Shown here one piece after another: positions 1-64,000 of a stretch of DNA of 64,000 nucleotides. The notes below the pieces were generated by a model. The model was not told the DNA's origin and made no database searches. It was given only the letters and a program-made list of their open reading frames with translations. The stretch's first letter is position 1. Each line of letters starts with the position of its first letter. The stretch spans positions 62,001 through 126,000 of the forward strand of contig NZ_BALE01000009.1 of assembly GCF_000963885.1 (NCBI RefSeq), read 5' to 3'. Source of the DNA: Tanticharoenia sakaeratensis NBRC 103193. GTDB lineage: Bacteria > Pseudomonadota > Alphaproteobacteria > Acetobacterales > Acetobacteraceae. The position numbers and the translations under genes are program-made.

Positions 1-35
1 CGCCGGTCATTCGGCCATCACCGGAGCAAACGCCT

Positions 36-1058
36 ATGAGCGAACCCGCCCCATCGACCCCGGTCGACCAGTCGACCGAGCGTCTCGATCTCCTGACCGC
101 CAATCCGGTCTACAAGCCCTTCCGCTACCCCTGGGCCTACGACGCGTGGCTGACGCAGCAGCGTGTTCACTGGCTGCCGGAAGAAGTTCCGCTCGCGGAT
201 GACGTCAAGGACTGGCACCGGACGCTGACGGAAGGCGAGCGCCACCTGGTCACGCAGATCTTCCGGTTCTTCACGCAGGCCGACGTCGAGGTGAACTCGG
301 CGTACATGAAGCACTACAGCCAGGTGTTCAAACCCACCGAAGTGCTGATGATGCTGTCCGCGTTCTCGAACATCGAGACGATCCACATCGCCGCCTATTC
401 GCATCTGCTCGATACGATCGGCATGCCTGAAACTGAGTACTCGGCCTTCCTCAAGTACAAGGAGATGAAGGACAAGTACGATTTCATGCAGTCGTTCTCG
501 ATCGACAACAAGCGTGAAATCGCCAAGACCATGGCGGCGTTCGGGGCGTTCATGGAAGGGCTGCAGCTCTTCGCAAGCTTCGCGATCCTGCTGAACTTCC
601 CGCGTTTCAACAAGCTCAAGGGCATGGGGCAGATCGTCACGTGGTCGATCCGCGACGAGACGCTGCACTGCCTGTCGATGATCCGCCTGTTCCGCACCTT
701 TGTCCGCGAAAACCCCGAAATCTGGACCGAGGATTTCCGGGCGGAACTCGCGGAGATCTGCCGCACGACGGTCAGCCACGAGGACGCGTTCATCGATCTC
801 GCGTTCGAGATGGGCGCGGTCGAGGGGCTCAGTGCCGATCAGGTGAAGACCTACATCCGTTTCATCGCGGACCGCCGGATGACGCAGCTTGGCCTCGATC
901 CGATCTACGACACGACGGAGAATCCGCTTCCGTGGCTGGACGACCTGCTCAACGCCGTCGAGCATGCGAACTTCTTCGAAAATCGCGCCACCGAGTATTC
1001 CCGCGCCTCGACCAGCGGCACCTGGGAAGAAGCGTTCGAAGGCAGCGTCTTCAGCTGA
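36..1058 (+). CDS. nrdB: Class Ia ribonucleotide reductase, beta subunit
   Basis: This is the small (R2) subunit of aerobic ribonucleotide reductase. It carries the diiron-tyrosyl radical used by the NrdA subunit to reduce ribonucleoside diphosphates to deoxyribonucleotides in the cytoplasm. All metal ligands of the family can be placed: D83, E114, H117, E174, E208 and H211, with the radical tyrosine at Y121 in the segment ETIHIAAYS, so this is the tyrosyl-radical type and not a Tyr-less class Ic enzyme. At 340 residues it is of normal length. The ATG is preceded by a GGAG about 11 bases upstream. The partner nrdA is not in the window and may lie just to the left. A strong hairpin follows the stop codon. 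Confidence 0.96.
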   Translation: MSEPAPSTPVDQSTERLDLLTANPVYKPFRYPWAYDAWLTQQRVHWLPEEVPLADDVKDWHRTLTEGERHLVTQIFRFFTQADVEVNSAYMKHYSQVFKPTEVLMMLSAFSNIETIHIAAYSHLLDTIGMPETEYSAFLKYKEMKDKYDFMQSFSIDNKREIAKTMAAFGAFMEGLQLFASFAILLNFPRFNKLKGMGQIVTWSIRDETLHCLSMIRLFRTFVRENPEIWTEDFRAELAEICRTTVSHEDAFIDLAFEMGAVEGLSADQVKTYIRFIADRRMTQLGLDPIYDTTENPLPWLDDLLNAVEHANFFENRATEYSRASTSGTWEEAFEGSVFS

Positions 1059-1071
1059 ACCAAAACGCAAT

Positions 1072-1097
1072 CCGGCATCAGCACGCGCTGATGCCGG
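1072..1097. terminator. Hairpin terminator between convergent nrdB and trmN6-like genes
   Basis: A perfect 10-bp inverted repeat (CCGGCATCAG / CTGATGCCGG) with a 6-base loop starts 13 bases after the nrdB stop. There is only a weak T-rich stretch after it. I read it as the nrdB terminator. The remaining 200 bases up to the next gene show nothing I can name. Confidence 0.6.
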
Positions 1098-1294
1098 ACC
1101 TGTCTTTCACCAAAGCCTCTTCCTGAAGTCGGCCGTATGCGGCGGTACTCGACGGTCCGAAGGCGAGGTTTTTGCGACTACGCTTGCGCTGGCTGACTGC
1201 GCCGAACGGACGATCGATCCCGCTGTAGTCCCGCGCCTCATGAAGACGGTGCCGATCAGAAGTATCCGACCCGGCCGGGATGTTCAGAGTTAGC

Positions 1295-2131
1295 TCAGAT
1301 CGCAAGAGCTGCGCCATCGCGCAGGATGGCTTTGGCGGCATCTGTAAAACGCCCGTCCTGATCGTGCAGCACGAGGCCGGGCGCCAGAATGGCGTCGCCG
1401 CGCCCACCGAGCACGGCGCGGATCAGGCATAGTCGCGCCGCGCGCCCCGTCTTCGGCCAGAGCGGCATGAGAACGGCCGAGCCGAATCCTTCCGCACGTA
1501 GCGCGGCAAAAGCCGAATCCATCAGTGCGGAGGGCAGGGCGAGCGTCAGCGTGCCGCGATGCCGAAGGAACGGCCTGAGTGCCCCGATCCAGATATCGAG
1601 CACGTTGGCAGGCGCGGTCCGCGCCAGGCGGCGTCGTGCCTGATCCGGAACGCTCGCCTGGGCGCGATGCCATGGCGGGTTTGCAAACACGTGGTGCACC
1701 GTGCCGCGGGACGATTCGAGCGACGAGACGTCTGGAAGCAATGTGTGATGAACGGGCCACGCACCGAAGCCGTTGGCGGCGAGGTTCATCCGGGCAAGGG
1801 CTGCGGTCGCTCCGTCCCCCTCCAGCCCAACGCCCAACAGACCGGGCACGCGCGCGCCAAGGCACAGAAGACCCGCGCCTGCGCCACATCCGGCCTCGAG
1901 CACGCACTGCCCGGGACGGGCGGGCACGAACGCCGCCATCAGCACCGGCTCGAGCCCCGTGCGATGTCCGTGTCGAAATTGCCGGTAGGCAACACGACCG
2001 TCCAGAAGCGAGTCGGATGTCATCGAATCGCCCACCGTGGCATCAGGTGCGCTGCCCGCCCCGAAATCATGGGCGCCCACGGCCGTCTTAAAGACGGCGG
2101 GCGGGTTGACCGCCTTGAACGTGCCGCTCAT
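1295..2131 (-). CDS. TrmN6-like tRNA1(Val) adenine-N6 methyltransferase
   Basis: A predicted SAM-dependent N6-adenine methyltransferase of 278 residues. The SAM-binding glycine motif LEAGCGAGAG lies at residues 78-87, and the amino-methyltransferase catalytic motif NPPW at 151-154 follows a hydrophobic strand, as in TrmN6/YfiC, which modifies A37 of tRNA1(Val). The characteristic entry sequence DGRVAYRQFRHGHRTGLEPV precedes it. The ATG at 2131 has a GGGGA about six bases upstream. An in-frame ATG at 2023 fits the usual family start slightly better but has no clear ribosome site. The reading frame continues upstream without family similarity. The gene is divergent from the polyprenyl synthase gene with only 38 bases between start codons. 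The exact tRNA target is inferred from the family. Confidence 0.82.
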   Translation of the reverse strand: MSGTFKAVNPPAVFKTAVGAHDFGAGSAPDATVGDSMTSDSLLDGRVAYRQFRHGHRTGLEPVLMAAFVPARPGQCVLEAGCGAGAGLLCLGARVPGLLGVGLEGDGATAALARMNLAANGFGAWPVHHTLLPDVSSLESSRGTVHHVFANPPWHRAQASVPDQARRRLARTAPANVLDIWIGALRPFLRHRGTLTLALPSALMDSAFAALRAEGFGSAVLMPLWPKTGRAARLCLIRAVLGGRGDAILAPGLVLHDQDGRFTDAAKAILRDGAALAI

Positions 2132-2169
2132 ATCTTCCCCTGCCTTCGAGCCTGAACTGGAGAGCTGTC

Positions 2170-3231
2170 TTGGGTGTAGCCGTTGATCTGCAGGACGCTG
2201 GTGCGTCGGCGAACCCCGGGCCGGAGAAATCCGGTCACGAGAGCGCGCTGCATGCCCTGGCCGATTATCTGGCAGACGACATGCTCGCCTGCAACAAGGC
2301 GATCGTTGCCCGGATGGATAGCCCGGTCCCGCTGATCCCGCAGCTTGGCGCGCATCTGGTAGCAGCCGGAGGCAAGCGCCTGCGACCGCTGCTGACGCTC
2401 GCCTCCGCACGCCTCTGTGGATACGAGCCCGGCCCTGACGCGCAGCGCCATGTAGGTCTCGCGGCGTGCGTGGAATTCATCCATACGGCAACTCTTCTGC
2501 ATGATGACGTGGTCGATGAAAGCACCCTGCGTCGCGGTCTGGCGTCGGCCAATGCGGTTTTCGGCAACAAGGCGTCCGTGCTTGTCGGCGATTTCCTGTT
2601 CGCCCGATCCTTCCAGCTCATGACCGACGACGGGTCGCTGAAGGTCATGGCGATCCTGTCCAACGCATCCGCCACCATCGCTGAAGGCGAAGTGCTGCAG
2701 ATGGCGACCCAGAACGATCTCTCGACGCCGATCGATCGCTATCTCGACGTGATCCACGGCAAGACAGCTGCACTTTTCGCGGCAGCCTGTCGCGTCGGGG
2801 CCGTTGTCGCGGGACGGCCGGAAGCGGACGAACTGGCGCTCGAGACCTTCGGCACCAATCTCGGCATGGCATTTCAGCTTGTCGACGATGCACTCGATTA
2901 CGCTGCCGACCAGCAGACGCTCGGCAAGACGGTCGGGGACGACATGCGGGAAGGCAAGATCACGCTTCCTGTCCTGGCTGCGTTCCATGCGGCGAAAACG
3001 GAGGAGGAGCGGGCATTCTGGAGCCGCGTCATCGAGAGCGGGGAGCAGACGGAAGCCGACCTGCCTCGTGCACTTGACCTGATCGCGCAGACCGGGGCGA
3101 TCGAGATCACGCTGGCCCGAGCCGCGACTTATGCCGAAATGGCCGTGGCCGCTCTGGCGAGCTTCCCCGACAGCGAGATCAAGCGGCTTCTAGTCGAGAC
3201 GGCGTCCTACACGGTCAGCCGGGCACGCTGA
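2170..3231 (+). CDS. ispB: Long-chain polyprenyl diphosphate synthase (octa/decaprenyl)
   Basis: A trans-polyprenyl diphosphate synthase of 353 residues that elongates farnesyl diphosphate with isopentenyl units to make the ubiquinone side chain. The first aspartate-rich motif DDVVD is at residues 112-116 and the second DDALD at 239-243. The residues before the first motif are small or aliphatic (HTATLL), typical of long-chain enzymes, unlike the bulky residues of the short-chain farnesyl synthase also present at 52.2-53.1 kb. Chain length (C40 or C50) cannot be read from the sequence; acetic acid bacteria generally make Q-9 or Q-10. The start is a TTG with GGAGAG just upstream. Confidence 0.92.
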   Translation: MGVAVDLQDAGASANPGPEKSGHESALHALADYLADDMLACNKAIVARMDSPVPLIPQLGAHLVAAGGKRLRPLLTLASARLCGYEPGPDAQRHVGLAACVEFIHTATLLHDDVVDESTLRRGLASANAVFGNKASVLVGDFLFARSFQLMTDDGSLKVMAILSNASATIAEGEVLQMATQNDLSTPIDRYLDVIHGKTAALFAAACRVGAVVAGRPEADELALETFGTNLGMAFQLVDDALDYAADQQTLGKTVGDDMREGKITLPVLAAFHAAKTEEERAFWSRVIESGEQTEADLPRALDLIAQTGAIEITLARAATYAEMAVAALASFPDSEIKRLLVETASYTVSRAR

Positions 3232-3306
3232 TCCGGCCACGGGCGACGTTGCCCACAGCCGCATGCGTCGGAACTGAAATCGGAAAAATCGGAGCCGTTC
3301 TTCGGT

Positions 3307-3337
3307 CCGGCCCGCAGGCAGGAAGCCTGCGGGCCGG
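3307..3337. terminator. Strong bidirectional terminator hairpin
   Basis: A perfect 13-bp stem (CCGGCCCGCAGGC / GCCTGCGGGCCGG) with the 5-base loop AGGAA, placed between the convergent ispB stop (3231) and levansucrase stop (3346). It has no long T-run on either side. Confidence 0.75.
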
Positions 3338-3345
3338 GATGAAGT

Positions 3346-4965
3346 TCAGTTCACCGATGCGCCGGACAGGAAGTCCCGTGCAGCCTGCTCGGTGGCCCGC
3401 GCCGTCGACGCTCCCTGCGTGGTCGCAAGGCCTGCCGACAGGGCAGCGGACACGGTGGTCGGCGACGACAGGTTCTGGATCAGATCCCAGAAGTCGATGT
3501 TGATCCTGTTGGGCGAGATGTCGCCGTAGCCGCCGAGACCACCGGCGCCGTAGCCAAGATTGATGGACGAGCCCGCGCCGCGCAGGAAGACCTGCACCGT
3601 CGGTGCCAGTGTGCCGCCGCGCCGGGTCTGGACCGTGTCGATGAACGATTCGACGAGGCTGCCCGGCATGTAATAGTGCGAGTAGCTCTGGAACGCGTTC
3701 GGGTTCTGGCTCGGGTCAGGCGCGTAGTCGGCACCGGCCGCTGTGTTGAGGTCGGTCGGATTGCCGAGCATCAGCCCGCTGTTCCTGTTCAGCGGAACAT
3801 AGTCGCTGCGGATGCCATAACCCATGAACCCGTATGCCCCGTCCGGGCCGTCGATCCCGGCAGCGAACGTCGTCCGATGGCTGATGGTCAGCAGATAATA
3901 GCGGTTCCCGACGATATGCATTTCGGGACGTTCGGTCTGGTCGTTCACGCAGTTGCCCGACACGAGCGGCGGCAGGAATTTCCAGGCCGAGAGATCGGGC
4001 TTCGTCGCGACGGCGAGGCCGATATTGGCGCGCTGATAGATCGCACCGGATGTGTTCACCGCATCGACCGTCTCGGCGTACGGATCGTTGGCCCGGTAGC
4101 CCAGATCCGAGGCATCGCAGGGTGTCTCGCCGCGAACACCCGCCGAGTTGCCCTCGAACACCATGAACGTCTGGCCCGGATGCGCAGGATCATGGAAGGT
4201 GAACGGATCGCGGAAGGAGAAGAACTCGTTCTGCAGGCGGGTCTGATAATAGACGCCGTCAGGCTGCAGGAGGGCTGTGTGCGTCGTAAAGCCCGTGAAC
4301 CAGACATGATGGAAATCGGCGTGGATCTGACCGTCCGTTTTCGTGATAGTCGCCTGCGGAGCGGAAATGTTGCCGCCGGACGCATCCCGGTTGAAGGCAA
4401 GGTCGGTATAGAACGTCGTCAGCTGGTTGCCGCCGAGCTGCATGAGACGGGTCGAGCCGGACCATTCGGCCTGCTGCGTGTAGGGCTGGCCGGTATAGAC
4501 CTGCGCGCTGGCGCCATCGGGGAAAACATTGCCGCCGTAGATCCAGCCGCCGGCCACCGGCCGTCTGGACTCGGGGATTCCGGTGCGACGATAGAAGAAG
4601 CCGATGCGCGCATGGACATGGCGGTCGTCAAAACCGTAGCCAGCGTTCTGCTGCGCCGTCAGGCAGAAGATGACGTCCCAGCCATTGTAGCTGTACTGGT
4701 TGCCGTCCGCATCGGTCAGGGGCCAGGTGTCCCAGACCCAGACCGTCCCGCCGATGGTCGGGAAGCTGACGGGGATCGCGGGCATCGTCAGCGCCGACGG
4801 CATCGAATTCGCGCCGGTCGGCACGTTCGGATCGGACATCGCCTTGATCTGGCGCGCGTCGGCACGGGTCCATTTGGCCGTATAACTCTCGTACGGATCG
4901 TGCGCCGCGCCGGTATGGATCGTCGGTTGCGGGTAACCGGGTTCCAGGGGAAGGCGCTCAGCCAT
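3346..4965 (-). CDS. Levansucrase, GH68, lacking a signal peptide
   Basis: A GH68 fructosyltransferase that transfers fructose from sucrose to a growing levan chain or to water. All three catalytic carboxylates are present: nucleophile D79 in VWDTW, transition-state stabiliser D253 in FRDPF, and acid/base E345 in QTERP. Their spacing (174 and 92 residues) is the same as D135/D309/E401 reported for Gluconacetobacter diazotrophicus LsdA, so this 539-residue protein is about 56 residues shorter at the N-terminus. The LsdA signal peptide has no counterpart. Upstream in frame there is no ATG, GTG or TTG between 4965 and a stop at 5047-5049, so no secreted version can start here. The sequence just before the ATG is the end of a methyltransferase fragment in another frame. 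The enzyme core looks intact. Its secretion and its promoter are open questions. Confidence 0.9.
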   Translation of the reverse strand: MAERLPLEPGYPQPTIHTGAAHDPYESYTAKWTRADARQIKAMSDPNVPTGANSMPSALTMPAIPVSFPTIGGTVWVWDTWPLTDADGNQYSYNGWDVIFCLTAQQNAGYGFDDRHVHARIGFFYRRTGIPESRRPVAGGWIYGGNVFPDGASAQVYTGQPYTQQAEWSGSTRLMQLGGNQLTTFYTDLAFNRDASGGNISAPQATITKTDGQIHADFHHVWFTGFTTHTALLQPDGVYYQTRLQNEFFSFRDPFTFHDPAHPGQTFMVFEGNSAGVRGETPCDASDLGYRANDPYAETVDAVNTSGAIYQRANIGLAVATKPDLSAWKFLPPLVSGNCVNDQTERPEMHIVGNRYYLLTISHRTTFAAGIDGPDGAYGFMGYGIRSDYVPLNRNSGLMLGNPTDLNTAAGADYAPDPSQNPNAFQSYSHYYMPGSLVESFIDTVQTRRGGTLAPTVQVFLRGAGSSINLGYGAGGLGGYGDISPNRINIDFWDLIQNLSSPTTVSAALSAGLATTQGASTARATEQAARDFLSGASVN

Positions 4966-5510
4966 CTCTCGATCTCGCCATCGGAGAACGTGAGCCGCAC
5001 ATGCGCGTGGTTCTCGCGCAACTTGCGAAAAGTGTGGGTAGCGAAATCAACGATCAGAAGTGGAGCGTCTGGCTCGAGAACGCGCGAGGCTTCGGCAATG
5101 GCAGCTGCGGGGCGTTGGATGTAACGCAGAACCTGATGCAGCATCGCGAGACCGCATACACGCGCGGGGACCGGAAGCGCATACATGTCGCTCTGCTTGA
5201 GGGCGATCTTCGTCAGGCCGGCGCGGTCCAGCTTGCGCCGCGCGACCCGCAGCATTGCCGGGCTGCAATTGAGCGCTGTCAGTTCGGAAGCGCGATCGGC
5301 CGGAAGCTCGATCATCCGTCCTGCCCCTGTTCCCACATCGAGCACGCACCCGAGAGGTCCGGCAAGGAGGATGGCAGCGATTGTCGCTTCCACCTCCTGC
5401 TCTGCGACGTGCAACGACCGGATGACATCCCGGTTTGCGGCATGTGTTTCAAAATAATCCTCGGCAGATGCCGTCCGAACCGCCTTGATCGCCGAAAGCC
5501 TCGCCGAGTC
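4950..5510 (-). pseudogene. Internal fragment of an ArsR-type regulator/SAM methyltransferase fusion
   Basis: About 185 codons match the C-terminal methyltransferase half of the ArsR-family regulators that carry a SAM methyltransferase domain and are usually found beside metF or other methionine genes. Recognisable blocks are IRSLHVAEQEVEA, the SAM motif VLDVGTGAGRM, DMYALP, LHQVLRY and LLIVDF. The whole N-terminal HTH domain and the last part of the protein are missing. The open frame runs on at both ends (5564 down to 4788) into unrelated sequence. The usual acidic residue after the SAM motif is replaced (ALNCS), and a few residues are lost around PARVCGLAM, both consistent with decay. The 3' end runs straight into the levansucrase start codon in another frame. 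I read this as a pseudogene. Confidence 0.72.
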
Positions 5511-5521
5511 GCTCACCAGCC

Positions 5522-5695
5522 ATGCTGTCGGTATTGAACATGGTCGGGCTGCTGCGGGCCGCATCCGAGCGATTGCTGGCGGGGCGGCTGTGGGTAAACC
5601 CGGACTGCGGGCTCAAGACACGAGGCTGGACCGAGCTGAAGTCCGCGATTGCGAACATGGCGGAAGCTGCACGCATGCTGCGCGCCGGAGGCTGA
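5522..5695 (+). pseudogene. metE: 3' remnant of metE (cobalamin-independent methionine synthase)
   Basis: Fifty-seven codons ending in TGA at 5693-5695 encode the C-terminus of MetE. The block [14 protein letters not shown], which holds the last zinc-ligand cysteine of the family, is unmistakable, and [13 protein letters not shown] before it also fits. Similarity stops abruptly near 5522 and there is an in-frame stop at 5486-5488, so more than 90 percent of the gene is gone. It lies head to head with the methyltransferase fragment and ends four bases before the end of murI. It is a non-functional relic. Confidence 0.8.
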
Positions 5696-5698
5696 ACC

Positions 5699-6529
5699 TC
5701 AGGCGGCGACTGTCTCGAGGCAATCGTTGCCGGCATACCCCAAGGCCCGCAGTGCGAGACTGAATTCGCGGCCACGCGGCGCGGGCGCGGTCAGCGTGAC
5801 CCGTTCAGGCTCCTGATCGCGGCAGGCGAAAGGCCCGATGGCCGAGAGGATCGCCGCTGCGTGCCGCGCAACGGCAGGGGCGGGATCGAGCCACAGGAAT
5901 GTCCGATCACGTTCCGCAGACAGACGTTCGAACTGCGGCAGGAGCACGGAATAATGCGTGCAGCCCAGTCCGATTGCATCGATTGCATCGCCGCCCGGCT
6001 GGCCGAGCAACGCGTCGAGTTCCTGCGCGATCAGCGCATCCGCCACGAGTTCTCCGACGAACGCTCGTTCGGCAAGATCCGCCAGATGTCTGGCGCCATG
6101 CAGCACGAGACGGCAATCGGGCGCGAAACGGGCACGTAGCTCGGCGACGTATGGTCGCCGGACTGTCGCTGACGTGGCCAGCAACCCTATGGTGCGGGTC
6201 TTCGAGACGCGACCGGCCCATCGGATCGGCGGCACACAGCCAACGAAAGGCACGCCGAGCCTGGCCCGCAGGGCGGGCAGGGCGATCGTGCTGGCGGTGT
6301 TGCAGGCGACGACGACAAGGTCGTAGGCGCGCGCCCGACAGGCTATGTCGATCAGATCGACAATCCGCGCGGTCAGCGGCGCATCCGGCTGCTCGCCATA
6401 TGGGAACAGCGCGGTATCGGCGAGATAGTCGATGCGCGCGTGGGGCAGCGTGTTCCGCAGGGCCCGGACGACACCGAGTCCCCCGATCCCCGAATCGAAG
6501 ACGAGCAGCCGGCCGACCGCACCGTCCAT
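5699..6529 (-). CDS. murI: Glutamate racemase
   Basis: Converts L- to D-glutamate for peptidoglycan in the cytoplasm. The 276-residue protein has the N-terminal FDSGIGGLGV with catalytic-site D12, the two catalytic cysteines C76 (ACNTAS) and C190 (GLGCTHY), and H192 after the second. The start was set at the ATG that overlaps the pyrE stop as TGATG, giving a normal length; the frame is open 26 codons further upstream, inside pyrE. The overlap implies translational coupling to pyrE. Its 3' end abuts the metE relic, so the deletion that removed metE stopped just short of this essential gene. Confidence 0.94.
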   Translation of the reverse strand: MDGAVGRLLVFDSGIGGLGVVRALRNTLPHARIDYLADTALFPYGEQPDAPLTARIVDLIDIACRARAYDLVVVACNTASTIALPALRARLGVPFVGCVPPIRWAGRVSKTRTIGLLATSATVRRPYVAELRARFAPDCRLVLHGARHLADLAERAFVGELVADALIAQELDALLGQPGGDAIDAIGLGCTHYSVLLPQFERLSAERDRTFLWLDPAPAVARHAAAILSAIGPFACRDQEPERVTLTAPAPRGREFSLALRALGYAGNDCLETVAA

Positions 6530-7278
6530 CAGGCGCCGGCCTTGTCCTTCAGTGCCTGTGCTTCCTCGACGCTTCCGACACCGCCGTGCCGCTTCGACCA
6601 GGCGCATGGATCTTCAAGAAAACGCCGCACTTCGGCGCTGTCGCTTTCCGAGAAATAGGGCTGGCCGGCGCAGGCTTCCAGCACGTCCCACCATGTGCAC
6701 AGCGAATGTAGGGCAATGTTCATGTCCCCGAGCGTGCGATGCGCCCCGGGAAACACGCCATAGAAGAACACGACGAAGGTATGGTTCACGATCGCGCCGG
6801 CGTTGCGCAGCGCATTGGCGAACTGGATCTTGGAGGCGCCGTCGGTCGTCAGATCCTCGACCAGAAGCGTGCGCATGCCTTCCGGCACGTCGCCCTCGAT
6901 CTGCGCGTTGCGGCCGAAGCCTTTGGGCTTTTTCCGGACATAGGCCATCGGCGCCATCATCCGGTCCGCGATCCATGCCGCGAACGGAATGCCGGCCGTC
7001 TCGCCGCCGACGACTGCATCGATGCTCTCGAAGCCGATGTGCCGCTGGATCTTCTCGACGCCCAGTTCGACGATCTTCGCGCGCGCCCGGGGGAAGAAGA
7101 TGATCCGCCGGCAGTCGATATAGACGGGCGAGCGCCAGCCCGAGGTCAGGGTGTAGGGATCCTCGGGACGAAAGTTGATCGCCTTGATCTCGAGCAGGAT
7201 GCGCGCGGTGGTCAACGCAGCGTCGCGGTCCCATGGAGTCGTCTGGGAAGAGGTGAGGGGGCCGGCGGGTTGGCTCAC
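6529..7278 (-). CDS. pyrE: Orotate phosphoribosyltransferase
   Basis: Condenses orotate with PRPP to orotidine 5'-phosphate in pyrimidine synthesis. The PRPP-binding signature is seen as TLLVEDLTTDGASK, with the phosphate-binding loop VVGGETAGIP upstream and the N-terminal block YTLTSGWRSPVYID, which is typical of the longer alphaproteobacterial enzymes. I place the start at a GTG (7278), which has a GGAG ten bases upstream and gives 249 residues. The frame is open to an ATG at 7392, but those extra 38 residues look like leader sequence, not protein. The gene shares its stop with the murI start. Confidence 0.92.
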   Translation of the reverse strand: MSQPAGPLTSSQTTPWDRDAALTTARILLEIKAINFRPEDPYTLTSGWRSPVYIDCRRIIFFPRARAKIVELGVEKIQRHIGFESIDAVVGGETAGIPFAAWIADRMMAPMAYVRKKPKGFGRNAQIEGDVPEGMRTLLVEDLTTDGASKIQFANALRNAGAIVNHTFVVFFYGVFPGAHRTLGDMNIALHSLCTWWDVLEACAGQPYFSESDSAEVRRFLEDPCAWSKRHGGVGSVEEAQALKDKAGA

Positions 7279-7463
7279 GCGGTGCGGACTCCAGAAGGGG
7301 TTTATCGGGCTGAACAGACGCCGAGCATAACGAATATGGCCCGTATTGGTAAGCTGATACGTCTGTGTGCAAGGGGTGATGCGCAAGTGCACTTGCAGGG
7401 GCCCGTCGCAACCCGTTATGCTACGTCCAATTGCAAATCTTTCGCAACTCGGGGAATAACGCG

Positions 7464-7703
7464 GTGTCGGTCGAAGTCAGCAGGATCGGGCGCAAGTGTG
7501 AACGCGCCGTCGTCACCGCCTATCAGGAACTGCGTGAGGTCGGTCAGCCGGATCTTGCGGCGTTCGGGGCGTGCACGACGCTCTACCGGATCCATCATCC
7601 GGAAGCGTCATTGTCCGAAGCGCGCCGTCTGGTGTCCGAGTGGATCGACCATCATGTCGTCCGCCAGGACAAGGGCGCGACGCCCGGATGCGAGTGCGAT
7701 TGA
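7464..7703 (+). CDS. Small conserved-looking protein of unknown function
   Basis: A 79-residue protein read from a GTG with a good GGGGA site eight bases upstream. The frame is open 11 more codons without a better start. It is acidic and basic in alternation, has three clustered histidine patches (RIHHPEA, DHHV) and ends CECD. I do not recognise a family. Good codon usage, a proper ribosome site and placement in the otherwise empty space between pyrE and gltA make it a credible gene. It is probably a small cytoplasmic protein, as there is no signal peptide or membrane segment. Confidence 0.6.
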   Translation: MSVEVSRIGRKCERAVVTAYQELREVGQPDLAAFGACTTLYRIHHPEASLSEARRLVSEWIDHHVVRQDKGATPGCECD

Positions 7704-7714
7704 TCGGCACTCGC
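7690..7714. terminator. Hairpin at the end of the small ORF, facing gltA
   Basis: An 8-bp perfect stem (GCGAGTGC / GCACTCGC) with a 9-base loop that contains the TGA of the small gene. It lies between two convergent genes and may serve both, but has no T-run. Confidence 0.4.
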
Positions 7715-7736
7715 TGGGACGAACGTCGCCGGGGGT

Positions 7737-9035
7737 TCAGACCCGCTCGGCAAGCGGGATGAAGTCGCGCGGCGGAGCGCCGATATAGAGCTGGCGCGGA
7801 CGGCCGATGCGCTGGCCGTCTTCCCCGATCATTTCCCGCCACTGGCTGATCCAGCCAGCCGTTCGCGCGACAGCGAACAGAACCGTGAACATCGACGTCG
7901 GGATGCCAAGGGCCTTCAGGATCAGGCCTGAATAGAAATCGACGTTCGGGTAGAGCTTCCGGCTGACAAAATATTCGTCCTCGATGGCGATGCGCTCGAG
8001 TTCGACCGCCAGATCGAGCAGCGGATCACGGGCGAGGCCCAGCTCCGCCATCACTTCATGATATGTCGCCTGAAGAATCTTCGCGCGCGGATCGAAGTTC
8101 TTGTAGACGCGATGGCCAAATCCCATCAGGCGCACACCGCTGCCGCGACGCTTCACCTGCGCGATGAATTCCGGAATTTTGTCCTTCGTACCGATCTTCG
8201 CAAGCATGCCGAGCACGGCCTCGTTCGCGCCGCCATGGGCAGGCCCCCACAGCGCCGCAATGCCGGCCGAGATGCAGGCGAACGGGTTTGCACCGGTCGA
8301 GCCTGCAAGACGCACGGTCGAGGTCGACGCGTTCTGCTCATGGTCGGCGTGCAGGACGAGGATACGATCCAGCGCCCGGGCCAGAACCGGGTTGACCACG
8401 TATCGCTTGTTCGGCTGGGTGAACATCATGGCGAGGAAATTGCCCGCGTAGGTCCGCTCTTCGCTTGGATAGACGTACGGCTCGCCGATCGTATATTTGT
8501 AGGCCCATGCGGCAAGCGTCGGAAGCTTGGCGATCAGGCGACGCGCCGACAGATCGCGCGACGCCTCGTTCGAGATGTCGATTGCCTCGTGATAGAAGGC
8601 GGAGAGTGCGCCTACGGTTCCGCAGAGGATCGCCATCGGATGCGCATCGCGGCGGAAGCCGTTGAAGAAATTGCGAATCTGCTCGTGCAGCAGGGAATGT
8701 TCGGAAATGTCGTGCCGGAATGCCGCATATTCGGCTTCGGTCGGCAGCTCGCCGTAGAGAAGCAGATAAGCGACTTCGGGGAAGCTCGCCTGCAGCGCGA
8801 GTTGCTCGATCGGATAGCCGCGATGGAGCAGGATGCCCTGCTCGCCGTCGATATAGGTGATGGCGCTGCGGCAGGCGGCCGTTTCGCCGTAACCGGGATC
8901 GAAGGCAAGGACACCGGCATCGGCCGCCAGTCTGCGGATGTCCACGACATCCGGCCCGATCGTGCCCGACAGCACCGGCAGGTTCATGACCCGGCCATCC
9001 AGGGTGATTGTGGCGTGCCGTGCTGTTTCGTCCAT
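7737..9035 (-). CDS. gltA: Citrate synthase (type II)
   Basis: Condenses oxaloacetate and acetyl-CoA to citrate, entering the TCA cycle. The 432-residue protein carries the catalytic triad of the family: H267 in GPAHGGAN, H308 in [13 protein letters not shown] and D366 in NVDFYSG. The N-terminal beta-rich extension and the length match the hexameric, NADH-sensitive Gram-negative type. It is monocistronic, with 75 bases separating it from the next minus-strand gene. In acetic acid bacteria citrate synthase is linked to acetate resistance in several species; nothing in the local sequence addresses that here. Confidence 0.97.
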
Positions 9036-9110
9036 GCCGATCGTTCCGTTCGTGTCGATAAACCTTGTCGAGACGCAATAAATGGCACGGGCCGGGTTGG
9101 CAAATAGCGC

Positions 9111-9650
9111 TTACGGCCGCAGCAGCCCTGTCAGGTCCGCACGCCCGGGCCGCAGATCGCCCCAGTCGCCCGTGATATCGAAAATCGCGAGGCTCGCGGG
9201 CGGGTATCCCTGCGTCAGGGACGCAAACTCCGGTGCGTCGATGGCATCCCCCGCCAGCTTGAGCACGAGATGATAAAGGCCGGGGTTATGCCCGACCACC
9301 ATCAGGGAGGCATCCGCTCCTGTCTCGCGAATGACATCGAGGATCGTTTCGCAATCCGCGTTGTAGAGCGCGGGGTCGGTCGTGATGGCAGGGCGCGGCC
9401 CGTCTGCCGCCAACACATCTGCAACCCGCTCCGCCGTCTGGCATGTCCGACGCGCGGGGCTGGCCAGAATTTCCAGCGTCGACAAGTCCGTCATGCGCGA
9501 GAGATGCGCCGCGATCCTGCTTGCCTCCGCCTCGCCGGACGACGTCAGCACCCGGGCGAGATCGGCATCATCGCCCATCTCGCGCGCCGGGCCGGTCGTG
9601 GCATGGCGCAGCAGGAAGAGACGGCGGCCTTCCGCGTCGCGCTCGTTCAT
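9111..9650 (-). CDS. SixA-like histidine phosphatase family protein
   Basis: A 179-residue member of the histidine phosphatase superfamily. The catalytic phospho-acceptor histidine is in LFLLRHATT (H16), and the second histidine is in VVGHNPGL. This short architecture fits SixA and related small phosphatases, which act on phosphohistidine or small phosphoesters; the substrate is not visible. The ATG overlaps the stop of the chorismate mutase gene (ATGA), so the two are translationally coupled. It has no signal peptide. Confidence 0.83.
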   Translation of the reverse strand: MNERDAEGRRLFLLRHATTGPAREMGDDADLARVLTSSGEAEASRIAAHLSRMTDLSTLEILASPARRTCQTAERVADVLAADGPRPAITTDPALYNADCETILDVIRETGADASLMVVGHNPGLYHLVLKLAGDAIDAPEFASLTQGYPPASLAIFDITGDWGDLRPGRADLTGLLRP

Positions 9651-9955
9651 GCAGCGGCGTCCCGCGCGATCGCCTCATGATGCCGGATGACCTCGCGGAT
9701 GATGAAGGAGAGGAACTTCTCCGCAAAATCCGGGTCCAGATGGGCATCCTCTGCGAGTTTCCGCAGGCGTGTGATCTGGTGCTGTTCGCGTGCCGGGTCG
9801 GCAGGCGGCATCTGGGCGGTGGCCTTCAGGCGGCCGACGGCCTTGGTCTGGCGAAAGCGTTCGGCCAGCATATGGACCAGCGCCGCATCGATGTTGTCGA
9901 TGCTCTGGCGCAGCGTCTCCAGCTCGGCGCGGGCGTCTTCTGGTGTCACGGACAT
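9647..9955 (-). CDS. Chorismate mutase, AroQ class
   Basis: A 102-residue, all-helical, monofunctional chorismate mutase that makes prephenate for phenylalanine and tyrosine. The N-terminal pattern LRQSIDNIDAALVHMLAER with the active-site arginine pair, the lysine in AVGRLKA and the C-terminal helix with IIREVIRHHE fit the AroQ family. There is no fused prephenate dehydratase or dehydrogenase. It is 26 bases downstream of a metallophosphatase gene and overlaps the SixA-like gene by four bases, so the three form a probable operon. Confidence 0.88.
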   Translation of the reverse strand: MSVTPEDARAELETLRQSIDNIDAALVHMLAERFRQTKAVGRLKATAQMPPADPAREQHQITRLRKLAEDAHLDPDFAEKFLSFIIREVIRHHEAIARDAAA

Positions 9956-9981
9956 GGAGCGGTTTCGGATCCCTTGCAGTT

Positions 9982-10659
9982 CTAGAACTCGTCGAGGTCG
10001 ATCCAGGCCAGATGGCCGCCCTTGCCGGCGCCGAGATCCGTGAAGATTGCGCGCCCGCCACGGCGACCGGTCCTGACCCAGGGTCTGCCGTCGGTGGAAC
10101 GACGATCATGGCCGCAATAGACCGTGTGTCCACCAGGAATATGATCGATCCAGCTCAGACGCCGCTCCGGATAGCCGTCCGGCTGCATCCGGCCCGTCGT
10201 TTCGCCGAACAGGGCGCGTGAGAGCAGGGGAGTGACCTCGCCCAGGACCGGCGGCGGTGGCTCATGCAGCATGCGCGTGTGAAAGCCGCCGTGCAGCAGC
10301 GTGATGCGGCCGAAATGCAGCCACGCCGGGGCCTGCGCGATGGCAGCCAGCGCACGTTCTCCAAGGTCTTCGTCCGGCGCCCGGGCGATCTGGCGCAACG
10401 TGTCTTCCAGGGCGCGATCGCGGCGGAGCTTGCGCCCCTCCAGCGCCCGGCCGAGCTTGCGGTCATGGTTTCCCGCGACGAACAGGCCACGGCCTTCCTC
10501 GATCATGTCGAGCATCAGCCGCAGCGCACCCGCACTGTCTGGTCCATGATCGACCAGATCGCCGAGCTGAATGACGAAGCGGTTCGTATGGGCGGCATGC
10601 TCGAAGGCATGAATATCGCCATGCACGTCGCCCACGATCCGCAGGCCGCGTTCCCGCAC
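9982..10659 (-). CDS. Calcineurin-like metallophosphoesterase
   Basis: A 225-residue PPP-type metallophosphatase. All metal-binding blocks are present in order: GDVHG, GDLVDHG, GNHD, LLHGGF and CGHD. This set is seen in bacterial diadenosine tetraphosphatase-like and PrpE-like enzymes as well as protein phosphatases, so the substrate is undetermined. The start is a GTG and no in-frame ATG lies nearby upstream. It is the first gene of a probable three-gene unit with chorismate mutase and the SixA-like phosphatase. Confidence 0.83.
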   Translation of the reverse strand: MRERGLRIVGDVHGDIHAFEHAAHTNRFVIQLGDLVDHGPDSAGALRLMLDMIEEGRGLFVAGNHDRKLGRALEGRKLRRDRALEDTLRQIARAPDEDLGERALAAIAQAPAWLHFGRITLLHGGFHTRMLHEPPPPVLGEVTPLLSRALFGETTGRMQPDGYPERRLSWIDHIPGGHTVYCGHDRRSTDGRPWVRTGRRGGRAIFTDLGAGKGGHLAWIDLDEF

Positions 10660-10836
10660 GACCGTGCCCAGAGCCGTCTGGGAGGACGGCTGGGGCGTCG
10701 ATGCGACAGACGGGAGCGGAAACTCGGAAATGGTCGGTCTCGCGTTTGCAGAATTGAAAGGGTCAGGCCGGACACCGGGTAACGCGCGCGCCGCCCGAAA
10801 GTGTCATGCCATTACCGCATCAATATACCCGAAGAG

Positions 10837-10849
10837 CCCGACCATCGGG
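10837..10849 (-). terminator. Short hairpin downstream of smc
   Basis: A 5-bp stem (CCCGA/TCGGG) with a 3-base loop, followed on the minus strand by CTCTT, seven bases beyond the smc stop. It is a weak terminator candidate. Confidence 0.35.
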
Positions 10850-10855
10850 TTAATA

Positions 10856-13800
10856 TCATGCAGGGGCGACCATCTCGACCGCGCGCGACAGATCGACCGA
10901 CAGCACCCGGCTGACGCCGCGCTCCTGCATCGTGACGCCGTAGAGCCGATCCATGTGCGCCATTGTCGTCTGATGATGGGTCACCACGAGAAAGCGCGTG
11001 CCGCATTGCGCCGCCATGTCGGCCAGCAGCGCACAGAAGCGCTCCACATTGGCATCATCAAGCGGCGCATCGACCTCGTCCAGCACGCAGATCGGCGCCG
11101 GATTGCACAGATGGGTCGCAAAGATCAGCGACAGTGCGGTCAGCGCCTGTTCCCCGCCCGACAGAAGAGACAGTGCGGACAGGCGCTTGCCGGGCGGCTG
11201 GGCATAGATCTCAAGCCCTGCCTCAAGGGGATCGTCGCTCCCGATCAGGGCCAGATGCGCGCGACCGCCGCCGAACATGCGCGAGAACAGCGTCTGGAAA
11301 TGCTTGTCGACTTCGGCAAAGACCGCCGACAGGCGCGCACGGCCCTCCTTGTTCAGCGACCCGATCGATCCGCGCAGGCGTTCGATGGCTTCGGTCAGCT
11401 CGCCACACTCGCGCGTCAGCGTCTCAAGCTGCTCCCGGGCCGCATCGAACTCGAGATCGGCGCGCAGATTGACCGGGCCGAGATCGTCGCGCTCGCGCAG
11501 CAGGCGGGCGATCTTGCGCTTGAGGCTGGTTTCCGTCTGGTCCGACAAATCTTCGGGCGTGATGGCGGGAGGAGGCCGGTCCGGCTCGTCGCCAAGGAGC
11601 CGCGCCAGTGCCTCGCCAGCCTGTGTCGCACGCTCGGCACTGGCGGTGAGCTCCGCGCGGGCGCGGGCAAGGCCGGCATCAGCCTCGCGTCGTGCTACGG
11701 CCGCTTCGCTCTGGGCGCGCACACACGCCTCAGCGTGCCTGTCGGCCGCGCGCCAGACATCTTCCGCCTCGGCACAGGCCCGCGCGCGCGCCGCGTGGTC
11801 TGCCGAGAGGGACGCCGGATTGTGGGTCGCGGCTTCGGCCTCGGCGCGCAAGGCCGATACGCGCGCCTCGAGCGTCGCCTTGTCGGCGGCCAACTGAGCC
11901 AAGCGCGGACCGAGATCGTCGATCCGCCGGGTCAGGGCCTCGAGCGCCGCATCGGTCTGTGCCTGTTCGGCAGAGACCGTCGCCAGTTCGGCGCGCAGCG
12001 CATTTTCATCGACGCGTGCCGCATCGGCTGCCGCCCGTGCGTCCTGCCATGCGGCATGGGCCACATCGGGGTCTTCAAGCTGTGTTGCGGCCGCCAGCAG
12101 TGCTGCGTGTGCGTCCCGCGCCGCCGCAAGACTCGTCCGCAGGGCTTCGAGGCGCGGCGACAGGGCCGAGATACGACTGCCACCCGCAATGGCACGTTCG
12201 GAAACGTCCCGCCTGATGGCTTCGGCCTGCGCCGTGACATTGCGCGCACGCGCCTCGTCGGTCGCGGCCGTGTCGCGCAGACAGGTCGCATCGGTCAGAG
12301 CGGCCGTGGCAGCCGCATCGGCGGCGGCAGTCGTGGCGGGATCGGCCGCGTTTGCGCGCGCGTCAGCCAGCGCCGCAAGCCTGCTTTGCGTCTCGGCCAG
12401 TGCCGCACGCGCATTCTCGAGCGCGGGTTCGCGCAAGCCCAGTGTCCCGCGTGCACTACGCTCTGCGGCCAGAGAATCCTCGCGGGCAGCACGCGCGGAA
12501 TCGAGCTGGGCCCGGGCGGCTTCCCGCACGCGTCGCGCATCGGACAAGGCTGCCCCTGCCGCGTTCTGCTCTGCCTGAACGCGGGCTGCTCGTGTTTCGA
12601 GGTCTCGATGGTCGGCGACGGAATCGACCGCAGCCTTTGCCTGCTGGAGCGTGGCATCCGCTGATGCTTCGCGTGCGAGAGCCTGTTCATGCTGCGACTG
12701 CGCCGTCTCGAGACGCGCCCGGGCCGAATCGGCTGCGATCCGCAATTGTGCTGCGGCTGATCGGGCATCGGAAGCTGCCCGTTCTTCAGTCTGCCTGCGC
12801 GTGCGGGCATCGCGCAGGCTCGTATCCTCGGCCGCAAACGCCGTGCGTGCGGCGTTCAAGGCCGTCTCGATCGCCCCGGTCTGCGTCTCGACCTCGGCTA
12901 TTTCGCGCGCGCAGGCCGCCAGTTGCGCCTGCTGAGCCAGGCGGCGGGCCGCCGGGCTCGGTGCACCGGCGCGCGCCGCCAGGCCGTCGGCGCGCCACAA
13001 TGCCCCCTCGGCGGTGATCAGGGTCTGGCCGGCCTGCAGCGCCGCATGAAGGCGGGCTCCGGTCGCAGCGTCCGGCACAAGTCCGATCGCACCGAGCGCG
13101 CGTTCCAGCCCGGCGGGTGGCGCGACCAATGAGGCCAACGGGACCGCACCGTCCGGCAGTGCCTGCCCGGCTACGGGCGGCAGTGCGACCCAACGCCGTG
13201 CCGCATCCGCGGATTCGCCGGGCAGGGTGGCGTCCAGCCCGTCGCCCAGGGCAGCGGCGACACCCGCGATCAGCGCCTCGGGCACATCCAGCGCCTCGGC
13301 GGCCGTCCGGCCTGTCGCACCTGCCTCGGCCGGTGCGCTGGCGGCAAGCGTTGCGATCAGGCCCTCATGCTGGGCACGCAGGCGCACAAGCGCCGAATCG
13401 TGGGCGCGGGCGGCGTCTTCGGCTTTCGAGAGGACCTTGCGCAGCGAAACCAGCCGCACTTCCGCGGCCTCGATCTCCGAGATCGTGTTGCCGAAGGCTC
13501 GTTCAGTCTGCGTCTGTGCCGCTTCGGCCTCTGCCAGACGCTCGGGATCGGGCTGCGCGCTCCTGGCGTTCTCCAACGCCGTCCCGGCTGCGCATGCCTG
13601 ACCCGATGCTGCCTCTGCGGCCTTTTCGGCGGCGGCCAGCGCTTCTCGGGCGAGCTTCTGTCGCGCCTGGGCATCACGTGCCGCAGACTCGGCCTCGAGA
13701 CGCGCCTGGGTCGCGGCGGACAGGGCTTCTGCTGCCGCGTCCTCATTCCTCTGGGCGGTGGCGAGTGCTTCTGTCGCCTGTTCGAACGCGACGGTGTGGG

Positions 13801-15397
13801 CGGCGAGTGCCGTGTCGTCGGGACGGCTCTTGCGCGCGGCTGCGATCGCCGCTTCATGCTGCGTGATCTGCTCTCGCAGCGCACGGTCCTGTTGCGAAAG
13901 GCGTGCGTCTTCTGCCGCTAGCGTGTCGGCATGCGTGCGGGCCGCTTCATGCGCGCGCTTGGCCCGCTCTGCCGCGAGACGCGCGTCGACCAGTCCGGCT
14001 TCGGCGTCCTCGCGGGCGGTTCGGGCCGTTGCCAGCGCGCTCACTGCGTTTTCGTAGGCCGAGTCTGCTGCGGCGACGGACGCGGCATCCGGTGTATCGC
14101 GCGTCAGTGTTTCAAGCTCGTCTTCGAGCTGGGCAACCTCGGCCGTGCGGGCCGCCAGCGTTTCCTGAGCTTCACGAAGCAGAGCCTCATGCCGGTCGCG
14201 CGCATCCGTCGCCTGCCGGGCTGCAACACCCTGGGCTTCGGCTGCGCGCGCCTGCGTCTCGGCTGTGGCGGCCGCGCGTTCCAGCGCGGTCCGGAGTGAC
14301 GCCATGGCCTCCGGCAGTGCCTTGTGCCGGAGTATCGCGGCGTCCCGGTCCGCTTCAAGGCGCGCGCGTTCCGCTGCCATCTCGTCGTGACGTCGCGTCG
14401 CGCCGGCAAGGTCTGCGGCGCCGGTTTCCGCCCGTTCCCGCGCCCCTTGCGCATCGGCCTCGGCGCGGGCAATCGCCTCGAGCGCCGTCTCGGCCTGGAC
14501 ACGCAGCCGTTCCAGTGCTGCCCGCGTCGTGTCCGCAGCCTCCCGGGCGGGGCCGACCGCGCGCGTTGCCTCATGATCGGCGATCGTGGCCCGCTCGGCT
14601 TCGGTTTCGGCAGTGGAAAGGGCGGTTTTCGCGCGCGCCAGAGCATCGGTTGCCCGCTCGGCATCACGAATGGCACGGGCGTGGACCAGGGCCTCGAGGT
14701 TCGCCTCGGCTTCGCGGAGGGCTGCGGCAATCGTGCGATAACGCTGGGCCTGCCCGGACTGGGCGGACAGACTTTCGGCGCTGCGTTCCAGGATCGTGCG
14801 CTGGTCTTCGGCGCGGGCCAGATTGGTTTCGGTCTGGCGCAGCTTGAGCTCGGCATCATGCCGCCTGACATGCAGCCCGGTGATGCCGGCCGCCTCTTCC
14901 AGCGTGGCCCTGCGATCTTCCGGCTTGGCCGCGATCAGCTGCCCCACGCGGTTCTGGCTGACCATAGCCGAACTGCGGGCGCCGGACGACAGGTCGGCGA
15001 ACAGGGTCTGCACGTCACGCGCACGCACGGCACGGCCATTGATACGATAGTCCGAACCGCTGCCACGTTCGGCGCGACGGGCGATCTGCAGCTCCGGTTC
15101 GGCCTCGAACGGCGCCGGACCGAGGCCTGCGGCTTCCTCGACCGAGAGCGTGACTTCGGCGAGATTACGGGCCGGGCGGGTGCCCGTGCCTGCAAAGATC
15201 AGGTCGTCCATCTCGCCGCCACGCAAGGCACGGGCCGAGCTTTCGCCCATGGCCCAGCGCAGCGCCTCGACCACGTTGGACTTGCCGCAGCCGTTCGGTC
15301 CGATGACGCCGGTCAGGCCGGGGCGGACCTCGATGGTCGCGGGATCGGCAAAGCTCTTGAACCCCGCGATTCGGAGGCGGGCGATATGGGCAGCCAT
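10856..15397 (-). CDS. smc: Chromosome segregation protein SMC
   Basis: The condensin ATPase that folds and segregates the chromosome. The N-terminal head has the Walker A motif GPNGCGKS at residues 33-40. The C-terminal head has the ABC signature LSLLSGGEQ and Walker B CVLDEVDAPLDD, followed by the D-loop. Between them lie two very long Ala/Arg/Glu-rich coiled coils around a hinge near the middle, recognisable where the heptad pattern breaks into GDGLDATLPGES and the following globular stretch. At 1513 residues it is about 300 residues longer than Bacillus or Caulobacter SMC, so the arms are predicted to be longer. The partners scpA/scpB are not in the window. It lies 34 bases downstream of the dsbA-like gene. 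Confidence 0.95.
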   Translation of the reverse strand: MAAHIARLRIAGFKSFADPATIEVRPGLTGVIGPNGCGKSNVVEALRWAMGESSARALRGGEMDDLIFAGTGTRPARNLAEVTLSVEEAAGLGPAPFEAEPELQIARRAERGSGSDYRINGRAVRARDVQTLFADLSSGARSSAMVSQNRVGQLIAAKPEDRRATLEEAAGITGLHVRRHDAELKLRQTETNLARAEDQRTILERSAESLSAQSGQAQRYRTIAAALREAEANLEALVHARAIRDAERATDALARAKTALSTAETEAERATIADHEATRAVGPAREAADTTRAALERLRVQAETALEAIARAEADAQGARERAETGAADLAGATRRHDEMAAERARLEADRDAAILRHKALPEAMASLRTALERAAATAETQARAAEAQGVAARQATDARDRHEALLREAQETLAARTAEVAQLEDELETLTRDTPDAASVAAADSAYENAVSALATARTAREDAEAGLVDARLAAERAKRAHEAARTHADTLAAEDARLSQQDRALREQITQHEAAIAAARKSRPDDTALAAHTVAFEQATEALATAQRNEDAAAEALSAATQARLEAESAARDAQARQKLAREALAAAEKAAEAASGQACAAGTALENARSAQPDPERLAEAEAAQTQTERAFGNTISEIEAAEVRLVSLRKVLSKAEDAARAHDSALVRLRAQHEGLIATLAASAPAEAGATGRTAAEALDVPEALIAGVAAALGDGLDATLPGESADAARRWVALPPVAGQALPDGAVPLASLVAPPAGLERALGAIGLVPDAATGARLHAALQAGQTLITAEGALWRADGLAARAGAPSPAARRLAQQAQLAACAREIAEVETQTGAIETALNAARTAFAAEDTSLRDARTRRQTEERAASDARSAAAQLRIAADSARARLETAQSQHEQALAREASADATLQQAKAAVDSVADHRDLETRAARVQAEQNAAGAALSDARRVREAARAQLDSARAAREDSLAAERSARGTLGLREPALENARAALAETQSRLAALADARANAADPATTAAADAAATAALTDATCLRDTAATDEARARNVTAQAEAIRRDVSERAIAGGSRISALSPRLEALRTSLAAARDAHAALLAAATQLEDPDVAHAAWQDARAAADAARVDENALRAELATVSAEQAQTDAALEALTRRIDDLGPRLAQLAADKATLEARVSALRAEAEAATHNPASLSADHAARARACAEAEDVWRAADRHAEACVRAQSEAAVARREADAGLARARAELTASAERATQAGEALARLLGDEPDRPPPAITPEDLSDQTETSLKRKIARLLRERDDLGPVNLRADLEFDAAREQLETLTRECGELTEAIERLRGSIGSLNKEGRARLSAVFAEVDKHFQTLFSRMFGGGRAHLALIGSDDPLEAGLEIYAQPPGKRLSALSLLSGGEQALTALSLIFATHLCNPAPICVLDEVDAPLDDANVERFCALLADMAAQCGTRFLVVTHHQTTMAHMDRLYGVTMQERGVSRVLSVDLSRAVEMVAPA

Positions 15398-15431
15398 GAA
15401 ACCGGGTCAGGATCAGCGAAGATGCGACGCT

Positions 15432-16055
15432 TCAGGATGCGGTGCTGAGGATCTGCTGGAAGTGCTCGAACGTTTCCGGATCATTCGGATATGACGTGTT
15501 GCCGAAGCGGAAGAACGGCGTGCCCTCGATCTTGTATTGCTGCTGGGCCGCATCTTCGGACGCCTGCAATGCCTGCAGGTAGGTCTGGTCGTTGATCACG
15601 CTGTGGAACTGGTCGGCCGACATGCCGGCGAGGGCCGCGCGCTGCTGCAGCGGCGCCAGCGGATCGCCGCCCTGGTCCTGCTGCTGGAACGCCCAGGCCT
15701 CCTGGCTCGAGAACAGGGACATGATGAACGGCTCGTACCGATCAACGGGCAGGGCGCGCGCGACCATCGCTGCGTAGAACGACAGCTTGTAAAGCGGGAA
15801 ATCGTTGAACTGGTAACGGATCTTGCCCGTCTCCACGAGCTTCGACCGGACTTCCGGAAATACGTTCAGTGCGAAATGCGCGCAGTGCGGGCAATCGAGC
15901 GAGAACCATTCCTGCACGAGGATCTTGGCATCCGGATTGCCGATGATGCGCGGTGCCAGACGCGGATCCGCCGCTGCCCGTGCCATGCGGGGAACGAATG
16001 CGGTCGCGGCCAGGGCCGGGGTCGCGGCGAGGAGGACGCGGCGGCTGAGGGTCAT
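15432..16055 (-). CDS. DsbA-family periplasmic thiol-disulfide oxidoreductase, Tat-type signal
   Basis: A 207-residue thioredoxin-fold protein with the active site C55-P-H-C58, typical of DsbA-type oxidases, in [10 protein letters not shown]. The N-terminus begins [11 protein letters not shown] and runs into a hydrophobic stretch ending in ARA, so it resembles a twin-arginine signal with a likely cut before ADPRL. The start was set at the ATG at 16055, with GGAG six bases upstream; the frame is open 54 codons further but that part overlaps a terminator. It is predicted to introduce or shuffle disulfides in the periplasm. The dsbA-smc adjacency is common in related alphaproteobacteria. The cis-proline loop is in EGTPFFRF. 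Confidence 0.87.
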
Positions 16056-16135
16056 CGAAATCTCCGGATCGGATTGAGGCACTGCAGCGCGCATGATGCC
16101 GCAGGCCCCTGTCGCGTCAAGCGTGCCGCGCGTCA

Positions 16136-16159
16136 AGGGGCCGCGGCACGCAGGCCCCT
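16136..16159 (-). terminator. Terminator of the miaB-phoH-ybeY-corC operon
   Basis: A 7-bp perfect stem (AGGGGCC / GGCCCCT) with a 10-base loop lies ten bases after the corC stop. It is followed on the minus strand by TTGAC. It separates corC from the dsbA-like gene. Confidence 0.55.
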
Positions 16160-16168
16160 GATTGTCCC

Positions 16169-17092
16169 TCAGCTTTCGTCCTCGTGGCCGCGCTCCGGCA
16201 GGGGCTGGTTTTCCCATCCCTCGGGCACCCGCATGCGCAGGGCGCGGATATGGCGCGCGTCCGCATCGATGACGCGGAAGACAAGGCCGCTTTCGTGCGT
16301 CAGCACCTCGTCCCGCGCTGGCACATGGCCCGCCAGACGGAACACGAGCCCGCCGACCGTCTCGATTTCCGCCTCACGCTCGATCGGCGTGAGGACCGCG
16401 CCGAGACGCTGCTCGAGCTCCTCGACCGGCAGGCGCGCATCCACATCGAACGTGCCGTCCGGACGCTCGGTCAGCATGTTGCCCACCGGCTCGTCGTGCT
16501 CGTCCGAAATATCGCCCACGATCGTCTCGATGAGGTCCTCGATCGTGACCAGGCCATCGATGCCGCCATACTCGTCGATCACCAGCGCCATGTGCATCCG
16601 GCGCTGACGCATCTGCAGCATCAGGTCCAGAACCTGCATCTGGGGCGCGATCATCAGCGGCTGCCGTAGCAGCTTCGAGATGTCGAACTGGTCCTCGTGG
16701 CCGACATAGGCGAGCAGATCCTTCACGTGGATCATTCCCGCGATATCGTCGAGCTGCTCGCGATAGACCGGCATGCGCGAGTGGTTCTCGCGCCGCATGA
16801 TGTCCAGCGCCTCCGTCAGCGTCACCGCTGCCGGCATGGCGATGATATCCGCGCGCGGCACCATCACGTCATCCGCCGTGATCTCGCGGAGACGCAGCAC
16901 ATTGGTCAGGAGGGCCCGTTCCTGTCGGTCGAGTTCCGGCGGAATGGAGGGATCCTCACCCGGCTCGGATGCCTCGTGGACGAGGGCCGCGATCGAGCGT
17001 CTGAGGTCGAGCTCGCGCCGGCCGATGCCGAGGAACGACAGGATGCCCTTGGAGCGGGCACGGCCCGATTCGGTATTGTCGCTCTCGCTCAC
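16169..17092 (-). CDS. corC: CorC/TlyC-type CBS-domain protein
   Basis: A 307-residue soluble CorC-like protein with two CBS domains (about residues 75-195: MVPRADI..., SRMPVYRE..., [18 protein letters not shown]) and a C-terminal CorC_HlyC domain ([22 protein letters not shown]). It has no membrane domain. The family is linked to Mg2+/Co2+ efflux and to membrane or ribosome physiology; the direct activity is not settled. The start is a GTG overlapping the ybeY stop (GTGA), indicating coupled translation in the conserved operon miaB-phoH-ybeY-corC. Confidence 0.9.
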
Positions 17093-17658
17093 GACCGGGC
17101 CTCCCGCACTGCCCAGGGATTCGGCACGCCGAGACGACTGAGAAGGCGTGCCTCGTGCATCTCCATCCGCCGTGCCTCGCCAGCTTCATGATGATCGTGG
17201 CCAGCCAGATGCAAGGCCCCGTGGACGAGCAGATGCAAAAGATGGTTCGCAACCGGCCGCGACGCGGCCTGCGCCTCTCGCCGGACGGTCTCGAAACCGA
17301 ACACGATATCGCCCGGCAGACCCTGTCCGGCCTCGAAGGTCAGAACATTCGTCGGCTTGTTGCGACCACGGAAATCGTGATTGAGGCGCCGTACTGCCCG
17401 ATCCGAGGACAGCAGGACATTCGGATACGCGAGCCCGAGCGCGTCACACGCCATGTCGCGCGCACGCTGCAGCCGGCGTTCGAGCCCCGGCACGGCAGCG
17501 CGCCAACGCGCGTCCTCGATCAGGATGTCGCCTGAAAAGGCGCCCGGCCCGAGAGGGTCTTCAGGGTCCGCCAGGCACACAGGCGGATGCATTCCCTCCA
17601 CGACGGGAGGGAGATGCGGATTCTGCGGCGTAAGCCGCGTGCTACTTCGAGGTTCCAT
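17089..17658 (-). CDS. ybeY: Endoribonuclease YbeY (16S rRNA maturation)
   Basis: A single-strand RNase needed for 16S rRNA 3' end processing and ribosome quality control. The zinc-binding signature HGALHLAGHDH is intact, as is the substrate-binding block SSDRAVRRLNHDFRGRNKPTNVLTF. I start it at an ATG inside the last codons of phoH (17-base overlap), which gives 189 residues; the frame is open another 21 codons upstream. The N-terminal 40 residues are not conserved-looking. It overlaps corC by four bases. Confidence 0.92.
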   Translation of the reverse strand: MEPRSSTRLTPQNPHLPPVVEGMHPPVCLADPEDPLGPGAFSGDILIEDARWRAAVPGLERRLQRARDMACDALGLAYPNVLLSSDRAVRRLNHDFRGRNKPTNVLTFEAGQGLPGDIVFGFETVRREAQAASRPVANHLLHLLVHGALHLAGHDHHEAGEARRMEMHEARLLSRLGVPNPWAVREARS

Positions 17659-18787
17659 CGGTCTCCCGGCGCCTTCCCCGGGAAAGTTCCCGGGAGGCCG
17701 CCGCACGCTGATCATAGGCATCGACGATGCGCGCCACCAGCGGATGGCGCACGACGTCCTGCGATGCGAACCGGGTTATGCCGATTCCGGGCAAACCCTC
17801 AAGTGTTTCGATCGCCTCGCGCAGTCCGGAGCCGACACCGGGGGGCAGGTCGATCTGGCTCAGATCGCCCGTCACCACCATGCGCGTGCCCTGTCCCATG
17901 CGGGTGAGGAACATCTTCATCTGCGCGGGCGTCGTGTTCTGCGCCTCGTCGAGAATGACGAAGGCATGAGCCAGTGTCCGTCCGCGCATGAAGGCAAGCG
18001 GCGCCACCTCGATCTCGCCGGTGCCCATGCGCCGCACGACCTGTTCGCCCGGCAGCATGTCGTGAAGAGCATCATACAACGGGCGGAGATAGGGATCGAT
18101 CTTCTCGCGCATGTCTCCCGGCAGAAAGCCCAGACGTTCACCGGCCTCGACGGCGGGGCGGGACAGCACGATCCGGTCCACCTGACCGGCCTGAAGCATG
18201 GCGACCGCCTGTGCCACAGCAAGATAGGTCTTGCCCGTACCTGCAGGACCGACACCGAACACAAGCTCCGAGCGCGCGAGCATGTCCATGTAGCCGGCCT
18301 GACCGCGCGAGCGAGGCATGATCGCGCCCTTGCGGGTGCGGATTGCAGGCAGATCCATCAGCGGCAGACGCGGATCGTCGCGCCGGGCGTCGGGACCTGA
18401 GCCGGAAATGGCGAGGGCAGGCGCATCGTTCATGTCCGGTTCTTCCTGCGCGCGTCCTGTGAGGCGGATAATCCCGTCGATTTCGGCACTGTCGATGACG
18501 CCGCCATGCTCGAGACGATTGTATAGCGCGACAAGCGTTGCCTGCGCATGGGCGACCCGGTGCGCATCGCCCGTGATCGCGATCTTGTTGCCGCGGCACG
18601 ACAATCGCACCTCCAGCCCGCGCTCCAGACGCAACAGGTGGCGATCATGATCGCCGAGCAGCTGTTGCAGGAGGATGTTGTCGTCAAAACGCAGGGCGGC
18701 GGTACGCTGACCGATCGCCTGCGGCGAGAGGGTGCGGGGATCCGTGAGGGGACGGATGGGGAGGTTCGTTGCCGAAGATTGGCTCAA
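17642..18787 (-). CDS. phoH: PhoH-family ATPase
   Basis: A cytoplasmic P-loop ATPase of 381 residues related to the helicase superfamily I N-terminal domain. Walker [12 protein letters not shown] and Walker [10 protein letters not shown] are complete, and an N-terminal KH-like RNA-binding segment (about residues 60-110, [12 protein letters not shown]) precedes them, as in the PhoH proteins of this operon. Its position between miaB and ybeY suggests a role in RNA processing. The start is a TTG that overlaps the miaB stop as TTGA. Confidence 0.92.
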
Positions 18788-20190
18788 GCGCAGGCTCTCT
18801 CCTGTACGAGGACGCCGCCCAGCGAATTGCTGTTCCGCTGGGTGATTCGAACATCGACCGTATGGCCGATCAACTCCACCGATCCGTCGACATGCACCGG
18901 CTGGAGATAGGGGGAACGTCCGACGATCTGTCCGGGTTTGCGGCCGGTGCCCGTGAAGAGCACCGGAACCGTCCGGCCGACCAGGTCGGCGTTGAATGCA
19001 TCCTGCTGCTCGCGCAGCAGGGCCTGAAGCGCCTGAAGGCGGCGATCCTTGATTTCCTCGGGCACCTGCATCGGCGCGCCGGCCGCAGGCGTTCCGGGAC
19101 GGGACGAATACTTGAACGAGAACGCCTGAGCGAAACCGATGTCGCGAATGAGCTGCATCGTTGCCTCGAAGTCTTCCTCCGTCTCGCCCGGGTGCCCGAC
19201 GATGAAGTCCGAGCTCAGCGCCAGATCCGGCCGCTTTTCGCGCAGACGCGCGACCACCGACCGGTATTCGTCGGCCGTGTGTCCCCGGTTCATCGCCTTG
19301 AGGATCCGATCCGAGCCCGACTGTACCGGCAGATGCAGAAACGGCATCACGGCAGGCAGATCGCCGTGGGCCGCAATCAGCGCATCATCGACGTCGCGCG
19401 GATGAGACGTGGTGTAGCGGATCCGCTCGAGCCCCGGGATGGCGCTCAGGTCATGCATCAGGGATGCGAGCGTCGCGGCTTCTCCGGCGTCGTCGAGGCC
19501 ATGATAGGCGTTCACGTTCTGCCCGAGCAGCGTGATCTCCCGCACGCCGGAGCGCACCATGCGGCGCGCCTCGGCCATGACGGACGCAACCGGCCGGCTC
19601 GTCTCGGCGCCGCGCGTGTAGGGCACGACGCAGAACGAACAGAATTTGTCGCAGCCTTCCTGGATGGTGAGGAAGGCGGTCAGGTTGCCCGGCGTCTGTG
19701 CGGCCTGCGTCTCCGGCAGGAAGTCGAACTTCTGCTCGGCCGGGAAATCCGTATCGATGACGGCCTGTCCCGCACGCGCAGCGCGGGCCACCATCTCCGG
19801 GAGCCGGTGGTAGGTCTGTGGCCCGAGCACGATGTCGACATAGGGCGCACGCGCGAGAATTTCAGCGCCTTCGGCCTGTGCCACGCAGCCCGCCACGGCC
19901 AGAACCGTGCCGCGGCCGTCCTTGGCCCGCGCCTCACGCACCTTCCGCAGTCGGCCGAGTTCCGAGAAGACCTTCTCGGCCGCCCGATCGCGGATATGAC
20001 AGGTGTTGAGGATGACCATGTCGGCATCTTCCGGTCGATCGACCGGCACGAAGCCCAAGGGGCGCAGCACATCCGTCATCCGGGCGCTGTCGTACACATT
20101 CATCTGGCAGCCCCACGTGATGACGTGAAGGCCCTTGAGGGAACGATCCGAGGTCGAATCCGGTCGCGAAACAGGCACGGAGGAGGTCAC
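18784..20190 (-). CDS. miaB: tRNA-2-methylthio-N6-dimethylallyladenosine synthase
   Basis: A radical SAM methylthiotransferase that adds the 2-methylthio group to i6A37 in tRNAs reading UNN codons. Three cysteines of the N-terminal UPF0004 domain that hold the auxiliary cluster are seen in [15 protein letters not shown] and [10 protein letters not shown]. The radical SAM motif CDKFCSFC follows in the middle, and a C-terminal TRAM domain ends the protein. The start is uncertain: I give the GTG at 20190, about 28 residues before the first cysteine motif, but the frame is open to 20301 and no strong ribosome site distinguishes them. It is the first gene of the four-gene operon. Confidence 0.93.
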
Positions 20191-20478
20191 GGTTGTCTGA
20201 TCCCAATGGCGCGCGCGGCACAAAGGGCCGCAATCGGCGCAGAGATCGTTCGGATCGGCCCGTCGATCAAGCCTGTTTTCCGCAGAAAGCGCCGACCGCA
20301 CCGGCCATGACGCCAGATCGCGGGTGAGGGGCGTGCTGCGCGAAGAACAGAGGGACCAGAGCGAATCCTCCCGACGGCCATGGGACCAACTGGTCCACGA
20401 CGGTATTTGGGAGAACTCAGGCGTGAGGAGTCAAGTGACGCTTTACGTGACCGTCAGTCGCGCGAGTATCCGCCGGCT
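20191..20478. other. Intergenic leader upstream of miaB
   Basis: There is no convincing gene in these 288 bases. The minus strand must hold the promoter of the miaB-phoH-ybeY-corC operon unless it is read through from the acyltransferase gene. A 14-base palindrome (GGACCA-AC-TGGTCC) at 20383-20396 is the only clear structure. Confidence 0.5.
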
Positions 20479-21561
20479 TCAACGATGGCGCAGATCGGCG
20501 GCACCATCCGAAATCACGCGCCAGGCTTCATTCGCCAGTGCCTTGCGCGTGCGGAACGCGTCCGGATAGAGCGGTGGATGCAGGATCACGGTCGCACGCG
20601 TGTTGCGCCACTGACAGAATTTCCAGACATGCGGCGCCAGATCCATGTCCCCATACCAGGAAAAGACCGAACGACGGCTGCGGCTGACGGGCAGGCCTTC
20701 AAGACGATCATACACCACGCTGACCGGCTGGATCACGACGGGCGGCACGGCCGGTATGGCGTCGGTCGTCTGAAGCGCACGTGCATCGAGCCGTCCCGGC
20801 TTCGCGATGGCGAAGAACGACGACAGGAACGGCAGCACGCGACCACCATCCGAGGACGTGCCTTCAGGAAACAGGATCAGATTATCGCCGTCGGCCAGAC
20901 GATTGGTCATCTCCGACAGCTCGCGCCCGGTATTGTTGCGCTGACGGCTGACGAAGATCGTCCGGCCGAGCCGCGATATCGTTCCCATGATCGGCCAGCG
21001 GCCGACCTCGTCCTTGGCCACGAAGACAGTCGGCAGCACACTGCCGATCGCGGGGATATCAAGCCAAGACGAATGGTTGGCGACGAAGATGACGGGGCGC
21101 TCGCCGCGCGCCACGGCGGCCCGATCGCGGATCGTCCCGGCCAGCGCGCCCTCGATGCGGATCTCGAGACCGATCAGGCGGCAGGTCGTGCGCCAGAAGA
21201 ACCGCGCAAACCAGATCTTCGAAGGACCGCGCAGCCGCACGAGAATCGTCTGTGTCGTACATCCGATGATGGACCAGACCAGAACGCCGAGCAGCCGGCG
21301 CGTGGCCCGGATCTTGCGCCATACGGACGCCGCGCCCGCATGAGGGGCGTCGTCAATATCGGCGGTCGGCAGAACACGCCGGACGCGTGTCGCGGACGCG
21401 CTCTTTCCATGCTCCACGGACCGCCCCCGGACAGTGGCCTTTGCGGCGTCGTCACGCGCCTGCAGCGGCCGTGCGTCAGCATGTGTCGGCACGTCTGCCG
21501 AGGCTGGCTGCGCCGCGTGCGTTGACGTTCGATTCTGTGGGCTGGCGTCGGCCATGCTCAT
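20479..21561 (-). CDS. 1-acyl-sn-glycerol-3-phosphate acyltransferase family protein (PlsC-like)
   Basis: A membrane-associated acyltransferase of the PlsC family. Block I NHSSWLD (the HX4D catalytic pair), the block around RTIFVSRQR and block III FPEGTSSDGGRVLPF are complete. A hydrophobic segment (LLGVLVWSIIGC) lies before the catalytic domain. The predicted role is the second acylation in phospholipid synthesis or acylation of a related lipid. The first 80 residues are low-complexity, rich in Ala and Asp, and not expected in the family. The true start may be internal, but I see no better ATG with a ribosome site. Its divergent neighbour is tamA. Confidence 0.85.
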   Translation of the reverse strand: MSMADASPQNRTSTHAAQPASADVPTHADARPLQARDDAAKATVRGRSVEHGKSASATRVRRVLPTADIDDAPHAGAASVWRKIRATRRLLGVLVWSIIGCTTQTILVRLRGPSKIWFARFFWRTTCRLIGLEIRIEGALAGTIRDRAAVARGERPVIFVANHSSWLDIPAIGSVLPTVFVAKDEVGRWPIMGTISRLGRTIFVSRQRNNTGRELSEMTNRLADGDNLILFPEGTSSDGGRVLPFLSSFFAIAKPGRLDARALQTTDAIPAVPPVVIQPVSVVYDRLEGLPVSRSRRSVFSWYGDMDLAPHVWKFCQWRNTRATVILHPPLYPDAFRTRKALANEAWRVISDGAADLRHR

Positions 21562-21818
21562 CGAGCCGGAGGTGTTGCGGATCTAAAGCGATGCGACATG
21601 GCCCGGACATACCGCGAAGCATCGGCGCGAAGCAATCAATCCCACGGCCTCATCTCCCGCTTGACTCCATGCCGGACATACGGCCCAAACGCCTGCCACA
21701 GGAGTAATACGCGTCTTTGTTGCGCATCCGGATCGCGGTCCGGTGCGTTACCGGCCGGGGCTCGGCAACCGTCGACCTGCCGCATTCGTGTGCGAGACGG
21801 AACGACAGGGGAGGCAGA

Positions 21819-23909
21819 GTGCATTCGAAGTCCGGCGCGACGCCGTCTCTTGGCCACATATTCGTCCACGGCCGCATCACACGTCGTCTGCTGGCGACAA
21901 CCGTCATCGGCATCGGTGCCGTCACGGACCCGTTGTCGGGGCCTGCGCTCGCGGCAGATCCGGAGCCCTATCACGTCACGGTCAAGCCCACGGGCCAGGC
22001 GGATGTGGACGCGGCAATCCAGGCATCCTCGATGCTCGTATCGCTTGCAAAGACGAAGGCGATCGGACCATTCGCGCTCGCTGGGCGTATCCGCGGCGAC
22101 TACGACCGCGTGTCGCAGGCCATGCAGAGCTACGGCTATTACGACGGTACGGTCACCATCAGCGTCGGCACCCGGGGCGGTCCTCAGCGGACACTGGCCG
22201 GCAATGATCCCGAGCTTCCGAACTGGCTGAGCGGATTGCCGGCAAAGAGCTCGGCCGAGATCACGATCTCCGCGTCACGCGGCCCGCTGTTCCATATCGG
22301 CCACATCACGCTGCAGGCGCCGGCGCCCGCCGCAGACACCGAGGAGGCGGACGACACCGCGCCGAAATCGAAGGATGCGAAGCCCGGCCACGCGGCCAAG
22401 GCGTCTGCGGCTCCGCCCGTCGCGGTGCAAACCGAGCCTGTTACCCTGTCATCCACGGAGAACAGGGCGTTCGGTCTGTCGTCCGGACAACCCGCGAACG
22501 CGGCTGACGTGCTGGCAGCGCAGGGGCATCTGTTGACGGTGCTGCAGGAAGAAGGCCACGCGCAGGCCAGCGTCGCCACGCCGCGTGCCTATCTCAAGCC
22601 CCAGACACACACGCTCGACCTCGTGTTCGACGTCCATATGGGTCCGATCGTCGACATCGGCCCCATCACCTTCGACGGGCTGAAACATGTGAACCCCGCG
22701 TTCCTGCGTCGGCGCCTGACGATCCACACCGGCGAGCTTTACCAGCCATCGGCGATCGAGGCCGCACGGCAGGATCTCGCGGCCATCGGCGTCTTCGGCT
22801 CGGTCGGCGCGCGGGACAATCCGCCGCTGGTGCCCGACGTGTCGGGCGGGACGCCGGGGGTGTCGCAGGCAATGCCGGTCGCGTTCGATTTTCAGGAGGC
22901 GAAACGCCATACGGTATCTGCCGAGGTCGGCTATTCGACCGATCTGGGCGGCCGGGCGGGCGTCACCTGGACGCACCATAATCTCTTTGGCAATGCGGAG
23001 CAGCTGCGCCTGACGGCACTCGTCACGGGCGTCGGGGGCACGGCCCAGCAGGGCCTTGGATACGACGTCTATGCCGACCTGATGAAGCCGGACTGGCTGC
23101 GGCGCGATCAGAACCTGAGCATCCGTCTCGAGGGCATTCGACAGCTTCTCTACAGCTATCGGCAGACGGCCCTGCTCGCACGGGCGGGCGTGATCCGCAA
23201 ACTGACCAGACACTGGAGTATTTCCGGCTCGCTCTCGGCCGAGCAGGAGCAGATCCAGCAGTTCAACGAGACCTATAACTATCTGATCGCGTCGGTTCCG
23301 CTGGGTGCCACATATGACAGCACGGACCTCGCCAATCCGATCGAGCCGGCGACGCACGGTATCCGGCTGTCACTGAACGCGACGCCCTCCGAATCGCTCG
23401 AGCATCACGAGGCGTTCTTCGTCCTGCTGAATGCGATCGGCTCGACCTATTTCGATCTTCACCGGCTTGGCCTGACCCGGCCCGGCCGCACCGTGATCGC
23501 CGTACGAGGGATCGTGGGATCGGTGCAGGGCGCATCGACCTACCAGATCCCGCCCGATCAGCGTCTCTATGCCGGTGGTCCGGCAACCGTGCGCGGCTTC
23601 CGTTATCAGGGCGTGGGCCCGCAGTTCGGCAACACCAAATATGCGATCGGCGGCACGTCGCTCGATGCCGGATCAGTCGAGTTCCGCCAGCGCATCGGCA
23701 AGAGCTTCGGCGCGGCAGCCTTTGCCGATGCCGGGCAGGTGGGCAGCGGGAGCAGCCCGTTCGAAGGCACCTTGCGCGTCGGCGTCGGCGGCGGCGTGCG
23801 CTATTATACACCGATCGGCCCGATCCGCGTGGATATCGCGGTCCCGATGAACCGACCCGCCCGCGGCGACAAGTGGGAACTGTATATCGGCCTCGGAGAG
23901 AATTTCTGA
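21819..23909 (+). CDS. tamA: Outer-membrane assembly protein TamA (Omp85 family)
   Basis: The outer-membrane half of the translocation and assembly module. A signal peptide (RRLLATTVIGIGA ... ALA) ends near residue 47. POTRA-type repeats follow (blocks around FHIGHITL and VDIGPITFDGLKHVNP), then a C-terminal 16-strand barrel with the Omp85 signature VRGFRYQGVGP and a final phenylalanine. The start is a GTG with AGGGGAGG five bases upstream; the frame is open 34 codons more without a ribosome site. The protein is 696 residues. An Ala/Asp/Lys-rich linker near residues 165-200 sits between POTRA-like segments and is unusual. The stop overlaps the tamB start as TGATG. Confidence 0.92.
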   Translation: MHSKSGATPSLGHIFVHGRITRRLLATTVIGIGAVTDPLSGPALAADPEPYHVTVKPTGQADVDAAIQASSMLVSLAKTKAIGPFALAGRIRGDYDRVSQAMQSYGYYDGTVTISVGTRGGPQRTLAGNDPELPNWLSGLPAKSSAEITISASRGPLFHIGHITLQAPAPAADTEEADDTAPKSKDAKPGHAAKASAAPPVAVQTEPVTLSSTENRAFGLSSGQPANAADVLAAQGHLLTVLQEEGHAQASVATPRAYLKPQTHTLDLVFDVHMGPIVDIGPITFDGLKHVNPAFLRRRLTIHTGELYQPSAIEAARQDLAAIGVFGSVGARDNPPLVPDVSGGTPGVSQAMPVAFDFQEAKRHTVSAEVGYSTDLGGRAGVTWTHHNLFGNAEQLRLTALVTGVGGTAQQGLGYDVYADLMKPDWLRRDQNLSIRLEGIRQLLYSYRQTALLARAGVIRKLTRHWSISGSLSAEQEQIQQFNETYNYLIASVPLGATYDSTDLANPIEPATHGIRLSLNATPSESLEHHEAFFVLLNAIGSTYFDLHRLGLTRPGRTVIAVRGIVGSVQGASTYQIPPDQRLYAGGPATVRGFRYQGVGPQFGNTKYAIGGTSLDAGSVEFRQRIGKSFGAAAFADAGQVGSGSSPFEGTLRVGVGGGVRYYTPIGPIRVDIAVPMNRPARGDKWELYIGLGENF

Positions 23910-26900
23910 TGACCGAAGACCAGATCAGGCCGCACCGTTCCCGCGTGCGACGGATTGCCGCATGGACTGCGGGCATCATTCTCGGCGTGCCGCTGACGCT
24001 CGTGGTGCTGGTCCTCGCTGTCGTGCTGATCGGCGCGAACATCGGGCCGGGCCAGCGACTGATCGCCCGCAAGGCGCATGACCTGACCGGCGGCATGGTG
24101 ACGATCGACGGGTTCGGCGGCCGCTTCCCCGACGCGTTGCATGTCGGACGCGTCACGATCAGTGACGCCCGTGGCCCATGGCTGACGCTGGACGGGCTGA
24201 CGCTCGACTGGTCTCCGCTCTCTCTCATGCATGAGGATGCGCGCATCGGCCTTCTGTCAGCCGAACGGATCGCGATCGCGCGCAAGCCTCTGCCATCCAC
24301 TGCGCCCGCACAACCCGCCAAGCCCTCGAACGGCAAGAGCAGCCTGCCGAACTTTGCGGTCGATCTCGGCCGGGTGCATGTCGGCCGCATCGAGATCGCA
24401 CACGATGTTGCAGGCGTCGCGGGTGTCTTCTCGCTGGACGGACACGCGCATATCGCCTCCATCGCGCCATTTGCGAACGGCGTGTCGCTCGAGACGCTGC
24501 CGGTCAGCGATCTGGGTCTTGATCTGCGGCGACTGGACGCGCCCGGCGGCCTGCAACTGACAGCCCGCACGCCCGAACGCGCGGTCGGCGTGCATCTGGC
24601 CGTGACGGATGGCGTCGCGGGCTACGTTACATCTGTCGCTCATATGGCGCAGTTCGACCCGGCGTCGATCGCGCTCGATCTGAACGGTCCCCGTGATGGC
24701 GCGGCCCTGAAGCTTGCCATAGGCGCGGGTGCTGTCCATGTCGGTGCCAACGGCACGCTCGATCTGCTGCATACGCGTGGCGACCTGGCGCTGGATGCGA
24801 GCGCGCCTGCGATGACGCCCACCGCCGGCGTCTCGTGGAACTCGATCGCGCTGAACGCCCATATCCACGGCGATCTCAAGGCACCGGCCGGGCAGGGAAC
24901 GCTGACCATCTCCGATCTGGCGGCATCCGGCGCCAAGGCGTCCGGTGTGACGCTCGCTTTCGACGGGCAGGAGACTGCGGATGCGAGCCAGACCCGCACT
25001 CATCTGCACCTGACCGCCGAAGGGCTCCGTCTGCCCGGGCCGCAGCCCACGCTGCTGGCCGCGTCTCCGCTCGTGGCCGACGTCGTCGCTTTTCCCAATG
25101 CGCCGACCCGCCCCGTTACGCTGTCCGTTACCCATCCGCTGCTGCAACTGGCCGGTCAGGCCGATACGAAGCCTGCAGCGCACGGTGCATTCGATCTGAC
25201 GTTGCCCGACCTCAAGCCCTTCGCGGCGCTGGGTCACACCGACCTGTCAGGTCACACGAAGCTGCATCTGGTATTCGCGCTGCCAACTGATCCAAACGGC
25301 CCGATCACGGCGGCACTGGACGGCGGCATCGGTCTTACGGACGGTCTGAAGCAGGCAGTCGGCCTGATCGGGAAGAGCGGCACGCTCTCGCTGGCGGCGA
25401 CGATGACGCCGCAGGGCACGGGAAAGACGGCCTTCAAACGACTGGATGTACAGCATTTCACGCTGGACGGTCAGGCGATTCACCTGAAGGATACGGCACA
25501 GGTCGATCTGGCGTCGGTCATGAACGTGCGCACCGACCTGACATTGGGCCTGACCGACCTGACACGCGTTGCGCCCAGCTTGCGCGGCAGTACGGACCTC
25601 ACGCTTCATGCCGAAGGTCCCACGAACGATCTCAGCGCACGCACGCATGTGGCCGCCGATTTTGGCACTGCGAGCGTGCCGCGTGGCCCGCTGACGCTCG
25701 ATGCGGCGTTCTCGCATCTGCCGTCCGCGCCTGATGGAACAGTGACGGCCGCCGGTGTCCTGGATCGTGCACCACTCTCGCTCGATGCGGCCCTGTCGCA
25801 GGATCCCGACCGGACACGGCACCTGACCCTGCGCGCGTTGCACTGGAACAGTCTCGCAGGGCAAGGTGCCCTTCGCCTGGCGCCGGGCACCAAGGTGCCG
25901 CTCGGCAATCTGGATGTGAAGATCGCGCGGCTGGCCGATTTCAGCCGTCTGGCGGGGCAGGCGCTTGGCGGCCATCTCACACTTTCGGTGCAGACGGCTG
26001 CCCCCAATCCGTCCGTGCCTGCCAAGGTTGCGCTCAAGCTCGACGCGGCTCTTGCCGCGGCACAGGCCAGCGTCCGACAGCTTCAGCTCAACGGTACCGT
26101 GTCCGATCCGGCAGGCGATCCGGATCTTGATCTCCGTCTCGCCCTGGCCGGCCTGAGCGCTCGCGGCATCACCGGTTCGGCCCAGGCGACGGCGCAGGGC
26201 AAGCAGAAGGCGCTGGCCCTGACGGCACGCGCAGCCTTGCAGAATGTGGCCGGTGCACCCGCCAGTCTCGACACGGCCGTCCTGCTCGACCTGCCGCAGA
26301 AGCAGGTGCGCGTGCAGCGCCTGAAAGCCCTGGCGAAAGGCGAGAACCTGCGCGTGCTTGCCCCGGCACTTGTCTCGTTCGGGCAGACCATGGGTGTCGA
26401 TCGGCTGCGCATGAGCGTCGCACCGCCCGGCGCCGCACCGGCATCCGTCGATATTGCGGGCACGTTCAAGCCGAAACTTGATGTCCATGCCACGATCGAT
26501 CATGTGACACCGGCGCTCGCCAAGCCGTTCGACCCGTCGCTTTCCGCACATGGCACCTTGGCCATGACCGCGCAGGTGACCGGCACGCTCGCGCGCCCGA
26601 TGGGGCACGTGTCGCTGACCGCCCGCAATTTCGGGATGAACACCGGTCCCGCCGCTTCGCTGCCGGCGGCCAATGTCTCGGCAGCGGCAGACCTTCTGGG
26701 CACGACAGCGCGCTTTGACGCGTCGATTGCGGCAGGCCGTGCGATTGCGCTGTCCACCCACGGCACGGTGCCGACGAGCACATCCGGGCCGATTGCCGTG
26801 ACGTCGCAGGGGCATGTCGATCTGAGCGTTGCTAATGCTGTGCTCGGCGCGCAGGCGATGGCGCTGACCGGGCAGGTCGCGCTCAATCTGACCGTGACGG

Positions 26901-28105
26901 GAACCGCGCAGCAGCCTCAGGCCCAAGGTCAGGTCACGCTGTCCGGGGCCGAATTCGATGACTATGCGCAGGGTGTACGCCTGTCCGCCATCAATGGCGC
27001 CATCGTGGCGTCAGGTGATACGTTCACCTTCCAGAATTTCACGGCCCATGCCGGACGCGGCAAGATCGGCATCGGCGGCAGCGTAGGCGCGTTCCGTCCC
27101 AACCTGCCGGTGGATCTTCACATCACCGCGGACCATGCGCAGCCGGTTACGAGCGACCTGCTGACCGCAACGCTCGGCACCGATCTGCGCATCCATGGCC
27201 AGGCATCCAGCCGTCTCGATGTCGACGGCACCGTCCGCATCCCGAGCGCCACGATCAATATCCCGAGCTCCATGCCGGCCTCCGTCCCGCAGCTCAACGT
27301 CATCCGGCCGGGCCAGGCGCAGACATCGGCCGACGGTTCGAAGGTCGTTGTCGGACTGAACGTCAATGTCGTCTCGCCCGGACAGTTCTATGTGCGTGGT
27401 CACGGCCTCGATGCGGAGATGAGCGGCAACCTGCATGTCGGCGGTTTCGCCGATGCGCCGCTCGTCAGTGGCGGATTCGATCTGGTCCGCGGCGCTTTCA
27501 ACCTCGCCGGCATTAACCTCAACTTCACGCACGGGCGGGTCGGATTCAATGGAACAGGCGTCAACCACAAGCTCGATCCCACGCTGGATTTCCGCGCCGA
27601 CCGCAATGCGCAGGGGACACTCGCAAGCCTTCTGGTGACCGGCTATGCCAGCGCCCCGAAGATCGGCTTCACTTCCAATCCGTCGCTTCCGCAGGAACAG
27701 GTGCTGTCCCTGCTGCTGTTCGGCACCGACAGCCATTCATTGTCGACGACACAGCTTGCGGAACTGGGTGCGGCACTGGCGACACTGACCGGCGGCTCCT
27801 CCTTCGATCCGTTGGGCAAGGTCCAGAGTGCGCTTGGCCTCGACCGTCTGGCCGTGGGCGGCGGTTCCGGCGTGAACAACGGCGGCACGAGCGTCGAAGC
27901 CGGCAAGAACGTGATGAAGGGCGTGTATGTCGGCGCGAAGCAGGCGACCTCCGGCTCCGGCACGCAGGCACAGGTTCAGATCGGCCTGACGAAACGCCTG
28001 AAGCTCAACACGACTGTCGGCACGGGCGGTCAGGTGAACGGCTTCACGACGCCGGAAAACGATCCGGGTTCGAGCGTCGGGCTGTCCTACGGCTTCGACT
28101 ACTGA
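23909..28105 (+). CDS. tamB: Translocation and assembly module protein TamB
   Basis: A 1398-residue inner-membrane-anchored periplasmic protein. One signal-anchor helix (residues about 20-45, ILGVPLTLVVLVLAVVLIGA) is followed by a very long repetitive beta-strand region, which in the AsmA-like family forms a hydrophobic groove. The protein ends with the conserved TamB/DUF490 C-terminal domain (GRVGFNGTGVNHKLDP, LPQEQVLSLLLFG, KRLKLNTTVGT) and the terminal SVGLSYGFDY. With TamA it bridges the two membranes and is implicated in outer-membrane protein insertion and lipid transport. It is translationally coupled to tamA. Its stop lies seven bases from the stop of a convergent gene. Confidence 0.94.
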   Translation: MTEDQIRPHRSRVRRIAAWTAGIILGVPLTLVVLVLAVVLIGANIGPGQRLIARKAHDLTGGMVTIDGFGGRFPDALHVGRVTISDARGPWLTLDGLTLDWSPLSLMHEDARIGLLSAERIAIARKPLPSTAPAQPAKPSNGKSSLPNFAVDLGRVHVGRIEIAHDVAGVAGVFSLDGHAHIASIAPFANGVSLETLPVSDLGLDLRRLDAPGGLQLTARTPERAVGVHLAVTDGVAGYVTSVAHMAQFDPASIALDLNGPRDGAALKLAIGAGAVHVGANGTLDLLHTRGDLALDASAPAMTPTAGVSWNSIALNAHIHGDLKAPAGQGTLTISDLAASGAKASGVTLAFDGQETADASQTRTHLHLTAEGLRLPGPQPTLLAASPLVADVVAFPNAPTRPVTLSVTHPLLQLAGQADTKPAAHGAFDLTLPDLKPFAALGHTDLSGHTKLHLVFALPTDPNGPITAALDGGIGLTDGLKQAVGLIGKSGTLSLAATMTPQGTGKTAFKRLDVQHFTLDGQAIHLKDTAQVDLASVMNVRTDLTLGLTDLTRVAPSLRGSTDLTLHAEGPTNDLSARTHVAADFGTASVPRGPLTLDAAFSHLPSAPDGTVTAAGVLDRAPLSLDAALSQDPDRTRHLTLRALHWNSLAGQGALRLAPGTKVPLGNLDVKIARLADFSRLAGQALGGHLTLSVQTAAPNPSVPAKVALKLDAALAAAQASVRQLQLNGTVSDPAGDPDLDLRLALAGLSARGITGSAQATAQGKQKALALTARAALQNVAGAPASLDTAVLLDLPQKQVRVQRLKALAKGENLRVLAPALVSFGQTMGVDRLRMSVAPPGAAPASVDIAGTFKPKLDVHATIDHVTPALAKPFDPSLSAHGTLAMTAQVTGTLARPMGHVSLTARNFGMNTGPAASLPAANVSAAADLLGTTARFDASIAAGRAIALSTHGTVPTSTSGPIAVTSQGHVDLSVANAVLGAQAMALTGQVALNLTVTGTAQQPQAQGQVTLSGAEFDDYAQGVRLSAINGAIVASGDTFTFQNFTAHAGRGKIGIGGSVGAFRPNLPVDLHITADHAQPVTSDLLTATLGTDLRIHGQASSRLDVDGTVRIPSATINIPSSMPASVPQLNVIRPGQAQTSADGSKVVVGLNVNVVSPGQFYVRGHGLDAEMSGNLHVGGFADAPLVSGGFDLVRGAFNLAGINLNFTHGRVGFNGTGVNHKLDPTLDFRADRNAQGTLASLLVTGYASAPKIGFTSNPSLPQEQVLSLLLFGTDSHSLSTTQLAELGAALATLTGGSSFDPLGKVQSALGLDRLAVGGGSGVNNGGTSVEAGKNVMKGVYVGAKQATSGSGTQAQVQIGLTKRLKLNTTVGTGGQVNGFTTPENDPGSSVGLSYGFDY

Positions 28106-28112
28106 AGGCGCA

Positions 28113-28736
28113 TCAGCAGACGGTCCAGTCCGCCCGCACCCGCGTCGCATCGATCAGCAGCGCATTGGGCGCATCGGTCGTATCGATCCACGCGCGGGCG
28201 GCGTCCGGCGTGCGGCCGAAGGCGATATGGCGCGCCAGAAGCCAGGCATCGCGCTGGATAGGATCGGTCGCCACGAACCACGTCTCGTCCAGAAGGGGCC
28301 GGATTCGGGCCCAGTCTCCGTCGAAGAGCAGGTAATTGCCCTCAGTGACGATCAAGCGCCGATCGGGCTCGACGGGAATGGCACTGGCGATCGGCTCCTC
28401 GATCTCGCGTGCGAAATAAGGTCCGTAAACGGTCGCGTCTGTCTCGGTCCGGATCCGCTGCAACAGGGCTGCGTAGCCCCGCGCGTCGAAGGTGTCGGGG
28501 GCTCCCTTGCGGGACGCACGACCGAGACGCTCCAGTTCCATCTGGGCCAGATGGAAGCCATCCATGGGAACCACGACCGCATCATCGGGGTACGCCTTCG
28601 CGATTGCCGCAGCGATCGTCGACTTCCCGCTGCCGGGCGGCCCTGCAATCCCAAGCAGGCGGCGACCGCAGGATTTCAGCAACGTCCGGATCCGGTCATG
28701 GGCCGCGGGGGAAAGCGGATCGATCATGTGGTTCAT
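28113..28736 (-). CDS. P-loop nucleoside/sugar kinase family protein (PRK/uridine kinase fold)
   Basis: A 207-residue kinase of the phosphoribulokinase/uridine kinase/pantothenate kinase fold. Walker A GPPGSGKSTIA is near residue 32. The base-binding aspartate block VPMDGFHLAQ, the segment YGPYFAREIEEP and the Walker B-like LIVTEGNYLL fit the unnamed group often annotated as nucleoside/nucleotide kinase family protein, some of which sit near sugar ABC transporters. The substrate is unknown. The ATG at 28736 lies five bases after the TPR gene's stop, so the two are probably co-transcribed. The frame is open 40 codons upstream, inside the TPR gene. Confidence 0.8.
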   Translation of the reverse strand: MNHMIDPLSPAAHDRIRTLLKSCGRRLLGIAGPPGSGKSTIAAAIAKAYPDDAVVVPMDGFHLAQMELERLGRASRKGAPDTFDARGYAALLQRIRTETDATVYGPYFAREIEEPIASAIPVEPDRRLIVTEGNYLLFDGDWARIRPLLDETWFVATDPIQRDAWLLARHIAFGRTPDAARAWIDTTDAPNALLIDATRVRADWTVC

Positions 28737-28741
28737 TCGCC

Positions 28742-30274
28742 TCAAGCGGCCTGGCGGGCCGAAACACGTGCACGCAAATCCGCACACACCCGGCGGACCA
28801 CATCGTCCCATACCTGATGCCGGGTCTGCCGGATGATGCGCATCTGAGGATACCACGGCGAATCATCGCGGCCATGCAGCCAGCGCCAGCAATTGTTCAC
28901 CCGGTCCATCAGGATCACGTCACAACCCATCCCGCCGGCCAGATGGACGACCGACGTATCGACCGATACCACGACATCGAGGTTGTCGATCAGGGCTGCG
29001 GTATCATCCATATGACGCACTTCGTCCATCAGATCGACGACGTACCCCGGGAAGGTCGCGAGCTGGCGTGCGGCATCGCCTTTCTGCAGGCTGTAGAGCG
29101 TAACGCCGCGCACACGCGTAAGCGGCGCAAGCATCGAAAGCGACATCGAGCGCCTGCGATCGACCATGTAGGCGCCCGTGTTTTCCGGACGCGGCGCGCC
29201 GGCCCAGACGATCCCCACACGCAGATTGCGATCCGGTGCCAGACGCCTGGCCCATCGCGCTGAAAGCGCCCGATCCGCGGTGATGTAGGGCACCGGATCG
29301 CCGAACGGCGTGTCTGTGCCCGCGAACGCGCGTGGCAGGCTGATGAACGGGCAGTGATAATCGTAAGGCGGAAGTGTACCACCGACCTGCGTTTCGGCCA
29401 CACCTTTGACGCGAGACGTCAGGCGATCCAGCGTCTCCGCGCCCCAGACGCGTACGATCGCACCTCGGCGGGCGAGGGGGGCGAGATATCGCAGATACAT
29501 AAGCGTATCGCCCAGACCCTCCTCCTGCGTCACGAGCACGCGCTTGCCTCGCAGGTCGAGCGTGCTCGTGATGTTCGGCAGAAGGCGGTCGCCGGGCAGG
29601 TCGGTATGGCCCGGCAGCCGCATCCGCCACTCATGTTCGGCCCAGCCCTGTGTGAACCGACCGGCTTTCAGCAGGCCAATCGAGTAGTTCAGTCGAATGC
29701 GCGCATCATCTGGCTTGAGACGGATGGCGCGCTGATACTGCATCAGGGCCTCGTCGAATTCGCCCCGTGCGACCAGCATGGATGCCAGATTGGACCAGAT
29801 TCCGTGACCGTCGGGATTTTCCTGCGCAAGCGCACGCGTGATGGCGATCGCCTCGAGATCACGCCCCGCTTCGAACAGGGCCACCGTCATCAGCGTGCGG
29901 GTATTGTGATTGCCCGGGCGGATTTCGAGCGCCTTTTCGAGCGCGTTCAGCGCGTCCCTATGGCGGCCCAGCTGTGTAAGGACGTTGCCCATCGTATCCC
30001 ACAGACGGGCGTCCTGAGGCGCAAGCGCCTGGCATCGTTCAATGACCGGCAGGATATCCGCGCGACGGAACGTTGCGATAGCATCGTCCAGAAGAATTTC
30101 GATGGGATGCTGCGCAAGCGGCCGCTCGGCCGCGATTTCAGTCACGAGTTCGGCGACACGCACCAGATCGTTATGCTGGAACGCGTTACGTGCGTCCTGC
30201 AATCGCGCCTGTAACTGTTCCTTGCTCAGACCTTTAGGATTGTAGGCGTCAGGAGAGATATCCGCGATAGTCAT
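28742..30274 (-). CDS. TPR-repeat protein with C-terminal GT9/GT41-like glycosyltransferase domain
   Basis: A cytoplasmic protein of 510 residues. About 200 N-terminal residues form tetratricopeptide repeats (recognisable in LWDTMGNVLTQLGRHRDALN and IWSNLASMLVARGEFDEALM). The rest resembles the GT-B C-terminal half found in bacterial TPR glycosyltransferases: VLVTQEEGLGDTLMYLRYL, a central RVGIVWAGAP strand and DVVVSVDTSVVHLAGGMG, the nucleotide-sugar binding end. The acceptor is unknown; such proteins are often linked to flagellar or surface glycans. The ATG at 30274 is used; a GTG 30 bases upstream is possible. It is followed at five bases by the P-loop kinase. Confidence 0.8.
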   Translation of the reverse strand: MTIADISPDAYNPKGLSKEQLQARLQDARNAFQHNDLVRVAELVTEIAAERPLAQHPIEILLDDAIATFRRADILPVIERCQALAPQDARLWDTMGNVLTQLGRHRDALNALEKALEIRPGNHNTRTLMTVALFEAGRDLEAIAITRALAQENPDGHGIWSNLASMLVARGEFDEALMQYQRAIRLKPDDARIRLNYSIGLLKAGRFTQGWAEHEWRMRLPGHTDLPGDRLLPNITSTLDLRGKRVLVTQEEGLGDTLMYLRYLAPLARRGAIVRVWGAETLDRLTSRVKGVAETQVGGTLPPYDYHCPFISLPRAFAGTDTPFGDPVPYITADRALSARWARRLAPDRNLRVGIVWAGAPRPENTGAYMVDRRRSMSLSMLAPLTRVRGVTLYSLQKGDAARQLATFPGYVVDLMDEVRHMDDTAALIDNLDVVVSVDTSVVHLAGGMGCDVILMDRVNNCWRWLHGRDDSPWYPQMRIIRQTRHQVWDDVVRRVCADLRARVSARQAA

Positions 30275-30310
30275 TGGCCCAACCGCTTCAGGCTCCCCGT
30301 TCACGACGCG

Positions 30311-30688
30311 TTATTGTCGTGCAGGGGCTGCCTGCGTCAATGCGCGGACGGCGTCGAGCACGTCCCTCATGGAATAAGGCTTGGAGATGAACCGCGAGAA
30401 CGCGTCGTGTTCGCGTGCCACGGTATCTCCATACCCACTGATATAGATCACCGGCATGGTGGGCCGTCGCGCACGCGCGTGCTGGGCGACAGCACGTCCG
30501 TCACCATCCGGAAGCGATATGTCGGTGATCACGACCGAAACAGGCGCCGTGCTGTCAAGATGCAGCAGGGCCTCCGCCTGGCTGTCGGCCTCGTGAACGA
30601 CGAGGTCCTGATCCTGCAGGAACTCTGCAAGACAGGCCCGTATCAGAAAATCGTCTTCGACCAGCAGGACAGACACACGATCAGGCAT
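30311..30688 (-). CDS. Orphan single-domain response regulator (CheY-like receiver)
   Basis: A 125-residue stand-alone receiver domain. The acidic pair is in LLVEDD, the phospho-acceptor aspartate in VVITDISLPDGDG, the switch threonine position is taken by serine in YISGYG, and the conserved lysine is in FISKPYS. It has no output domain. No histidine kinase lies nearby, so its partner is elsewhere. The FxFISKPY type is common in alphaproteobacterial receivers that work with HWE or hybrid kinases. The ATG at 30688 starts the domain; the frame is open 18 codons upstream. Confidence 0.88.
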   Translation of the reverse strand: MPDRVSVLLVEDDFLIRACLAEFLQDQDLVVHEADSQAEALLHLDSTAPVSVVITDISLPDGDGRAVAQHARARRPTMPVIYISGYGDTVAREHDAFSRFISKPYSMRDVLDAVRALTQAAPARQ

Positions 30689-30791
30689 GATGACAGACAG
30701 CTCCGGGACGACCTGCCTTCGGAAAACGGCGCAGGGCGACATATGGTTTCGTTAGCATGACGAACCCATGCGCTGCCACTATGGGCAGGCT

Positions 30792-31592
30792 TTACGAAGA
30801 CCAGTTCTGCTCGAAATCGGCATACAGCGTGAGGCCGCCATCGACGAAGATCGTCTGGCCTGTGATGTAGCTTGCATCTTCGGACGCGAGGAATGTCACG
30901 ACGTCCGCGATCTCGCGGCTTTCGCCCGGGCGGCGCATTGGGATGTGCCTGGATACCGCTTCGTGCTGCTTTGGATCGTGGACCCACGCGTCGTTCATCG
31001 GCGTCACGATCGCGCCGGGTGCCACGGCATTCACGCGGATGCCAAAGCGGGCATATTCGAGAGCGAGCGTGCGCACGACATTGCCGACCGCGCCCTTGCT
31101 TGCGGAATAGCCAAGATACTGCGGCTTCGGGATCTGTTGATGAACAGAGCTGTTGACAATGATCGTCCCGGTCTTGTCATGCGCGCGCCAGTATTTCAGC
31201 GCGGCGCGCGAACACAGCATGACGCTGGTCAGATTGACTGCGAGAACCTTGTTGAAGTCCTCCAGCGTCACGTCCTCAGACGGGGAGGGGATCATGATGC
31301 CTGCGTTGCAGACAAGAACGTCGAGGCCGCCGAACGCCTCCAGGCTCTCCTTCATGATCCGGTCGACGTCATCTTCCTTCGACATGTCGCCGGCTGCGAT
31401 CGGATGGTCACCGCCCGACACGCGCGGCAGTTTCTCCTGCACGGCACGCAGCTTGTCTTCCTTGCGGCCGTTCAGCGCGACGCGGGCACCCTGCTCGGCG
31501 AATGCGAGCGCGATCCCTTCGCCGATGCCTTGGGAGGCGCCGGTCACAAGCACGGATTTGCCGGCAAAGCGGTCGGAACGATTATCGGGCAT
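30792..31592 (-). CDS. Short-chain dehydrogenase/reductase, glucose 1-dehydrogenase-like
   Basis: A classical SDR of 266 residues. The NAD(P) motif TGASQGIG is at the N-terminus, followed by NAG in LVCNAGIM, the catalytic serine in IIVNSSVH, and the Tyr-Lys pair in YSASKG. PGAIVTPMN and the ending GGLTLYADF with Trp-Ser-Ser are typical of the glucose 1-dehydrogenase subgroup, many members of which oxidise D-glucose or other polyols with NAD(P). The arginine in LNGRKEDK after the second beta strand suggests NADP preference. The ATG at 31592 has AAGG seven bases upstream. The substrate is inferred only. Confidence 0.85.
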   Translation of the reverse strand: MPDNRSDRFAGKSVLVTGASQGIGEGIALAFAEQGARVALNGRKEDKLRAVQEKLPRVSGGDHPIAAGDMSKEDDVDRIMKESLEAFGGLDVLVCNAGIMIPSPSEDVTLEDFNKVLAVNLTSVMLCSRAALKYWRAHDKTGTIIVNSSVHQQIPKPQYLGYSASKGAVGNVVRTLALEYARFGIRVNAVAPGAIVTPMNDAWVHDPKQHEAVSRHIPMRRPGESREIADVVTFLASEDASYITGQTIFVDGGLTLYADFEQNWSS

Positions 31593-31793
31593 CACGTGGC
31601 CTTCGTCTGATGAATCCGGATGGTGAGCGTGCCGCCGAATGCAACGGGAACTCACCGGTCCGCTGCAAACGCGCTTTCGCGTCGAGGGATCCAAAAAACG
31701 TGAAGGACAGATGCGGCCCACCCTGCATGGCGGCTTGGCGTGCAAGGTTACGGCATATGCCGGTGCGCTACGTCGGACTGGTGAAACGCACAT

Positions 31794-31816
31794 AAAAAAA
31801 GCGCGTCGGGCGCGCT
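31794..31816 (-). terminator. Rho-independent terminator of carD
   Basis: On the minus strand a 6-bp stem (AGCGCG / CGCGCT) with a 5-base loop is followed directly by seven T residues. It lies 67 bases after the carD stop and is the most canonical terminator in the window. Confidence 0.85.
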
Positions 31817-31882
31817 CGTGAGTTCTGCCGGAATGGAAAGCCGATGCCGGTCGTCAGTATGGTGACGACCGGCAGATCGGGG

Positions 31883-32473
31883 TCAGGCAGCCTTCATGGT
31901 CTCCGTCAGCGCCTGCAGCACAGTCGCCGGATCGGAATTCTCCAGCACCGCGACCTCGGATACGAAGCGTTCCTGTGCGGCCTCGAACAGCTTGCGCTCC
32001 GAGAAGCTGCCATCGAGGCTGTCCACGTTGCGGCGCAGGTCGCGCAGGACCTCGGCAATCTGGATCAGATCGCCCGAGTTGATCTTCTCCTGATAGACGA
32101 CCGCACGACGGGCCCACATGCCCTTGCTGACATGCGGCTTGCCCTTGATGATCGCCATCGCCTTGTCCACGATGTCGCGCGACACGATCTTCCGCAGGCC
32201 GGACTTGCGGGCCTTCGACAGCGGAATACGCAACGTCATCTGGTTGCCGGGGAACGAGATCTGGATCATCTCCAGCTGTGTTCCCGCAATTTCATCCACG
32301 CCGATCCGGTCCACCCGGCCGACACCATGAGCCGCGTAGACGATGGAATCGCCTTCGCGGAACGGGTCGGCGTCAGCAGAGTGAGATCCGGCCTGGGTCG
32401 CGGTCAATGCAGCGGCAGTGCGCGCCATCGCATCGGTCATGCCCCCCTTTGGGGGCGTGCGGAAGGTATTCAT
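31883..32473 (-). CDS. carD: CarD/CdnL-family transcriptional regulator
   Basis: An RNA polymerase-binding factor that stabilises open complexes, notably at rRNA promoters. The N-terminal Tudor-like RNAP interaction domain begins at FREGDSIVYAAHGVGRVDRI, and the C-terminal helical DNA-binding domain holds the conserved region WARRAVVYQEKINSGDL with the minor-groove tryptophan. The start lies at one of two adjacent ATGs (32476 or 32473); another ATG at 32440 directly follows a GGGGGG run. The protein is about 196 residues, with a non-conserved 35-residue N-terminal tail. A perfect rho-independent terminator follows. Confidence 0.9.
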   Translation of the reverse strand: MNTFRTPPKGGMTDAMARTAAALTATQAGSHSADADPFREGDSIVYAAHGVGRVDRIGVDEIAGTQLEMIQISFPGNQMTLRIPLSKARKSGLRKIVSRDIVDKAMAIIKGKPHVSKGMWARRAVVYQEKINSGDLIQIAEVLRDLRRNVDSLDGSFSERKLFEAAQERFVSEVAVLENSDPATVLQALTETMKAA

Positions 32474-32524
32474 CATCGTCCGATATAGCACGCGCGGGCC
32501 CGTTTGTCATGCGTGCCGGACCTG

Positions 32525-33400
32525 CTACCAGAGCACACCATGCTGCGGCCCCGGCGCGGGTTCAGGCGTCTCGCCGATCGGTTGCAGAAGGTCGGTCTCG
32601 ATGGTGCGCGACATCGCCAGCATCGGCAGGGCGTGCATCGAGCGCGCGAACGGCTCCTGCAGGTCCCGTCCCGTCTTGTCGAGAGCCTGGAACACGAAGC
32701 CGATCAGGCTCGAGCCGAGCGGCGTGATCCAGCCCAATGTCTGCACCGCCGAGAGTGGCAGTACGATACAGAACACGTGCACCAGAAGAAGCGGGACAAG
32801 GGAATACTGGACCGGCAGCGGCGTATTGCGGATCCGCTCGAGGCCGCCCTGCGCATTGGCGAGATCGGAGAGAATACGGTCGACCGTCCCGTGCACCGCA
32901 CCGTCGATGCCGCGCTCGGCAACCGTGGCCTGCACGCCGAGCCCGATCTCGTACAGCACGGCGTTGGGCTTGTTCGTCCGCGCCATGACGCGGGTCAGCA
33001 TGTCGGACGGCAGGAGACGCTCGAGATCGGACGGCATGTTGTTGCCGCGCAGGGCAGCGCGCAGCGCATGCGGATAGGCGGCCATGGCGCGGGCCAGATC
33101 GGCGCGTCCCTCGAGGAGGCTGGCTGCCTCGCGACCGAACGAGCGGCAGTTGTTGGTGATCGCTCCCCAAAGGGTCCGGGCCTCCCACCAACGCGCATAT
33201 GCCGCGTTGTTGCGCACGCCCAGGGCGAGCGCCAGGGCCGATCCCATGACCGAGATCGGCAGTACCGGCTGCTCCATCCAGTCCTGATGATAGACCTGGA
33301 AGAGGATCACCACGACAAAATCCCACAATGCAAGGATCAGCAGAGGCGGAAGTGTCTCGCGGACGAGGATGATGGCGCCGCGGCGCTTGTCGACGATCAT
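32525..33400 (-). CDS. Bestrophin-family (UPF0187) membrane protein
   Basis: A 291-residue inner-membrane protein of the bacterial bestrophin family, pentameric anion or cation channels. It has an N-terminal membrane pair (PPLLILALWDFVVVILF and LPISVMGSALALALGVRN), the family block NNAAYARWWEARTLWG, and a further pair near residues 205-245 (VPLLLVHVFCIVLPL, PLGSSLIGFVF). It ends in the conserved acidic-then-Pro-rich tail. Ion selectivity is unknown. The 100 bases upstream are shared with the divergent RNase T2 gene. carD starts 51 bases beyond its stop on the same strand. Confidence 0.86.
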   Translation of the reverse strand: MIVDKRRGAIILVRETLPPLLILALWDFVVVILFQVYHQDWMEQPVLPISVMGSALALALGVRNNAAYARWWEARTLWGAITNNCRSFGREAASLLEGRADLARAMAAYPHALRAALRGNNMPSDLERLLPSDMLTRVMARTNKPNAVLYEIGLGVQATVAERGIDGAVHGTVDRILSDLANAQGGLERIRNTPLPVQYSLVPLLLVHVFCIVLPLSAVQTLGWITPLGSSLIGFVFQALDKTGRDLQEPFARSMHALPMLAMSRTIETDLLQPIGETPEPAPGPQHGVLW

Positions 33401-33499
33401 GCTTCTCCCTCATGGTTTACGGTGAAGACCAATCCACGGGTGCCTGATGTACGAACATCACACAATGCCCGCGATTATGTCATTTAATGTAGGGCCCCG

Positions 33500-34255
33500 A
33501 TGCGCCATCTGTTGTTGAGTATTCTTGCCTTGTCGGGACTTCTGTCCGCATGCGCCCCGATGTCCGGCCCGGGGTCGGCGCCTGCTCTGGTCGCGACCCG
33601 TCATGCCGACTTCGATCACGACACGCTGGCGCTGACCTGGCAGCCCGGGTTCTGCGGGCAGGGCCAGTGTCTGGCCGACCAGCCACATGCGCCCCTGATC
33701 GGGCTCCACGGCCTCTGGGCTTCCGAGACGCACGACCTGATCGCGGCCCACATGCCGGTGCAGGATTGGTGGAAACGGGGGTGTGACGTCTATCTGCCAC
33801 CGGCAGATGCCATGCCCCCATTGTCATTGGATACCGCCCGCAGGCTCGATGCAGCGACGGCGCACGTGGCGCATTCGTTGCCCGCGCATGAGTGGAACAA
33901 GCACGGGAGATGCTTCGGCTATGACGCCGATCACTTCTTTGTCGCGGGCCTGACGCTGCGTGACCGATTTGCGGCGAGTCCGACCGGACAGGCGCTCGAG
34001 CAGGATGCCGGCAGGGTGATTGGGCATGACGATCTGCTCGCGCTGTTCGCCCGCAACACCGGCGCCACCGCGACGCGCGCCCTGCAGTTGCGGTGCGGAC
34101 GCGACAGCATGGGACGTCCCGTTCTGGAGCAGCTGTGGTTCACGCTTCGGCCCGATGCTCTGGACCGGTTCCCAGCGGCTGCATCCTACGCGCCGTCACC
34201 CGATCTTCAGGACAACTGCCCGGCATCGTTCCGTGTTCCGGGCTGGGCGGAATGA
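33500..34255 (+). CDS. RNase T2-family lipoprotein
   Basis: A 251-residue secreted ribonuclease of the T2 family. Both catalytic blocks are intact: CAS1 as LIGLHGLW and CAS2 as HEWNKHGRCFG, with the two catalytic histidines, the Glu and the Lys. Several cysteines (GFCGQGQC, RGCDV, LRCG, DNC) fit the family's disulfides. The N-terminus is a lipoprotein signal with the lipobox LLSAC at residue 18, so the enzyme is probably anchored in the membrane facing the periplasm. The likely role is scavenging external or periplasmic RNA. It is divergent from bestrophin. Confidence 0.9.
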   Translation: MRHLLLSILALSGLLSACAPMSGPGSAPALVATRHADFDHDTLALTWQPGFCGQGQCLADQPHAPLIGLHGLWASETHDLIAAHMPVQDWWKRGCDVYLPPADAMPPLSLDTARRLDAATAHVAHSLPAHEWNKHGRCFGYDADHFFVAGLTLRDRFAASPTGQALEQDAGRVIGHDDLLALFARNTGATATRALQLRCGRDSMGRPVLEQLWFTLRPDALDRFPAAASYAPSPDLQDNCPASFRVPGWAE

Positions 34256-34663
34256 CGGCAGCAATGTGAGACGTCGGAGGCGCTGTTCCGGACGGGTTCG
34301 GCGGCCTTCCAGACGAAAGCGGCATCACGGTTGCTCGGACGCTTCGTGTCGCGGCGAGCTGCACCTCAGGTTCGGGTCGATGGGCCTGGACATGTGCTGC
34401 TGCGGATAGACAGACCGACTGCTGCAACTGAATCGGCCGAAGGTGTGACGGCGAACACCTGGACCGATACATGTCTCGGGCGGACTATCGGGGCCGGCTC
34501 TGTCACTCCGACGCAGAAAGTTGTCTTGCCGTGGTGCGCCGTTGCCGCCGGCTCGTGCGTTTGACGCCTTGGGCGCGTCGGCGTCCCGGCGTCCGAGGCG
34601 GGCCACACGATTGCTGAACGGAAACGGAACGCGCGCTTCAAGCTGTCAGGCTGAGCAGCGGCT
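34256..34663. other. 408 bases without a recognisable gene
   Basis: Between RNase T2 and yjbQ several short open frames exist (for example 34331-34564), but none has a ribosome site or familiar sequence. No clear terminator with a T-run is visible; a loose GACGCC/GGCGTC repeat lies near 34560-34590. Confidence 0.4.
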
Positions 34664-35080
34664 TCATTCACCGATCAGGTGAAGAATGACCGTGCGCCTG
34701 TGGGGCTGCCTGCGGTGTTCGAACAGATAGACGCCCTGCCACATGCCGAGCGTCGGCCGACCACCATGAACCGGAATGCTCAGCTGCGTGTTGGTCAGCA
34801 TGGAACGCAAGTGCGCCGGCATGTCGTCCGGGCCCTCGTCGTCATGGATATAGGTGCGATCTTCAGGCACGAGTTCGTCGAAGAACGCTGCGACGTCCTT
34901 GCGAACCGTAGGGTCCGCGTTCTCCTGCACGGTCAGGGAGGCCGAAGTGTGCAGGCACCACAGCGTCAGGAGGCCGGCGGAGATTCCGCTTTCGGCAACG
35001 AAACCTTCGATCCCGCTCGTGAACATGTACAGACCCTTGCCCCGGGTCTCGATCGTGAGGCGGTGAAACTTCTGGCGCAT
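34664..35080 (-). CDS. yjbQ: YjbQ family protein (UPF0047)
   Basis: A 138-residue member of the YjbQ/UPF0047 family. The conserved metal-site histidines are seen in LWCLHTSASLTVQENADP, the central HDDEGPDDMPAHLRSML block and the final GTWQG-like segment LGMWQGVYLFEHRRQPHRR. Members rescue thiamine auxotrophs and are sometimes named secondary thiamine-phosphate synthase; the physiological reaction is uncertain. The ATG has GGGAGAG six bases upstream. Confidence 0.9.
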   Translation of the reverse strand: MRQKFHRLTIETRGKGLYMFTSGIEGFVAESGISAGLLTLWCLHTSASLTVQENADPTVRKDVAAFFDELVPEDRTYIHDDEGPDDMPAHLRSMLTNTQLSIPVHGGRPTLGMWQGVYLFEHRRQPHRRTVILHLIGE

Positions 35081-35172
35081 TGGTGGCTCTCCCGCAGCAG
35101 GATGTGTCAGCAGGTTAGAGCATGTCCGGCGCCCGGAAGTTCACCGGAAATGCAGACGCCGCCGGACTGGGA

Positions 35173-35191
35173 CAGGCATCGCACATGCCTG
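35173..35191 (-). terminator. Hairpin downstream of trpS
   Basis: A perfect 7-bp stem (CAGGCAT / ATGCCTG) with the loop CGCAC, 17 bases after the trpS stop. The minus strand continues TCCCAG, without a T-run. Confidence 0.5.
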
Positions 35192-35208
35192 GCAGCAGAA
35201 GCCTTGCG

Positions 35209-36204
35209 TCAGCGCAGGAAACCCACGATGCGTTCCGCGTCCTTCACGATCGGCTCGCAGATGGCTTCGGCGCGCGCGGCACCGTCCCGCAGGACCCCCT
35301 GGAGATGGGCGGGATCCTCCAGCAGACGGCGCGTCTCGTCCGCGACCGGCGCCACCGCTGCGATGACGACATCGGCCAGCGCCTGCTTGAAGGGGCCGAA
35401 ACCCGATCCACCATGACGGGCCAGGACCGTATCGATGGTCTCGCCGGAAAGGGCAGCGAAAATCGACACGAGGTTGCGTGCCTCCGGTCGGCCCTCGAGA
35501 CCAGCGGCGTCAGAGGGCAGGGGCTCGGGATCCGTCTTGGCGCGGCGGATCTTGAGCGCGATCTCGTCCGCCGTGTCGGTGAGTTCGATGCGGCTCTGGG
35601 CGGAAGGGTCCGATTTGGACATCTTCTTCGTGCCGTCGCGCAGGCTCATGATGCGCGCGGTCTCGCCCGGGATCAGCGGCTCGATCGCCGGGAAGAAATC
35701 GACGCCATAGTCGTGATTGAATTTCTGCGCGATGTCGTTGGCCAGTTCGAGATGCTGGCGCTGGTCGTCGCCGACCGGAACGCGCGTCGCGTGGAACGCC
35801 AGAATGTCGGCGGCCATGAGGTTCGGATAGACGTAGAGGCCCGCCGAATGGTTCTCGCGGTCCTTGCCGGCCTTGTCCTTGAACTGGGTCATGCGGTTCA
35901 GCCAGCCGAGCCGTGACACGCAGTTGAAGATCCACCCCAGCCGCGCATGGGCCGAGACGGCCGACTGGTTGTAGAGAATATGAGCTTTCGGATCGATGCC
36001 GGCCGCCAGCAGGACGGCCGTCTGCGCCAGTGTCTGGGCCCGAAGGCTCGCCGGGTCCTGCCATACGGTCAGCGCGTGCATGTCGACGAGGCAGAAGATG
36101 CACTCGTGATCGGCCTGCAGCGCCACCCAGTTGCGGATCGCACCGAGATAGTTGCCGAGCTGAGGGACGCCGGTCGGCTGGATGCCGGAGAAGATACGTT
36201 GCAT
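35209..36204 (-). CDS. trpS: Tryptophanyl-tRNA synthetase
   Basis: A class Ic aminoacyl-tRNA synthetase of 331 residues that charges tRNA-Trp. The HIGH-like motif is in [12 protein letters not shown] and the KMSKS loop in [24 protein letters not shown] and the tryptophan pocket block [23 protein letters not shown] are complete. The ATG at 36204 begins [12 protein letters not shown], the usual family start; upstream codons are not conserved. Its promoter must lie in the 281 bases shared with the divergent tal gene. Confidence 0.96.
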
Positions 36205-36344
36205 GGCGCGATTTGTCGGCTGACGCGCGCAGGCGGTCAAGGGACCTCGCGGCGATGGCAGGGATGTCGGATTATGGCACTCCAAGACACGATCTCGTGC
36301 GCGTGCATGACAAGTGCGTAAAGTTCTTCACATGCCCATGAGAT

Positions 36345-36373
36345 TTGCAGTTTCACACTTTGGCACACTGCAA
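36345..36373. promoter_or_regulatory. Inverted repeat upstream of tal-zwf, candidate operator
   Basis: A 7-bp perfect inverted repeat TTGCAGT / ACTGCAA with a 15-base spacer, 113 bases before the tal ATG and 140 bases before trpS on the other strand. The spacing places the half-sites about two helical turns apart, as for a dimeric regulator. No regulator is identified. Confidence 0.4.
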
Positions 36374-36485
36374 CAAGACCATAGGGTCCGTTTGGTCCCG
36401 AAGCCAGAAGGCCGGCGGACAGGCGCCGGAGGCAATGAGGTCTTGGGATGGTCTGTGCGCCCGCCGTAACGCACAGGAAGACACG

Positions 36486-37634
36486 ATGCTCCAACGCGCC
36501 CCCAAGGCCGATGCAGGCCGGTTCGCGGCCCTCCTCAAGCATGGCCAGTCCCCGTGGCTCGACTTCATCAACCGCACGCATACCGAAGACGGTAGCCTGA
36601 AGCGCATGGTCGAGCATGACGGGCTGCATGGGATGACCTCGAACCCGGCAATCTTCGAGAAGACCATGGGCTACGGCCATGCCTACGACGCCCAGATCAG
36701 GAAGATCCTGGCGAAGCATCGCGTCACGGCCGGCGAACTCTATGAAGAACTCGCCGTCACGGACATCCGCGCCGCGGCCGACATCCTGCGTCCGGTGTTC
36801 GACGCAACCGATGGTGCCGACGGACATGTGAGCCTGGAAGTCTCGCCTCTGCTGGCCCATGACGCGGAAGGCACGATTGCCGAGGCGCGCCGCCTGTGGA
36901 AGGCGGTCAACGTGCCGAACCTGATGATCAAGATCCCCGGCACGGCTGCGGGCGCGCGCGCGATCGAGCAGGTGACGGCGGAAGGCATCAACGTCAACGT
37001 GACGCTCCTGTTCGCACAAGACGCCTATCACGCCGTGCTTGAGGCCTATGTGCGGGGTCTGGAGCGACGACTGGACGCCGGACATTCCATCAGTCGGATC
37101 GCAAGCGTCGCATCTTTCTATATCGGCCGCGTCGATCTGCTGGTCGACGAGATCATCGACAGGAAGATCGCGAAGGGCGAGGGCGACGCCGCGATGCTGA
37201 AGGCACTGCGCGGCAAGGTTGCGATCGCCAATGCCAAGCTGGCCTATGAGCACTGGGAAAAGGTGATGGCCAGCGCGCGCTGGAAGAAGCTCGCAGCTGC
37301 CGGCGCAGACACGCAGCGAATTCTGTGGGCCAGCACCAGCACCAAGGACAAGACCTATCGCGACGTGGTCTACGTCGAGGAACTGGTGGCGCCTGATACG
37401 GTCAACACCATGCCGCTGCCGACCTATGACGCGTTCCGCGACCATGGTGAGGTGCGGCGCGAAATGGTGCGCGACTATCCTGAGGCGCATCGCGTTCTCA
37501 AGCAGCTCGCCGAGTGCGGCATCGACCTCAAGAGCGTGACCGACAAGCTGCTGAAGGATGGGCTCGCCGGTTTCGACGAGGCGTTCGAGAATTTGCACAA
37601 GACGCTGGAGCGCAAGATCGAGACGCTCGCCTGA
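36486..37634 (+). CDS. tal: Transaldolase
   Basis: A class I transaldolase of 382 residues that moves a dihydroxyacetone unit between sugar phosphates in the non-oxidative pentose phosphate pathway. The Schiff-base lysine is in NLMIKIPGTAAG, preceded by the aspartate block TSNPAIFEK and the VSLEV strand. It is the mono-functional long form; the phosphoglucose isomerase domain fused to transaldolase in some Gluconobacter relatives is absent. The ATG at 36486 has AGGAAG five bases upstream. It is the first gene of an operon-like series with zwf, a GH15 gene and an MFS gene. Confidence 0.94.
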   Translation: MLQRAPKADAGRFAALLKHGQSPWLDFINRTHTEDGSLKRMVEHDGLHGMTSNPAIFEKTMGYGHAYDAQIRKILAKHRVTAGELYEELAVTDIRAAADILRPVFDATDGADGHVSLEVSPLLAHDAEGTIAEARRLWKAVNVPNLMIKIPGTAAGARAIEQVTAEGINVNVTLLFAQDAYHAVLEAYVRGLERRLDAGHSISRIASVASFYIGRVDLLVDEIIDRKIAKGEGDAAMLKALRGKVAIANAKLAYEHWEKVMASARWKKLAAAGADTQRILWASTSTKDKTYRDVVYVEELVAPDTVNTMPLPTYDAFRDHGEVRREMVRDYPEAHRVLKQLAECGIDLKSVTDKLLKDGLAGFDEAFENLHKTLERKIETLA

Positions 37635-37700
37635 ATCGCGGCGTTCGGGTCGCCCCCTCGGGTATCCGAACGCTCATTCTTCACGTTGTCGTTTCCTGAG

Positions 37701-37723
37701 CGGGCGGATCGCAACGCCGCCCG
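37701..37723 (+). terminator. Hairpin between tal and zwf
   Basis: A perfect 7-bp stem (CGGGCGG / CCGCCCG) with a 9-base loop, in the 150-base gap between tal and zwf. There is no T-run, so it may be a partial terminator or an mRNA-stabilising structure that separates tal expression from zwf. Confidence 0.35.
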
Positions 37724-37784
37724 GCCCTTGGCGCTTTAACCGGGTTGATCGCAGGCTGTCCGCCTGCATCCGAAGGGCGACATA

Positions 37785-39323
37785 ATGGCCACGAATACGG
37801 ACGACACTCCCCGCGCGCTGCGTGAGCGCAAGCCGCCTGCTCCCTGCACCATGGTCATATTCGGGGCGGGCGGAGATCTGACCAAGCGGCTGCTGGTCCC
37901 ATCACTCTATAATATGGCAGCCGCCGGCGCGCTCCCCGCGGAGTTCCGTCTGGTCGGCGTCGATCTTCAGGAACGAACGGCGGAAGAGTGGACGGCGAAC
38001 CTGCGCACCACAATCGAATCGTTCGCCGAGGACAAGACGGCGGAAGCGTCTCTCGGCGACATCAGGGATGACACATGGCTGCGCCTGACGCGCAGTGCCC
38101 TGTTTCACGCCGGAGATTTCACGAAATCCGAGCTTTTCGACGGGCTGATATCGAAGGTCGGGGACGGCAACGTCATCTTCTATCTGGCCGTGGCCGCACG
38201 GTTCTTCGGCGGGATCGTCGATGAACTCGGCCGCGCCGGCATGCTGCGCGAGACGCCTGACCGCTATCGGCGCGTGATCATTGAAAAGCCGTTCGGCCAC
38301 GATCTGGAAAGCGCGCGCGCCCTCGACGAGACGATCCTCGCAAGCGCCGACGAGAACCAGATTTTCCGCATCGACCATTTTCTCGGCAAGGAGACGGTGC
38401 AGAGCATCATGGCGGTCCGTTTCGCCAACGGGATGTTCGAGCCTGTCTGGCGGCGCGAGTATATCGACCATGTCCAGATTACCGCTGCTGAGACCATCGG
38501 CGTCGAGGCCAGGGCAGGTTTCTACGACCATACGGGCGCGCTGCGCGACATGGTGCCGAACCACCTGTTCAACCTGTTGTGCATGGTCGCGATGGAGTCA
38601 CCCAACTCGCTCGGGGCGGACGCCGTTCGTCTGGAAAAGACGAAGCTGCTGCAGGCCATCCGCCGTATTCCCGTCGAGAACTGCGTGATGGGTCAATACG
38701 GCGCCGGGACGCTCGACGGGCAGGCCTTGCCCGGCTACCTCGACGAGCCGGGCGTTGCGGCCGACAGTCGCACCGAGACCTATGTGGCCATGAAGGTCGA
38801 GATCGAGAACTGGCGATGGGGCGGGGTCCCGTTCTATCTGCGGACCGGCAAGCGGATGCACGCGCGGGAAACCGAGATCGCGATCGTGTTCCGGCCGGCA
38901 CCGTTCCGCATGTTTGCTGACGAGGACATCGACGCGTCCCAGCAGCGCAACGTCGTGCGCCTGATGATCGATCCCGAGCACGGCATCCGGACGGAATTCG
39001 TGGCCAAAAAACCCGGCCCCCAGATCACGCTCGCACCCGTGCATAGCACGTTCCTCTATCGCGACTTCTTCGGCGAGGCTGCCAATGTTGGATATGAAAC
39101 CTTGATCTACGACTGCATGATCGGAGATCCGATGCTCTTTCAGCGTGCGGATGCGATCGAGGCCTGCTGGAGCGCGGTGGAAAACCTGCTCAACGGCGCC
39201 GTGCAGGCCAAATCGTATGCCGCAGGCTCGCAGGGGCCAGATGAAGCCGACGCGCTGCTTGAGCGAGACGGACGAAGCTGGCTGCCGCTGGGGACACTGG
39301 TCCGGGAAGCTGGCCATGAGTGA
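37785..39323 (+). CDS. zwf: Glucose-6-phosphate 1-dehydrogenase
   Basis: Oxidises glucose 6-phosphate to 6-phosphogluconolactone with NAD(P), the first step of the oxidative pentose phosphate route. This is the main sugar route in acetic acid bacteria because they usually lack phosphofructokinase. The nucleotide motif FGAGGDLTKR is at the N-terminus. The active-site block RIDHFLGKE holds the catalytic histidine, and IIEKPFG and VPNHLFNLLCM are conserved. The protein is 512 residues. The last eight bases overlap the GH15 start, so the two are coupled. Confidence 0.96.
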   Translation: MATNTDDTPRALRERKPPAPCTMVIFGAGGDLTKRLLVPSLYNMAAAGALPAEFRLVGVDLQERTAEEWTANLRTTIESFAEDKTAEASLGDIRDDTWLRLTRSALFHAGDFTKSELFDGLISKVGDGNVIFYLAVAARFFGGIVDELGRAGMLRETPDRYRRVIIEKPFGHDLESARALDETILASADENQIFRIDHFLGKETVQSIMAVRFANGMFEPVWRREYIDHVQITAAETIGVEARAGFYDHTGALRDMVPNHLFNLLCMVAMESPNSLGADAVRLEKTKLLQAIRRIPVENCVMGQYGAGTLDGQALPGYLDEPGVAADSRTETYVAMKVEIENWRWGGVPFYLRTGKRMHARETEIAIVFRPAPFRMFADEDIDASQQRNVVRLMIDPEHGIRTEFVAKKPGPQITLAPVHSTFLYRDFFGEAANVGYETLIYDCMIGDPMLFQRADAIEACWSAVENLLNGAVQAKSYAAGSQGPDEADALLERDGRSWLPLGTLVREAGHE

Positions 39324-41157
39324 AACGCGCAACCTCTCTTCGCCACCGTTCATGCCGATCGAGAATCACGCGGTCATCGGTGATCTGCGGACCACGGCGC
39401 TGATCGCGCTGGACGGCGCCGTCGACATGATGTGCTGGCCGCGCTTCGACAGCCCGTCGATCTTCGCACGCCTGCTCGATGATGACGGCGGCGTCTTCGA
39501 GCTCGCACCGACGCTCGACGGTGGTCGTCACACGCAGTTCTACGTGCCGGATACGAACATCCTTCTGACGCGCACGCTGTCCCACGAGGGCGTGAGCGAG
39601 ATCTCCGATTTCATGCCGCTCGGACCGGAGAACCAGATCCAGCGTCTGGTCCGCCGGATCAAGTCGGTGCGGGGCGAGATCGCCTGCACCATGCGCTGTG
39701 CACCGCGTTTCGACTATGCGCGCGCTCGACACACTGTACGCCGGATCGACGATCAGGTTGTCCTGTTCCTGCCCGAAGGCGCGAGGCTGCCGACGCTGCG
39801 CCTGTGCGCGTCGGTGCCGATCCTGATCGAGAACGGGGACGGCGTCGCCCGTTTCACGCTGGGCGTGAACGAAAGTGCGATCTTCACGCTCGATGCAGAA
39901 CTCGAAGGCGCCAATCCGTGTTCGGACGTGCCCCTGCTGTCGGAATCATTCAAGTCGACGGCCAATTTCTGGCGTGAGTGGGTGGCCCGTTCGCCGTATC
40001 GCGGACGTTGGCATGATCCGATCACGCGATCGCTCCTTGTCCTCAAGCTACTGACGTCGGCCGAGTTCGGATCGATGGTCGCGGCGGCGACGTTCGGGCT
40101 ACCGGAAACCGTGGGCGGAGAGCGGAACTGGGATTATCGCTACACCTGGGTCCGCGATTCGTCCTTCATGATCTATGCCTTCATGCAGACCGGACATCGG
40201 GCGGAAGCCACCGATTTCATACGCTGGATGCACGCGCGTCGTGGCGAGGCATTCGAGAACGAGGGTCTTCGCGTGCTGTATGGCATCGACGGCCGACGCA
40301 TCTCCACCGAGACCGACCTGACCCACTTCAAGGGGTATCTCGGATCGAAACCCGTGCGGATCGGCAACGCAGCCGAAGACCAGCTTCAGCTCGACATCTA
40401 CGGAGAGCTTCTGGACGCGGTCTATATGGCTGACCGGTTTTGCGAGCGCCTGAGCTACGAAGACTGGATGAGCGTCACGGTCGGCATGGACTGGCTGTGC
40501 GACCACTGGAACCAGCCGGACGAGGGCATCTGGGAAGTGCGCGGCGGGCGGCGGCATTTCCTGCATTCGCGTGTCATGTGCTGGGTGGCGTTCGACCGCG
40601 CGATCCGCTTGGCGCAGGAGAGGGGGCTGCCCGGGCACATCGCGCTTTGGACGCGCGAGCGCAATGCGATCTACAACGACGTGCACAAGAACTTCTGGAA
40701 CGAGGAGCGGCAGTTCTTCGGGCAGTCGATCGGCAGCGATACGATCGATGCGTCGTGCCTGCTCATGCCTCTGGTCGGGTTCATCGGTGATGGCGATCCG
40801 CGCTGGCGTTCCACCCTGCGCGCCGTCGGCGAACTTCTGCTCGATGACAGCCACGTCTACCGTTATCGGGCCCGGGACGGGGTCAACGAGGATGGCCTGA
40901 ACGGCATCGAGGGCACGTTCACCATGTGCTCATTCTGGTACATCGAATGTCTGGCCCGATCCGGCGATCTTCTGCAGGCGCGTTTCCTGTTCGAGAAGAT
41001 GCTAGCCTATGCCAACCATGTAGGACTGTTCGCGGAAGAACTCGGCCCGGCTGGCGAGCATCTGGGGAATTTCCCGCAGGCCTTCACCCATCTGGCGCTG
41101 ATCCGCGCGGGCCAATACCTCGACCGCGCCCTGACCAGCCAGATGGGGGCGGTGTAA
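39316..41157 (+). CDS. Glycoside hydrolase family 15 protein (trehalase/glucoamylase-like)
   Basis: A 613-residue GH15 protein. An N-terminal beta domain (about residues 1-240, beginning IENHAVIGDLRTTALIALDG, with MMCWPRFDSPSIFARLL) precedes an (alpha/alpha)6 barrel with the family blocks GERNWDYRYTWVRDSSFM, EDQLQLDIYGELLDA and EGTFTMCSFWYIECL. This architecture is shared by bacterial trehalases and isomaltose- or glucan-hydrolysing enzymes. There is no signal peptide, so it acts in the cytoplasm and would release glucose. The ATG lies inside the zwf 3' end, which links it to the pentose phosphate genes. Confidence 0.9.
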   Translation: MSETRNLSSPPFMPIENHAVIGDLRTTALIALDGAVDMMCWPRFDSPSIFARLLDDDGGVFELAPTLDGGRHTQFYVPDTNILLTRTLSHEGVSEISDFMPLGPENQIQRLVRRIKSVRGEIACTMRCAPRFDYARARHTVRRIDDQVVLFLPEGARLPTLRLCASVPILIENGDGVARFTLGVNESAIFTLDAELEGANPCSDVPLLSESFKSTANFWREWVARSPYRGRWHDPITRSLLVLKLLTSAEFGSMVAAATFGLPETVGGERNWDYRYTWVRDSSFMIYAFMQTGHRAEATDFIRWMHARRGEAFENEGLRVLYGIDGRRISTETDLTHFKGYLGSKPVRIGNAAEDQLQLDIYGELLDAVYMADRFCERLSYEDWMSVTVGMDWLCDHWNQPDEGIWEVRGGRRHFLHSRVMCWVAFDRAIRLAQERGLPGHIALWTRERNAIYNDVHKNFWNEERQFFGQSIGSDTIDASCLLMPLVGFIGDGDPRWRSTLRAVGELLLDDSHVYRYRARDGVNEDGLNGIEGTFTMCSFWYIECLARSGDLLQARFLFEKMLAYANHVGLFAEELGPAGEHLGNFPQAFTHLALIRAGQYLDRALTSQMGAV

Positions 41158-41160
41158 GGG

Positions 41161-42447
41161 ATGGATGATGACCAGCGGTCGCCTCTCGCACTCCTGCGGC
41201 CTTACTGGCGCGTAACTTTCGCAGCGTTCCTCGGCTGGTTTCTCGATGCGTTCGATCAGGTCGCGCTGCTGCTCTGCCTGCCGGACATGGGGCGGTCGCT
41301 GGGCGTCGATCTGACAGCGATGGGGCTGATCATCGCGGCCCAGAGCATCGGGCGCGTGCTCGGCAACGCGGGATGGGGTTGGCTTGCGGATCGCTATGGC
41401 CGCAAGCTGACGTTCATGATCGGGGTCGTCTGGTTCGCGACATTCTCGGGCGCCACAGCCATGGCCGGATCATATGTCGTGATGGTCGGTATCCAGTTCC
41501 TGTTCGGCATCGGCTTCGGTGGCGAATGGACGGCGTCGGCCGCGCTCCTCATGGAAAGCGTGCCGCCTCGCGCGCGGGCACTCGCGTCATCCCTGATGAT
41601 GATGGGATACGAATTCGGCTTCTTCTGCGCGGCGGCGGCTCAGGCTGTCATCCTGCCGCGCTACGGCTGGCGCGCCCTGTTTCTGTTAGGCGTGGCACCG
41701 GCCCTTCTGGCGATCTTCATCCGTATCGGCGTGCCCGAAAGTCCTGTCTGGCTGGCACTGCGCAAAGCGCCCCGGCCTGCCGAACCGCAACCTGCATTTG
41801 GCATGTTCAGGCTTGATGGCGCGGCCCTGCAGGCCATCGCCTTCATGGCCGTCGTGCAGTTTCAGAACGCCGCGCTCTATACATTTTATCCGACGCTGCT
41901 GCGCACGGTGCAGCACCTGACACCCGGACAGGTCTTCCCGCTGGTTGCGGCCTATTGCGCAGGCTCGCTTGTCGGCAAGCCGGTCTGTGGAGCGCTCGCG
42001 ACGCGGTTTGGAGAGCGACCGGTTCTCTATGCCTATTTTCTGGTCACGATCGCGGTCATCATCCCGTTCGTCACGGTCCATAGCTATCCACTCATGTTCA
42101 TGACGGCATTGGCAGTCGGCGCGTTCGGCAACAGCATCTGGGCCGTCATCCCGCATTTTCTGTCACAGCGCTTTCCATCCGCAACACGATCATTCGGCAT
42201 GGGCACGAGCTATGCGGCGGCGTCCCTGGGCCAGGCCTGGTCAGGCTTTTTCATTCCGTGGTTTGCAACAGGCCGCACGTTGGCCGGTGCGATCGAGATG
42301 AGCGTTTTCGCGGGAACGGCGGCACTGGCCGCAATCCTAGCCTATCGACCCCATATACTGCCGGGCGAGGATATGGAGGAGGCCGAGGCCCAAACCGACC
42401 CTCAGGGCAGCGGCGTGGTTGCGGCCAGTTTGTCGCGCAGGTCGTGA
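41161..42447 (+). CDS. MFS transporter, AAHS/SHS-like metabolite:H+ symporter
   Basis: A 428-residue, 12-helix major facilitator. The first helix has the signature LGWFLDAFDQ, whose aspartates mark the metabolite/lactate/sialate:H+ symporter groups. The loop 2-3 motif GWLADRYGRK follows, and helix 4 carries GIGFGGEWTASAALLMES. Substrates of relatives are organic acids or sugars; none can be read here. It starts three bases after the GH15 stop, so it belongs to the tal-zwf-GH15 series. Its last 46 bases overlap the convergent cytochrome c gene. Confidence 0.86.
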   Translation: MDDDQRSPLALLRPYWRVTFAAFLGWFLDAFDQVALLLCLPDMGRSLGVDLTAMGLIIAAQSIGRVLGNAGWGWLADRYGRKLTFMIGVVWFATFSGATAMAGSYVVMVGIQFLFGIGFGGEWTASAALLMESVPPRARALASSLMMMGYEFGFFCAAAAQAVILPRYGWRALFLLGVAPALLAIFIRIGVPESPVWLALRKAPRPAEPQPAFGMFRLDGAALQAIAFMAVVQFQNAALYTFYPTLLRTVQHLTPGQVFPLVAAYCAGSLVGKPVCGALATRFGERPVLYAYFLVTIAVIIPFVTVHSYPLMFMTALAVGAFGNSIWAVIPHFLSQRFPSATRSFGMGTSYAAASLGQAWSGFFIPWFATGRTLAGAIEMSVFAGTAALAAILAYRPHILPGEDMEEAEAQTDPQGSGVVAASLSRRS

Positions 42448-42887
42448 ACCTTCCACGACGGCATGCTTTCGTGGCGTGCATTCGCGACTTCGGCCGCCGT
42501 GAACACGGGTGCCGGATGGGTCTGGCCGTGGGCCGATGCGTAGGACAGGATCTGCGCGATCGTTGCATCGTCAAGCCGCCGGAAGGACGGCATCGAATAG
42601 TTGTAGCTCTGCCCACTGGCCGTGATCGGACCGTTCAGTCCGTTCAGCAAAACATCGATCAGATAACGCTTGCCTTCCGGCGTTTTTGCGATCAGGTCGA
42701 CGCGCCCGAACAATTGGGGTGTTTCGCCAGCCTGACCGGTTCCGCCGTGATGACAGATTCCGCAGTTGTCGCCGAAGTTGCGATAGCCGAGATCGCGATC
42801 CGCGACACATCGCGAGATCACGAATGCGACCACCATCAGGAGGGCAAGCAGGAGCGGCAGACGCAGTGAACGATCGATGAATGGCAC
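42402..42887 (-). CDS. Membrane-anchored monohaem cytochrome c
   Basis: A c-type cytochrome of about 161 residues. One N-terminal hydrophobic helix (LRLPLLLALLMVVAFVISRCV) acts as signal or anchor. The haem site CGICH is at FGDNCGICHHGG, and the distal methionine ligand is most likely in NYSMPSFRRL. It is probably periplasmic, carrying electrons between dehydrogenases and an oxidase. The start is uncertain: I give a GTG at 42887, but the frame begins with a TTG at 42923, which would overlap tdk head to head. The 3' end overlaps the MFS gene by 46 bases. Confidence 0.82.
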   Translation of the reverse strand: MPFIDRSLRLPLLLALLMVVAFVISRCVADRDLGYRNFGDNCGICHHGGTGQAGETPQLFGRVDLIAKTPEGKRYLIDVLLNGLNGPITASGQSYNYSMPSFRRLDDATIAQILSYASAHGQTHPAPVFTAAEVANARHESMPSWKVHDLRDKLAATTPLP

Positions 42888-42908
42888 GCAGATGACAAGA
42901 CACGTCAA

Positions 42909-43508
42909 ATGGACCGAGAGCAAGGGCCGGAACCGCGCAACACGTATGCGGCCTGCCTCGTGACGGGGACCCTGACCCTGCTGAGCGGGCCCATGTTTTC
43001 AGGCAAATCCGCTCATCTGATCGACGCCGTTCGCCGCGATCCCGAAGGCACGCTCGTTCTGAAGCCTGCATTCGATACGCGTGGCGGCGACAAGCTGACG
43101 AGCCGCGCAACACCGCCCTGTCCCGCGCGCGACGTGTCGGCTTGGCCCGAAGATGCCATGCGTGCGCGTCTCGTCGTGCTGGACGAAGCGCATTTCATGG
43201 TGGCGCCCCATTACAACGGCGATGTGGTGGACGACATTCTCCGCACGCGCGCATCTGGCGTCGATCTGCTGATCGCGGGGCTGGATATGGATTATCGGCG
43301 TCGTCCGTTCGCCGTGATGGCGCGGCTTGCGGAACTCGCGGACCGGCACGAACACCTGCTGGCGCGCTGCCATGTCTGCAATGAACCGGCGCGTTGGAGC
43401 GCCAAGCGGGCCGAAACCGGTCATCGGCTGGAGACGGGCGATAGCGAGCTTTATGAAGCGCGCTGCGACAAGCACTTTACCGTGCCGGGCGAACACGCGT
43501 CGACGTAA
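42909..43508 (+). CDS. tdk: Thymidine kinase (type II)
   Basis: Phosphorylates thymidine to dTMP for pyrimidine salvage. The P-loop LLSGPMFSGKSAHL, the Walker B-like VVLDEAHF, the substrate lasso region DLLIAGLDMDYRRRPF and the zinc-site cysteines in RCHVCNEPA plus a later EARCDKH are present. At 199 residues it is normal for the family. The ATG is taken, but a GTG at 42960, closer to the P-loop, is possible. The tail lies 21 bases from the convergent FKBP gene. Confidence 0.93.
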   Translation: MDREQGPEPRNTYAACLVTGTLTLLSGPMFSGKSAHLIDAVRRDPEGTLVLKPAFDTRGGDKLTSRATPPCPARDVSAWPEDAMRARLVVLDEAHFMVAPHYNGDVVDDILRTRASGVDLLIAGLDMDYRRRPFAVMARLAELADRHEHLLARCHVCNEPARWSAKRAETGHRLETGDSELYEARCDKHFTVPGEHAST

Positions 43509-43529
43509 CGTCGGCGCGTGCGGCGGCGG

Positions 43530-44045
43530 CTAACCGTCGCTGCCGCCCACGCCGAGCAGCTGGACGCGGAAGACAAGCGGGGAGTTGGGCGGGATGATGC
43601 CCATCGAGCGCTTGCCGTAGCCGAGGTTGGGCGGCACGTAGAGCATCCAGATATCGCCCACGTGCATCATGGGCAGGGCTTCCATCCAGCCCGGCACCAG
43701 GCCGTCGAGCGGCATCTGCATGTAGGCGCCGTTGCCGTGCTGTTCGGAGCTGTCGAAGATCCCGCCATCGGGCAGGCGGCCCTCATAGATGAGCATCATC
43801 ATCTGGCCCTTGTGCGGCTGGTCGCCGTCCTTCGGACCAGACTGGATGACCTTGTAGGCCAGTCCATCCGGCAGCTTCTTCACCCCTGGCTGGGTATAGA
43901 CCTGCGCCATGAACTGCTCGGGCGTCAGCTCGGGTTGCTCCTGCTGCCCGCCGCATCCCGCAAGCGGAACTGCGGCGACAAGAGCCAGAGCGGCCATGCG
44001 GGCGACGGCCGGGATGCGGAGGGATTTGAGACGATCAGGCATCAT
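43530..44045 (-). CDS. FKBP-type peptidyl-prolyl isomerase lipoprotein
   Basis: A 171-residue periplasmic-side PPIase. A lipoprotein signal with the lipobox PLAGC ends at residue 31, followed by an FKBP domain: LIYEGRLPDGGIFDSS, GLVPGWMEALPMMHVGDIWMLYVP, LGYGKRSMGIIPPNSPLVFRVQLL. The active-site aromatic and Asp residues of the fold are visible (Y, F-D, W, I-P, Y). It probably assists folding of exported proteins. It lies 57 bases downstream of argG on the same strand. Confidence 0.91.
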   Translation of the reverse strand: MMPDRLKSLRIPAVARMAALALVAAVPLAGCGGQQEQPELTPEQFMAQVYTQPGVKKLPDGLAYKVIQSGPKDGDQPHKGQMMMLIYEGRLPDGGIFDSSEQHGNGAYMQMPLDGLVPGWMEALPMMHVGDIWMLYVPPNLGYGKRSMGIIPPNSPLVFRVQLLGVGGSDG

Positions 44046-44102
44046 CAGATCAGATGTTCGATTATCCAGTCGGGCACAAGCCAGGAAAATGCGACAATCG
44101 CG

Positions 44103-45332
44103 TCAGAGTGCACCGCCACGACGGCCGATCTGGCCGCCAAGACGAAGCCGCAGCGCATTCAGCTTAATAAAGCCCTGCGCGTCCACCTGGTTGTAGGCGC
44201 CCTCGTCCTCTTCGAACGTCACAACACGGGTATCATACAGGCTGTTCGGGCTCTCGCGACCCACGCAGATCACATTGCCCTTGTAGAGCTTCAGCCGCAC
44301 GCGACCGGTGACCGAATGCTGGCTCGTGTCGATCAGTGCCTGCAGCATGCGGCGCTCGGGCGAGAACCAGAAGCCGTTGTAGATCAGCTCGGCATAGCGC
44401 GGCATCACGCTGTCCTTGAGATGACCCGCTTCGCGATCGAGCGTGATGGTCTCCATTGCGCGGTGCGCAGCCAGCAGGATCGTGCCGCCCGGCGTCTCGT
44501 AGATGCCGCGCGACTTCATGCCGACGAAACGGTTTTCCACAAGGTCGAGCCGGCCGATGCCGTTGGCACGACCATATTCGTTGAGTTTCGTCAGCAACGT
44601 CGCGGGCGACATGGTCTCGCCGTTGATCGCCACCGGATCGCCACCTGCGAAGTCGATCGCGATTTCAGTCGCGACATCCGGTGCTGCTTCCGGCGAGATC
44701 GTGCGCTGGAAGACGATCTCGTCGGGCGCTACAGCGGGATCTTCGAGAATCTTGCCTTCGGAGGACGAGTGCAGGAGGTTCGCATCCACCGAGAACGGTG
44801 CTTCGCCGCGCTTGTCCTTGGTCACCGGGATCTGGTTCGCTTCTGCGAACGAGAGGAGTCTGGTGCGCGACGTCAGATCCCACTCGCGCCAGGGTGCGAT
44901 GACCGTGACGTCAGGCTTGAGCGCATAGTAGGCAAGTTCGAAGCGGACCTGATCGTTGCCCTTGCCGGTCGCGCCGTGCGCTACGGCATCGGCGCCGACC
45001 ATCTCCGCGATCTCGATCTGGCGCTGCGCGATCAGAGGGCGGGCGATCGACGTGCCGAGCAGATACTGGCCTTCGTACAGCGTGTTCGCGCGGAACATCG
45101 GAAACACGAAGTCCTTCACGAAGGTCTCGCGCAGGTCCTCGACGAAGATTTCCTTCACGCCGAACATCTCGGCCTTGCGGCGCGCGGGCTCGAGTTCCTC
45201 GCCCTGACCCAGATCGGCCGTGAACGTCACGACCTCGCAGCCGTATTCCGTCTGCAGCCATTTCAGGATCACCGAAGTGTCCAGACCGCCCGAATAGGCG
45301 AGTACGACTTTCTTGACCTGCCGCGCGGCCAT
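44103..45332 (-). CDS. argG: Argininosuccinate synthase
   Basis: Joins citrulline and aspartate using ATP in arginine synthesis. The N-terminal ATP-pyrophosphatase loop [15 protein letters not shown] is perfect, and further blocks ([43 protein letters not shown]) match the family. The ATG at 45332 has GGAGG seven bases upstream and gives 409 residues, the normal length. The open frame continues 83 codons upstream without similarity, overlapping the start of a divergent secreted-protein gene. Confidence 0.96.
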
Positions 45333-45424
45333 GGCTGATCCTCCGAACTGTAATGAGGCGTCCCGATAGCATTTCGCAAGCCGCACGACCAGCGCCCCGA
45401 GCAGGCGACCTCCCGAATGGGTCA

Positions 45425-45871
45425 ATGATGATGACAAAATGGCGGATCGCGTCGGCATTTCTGGCAACAGGTGTCCTGTTGGCGATACCGGGCGCGCATG
45501 CCGTGCCGGCGCGACCCGGCGCATTTTCCACGCTGCTTCCCATGCCACGCAGCGACACCCCGGCAATTGCTGCGCCGTCACTGGTGGTCCGGCACGAGGC
45601 TATCGGCATATCGCGCTATGAGCCCGCACCGATGCCTGTTGCCATGCACACACCGCCGGAGCGGTGGACCACGGCGGGACGGATACTGTGCATACTTCGA
45701 TCGATTGGCGGTGGCTGTCATTCCCGCCCGGGCGACGACCCGAGGATCCCGCTCGCCAATGATCCCGTGACGGGAAGCGCAATCGGCACGTTCGGGCCGG
45801 CCTACCGGGATGCAGGCCCTGTCGGGCACGGTCTGGCCTCGAGCGAAGCGATGACCGTCGGCGCCAGATGA
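45425..45871 (+). CDS. Small secreted protein of unknown function
   Basis: A protein of about 148 residues beginning with a clear Sec signal ([21 protein letters not shown], cut near residue 25). The mature part is Pro/Ala/Gly-rich, with two cysteines (RILCIL and GGGCHS) that may form one disulfide. I do not recognise a family. Three ATGs in a row start it, without a strong ribosome site. It lies 40 bases before a lysozyme-inhibitor-like gene on the same strand, so the pair may be co-expressed. Confidence 0.55.
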
Positions 45872-45911
45872 TCCACTTGATCAACCGCGCGCTGTCGGTG
45901 ACAACGAAAAG

Positions 45912-46343
45912 ATGAAACGAATCGCGGTTCGCAGGATCTCTCTGTTGCTCGGCGTGCTGGCGCTGGGTAGCACGGCAGATGCCTCGACACGTCCGCAGCA
46001 GGCCCTGACGATCGCACTTGAGCCCGGCGCGGCAGTGCAGCGGCTGACCAACGTGTATCGCTGCCGGCTCGACCGCAACGGCGCGTCACTCGATGAAATC
46101 GGAGCACTTCAGGCAATGCTGCCGAGCGGTCCGTTTCGCGTGGAATACATCAACACGGACGACATCCACCTCGCGATCGTGCCGGTCAACGGACGCACGC
46201 ATGTCATGACCGAGGTGATCTCGGCTGACGGCGGCAAATACACCGTCGATGCCGTGACATGGTGGACCCGCGGCAACGAAGCACGCTTCACGTCCGAAAT
46301 GGGCCAGACGCGGGCCGCCATGATCTGCACCACGCAGCCCTGA
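45912..46343 (+). CDS. MliC/PliC-like secreted lysozyme-inhibitor family protein
   Basis: A 143-residue exported protein. After a signal peptide (RRISLLLGVLALGSTADA) comes a small beta domain with the MliC pattern: YRCRLD, FRVEYINTDDIHLAIVPVNG, VMTEVISADGGKYTVDAVTWWTRGNEA and a final cysteine in AMICTT that can pair with the first. In known members this domain inserts a loop into the active site of C-type lysozyme. There is no lipobox, so it would be periplasmic rather than membrane-bound. The loop serine-rich motif is only partly matched (ISADGGKY), so inhibition is inferred. Confidence 0.72.
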   Translation: MKRIAVRRISLLLGVLALGSTADASTRPQQALTIALEPGAAVQRLTNVYRCRLDRNGASLDEIGALQAMLPSGPFRVEYINTDDIHLAIVPVNGRTHVMTEVISADGGKYTVDAVTWWTRGNEARFTSEMGQTRAAMICTTQP

Positions 46344-46361
46344 ACGACGCGGCGGCGTCGT
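46344..46361. terminator. Bidirectional hairpin between MliC-like gene and rlmN
   Basis: A perfect 7-bp stem (ACGACGC / GCGTCGT) with a 4-base loop that fills the 19 bases between two convergent stop codons. Confidence 0.6.
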
Positions 46362-46362
46362 A

Positions 46363-47565
46363 TCAGCGTGCGCTGGCGCGCGCGCGTTCGCTTTCGGTCT
46401 TGAGCTGCCCGCAGGCCGCAAGAATGTCGCGTCCGCGCGGCATCCGGATCGGCGCCGCATAGCCCGCGTCCATGACGATCTGCGCGAATTTCGCAAGCTG
46501 TTCCTTCGTGGACGGCTTGTAGTCCGATCCGGGCCACGGATTGAACGGGATCAGGTTCACCTTGGCCGGCAGCCCGCGGATCAGCCGCACGAGCTCGCGC
46601 GCGTCGGCCTCGCTGTCGTTGATCCCGCGCAGCATGATGTATTCGAACGTGATACGCCGCGCATTCGAGGCGGCAGGATAGCGACGGCAGGCCGCCATCA
46701 GCTCCGTGATCGGATATTTGCGGTTCAGGGGCACGATCTGGTCGCGCAGTTCGTCGGTCACCGCATGGAGCGAGATCGCAAGGTTGATGCCCAGCTCGTC
46801 GCCGCAGCGATCCATCATCGGTACGACGCCGGAGGTGGACAGCGTGATACGGCGACGCGAAAGGCCGATGCCTTCGCCATCCATGATGATCCGCATGGCC
46901 TTGGCGACATTGTCGTAGTTGTAGAGCGGCTCGCCCATGCCCATCAGCACGATCGTCGACAGCAGCCGGGGCGTGTCTCCCTTGGGACTTGGCCATTCGT
47001 TGTAGCTGTCGCGTGCCGCCATGAACTGGCCCACGATCTCGGCCGCGCCCAGATTACGAACGAGCTTCTGCGTGCCGGTATGGCAGAACGTGCACGACAA
47101 TGTGCAGCCGACCTGCGACGAGATGCAGACCGCGCCACGGTCCTCGCGCCGATCGGGAATATAGACCGTCTCCGCTTCCTGTCCGTCGCGGAAGCGGAAC
47201 AGGAACTTGCGGGTCTCGTCTGTCGACGTCTGCTCGAGGGACGTGCTCGGCCGTCCGATCACGAAGCGCTCGGCAAGTTTTTCCTGCAGCGGTTTCGCGA
47301 TCGTGCTCATGCGCCCGAAATCGGTCGCGCCCTGGTGGTATATCCAGTGCCAGAGCTGCTTTGCGCGGAACGGCTTTTCGCCGATATCGGCCAGTGCCTG
47401 CGCCAGTTCCTCGCGCGAAAGGCCGACGAGCTCCCGGCGTCCGTCTTCCAGGACGGCGGGCGGCGGTGCGAACAGCGCCGCCTTCGCACGGATGCGTTCG
47501 CGTTCGGCGTCGTTCAGGTCGGTGGCAAGGGCAGGGGACACGGCATTCATGATGGGCGGAGCCAT
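46363..47565 (-). CDS. rlmN: Dual-specificity 23S rRNA/tRNA adenine-C2 methyltransferase RlmN
   Basis: A radical SAM enzyme of 400 residues that methylates A2503 of 23S rRNA and A37 of some tRNAs. The cluster motif CTLSCTFC is complete. The second, methyl-carrying cysteine needed for the mechanism is in ILAACGQL near the C-terminus, and [15 protein letters not shown] and LAISLHAV are conserved. The start is taken at the first ATG; a second ATG five codons later is equally possible. Confidence 0.95.
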
Positions 47566-47680
47566 AGCACGGCGGAGGGAGGGAGATTCAAGGTCAATCG
47601 CCTTGCCGGGCTCTGATCCGATGCCGTATCTCCCATGATCGGGGTTGGCACGCCTGTTCGAACCATGGAGCCTCGTCTTG

Positions 47681-49240
47681 ATGACCGCGTTTTCCGACGA
47701 GACGCCTGAACGCCCGGCTGACCGCCAGCCTCAACCGGGCGACGCGCCTGCGGCCCAGTCCGCGGAGCCTGCGGCAGGTGCGAATGCCCTGTCCCAGCGA
47801 GCTGGCGGCGCTTTTGCAATCCCGCTCGAAGCCACATCCTGCGTCGTCACGCATCATGAGACACTGCTGTGCGTCTCCGAAGCGGGGACACTCCTTCATG
47901 CGGCTCCAGAGTCTGAGTTCAGCCCGCTTCTGGTATTCCAGGTTGAAGGCGGCGCGTGGTTCCTGCGGCGGAACCGGTTCGGCCGCCTGGAGGCCATGAT
48001 CTCAGACGGCGTCGCAGAAAGTCCCGTTTTTTCCGAAGCGGGAACGCCGCTGGTCATAGGCCTCGGCGGCAGCCCGCATGATGCCATTTCCTTCCATTCG
48101 TCCAGTCTAAACCTGTCCGCGATGCCGGATGGCACGGCAGCATTCACGCAAAGCCATGTGCTTCCTTGGGAGAGCTACGCGCTCATTGCCTTTGAAACCT
48201 TTGACTGGCTGAGACGGGCCTCCGACGAGAGCTGGCATGAGACGTCCTCCAGGCAACGTGTTCTGTTCGACGGCTTCAGAAAACGGGAGGCGCACACCTT
48301 TGTCGCGTGCGGGCCGGTGGAATACAGGCTCAGCGGACGGCCCGGTCCGATTCTGGGTCAGGGCGCCCGCGACAATGAGGTGGAGATCTTCGGCTCCTTC
48401 GAGCGCAGACGTTCGTTCATCCGCATCGAACCGGTCGTCTATTTCTGTGTCTTCGGCTCGGATCAGTATTACAAATGCATGGCACTTGCCGTGACCTCGC
48501 TGAGGTTATTCGGGCAGTATAATGGAGACATCATCATCATCGCAGATCGCGACGAGCGCACCACCCTCTCCTATATCTTGAACCCCTATACCCGAAATGT
48601 TAGGGTCGAAAGCCCGACAAGCCACTCTCCTTTATACGAACGGTATCATATCTTCTCGCGGAACATCAGGAAGTATTGTCCGGTTATCTATCTGGATATC
48701 GACATCATCGTATCCGGCGATATCTCGTCTTTGGTCATCGACGCGGCGTGTGATCCCGGGCTTCATCTTTATCGCGAAGATCGAGCCGACATCTGCAGCT
48801 TCAATGACACCGAATCCGAAACGGCCCTCAACTGGCATGGCGGGTGGATGCTGGGATTTGGCAGCGAGTTGGGTGCGCAACCGTTCCTGCGTGCGACATC
48901 GGGCATCATGATGTTCAACGATCATGACGCCACGCAAAGGATCTTCACCAATATCCTGAAGGTCGCGGCCCTGACTCGGCGTTACGAGACCGACCGGTTC
49001 GGCGATCAGCCGATCATGAACTATGCGGCAATACAGTCCGAGAGTGTGGACATCGAGATGTTAAGGGGAAAATCCCTTAACGGGTCACATCCAGTCCTGA
49101 TGATGGAGGATACGCACGCCATCCTGAAGCACGTATCACTGGGCGTCGGGATGGGGCACGAAAAGCTCGACATCATGAACGAGTTGTTTGACCTGGTCCT
49201 GACGCGCAGCAGGTCAGAGAGTCCCGTAAAGGGGGATTAA
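47681..49240 (+). CDS. Glycosyltransferase, GT8-like GT-A domain with novel N-terminal region
   Basis: A 519-residue protein. The C-terminal 250 residues look like a GT-A glycosyltransferase: a start strand [19 protein letters not shown], a DXD-type metal site in [13 protein letters not shown], and an acceptor/nucleotide region with [28 protein letters not shown] and [10 protein letters not shown], the order seen in GT8-type enzymes. The first 220 residues are beta-rich and unlike anything I recognise. The C-terminal half is visibly AT-richer than its surroundings, which suggests acquisition. No other glycan genes adjoin it. There is no signal peptide. The ATG has GGAG ten bases upstream. Confidence 0.7.
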
Positions 49241-49455
49241 TGATGTTGCCCCCATCAGGAGATTGTCAGAATCAGGACTGACCGCTGAAGGCTCGTCTGG
49301 CTTCTCGAGGCCTGTCCGCGACAACGTCTGATGACAGAAGGGCGATAGCGCTCGAGATCGGCTCATATCCGACGAGCATTGCCGGACCGCGCACGGATAT
49401 CCGATGCGGGCCTTCGCAGACGGAGCAGCGTCCTCCCGCGACTGGACCCGCGCCT

Positions 49456-50211
49456 TTAGGCGCCGGCCTCGCCAGCTTCGCGAACGGCGGCGATCAGAAA
49501 CTCTCGGTTGCCTTCCGGGCCGGTAATCGGGCTGGTCGCGATACCCACGACCCGCCATCCCGGCAGGGTGCGCCACCAGGCCTCTATTTCGTCACACACA
49601 CGCTGGTGGACGGCCGGATCGCGCACGACGCCTTTCGCACCGATTTCTGCGCGCCCCGCCTCGAACTGCGGCTTGATAAGCGCCACTGCCCAGGCCCCGG
49701 GCACGCACAAGCTGAGGCCCGCGGGCAGCACGGTCCGCAGGCCGATGAAGCTTGCGTCGCACACCAGCGCACCGATGGGTTCAGGGATCAGGTTTGCGTC
49801 GAGACCGCGAGCGTTCGTCTTTTCGAGAACGGTGACGCGCGGATCGGAACGCAGCTTCCAGGCAAGCTGGCCATGGCCGACGTCGACCGCGAAAACCCGC
49901 GCAGCGCCACGTGTCAGCAAAACATCCGTGAAGCCGCCGGTCGATGCGCCGACGTCCAGACAGATCCGTCCCGTCGCATCCAGGCCGAATTCCGTCATGG
50001 CGTGGTCGAGCTTCAGCCCGCCACGCGACACCCAGGGGTGATCCTGCCCCTTGAGGGAGACGGCGGCCTCCTCGGGCAGGAGGTCGCCGGCTTTTGCGAT
50101 CCGCCGGTCGCCGTTATAGGCGAGGCCGGCGAGAATCAGTGCCTGCGCACGGGTCCGGCTCTCGACGAGGCCGCGCTCCACGAGGAGCTGATCGGCCCGA
50201 CGTTTCGCCAC
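49456..50211 (-). CDS. tlyA: TlyA-type rRNA (cytidine-2'-O)-methyltransferase
   Basis: A 251-residue protein with an N-terminal S4 RNA-binding domain (RADQLLVERGLVESRTRAQALI) joined to an FtsJ-like SAM methyltransferase domain. The catalytic K-D-K-E set can be placed with RGGLKL, the SAM loop DVGASTGGFTD, VCDASFIGL, LIKPQFE and the final EGNREFL. It methylates cytidines in rRNA in related bacteria. The start is a GTG four bases after the dxs stop, so it is co-transcribed with the isoprenoid genes. The 215 bases beyond its stop hold no gene I can support. Confidence 0.92.
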   Translation of the reverse strand: MAKRRADQLLVERGLVESRTRAQALILAGLAYNGDRRIAKAGDLLPEEAAVSLKGQDHPWVSRGGLKLDHAMTEFGLDATGRICLDVGASTGGFTDVLLTRGAARVFAVDVGHGQLAWKLRSDPRVTVLEKTNARGLDANLIPEPIGALVCDASFIGLRTVLPAGLSLCVPGAWAVALIKPQFEAGRAEIGAKGVVRDPAVHQRVCDEIEAWWRTLPGWRVVGIATSPITGPEGNREFLIAAVREAGEAGA

Positions 50212-50215
50212 GATT

Positions 50216-52201
50216 TCAGGCCGATTGCTGGGCCGCGATCTTCACGCCCAGCGCCGATGCCGCCGTCTCGGCGATATGACGCGCGTTGAGCCCAGCTTCG
50301 TCATACTGCGCTTCGGGCGTGTTGTGGTCGATGAACGTGTCGGGCAGTGCCATCGGCCGGAACTTGACCTGATCGAGCAGCCCGGTCTCTGCCAGATGAC
50401 GCACGACGAGCGAGCTGAACCCGCCGGCAGCGCCTTCCTCGATCGTGATCAGCACGTCGTGTTCGCGTGCGAGTTGCTCCACCAGCGCCGTGTCGATCGG
50501 CTTGGCGAAACGCGCATCCGCGACCGTCGTCGCCAGTCCCTGGGCTGCCAGCAGATCGGCGGCCTTGAGCGATTCCTGAAGACGCGTGCCGAGGGAGAGG
50601 ATCGCAATCCCGCCACGCGCATTTTCGCGCACGATGCGACCGCGTCCGATCGGCAGGACTTCACCCGCCTCGGGAAGATCAAGCCCGAGGCCGTTGCCAC
50701 GCGGGTAACGGATCGCGGACGGACCGTCGTCATAGACACAGGCGGTTGCCGACATGTGCAGGAGTTCGACCTCGTCGCTCGGTGCCATGACGACCATGTT
50801 CGGCAGGCAGCAGAGATAGTTCAGATCGAACGAACCGGCATGCGTCGCGCCGTCCGCACCCACGAGACCTGCGCGGTCGATCGCGAAACGGACGGGCAGG
50901 TTCTGCAAGGCCACGTCATGCACGACCTGATCGTAGGCGCGCTGGAGGAACGTAGAATAGATGGCGCAGAACGGACGCAGGCCCTCGGTCGCCATGCCGG
51001 CCGCGAACGTCACGGCATGCTGCTCGGCAATACCCACGTCGAAGAAGCGCTCGGGATACGCCTTGGCGAAGGCGTCCAGTCCGGTGCCGCTCGGCATGGC
51101 TGCGGTGATAGCCACCAGCCGTTCATCGGTCGTCGCACGGCGAACCAGCTCGCGTCCGAACACCGATGTGTAGGACGGCGGGCCGGCCGGTGCCTTCTTC
51201 TGCTCACCGGTGATGACGTTGAAGCGGCTAACGGCGTGGTACTTGTCTCCTGCTGCTTCCGCCGGCTTGTAGCCGCGGCCCTTCTCGGTGATGACGTGCA
51301 GAAGGATCGGTCCCTTGTCGTCCGCATCGCGCAGGTTGCGCAGGATCGGGACGAGCTGGTTCAGGTCGTGACCATCGACCGGACCGACATAATAGAAGCC
51401 CAGCTCCTCGAACAACGTGCCGCCTGTGATCATGCCGCGTGCGAGTTCGTCGGCACGCTTGGCCGTGCGCTCGATCTTCGAGGGCAGGCGCTTGGCAACC
51501 TTGCCCGCCAGATCGCGCAATCCGAGGAACTGGCGCGACGACATCAGGCGCGACAGGTAATTCGACATCGAGCCGACGGGCGGCGCGATCGACATCTCGT
51601 TGTCGTTCAGGATGACGATCAGTCGACCGGCGCCCGGACCGGCGACGGCGGCATTGTTCATCGCCTCGTAGGCCATGCCCGCCGAAATCGATCCGTCACC
51701 GATGACCGCGATCACGTTGCGCTCGCGATAGCTCGGATCGTCTTCCGCGCGCAGGTGATGGGCAACCGCCATGCCGAGGCCCGCGGAGATCGATGTCGAC
51801 GAGTGCGCCGCGCCGAACGGGTCGAACTCGCTCTCGGCGCGCCGGGTGAAACCCGAGAGCCCGCCCGGCTGTCGAAGGGTGCGAATCCGGTCGCGACGGC
51901 CCGTCAGGATCTTGTGCGGATAAGCCTGGTGGCCCACGTCCCACACGACGCGATCGTCAGGCGTATCGAAGACCGCATGAAGTGCCACGGTCAGCTCGAC
52001 GACGCCCAGTGACGCGCCGAGGTGACCGCCGGTGGTCGAGACGGCATCCACGGTTTCCGAACGCAGCTCGTCGGCCAGCTGCTTCAGCTGATCGGCCGAG
52101 AGATTGCGCATGTCGTCAGGACCGCGCACCCGATCGAGAACCGGGTAACGGCCCATGGTCGGAATGCCGGAATTCGGGGTCGCGTTGTCGCTCTGGGACA
52201 T
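50216..52201 (-). CDS. dxs: 1-deoxy-D-xylulose-5-phosphate synthase
   Basis: A thiamine diphosphate enzyme of 661 residues that condenses pyruvate and glyceraldehyde 3-phosphate, the entry step of the MEP isoprenoid pathway. The cofactor-binding [15 protein letters not shown] motif, the N-terminal [18 protein letters not shown] block and the pyrimidine-binding region with [15 protein letters not shown] are intact. The ATG is at 52201. It lies seven bases downstream of ispA and four upstream of tlyA in the typical alphaproteobacterial xseB-ispA-dxs-tlyA order. Confidence 0.97.
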
Positions 52202-52208
52202 GATCTTC

Positions 52209-53132
52209 TTAATTCCTGCGCTCGACGACGAACTGCGCCAGCGCCTTCAGATAATCGGCCGAGTGGCCGAACGGCTTCAGGTGGTCCTGGGCTTGCACGC
52301 AGAGACGCTGAGCCTCCGCGCCTGCGCCCTCGATCCCGAGCAGCGAGACATAGGTTGATTTCCCGGCGGCAAGATCCTTGCCCGCGGTCTTGCCGAGTTC
52401 CGCATCCGACGCCGTGGCATCGAGCACATCGTCGGCGACCTGGAACGCCGTGCCGATATCGCGGCCATAAGCCGCGATTCGTGCCCGCGCATCGGGGTCG
52501 GCCCGTCCGAGAATGGCGCCGGCTTCCGCCGCGTAGCGAATGAGCGCGCCGGTCTTGAGGGCATGAAGACGTCGCACGGCATCCAGTGCCAGCGACTTGC
52601 CTTCGCCCTGCATGTCGATCACCTGACCCCCGACCATCCCATGCGCGCCCGATGCCCGCGCGAGAGCAAGCGCGAGTTCGGCACGAATGGACGCATCCTC
52701 GTGCAGCGCAGGATCGACGAGCAGTTCGAACGCCATGGTCTGCAGCGCATCGCCCGCAAGGATGGCGGTGGCTTCGTCGAAGCGACGATGAGTCGATGGC
52801 TGACCGCGCCGCAGATCATCATCGTCCATCGCAGGAAGGTCATCATGAACGAGGCTGTAGGCGTGCAGCATCTCGACGGATGCCGCAACGCGCAGGGCGG
52901 CCTCTTCGGAGACCCCGAACAGCGACGCCGTCTGCAGCACGAGATAACCGCGCAGCCGCTTGCCCCCGCCGAGGACCGCATAGCGCATCGCCTCGAACAG
53001 GATCGCCTCGCTTCCGCCCGGAACGACGAGCACCGCATCGAGCGTCGCCTCGATCCGTGCTGCTGCATCGGAGAGGGACTGCTTCAGGGCCGCGGGCGAG
53101 ATCCCGACTGCTTCTGCCATGGCTGCGCTCAT
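52209..53132 (-). CDS. ispA: Farnesyl/geranylgeranyl diphosphate synthase
   Basis: A short-chain trans-prenyl synthase of 307 residues that makes farnesyl diphosphate from DMAPP and IPP. The first Asp-rich motif is [14 protein letters not shown], with the two-residue insertion of bacterial type II enzymes, and the second is [10 protein letters not shown]. The tyrosine five residues upstream of the first motif ([13 protein letters not shown]) fits a C15 product. The ATG overlaps the xseB stop as ATGA. With dxs it supplies the longer-chain synthase at 2.2 kb. Confidence 0.95.
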
Positions 53133-53371
53133 CGACCGGCGTCTTCCAGTGTCTCGGATGCAACCGTGCCGTCCGCACGCTCCATGATCGCACGGACCCG
53201 CATGTCGGCTTCGCCGAGCTTGGCCTCGCAATGCTGACGCAGGGCCGCACCCTGCTCATAGGACGAGATCGCGTCTTCAAGCTTCATCTGGCCGCCTTCA
53301 AGATCGCGCACGATCCTTTCCAGCTCGGACAGGGCGTCCTCGAATGAAAGCCGCGAGATGTCTGCCGTCAT
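53129..53371 (-). CDS. xseB: Exodeoxyribonuclease VII small subunit
   Basis: An 80-residue all-helical subunit of exonuclease VII, which degrades single-stranded DNA together with XseA. The family core is complete: LSFEDALSELERIVRDLEGG, LEDAISSYEQGAALRQHCEAKL. xseA is not in the window. The ATG at 53371 was chosen for family length; a frame of 42 further codons upstream carries no similarity. It heads the ispA-dxs-tlyA cluster. Confidence 0.93.
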   Translation of the reverse strand: MTADISRLSFEDALSELERIVRDLEGGQMKLEDAISSYEQGAALRQHCEAKLGEADMRVRAIMERADGTVASETLEDAGR

Positions 53372-53617
53372 GCTCCGCCCGATATCCTCTAACGTCTGTC
53401 TCTGCCTTGAAACGAGCGGCCCGACCTGCCGAAAGTCCGACATCTCGTGGAGGACTTGCGTATCCCGGAGCCGCATCGCCGCAGCATCAGTAACCAATAC
53501 CTAATCTGGCGCAGGGATAGCCTCTCGCTACGCGTCCTGCCAAGTGCGCACCGCAATTCATGTCTTTTTCGCTACAGGCCGTGTCCGAATCGCCATGCCG
53601 GACGATTATGGATTTCG

Positions 53618-53875
53618 TCAGGGGCCCCGCCGCACGACGAACGACAAGGCACCGCCGTCCGCTTCCGAAAAAGCGACCAGAGCATGTCCGGTCTCCCGGC
53701 AGAATGCCTGGAAATCAGCGACACTGGCGCGGTCGGTCGCCAGAATGCGCAGCCGCTCGCCCGGCGACATCTCGCGCAGGATCCGGTTGGCCTTCAAGAC
53801 CGGGAGGGGACAGGCGAGATCACGCGCGTCCAACACAAGATCGCGACTGGCTGCAGCCTTGGCGTCCATGGCCAT
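53618..53875 (-). CDS. TusA-like sulfurtransferase
   Basis: An 85-residue SirA/TusA-family protein. The sulfur-carrying cysteine and the CPxP motif are in LACPLPVLKANR, followed by the usual GERLRILATDRASVADFQAFC block, and the protein ends on the strand ALSFVVRR. It is predicted to relay persulfide sulfur, for example to tRNA 2-thiouridine or molybdenum cofactor pathways. Two in-frame ATGs (53875, 53869) follow a GGAAGG at about 11 bases. It is divergent from the ROK kinase. The 246 bases between its stop and xseB are empty. Confidence 0.87.
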   Translation of the reverse strand: MAMDAKAAASRDLVLDARDLACPLPVLKANRILREMSPGERLRILATDRASVADFQAFCRETGHALVAFSEADGGALSFVVRRGP

Positions 53876-54112
53876 CTGGCCGACATCCTTCCTGTTATGG
53901 TGCGGAGCACGGGTGAACCGCGATGCCGCAACCGCACGCATGGCGCAGCTTTCGCGTTCGTGTCAAAAGCCGCAAAAGTCACATCCGCTTCGCCTGCCGG
54001 GCCAGATTTGCACGGGCGCGTGGGCTTGCGCATCATGCGCGCCAATTCGTGGTCCGCGACGACGTCGCGTATCCGACCATCAACATGTTATCGCGGGAGC
54101 AGGGGTTCAGGC

Positions 54113-55015
54113 ATGGCGAAAAATCGCATCGGCATCGATTTCGGGGGGACCAAGATCGAAATCGCGGTTCTGGATCCGTCGGGCGAGATGATCCTGCGTG
54201 AGCGCGTTGCCAATCCGGGCACGTACGATGCGGCGATCGTCGCCATTCGCGACCTTGTCGCGAGTGTGGAGGCCCGTCTGGGGACCTGCACGGTCGGCAT
54301 CGGTATCCCCGGCGCGATCTCACCCGATACCGGACTGATCAAGAACGCAAATGCCACATGGCTGAACAACCAGCCCTTCGGTCGTGATCTGGATAGCGCG
54401 CTCGATCGGACCGTGCGCGTGGACAACGATGCGAACTGTTTTGCGCTGTCCGAAGCGGTGGACGGCGCAGGTGCTGGAAAGGCCGTGGTGTTCGGCGTGA
54501 TCGTCGGAACCGGAATGGGGGCCGGGATCGTGGCGAACGGCAAGCTGCTGGAAGGCCTGCATCGGATCGCGGGCGAGTGGGGACACGTGCCGTTGCCTTG
54601 GCCGCGCCTCGAAGAATTCCCGATGCCGAAGTGCTTCTGCGGCAATGAAGGATGTCTCGAGCGCTACCTCAGCGGATCCGCTCTGGCTCAGGACTGGAAA
54701 GGCTCCGGCAACCGCAGCACCGCCGGAATCGAGGACGCTGCCGCAAACGGAGATCTTGCTGCATCGGGCGCGCTCGATCGCTACATGGACCGCATGGCGC
54801 GCGCCTGCGCACTGGCCATCAATTTCCTCGATCCGGATGCCATCGTTCTGGGCGGCGGCGTCTCGAACCTGGCGTCGATCTATGAGCGCGTGCCGCTCCT
54901 GCTGCCGCGCTACGTGATCACTCCGAAATGCAACACGCCGATCGTCAAGAACAAGCACGGCGACAGCTCGGGCGTTCGCGGCGCTGCATGGTTGTGGAGC
55001 GAACCCGCCGAATAG
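54113..55015 (+). CDS. ROK-family sugar kinase (fructokinase-like)
   Basis: A 300-residue ROK kinase. It has the N-terminal phosphate loop IGIDFGGTKIEIAVLD, the catalytic aspartate in VRVDNDANCFALSEA, the GTGMGAGIV loop, and EWGHVPLPWP with the histidine that begins the zinc site completed by CFCGNEGCLE. ROK members of this size and motif act on fructose, mannose, glucose or N-acetylglucosamine; fructokinase (Mak-like) is my best guess. Free fructose would be produced by the levansucrase or from sorbitol oxidation. The ATG at 54113 has AGGGG seven bases upstream. Confidence 0.88.
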   Translation: MAKNRIGIDFGGTKIEIAVLDPSGEMILRERVANPGTYDAAIVAIRDLVASVEARLGTCTVGIGIPGAISPDTGLIKNANATWLNNQPFGRDLDSALDRTVRVDNDANCFALSEAVDGAGAGKAVVFGVIVGTGMGAGIVANGKLLEGLHRIAGEWGHVPLPWPRLEEFPMPKCFCGNEGCLERYLSGSALAQDWKGSGNRSTAGIEDAAANGDLAASGALDRYMDRMARACALAINFLDPDAIVLGGGVSNLASIYERVPLLLPRYVITPKCNTPIVKNKHGDSSGVRGAAWLWSEPAE

Positions 55016-55021
55016 TGCGCC

Positions 55022-55041
55022 GGGGCAGGAGAACGTGCCCC
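55022..55041 (+). terminator. Hairpin after the ROK kinase gene
   Basis: A 6-bp stem (GGGGCA / TGCCCC) with an 8-base loop, seven bases after the stop codon, followed by AAAG. Confidence 0.5.
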
Positions 55042-55698
55042 AAAGTTCGACAACCGCTGACAACTGAATGGATCGCAAGCCGGTCAGGCAATTTCGAGCC
55101 GGCCATCTGCGGAATTGGGCATGCTGCTCCGCCTCGTTCGCATGATCGTCTTGCGGCACCCTGCCGCCCCGCATCGGATCCGGTGGCGCAGCATGTGCGG
55201 CAGGCGGCGTGAACTTTCGATCAAGTGCTGCGGCCGTGCTGCACAAGCGGCATCGCATCAGCCACAATTGCGGAGCGGCGCGACATATGGACGCAGGCCT
55301 CGGCTGGATAGCGGAGCGGCTCTGCGTTCCTTGTTTCAACCGACGGCAAATCATCACCGGGCGAACAGCCGTTTTTTGGATTGCGGGATTCAAGATGCGG
55401 TTCCGCCTTGGACGCGTCCGCGCATGATGAACACGGCCTGCGAGGTCAAATGCGTAGGCATGACGACACATCCGCTCGAACGCTATTCTGGGGGGACCCA
55501 GAACACGCAGCCCACGACAAAAAGCCTGCAATCCGATCGACGCGCGCGGACGGAGGATTCATGGTCGAGCCATCGACCGTTTACGGCCCGTCGTGCTTTT
55601 TCCTCGGCAGCCACTCAACGATCCGTCGGCAAATATAGCGACGTCTCGTCACGCCCGAGCCAGATGCGGTTTCCGGGCGGGCTTGTAAGGGACGCCGG
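55042..55698. other. 657 bases without a recognisable gene
   Basis: This is the longest non-coding stretch in the window. Open frames exist on both strands, but none resembles a known protein. The base composition is mixed, with short A and T runs (for example near 55373 and 55518) unlike coding DNA nearby. One detail stands out: a consensus GGAGG at 55553-55557 precedes an ATG at 55561 that opens only 25 codons. It may be decayed genes, an untranslated regulatory segment or a very small gene. Confidence 0.5.
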
Positions 55699-56499
55699 TC
55701 AGAGACGCTCGGGGCGAAATCCGGTGGCAACCACGTAGAGCTCGCTGGATTCCTTGCGTGACGCCGGCGGCTTCACATGGCGGACCGTTGCAAAGGCCCG
55801 CTTCATGGAATCGAGCATCTGTCGCTCGGACCCACCCTGGAACACCTTGGCGATGAAACTGCCGCCTTCGGCCAGAACCTCGGTCGCGAAATCAAGCGCA
55901 CCTTCGGCCAGCCCCATGATCCGCATGTGGTCGGTTGCGGAATGGCCGGTGGTATTCGGCGCCATGTCGGACATGACGAGGTCCGCCGGACCACCGAGCA
56001 GATCGATCAGCCGCTGCGGCATCTCGGGATCGGTAAAATCTCCCTCGACCAGTGTCGCACCCGATACGGGATCAACCGGCAGGAGGTCCACACCCGCGAC
56101 CTGCGCCGCGCCACGCTTGACCGCGACCTGAGCCCAACCACCCGGAGCTGCGCCCAGATCGATGATTCGCATGCCGGGCCGGATCAGGTGAAACCGGTCG
56201 TCGATTTCGATCAGCTTGAAGGCCGCACGCGACCGCCAGCCCTCGCGGCGGGCCGCGGCAACGTAAGGGTCGTTGAGCTGACGGGCCAGCCAGCGCTGCT
56301 GTGCCGTGGTACGACCGCGCGCCGTCTTGAGCGACACGGATTTGGCGCCGCGCGTGTGAACGGCCGCGCCGTCGGTCGCGCTGTCACTTCCGCCGGGCGC
56401 ACTGGAGCTTTTCAGTGCCTTGCCCGGAACGCGAGCGATCTTCGCGCCAGCCTTCGACGATTTCCCCGGTCCGGGCTTCTGCGTGTCTTTCTCGGTCAT
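55699..56499 (-). CDS. rlmE: 23S rRNA (uridine-2'-O)-methyltransferase RlmE/FtsJ
   Basis: Methylates the 2'-O of U2552 in 23S rRNA. The catalytic tetrad can be placed: K in RAAFKLIEID, D in VMSDMAPNTTG, K in FIAKVFQGG and E in SSELYVVATG. The SAM motif DLGAAPGGWAQVA is intact. About 60 extra N-terminal residues are Lys/Ser/Ala-rich and basic, longer than in E. coli; such tails are common in alphaproteobacteria. The ATG overlaps the ppx stop as ATGA, the usual ppx-rlmE pairing of this class. Confidence 0.94.
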   Translation of the reverse strand: MTEKDTQKPGPGKSSKAGAKIARVPGKALKSSSAPGGSDSATDGAAVHTRGAKSVSLKTARGRTTAQQRWLARQLNDPYVAAARREGWRSRAAFKLIEIDDRFHLIRPGMRIIDLGAAPGGWAQVAVKRGAAQVAGVDLLPVDPVSGATLVEGDFTDPEMPQRLIDLLGGPADLVMSDMAPNTTGHSATDHMRIMGLAEGALDFATEVLAEGGSFIAKVFQGGSERQMLDSMKRAFATVRHVKPPASRKESSELYVVATGFRPERL

Positions 56500-57629
56500 G
56501 GCGCCGATATGGCGGCCCCGGCGCCCGGTGGCAACGATCGTCTGCCGCGGTAGCCACTTTCCGGCATCCGCGCCACGGGGGCCCGACCAGGGGGGCGGTC
56601 ACGCGCCATGCGCAGCAGCATCCCATCACGCAGTCCGCGGTCCGCGATCGTCACGTCCGCAACCGGCCAGCGCCGATGGACCGCCTCGAAGATGGCGCAG
56701 CCAGGCAGAACGTAGGTTTCCCGTTCCGGCCCGACGAACGGATGAGCCGCAAGGCCACCGGCGGGCAGGGCGCGGAGCAGTTCGATCGCACCGATCGCCG
56801 ACTGGCTTGGAATCGTCGTGCCGTCGACTGCGCTGCGGCTGTATCGCGGAAGGCCCAAGGCAATGCCGGCCAGCGTCGTAACCGTACCGCTCGTGCCCAG
56901 CAGACGGACATTGCCCTGGCCGATCTCCCGGCTGATGCGATGAATGCTCTCGAACTCGCGCAGATGATCGCTGACGAGATCGACCATACGGCGATAATGA
57001 CGCGCCCCGCCGTCGTCGGCCGATCGGCCACCAAATAATTCCGAAAGGGTGATCACGCCGATCGGGACGCTGATGTAGCCGATCAGATCATGGCGGCGAC
57101 GCTGCTGATCGATCCGCACCCAGGCGATTTCAGTCGAGCCGCCGCCAATATCGAACAGAACGCCACGCGCCTCTGATCGGTCGGGCGCATGCAGCAGCGA
57201 CGCGCAGCTCTCGATGGCAAGCTCGGCTTCCTCGCGCGCGGAAATGACGTCGATCCGCAGACCGGTCTCCTCGCGCACGCGGTCGAGGAAGGCCGGCCCG
57301 TTCTCGGCCCGCCGGCAAGCCTCGGTCGCAACGCCGCGAAGGGTGCGCAGCTTCCAGTGCCGCACGCGTCCTGCGCAGGCACGCAGTGCCTCGATCGTGC
57401 GCTCCATGGCGTTGTCGGACAGGCGGCCAGTGCTCTGCAGGCCTTCGCCGAGGCGTACCGTGCGGTTGAAACTGTCGACAACGCGGAATCCACGGCCGGC
57501 GCGCGTTGCAATCATCATGCGGCAGTTGTTGGTGCCCAGATCCAGCGCCCCGAAGAACGCACCTTGCGCGTCACGGTCCGGCGAGCGGCCGGAGGAGGGG
57601 TGGGTTCCCTGACGCATGGTGGTGTTCAT
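56496..57629 (-). CDS. ppx: Exopolyphosphatase/guanosine pentaphosphate phosphohydrolase family protein
   Basis: A 377-residue Ppx/GppA-family phosphatase acting on polyphosphate and/or pppGpp. The actin-like ATPase blocks are ALDLGTNNCRMMIA (phosphate 1), LFDIGGGSTEIAWV (phosphate 2) and LGTSGTVTTLAGIAL (adenosine-type loop), with the catalytic glutamate region ISAREEAELAI. The ATG at 57629 has GGGAG seven bases upstream. The C-terminal HD domain of E. coli Ppx is absent, as usual in alphaproteobacteria. It is coupled to rlmE. Confidence 0.91.
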   Translation of the reverse strand: MNTTMRQGTHPSSGRSPDRDAQGAFFGALDLGTNNCRMMIATRAGRGFRVVDSFNRTVRLGEGLQSTGRLSDNAMERTIEALRACAGRVRHWKLRTLRGVATEACRRAENGPAFLDRVREETGLRIDVISAREEAELAIESCASLLHAPDRSEARGVLFDIGGGSTEIAWVRIDQQRRRHDLIGYISVPIGVITLSELFGGRSADDGGARHYRRMVDLVSDHLREFESIHRISREIGQGNVRLLGTSGTVTTLAGIALGLPRYSRSAVDGTTIPSQSAIGAIELLRALPAGGLAAHPFVGPERETYVLPGCAIFEAVHRRWPVADVTIADRGLRDGMLLRMARDRPPGRAPVARMPESGYRGRRSLPPGAGAAISAP

Positions 57630-57811
57630 TGGGCGGCTCCCGGAGGGCGCGCAACGACCCTCGTCATCGACTTTGCGGCCAGCGGGTCGGGGTCGCAAGA
57701 TAATTATGACAGTTTGGTAAAACGTGCGGCGGTGATGTTTTCGGCGATCGGACGCTTGCCAGCCCGCATGCACTTTGGTAATCCCCCGACCACGCCACAC
57801 GGCGCACCGCT

Positions 57812-57885
57812 TGGGAGATAGTTTAGCGGTAGAACTACCGGCTCTGACCCGGTCAGCCCTGGTTCGAATCCAGGTCTCCCAGCCA
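57812..57885 (+). tRNA. tRNA-Gln (anticodon CUG)
   Basis: A complete 74-base cloverleaf with encoded CCA. The acceptor stem is TGGGAGA/TCTCCCA, D-stem GTTT/GAAC, anticodon stem ACCGG/CCGGT with loop CTCTGAC (anticodon CTG at loop positions 3-5), variable loop of 4, and T-stem CCTGG/CCAGG with TTCGAAT. The discriminator is G and the first base is U, as is typical for glutamine tRNAs. It reads CAG. Confidence 0.96.
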
Positions 57886-58029
57886 TTCATTAAATAATGC
57901 GATGTTGCGGCGGCCAGCGCGAGGCTAACTGCCTCCGCCGCCGCCCTGCATGTAAAAGCCACCGTGATGCCGGGGGGCCGTCTGGCCCAGTCCCGTCGCA
58001 TCCGGTTCCCGCGTCGCGCTGCAGCCGAT

Positions 58030-58059
58030 CTGACATGCCAGCGTGCCCAGGCATGTCAG
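58030..58059. repeat. 10-bp inverted repeat in the gap between tRNA-Gln and the deoxyribosyltransferase
   Basis: A perfect inverted repeat CTGACATGCC / GGCATGTCAG with a 10-base loop. It lies in 286 bases without a gene (57886-58171). A run of eight T at 58117-58124 follows about 60 bases later on the plus strand. It could be a hairpin of an untranslated RNA or an operator; no gene is directly attached to it. Confidence 0.5.
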
Positions 58060-58171
58060 GCAGACGACTGCCCGTGCTATGTTTCGTGTCGCTCTACACA
58101 TAACCCGATCCAGTCAGTTTTTTTTGTGCCCGGACGCACAGGGCCGCCTCGCGACGTCTTTCCGGATGGCG

Positions 58172-58759
58172 CTACAGCCGCGCTGCAAGCGTCATGGCCG
58201 CCTTCTCGAACGCCTCTTCCAGCGTGGGGGCACCTGAGATCCTGCCGCCTGACAGGGTGATGAACCCATCGACCATCCCGTTCTGGGCCATGCCGTCGGA
58301 ATGGACGAGGATTCCGTCAGGGTCCTCCAGCGAGCCGGAACCGATGTCGCCCGCATTCTCGCGCGGACGAAGCTCAAATCCCCACGCCTCGCGCCAGTAG
58401 CTTTCGACCTTGGCGCCATAGGGGCGCGGATCGGCGGTATATCCTTCGAGCGGCTTGCGCTGTGCATGCATGTAGCCGATCTCGACGGCCGTGCCCGGGT
58501 CCATGTCGGCCGCGCGTCGAAAGGGATCGATGCAGAACAGGCCGGCCACGCAGCGATCCATCAGGTCGCGATCGGCCTCGATGATTTTCATCGTCGTCTC
58601 GCGGGATGGCGCCAGACCGCGCACCGCATCCTGACCATCGAACGGCGCGCATCCCTCGAGGCCGTGACGTGCGCAGATCGCCTTCAAACGCGCGAACAGT
58701 CCCAAGGCATCGGGACGAAAGACGAGATCGCCGGCGAGGTAGACGAGAGGTGCGGTCAT
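58172..58759 (-). CDS. Nucleoside 2-deoxyribosyltransferase family protein
   Basis: A 195-residue protein of the nucleoside 2-deoxyribosyltransferase fold, which moves deoxyribose between bases in salvage or hydrolyses deoxynucleotides. The blocks VYLAGDLVF, IIEADRDLMDRCVAGLFCID and MDPGTAVEIGYMHAQRKPLEGY contain the conserved Asp and the nucleophilic Glu (in EIGYM). It is longer than the classical enzyme by a C-terminal part with SWREAWGFEL-like sequence. The start could be one of three ATGs (58789, 58768, 58759). The substrate is not certain. Confidence 0.82.
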   Translation of the reverse strand: MTAPLVYLAGDLVFRPDALGLFARLKAICARHGLEGCAPFDGQDAVRGLAPSRETTMKIIEADRDLMDRCVAGLFCIDPFRRAADMDPGTAVEIGYMHAQRKPLEGYTADPRPYGAKVESYWREAWGFELRPRENAGDIGSGSLEDPDGILVHSDGMAQNGMVDGFITLSGGRISGAPTLEEAFEKAAMTLAARL

Positions 58760-58908
58760 GAAAGGCATATCCGGCAGTTTGAAAGGCATGAAGATCGCGC
58801 GGTGCGCGCCAACTCACAATCCTGTTTCCTTTTGCCGTCCATTTGCTCTAAGGAGAGCCGCCAACGGTCGGGTGCCGACGTTGCTCGGCTCTCCCGCCCA
58901 ATCCTTGA

Positions 58909-60462
<1,554 letters not shown>

Positions 60463-60472
60463 CGTCCGGTAC

Positions 60473-60499
60473 CGGCCCGGTCACTGAACGACCGGGCCG
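60473..60499. terminator. Hairpin terminator of guaB and/or the porin gene
   Basis: A perfect 10-bp stem (CGGCCCGGTC / GACCGGGCCG) with a 7-base loop, ten bases after the guaB stop, between guaB and the convergent porin gene. Confidence 0.7.
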
Positions 60500-60568
60500 C
60501 CTCGTTATGTAGCGGTCATATCGCCAGATCGAATACAGAGCGCGATGTCCGCGCCCCGGTGTATTGCG

Positions 60569-62224
60569 TCAGAAGAACAGCGCGGCGCCGAGCGACATCG
60601 TGTCGTCCGCTTCATGGTTCGGCCCGTGAGCCGCAGACCGCGTATGGGCATATTCGCCCAGCAATGTCAGCCAGTCCGTCAGGTTGTAGTAAAGTGCGCC
60701 GACCTCGGACTCGTTTCGGCGTACGAGCAGCGGGTCGTTCTCGCCAGGCACCTGATACAGGTTGCTGGTGCCATAGCTTCCGACCAGCTTCAGGCGCGGC
60801 AGGATCTTGTAGGCACCCTGTACATAATAACCTTCCGACGCGCGCTTGCGCCCGGACGCGTTGATCCCGTCGAAGAACAGGCCCGTCGTGCCAAGGCCGC
60901 TGCCATAATAATAGTAGGCGACGCCTTCGAACCGTCCGAGCGTGATCTTGGTGCCGATGTCACCGGCCTCGACGGTCGCGCTGCGGTTCGTGCTGGCGGC
61001 GATGCTCCCGCTGGTCAGGTGCTGCTGATGCTGGACAAGGAAGCTCGACCAGATACGGGTCGTGAGCGCGCCAATGGTGAAATCGTAGGTGACCTTGCCC
61101 TGAATCATGGGCGACGAATGTTGCGAGTTCAGCGCCGAGTAGCTCGTGCCTGAAGGATTGAGCCCCGCGTAGTCGAATTCGTCGAGCGGCGTGAAGATGC
61201 CGACCGTTGCCTGAACACCGTGATACTTCGGCGACATGTAGGAGATCTGGGGAATCCAGTCGGCATAGACGTAGCCGACGCCGATTCGACCAAGCGACGT
61301 ATTGGCCGGATTGGCATTGCTGCCGGTCGAGCCGACGCTCAACAGCGTCGCATCGTTCAGGATCGCGTCGGATCCGAACAGCCCCAGATCACGACCGACC
61401 TTGAACGTGCCGATGTCCTTGTTGCCGACGGTCGCAAACACCTGACGAACATCGAGCCCGGCGGTCCCAAGGCCGACCGGACTGCCGCCGGAATTGGCGT
61501 TGAAGGCGCCCGGGTCATTGTTGTTCAGACCGGGATAAAATCCGAAATTCGCCGACAGGTCGAGCCCGTCCTGCGTCGTGCTGAGCTTCACCAGCAGCCC
61601 CGCCGGTAGCAGGCCGTTGCGTACACCGGACGTATCGAAGCCGGAATTGCCAGTCGATACGCCGCCAGCCACGGGCATGCCGCCTTCGGGGCTGTTGAAC
61701 GTGTAGAACCCGTTCACGAAGCCTGAGAAATTGATGTCGATCGGTCCGGCCTGAAACGTGACGCCCTTGCCGGGAACGTATTTCGCGACCCGCACGATAC
61801 TTGGGCTGTTCATCTCGGATCGCGTGGACAGCAGGGCTTGCTGTGCCGCGGCAGCACTTGCCTGGGCCTGGGCCGCCGCGCTGCGGGCCTGGGCGAGGGC
61901 AACCTGCGTGTCGTCGGGTGCTTCGGATACGGCCGGGAGATGCCGGACACTTCCGCCGTGCACCCCATGCGGCCTGTCCGCGGCCGCGATACGTGTTCGG
62001 GGCGTATCCGCATGACGGGCGGACACTTCAGCCTCGCGTAGATGGCGCAGGTGTTTGGCGAGCAGTCCGTTATATTCGGCAGAGGTCAGGCTGCCCTTGA
62101 TCTTCAGAATATCCAGAAGATCGGTATAGTCGTCAGCGCGCGCCTCCGATGCATAAATGAACGCTGACATGCCGACGGCGCAACATGTAACGACCCGGTG
62201 TCGCCAGAATAAAGACGGTGACAT
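60569..62224 (-). CDS. Outer-membrane porin with N-terminal coiled-coil segment
   Basis: A 551-residue outer-membrane protein. The signal peptide ends at SEARA, and the mature protein begins DDYTDLLDILKIKGSLTSAE, a helical start common in acetobacterial porins. An Ala/Gln-rich segment (about residues 105-135, QARSAAAQAQASAAAAQ) suggests a short coiled coil. The rest is an alternating-strand barrel with many aromatic girdle residues, ending in a terminal phenylalanine. The predicted role is a general or sugar/organic-acid porin. The ATG at 62224 is preceded by alternative TTG and GTG starts. A 7-bp inverted repeat lies 67 to 97 bases upstream. Confidence 0.85.
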   Translation of the reverse strand: MSPSLFWRHRVVTCCAVGMSAFIYASEARADDYTDLLDILKIKGSLTSAEYNGLLAKHLRHLREAEVSARHADTPRTRIAAADRPHGVHGGSVRHLPAVSEAPDDTQVALAQARSAAAQAQASAAAAQQALLSTRSEMNSPSIVRVAKYVPGKGVTFQAGPIDINFSGFVNGFYTFNSPEGGMPVAGGVSTGNSGFDTSGVRNGLLPAGLLVKLSTTQDGLDLSANFGFYPGLNNNDPGAFNANSGGSPVGLGTAGLDVRQVFATVGNKDIGTFKVGRDLGLFGSDAILNDATLLSVGSTGSNANPANTSLGRIGVGYVYADWIPQISYMSPKYHGVQATVGIFTPLDEFDYAGLNPSGTSYSALNSQHSSPMIQGKVTYDFTIGALTTRIWSSFLVQHQQHLTSGSIAASTNRSATVEAGDIGTKITLGRFEGVAYYYYGSGLGTTGLFFDGINASGRKRASEGYYVQGAYKILPRLKLVGSYGTSNLYQVPGENDPLLVRRNESEVGALYYNLTDWLTLLGEYAHTRSAAHGPNHEADDTMSLGAALFF

Positions 62225-62290
62225 CTTGCACACCAATGTCGGGATGTATCTTTACCGCAATGCCCGACTGCATGGCGGTCTCTTCCCTGT

Positions 62291-62321
62291 ATTCAGTTTC
62301 GTGTCTCAAATGGCACTGAAT
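62291..62321. promoter_or_regulatory. Inverted repeat in the AT-rich region upstream of the porin
   Basis: A perfect 7-bp inverted repeat ATTCAGT / ACTGAAT with a 17-base spacer in the 200 bases between the divergent porin and rsmB-like genes. The half-sites share the core CAGT/ACTG with the repeat before tal. It is an operator candidate only. Confidence 0.4.
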
Positions 62322-62424
62322 GACAAATGGGTTTTGCGTGATACCCGTGAAACGTTCCGACACATTTTCGTGATGATGGCTGTCTGATTTCAACCGGGCG
62401 TGATGTGGGCTAAGAACCTGCCGC

Positions 62425-63735
62425 ATGACGCCTGCTGCCCGACTCTCCGCTGCCATCGAACTGCTCTGCGCCATCGAGTCCGCCCCGCGGCGGCCGGCCG
62501 ATGCGGTTGCCAACGCATTTTTCCGGGACCGCCGCTTCATCGGCGGCGGGGATCGCCGCGCGATTTCCGCGCTGACCTGGGCGACACTACGTGGATGGCG
62601 ACGGCTGAACTGGCACCTGCGGGATGTGCCGGGAGGTGCTTCGCCGAGGCTTCTGGTCGCTGCCGCGATCCTGCTGGCCGATGCCGCCGGAGATGTGCCT
62701 CAACAAGGCTTTTCGGAGGTATCGGCGCTGTTTGACGGATCGCGCTTCGCCCCCGATCCGTTGAGCCCACGTGAGGCATTGGCGCTCCAGTCGGTTGCGC
62801 GCAGCACGCTCGATGACCCGGCCATGCCGCGCGCCATACGCTTCGAGATCCCCGAGTGGCTCGAACCGGCGCTCGGTGCGCAGTTCGGGGACGCGTTCGA
62901 GACCGAAATGGCCGCGTTGCTACAGCCCGCACCGCTCGACCTGCGGGTCAACCTGCTGCGCGGCACACGCGACGAGGCGGCACGCGCGCTTCGCCGGGAG
63001 AAGCTCGCGGCGACGCCGACCCCTCTGTCGCCCTGGGGACTCCGCCTTGCCGGACGCCAGCCGATCACTGCCGCTTCCGCGTTCAAGTCGGGTCTCGTCG
63101 AAATTCAGGACGAGGGCAGCCAGTTGATCGCGGCAGCGGTCAGTGCCGGACCGGACATGCGCGTCCTGGATTACTGCGCGGGCGCGGGCGGCAAGACACT
63201 GGCGCTTGCGATGTGCATGGACAATCGGGGGCATATCGTCGCGTGCGACGTGTCAGAAGCGCGGCTCGAAGGCGCGGTGAAGCGGCTGCGTCGGGCGGGC
63301 GTACACAATGCCGAGCGGCATCTGCTGGTATCCGGTGACAAATGGGCCAAGCGGCGGGCAGGGAGCTTCGATCGGGTGCTTGTGGATGCGCCCTGCTCCG
63401 GCACGGGCACATGGCGGCGTAACCCCGATGCGCGTCGCCGGTTTTCCGAAAACGATCTCGCGGAGCTGCGCGTCAAGCAGTCCGAGATTCTGGATCGCGC
63501 GGCAGGCCTCGTCCGTCCGGGCGGGCGACTGGTCTATGCAACGTGTTCACTGCTTGCCGCCGAAAATGCGGATCAGGTACGCGCGTTCCTGTCGCGGCGC
63601 CCTGACTACACGATGGGGGCGGTTGACGGACCGAACTGGCCGGCGGCTCTCGACGGTGCCGGCATGGTGTCCCTGACCCCGGCCCAGCATGAAACGGATG
63701 GATTTTTCGTCTGCGTTCTTCAGCGAGCGGCATGA
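62425..63735 (+). CDS. RsmB/NOP-family rRNA cytosine-5 methyltransferase
   Basis: A 436-residue m5C methyltransferase related to RsmB. The N-terminal NusB-like helical region (about residues 1-150) is followed by the SAM domain: VLDYCAGAGGKTLALA, then the motif IV catalytic region VDAPCSGTGTWRRNPD and the motif VI cysteine region LVYATCSLLAAEN. Both family cysteines are present. RsmB methylates C967 of 16S rRNA; the exact site here is inferred. The ATG is at 62425. Confidence 0.9.
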   Translation: MTPAARLSAAIELLCAIESAPRRPADAVANAFFRDRRFIGGGDRRAISALTWATLRGWRRLNWHLRDVPGGASPRLLVAAAILLADAAGDVPQQGFSEVSALFDGSRFAPDPLSPREALALQSVARSTLDDPAMPRAIRFEIPEWLEPALGAQFGDAFETEMAALLQPAPLDLRVNLLRGTRDEAARALRREKLAATPTPLSPWGLRLAGRQPITAASAFKSGLVEIQDEGSQLIAAAVSAGPDMRVLDYCAGAGGKTLALAMCMDNRGHIVACDVSEARLEGAVKRLRRAGVHNAERHLLVSGDKWAKRRAGSFDRVLVDAPCSGTGTWRRNPDARRRFSENDLAELRVKQSEILDRAAGLVRPGGRLVYATCSLLAAENADQVRAFLSRRPDYTMGAVDGPNWPAALDGAGMVSLTPAQHETDGFFVCVLQRAA

Positions 63736-63778
63736 CGCGCGACTGGCGTGACACCACCAAGCCGGGCACTCTGAATAC

Positions 63779-64000
63779 ATGGAATTAGCAATCGTCATCG
63801 GCGTGCTGAGTACGCTCGGCACAGGCATGCTCGCGCAATGGGTCGCCTGGCGTTTTCGCCTGCCGGCCATCGTTCTCCTGTTTGCGGCAGGCCTGATTTT
63901 CGGTCCCGGCCTCGGGATCCTGCATCCTTCGGCAAGCCTTGGCTCGATGTTCCGTCCGATGGTCTCGCTGGTGGTCGCCATCATCGTGTTCGAGGGCGGC
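63779..64000 (+). CDS. CPA1-type cation/proton antiporter, N-terminal fragment (cut by window edge)
   Basis: The first 74 codons of a membrane transporter. The visible sequence holds a first helix (LAIVIGVLSTLGTGMLAQWVAW), a second (LPAIVLLFAAGLIFGPGLGIL) and the start of a third (PMVSLVVAIIVFEGG). The segment RLPAIVLLFAAG...FGPGLG and the FEGG element are typical of Na+/H+ or K+/H+ antiporters of the CPA1 group. The gene continues beyond the window. Its ATG has only a weak ribosome site, 43 bases after the rsmB-like stop. Confidence 0.78.
   Translation, partial: MELAIVIGVLSTLGTGMLAQWVAWRFRLPAIVLLFAAGLIFGPGLGILHPSASLGSMFRPMVSLVVAIIVFEGG

Follow-up and report, generated by a model that had tools for sequence, protein, structure and literature searches.

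Between the genes ispB and murI of Tanticharoenia sakaeratensis NBRC 103193, the joined leftovers of metE, of sahR and of a levansucrase gene occupy a block of 2.4 kb. How did the three pieces come to lie end to end, and what does their presence say about the synthesis of methionine in this organism? The window, by which we mean the whole stretch of 64,000 nucleotides that was analysed (contig NZ_BALE01000009.1, positions 62,001 to 126,000), contains the following features at this place, given in window coordinates (G001 is one of the comparison genomes):

2170..3231, plus strand: ispB (polyprenyl diphosphate synthase-type), left flank; an open reading frame whose homologues, 67-82% identical, lie beside murI in relatives
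3300..3344, no strand: hairpin separating the stop codon of ispB from that of the levansucrase; the arms of this inverted repeat are 20 nt long and 85% complementary
3346..4965, minus strand: LsdA-like levansucrase (GH68), 539 aa; Pfam GH68 E 3e-141 and an alignment with 14 homologues; core complete, N-terminal leader and linker gone
4962..4965, minus strand: joint 2, ATGG, in which the levansucrase start codon overlaps TGG, the final codon of the sahR homology
4962..5510, minus strand: relic of an ArsR-methyltransferase (SahR-type) regulator, equivalent to residues 107-289 of 319 in G001, without the helix-turn-helix head and the C-terminus
5510..5695, plus strand: metE relic, the last 61 codons and the stop; Pfam, NCBIfam and alignment with G001; 2 of 21 invariant positions changed
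5699..6607, minus strand: murI (glutamate racemase), right flank; Pfam Asp_Glu_race E 6.9e-14, NCBIfam TIGR00067 147.8 bits (cut-off 146.65)

The matches to metE, to the methyltransferase and to GH68 are far above chance, and the joints between the pieces are free of filler. The homologies of metE and sahR meet at about 5510, the levansucrase ATG (4965-4963) overlaps the sahR TGG (4964-4962), and the stop codons of murI and of the metE relic are 3 bp apart. An earlier, sequence-only reading of this DNA had described a metE tail, a headless ArsR-methyltransferase and a levansucrase in this arrangement and had taken them for a deletion scar; the three-piece observation was confirmed, and the scar reading proved largely right, with corrections. 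The metE tail does lie on the plus strand and end at 5695, and it comprises 61 codons and a stop rather than the 57 codons reported; the internal codons of the regulator, on the minus strand as described, number 183 in the multiple alignment and not about 185; and the run of the sahR relic without a gap into the levansucrase start codon was borne out by the overlap of the two codons. The hairpin is a possible two-way terminator, and a terminator scan requiring a T run found none. The name ispB comes from similarity judged by eye and from the sequence-only reading.

The metE tail matches positions 269-323 of 324 in Pfam Meth_synt_2 (E 1e-12) and 688-746 of 750 in the NCBIfam MetE model. Its nucleotides 5510-5683 align with residues 690-747 of the 759-aa MetE of G001. 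Only these residues remain; nothing is left of the N-terminal domain that binds folate (PF08267) or of the remainder of the catalytic domain, and a search of the whole genome for PF08267 (Meth_synt_1) gave no match and no metE head. No enzyme would be expected from such a tail. Twelve homologues each change 0-2 of 21-23 invariant positions, against 2 of 21 here, and the tail is too short for judging constraint.

The adjoining relic is recognised by Pfam Methyltransf_11 (E 2.9e-16). The name SahR-type is taken from SahR, an ArsR-family regulator that responds to SAH and controls SAM-cycle genes (PMC4239095). Pairwise alignment with residues 107-289 of the 319-aa SahR of G001 extends over 5519-4956, and multiple alignment places the homology at 5510-4962. 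The N-terminal ArsR-type DNA-binding domain is absent, since the homology begins at G001 residue 107. SahR carries a methyltransferase-like domain, and the fold family of this ligand domain is recognised in the relic, with its conserved positions not fully kept. The expected neighbourhood of SAM-cycle and methionine genes is present, in that the metE relic abuts and is divergent, as in relatives. Over its 183 codons the frame is still open, with no stop and no frameshift, and 50 of 60 positions invariant in 15 homologues are retained. Ten are changed, whereas in a leave-one-out comparison each of the 15 homologues changes only 0-4 of 60-64 such positions; the relic thus reads as a pseudogene. 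Among the changed residues is the Asp of the FDRSP stretch, which in such enzymes presumably binds the ribose of SAM. The relic is also less alike than the IspB distance predicts in all 11 comparisons, with z between -0.3 and -3.3, the prediction being fitted to 55 further pairs that are not mutually independent. A second SahR match was sought in the genome and none was found. A working regulator would not be expected from this piece.

The third piece is of a different kind. The GH68 catalytic core of the levansucrase is complete, while an export leader is, by eye, absent. The N-terminus is longer in 13 of the 14 aligned homologues, again with a hydrophobic leader as judged by eye; the exception, G022, is also cut. 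The first Met aligns with an internal Met of the six closest sequences, and upstream of it lie 27 open codons without ATG, GTG or TTG. In the 493-residue 1w18 chain, the enzyme of Gluconacetobacter diazotrophicus, residues 4-492 are matched, and the folding part of the levansucrase is therefore complete. The comparison with this enzyme, LsdA (1w18; PMC2765452), shows the whole crystallised core matched, an identity of 65-67%, and the export leader absent here. In G. diazotrophicus the levansucrase is exported by means of a leader and a type II system, according to PMC2765452. The 5' end of the gene is truncated, export has probably been lost, and we infer that the enzyme would be either cytosolic or unexpressed. 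The sequence-only reading was right that the levansucrase had been placed against the methionine remnants; it missed that the levansucrase is itself beheaded. Four of 202 invariant positions are changed, compared with 0-14 of 202-216 in each of the 14 homologues, so that the gene is as constrained as its homologues and may still be in use; its core is either still maintained or was recently broken.

A comparable case is the plasmid levansucrase of Kozakia baliensis DSM 14400, an LsdA-like gene also broken in its N-terminal part. There it is reported to be interrupted by a mobile element (PMC5050591), whereas here the gene is fused to a sahR relic. The levansucrase of G022 (L060) is a second N-terminally cut LsdA-like sequence, at nearly the position of a K. 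baliensis plasmid copy, and is probably the interrupted K. baliensis plasmid gene. In 80 levansucrase loci queried with sahR and metE, neither was found beside the levansucrase at 1e-10. The contig of the window carries another GH68 gene at a distance of about 117 kb (L251 1974-3335, plus strand); its product has 453 aa and no evident leader.

What did the methionine part of the block look like before? We compared 15 SahR-type loci, 14 from relatives and the G001 locus. An intact metE lies directly beside sahR and divergent from it in 11 of the 15, and metF follows sahR in 12, the exceptions being G001, G150 and G053. In G233 the metE beside sahR is reduced to its tail; in G292 and G189 metE is about 7.5 kb from sahR; in G138 there is no metE in the 14 kb around sahR, and no match at 1e-10 in the genome. 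The relics have the same orientation as the intact metE/sahR pairs, and a single deletion of about 2.5 kb would therefore explain the metE/sahR joint. In content, order and orientation, the two methionine genes resemble the metE-sahR(-metF) locus of acetic acid bacteria (PMC4239095); they differ from it in having lost nine tenths of metE, the promoter region that the two genes share and the head of the regulator, and in the absence of metF. The same paper puts metE under SahR control in 29% of the SahR-bearing genomes of the groups concerned.

We are confident, therefore, that the block represents an eroded methionine locus, with metE divergent from sahR and probably metF next, together with a neighbouring LsdA-type levansucrase gene. 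One deletion, about 2.5 kb as measured on G001, would have removed the DNA between metE codon 690 and sahR codon 107, including the promoter region common to both genes. Another would have begun near sahR codon 289 and ended in the levansucrase leader, probably taking metF with it, and would have left the internal Met as the first start codon of the levansucrase. We infer the courses of both deletions; what is observed is the set of pieces with their orientation and filler-free joints, the intact locus in relatives and the loosened constraint on SahR. The comparison genomes come from other genera of the family, and any order of events is tentative. A loss of metF at this place would be the more conditional step, because three of the 15 sahR loci have no metF after sahR. 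The suggestion that at least two deletions or rearrangements had struck a metE/ArsR-methyltransferase locus thus holds, given the intact divergent pairs in relatives and the lost constraint on the SahR relic.

An independent metE scar was found in G233 (L189), where MetE residues 611-748 only are left beside intact sahR and metF:

8781-9188, minus strand: metE tail
9465-10403, plus strand: sahR (312 aa)
10430-11299, plus strand: metF

This scar is like ours in that metE has been cut to a tail beside sahR, and unlike it in that sahR and metF are intact and the deletion ends elsewhere. In G266 (L255, 3332-4578, minus strand), metE has a break near residue 506, and no residue earlier than 331 was found at that locus; this is either another decaying metE or a mis-assembly.

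The site of the block was compared in 24 murI loci of relatives from 23 genomes, in 17 of which ispB lies within the stretch taken; in the other seven there is no ispB in roughly 1.5 kb of flank. Sixteen of the 17 have the two genes as convergent neighbours; the stop codons are separated by 2-143 bp in 15 of these and by 609 bp in the other, and some pairs overlap. In the remaining locus, L218, they run in the same direction, 850 bp apart. In the window the distance between the stop codons is 2467 bp. With ispB and murI standing tail to tail in relatives, the 2.4-kb block is, by this comparison of gene order, extra here. An intact methionine locus next to murI, proposed earlier as the arrangement to be sought in relatives, was not found in these loci: no locus of a relative joined sahR or metE to ispB or murI, and the intact locus lay elsewhere. 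An insertion-sequence scar is not supported, as of the 11 direct and 8 inverted short repeats found, none has arms at both block edges, and a tRNA at 57812 is the only RNA gene found in the window.

Could the pieces nevertheless be in use, or have come together in another way? The frame of the SahR relic is open for 258 codons, from 5564 into the levansucrase DNA, with most invariant positions kept, and the core of the levansucrase is under constraint and, judged by the 1w18 chain, complete. This would fit a relic that is in use as a headless methyltransferase-like protein, with local transcription driving an intracellular levansucrase. However, its 10 changed positions, the FDRSP Asp included, compare with a maximum of 4 in any of the 15 homologues, the first part of the 258-codon frame is metE antisense, and a search of 3200-5800 for sigma-70-like promoters, which has little power in this bacterial group, found none; we consider such use improbable. 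Instead, the block might have been acquired from another organism as a finished mosaic, a plasmid being one conceivable vehicle, and have had no function here at any time. It is extra between ispB and murI, and plasmids do carry LsdA-like levansucrase genes, as in the acetic acid bacterium K. baliensis. Against such an arrival, which we regard as very improbable, the genome contains no other metE or SahR match, as expected from the decay of its own copies, the GC content of the pieces (0.62-0.66) compares with 0.60-0.68 in the neighbours, and no repeats fit both block edges.

That the joints are sequencing or assembly errors is hardly credible. The DNA does come from a single draft assembly of 94 contigs, but both joints lie inside one 255-kb contig, and neither the metE head, nor the levansucrase leader part, nor a second SahR was found elsewhere in the genome searches made. 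Moreover, the relic carries accumulated changes, which an error would not produce. The erosion of a metE-sahR locus is of an ordinary, already known kind of genomic object, a deletion scar; in literature searches on levansucrase, on ArsR-methyltransferase and metE, on MesD/MesX and on metE pseudogenes, the titles and abstract beginnings found did not describe this one. For annotators, the levansucrase ORF, the "methyltransferase" ORF and the metE fragment here are best treated as truncation products and not as new genes.

If metE and its regulator are gone, how is methionine made? The sequence-only reading had left two options, reliance on MetH or methionine auxotrophy. Auxotrophy as the default reading is rejected, because MetH and a MesD/MesX-type pair are both present in the genome. 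MetH is 1185 aa long and scores 1228.8 with TIGR02082 (cut-off 1010.85). Elsewhere in the genome, a 342-aa core methionine synthase, a short MetE-like protein recognised by Meth_synt_2 and by NF006589 (675.4 bits, cut-off 392), lies beside MesX (PF08908, 573 bits, cut-off 25) and a LysR-type regulator. We call this pair MesD/MesX-type from profiles and adjacency, the identity limit for MesD being about 72% in PMC7857596. MesD/MesX makes methionine without methyl-folate or B12 and requires oxygen, according to the same paper. We propose, from these gene assignments, that methionine may be made by MetH, by the MesD/MesX-type pair, or by both, encoded elsewhere than in the block.

The genome search suggested by the earlier reading thus recovered MetH and neither a metE head nor a canonical metF. 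The best metF candidate in the genome is a diverged 310-aa protein with 19.9 bits (cut-off 24) and 32.1 bits with TIGR00676 (cut-off 293.7). Its gene overlaps folD by 4 bp:

L252 2936-3868, minus strand: MetF-like 310-aa gene
L252 3865-4719, minus strand: folD

A comparable diverged MetF-like protein of Acinetobacter probably has another function in the judgement of Price and colleagues (PMC7857596). On the other hand, eleven genomes of the family with a strong MetE have weak PF02219 matches only (weaker than 1e-7), and a twelfth, G088, has none, which suggests that a diverged protein may supply methyl-folate in this family; the 310-aa protein may accordingly be an unrecognised methylene-folate reductase.

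The distribution of these genes was examined in 299 genomes of the family, counting species and not independent events. A strong MetE was defined by E below 1e-100, partial genes included and the first three candidates being scored in most genomes, and a strong metF by E below 1e-20, its absence in G257 being assigned by elimination. MesX is present in 25 genomes and a strong MetE in 106, the two together only in G016 (p 2.8e-4, uncorrected for kinship), so that 24 of the 25 MesX genomes have no strong MetE match. A strong metF occurs in 10 of the 25 MesX genomes versus 238 of the 274 others (p 4e-7, uncorrected for kinship), and is thus lacking in 15 and 36, respectively. It is tempting to speculate that MesD/MesX made the folate route dispensable, and that the scar is a replaced metE-sahR-metF locus in the course of disappearing, a process repeated across acetic acid bacteria. 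We offer this only tentatively and think it somewhat doubtful. Two observations speak against simple replacement: both MesX and a strong MetE are lacking in 169 genomes, and no MesX match was found in G233, in which metE is scarred as well.

What deserves following up is how MesD/MesX relates to the loss of the folate route. One route to methionine has decayed in a genome that still holds others, and it is rare for the remnant of an old locus and its possible replacement pathways to stand in one genome. Here the remnant can be seen together with the intact locus of relatives, a second, independent scar and the remaining methionine synthases, so that MesD/MesX can be weighed against the loss of MetE, SahR and canonical MetF. 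Immediately left of the block, the longest ORFs of ispB and of a methyltransferase-like gene (1295-2410, minus strand) share 241 bp in head-to-head orientation, and the true starts of both genes are probably internal.
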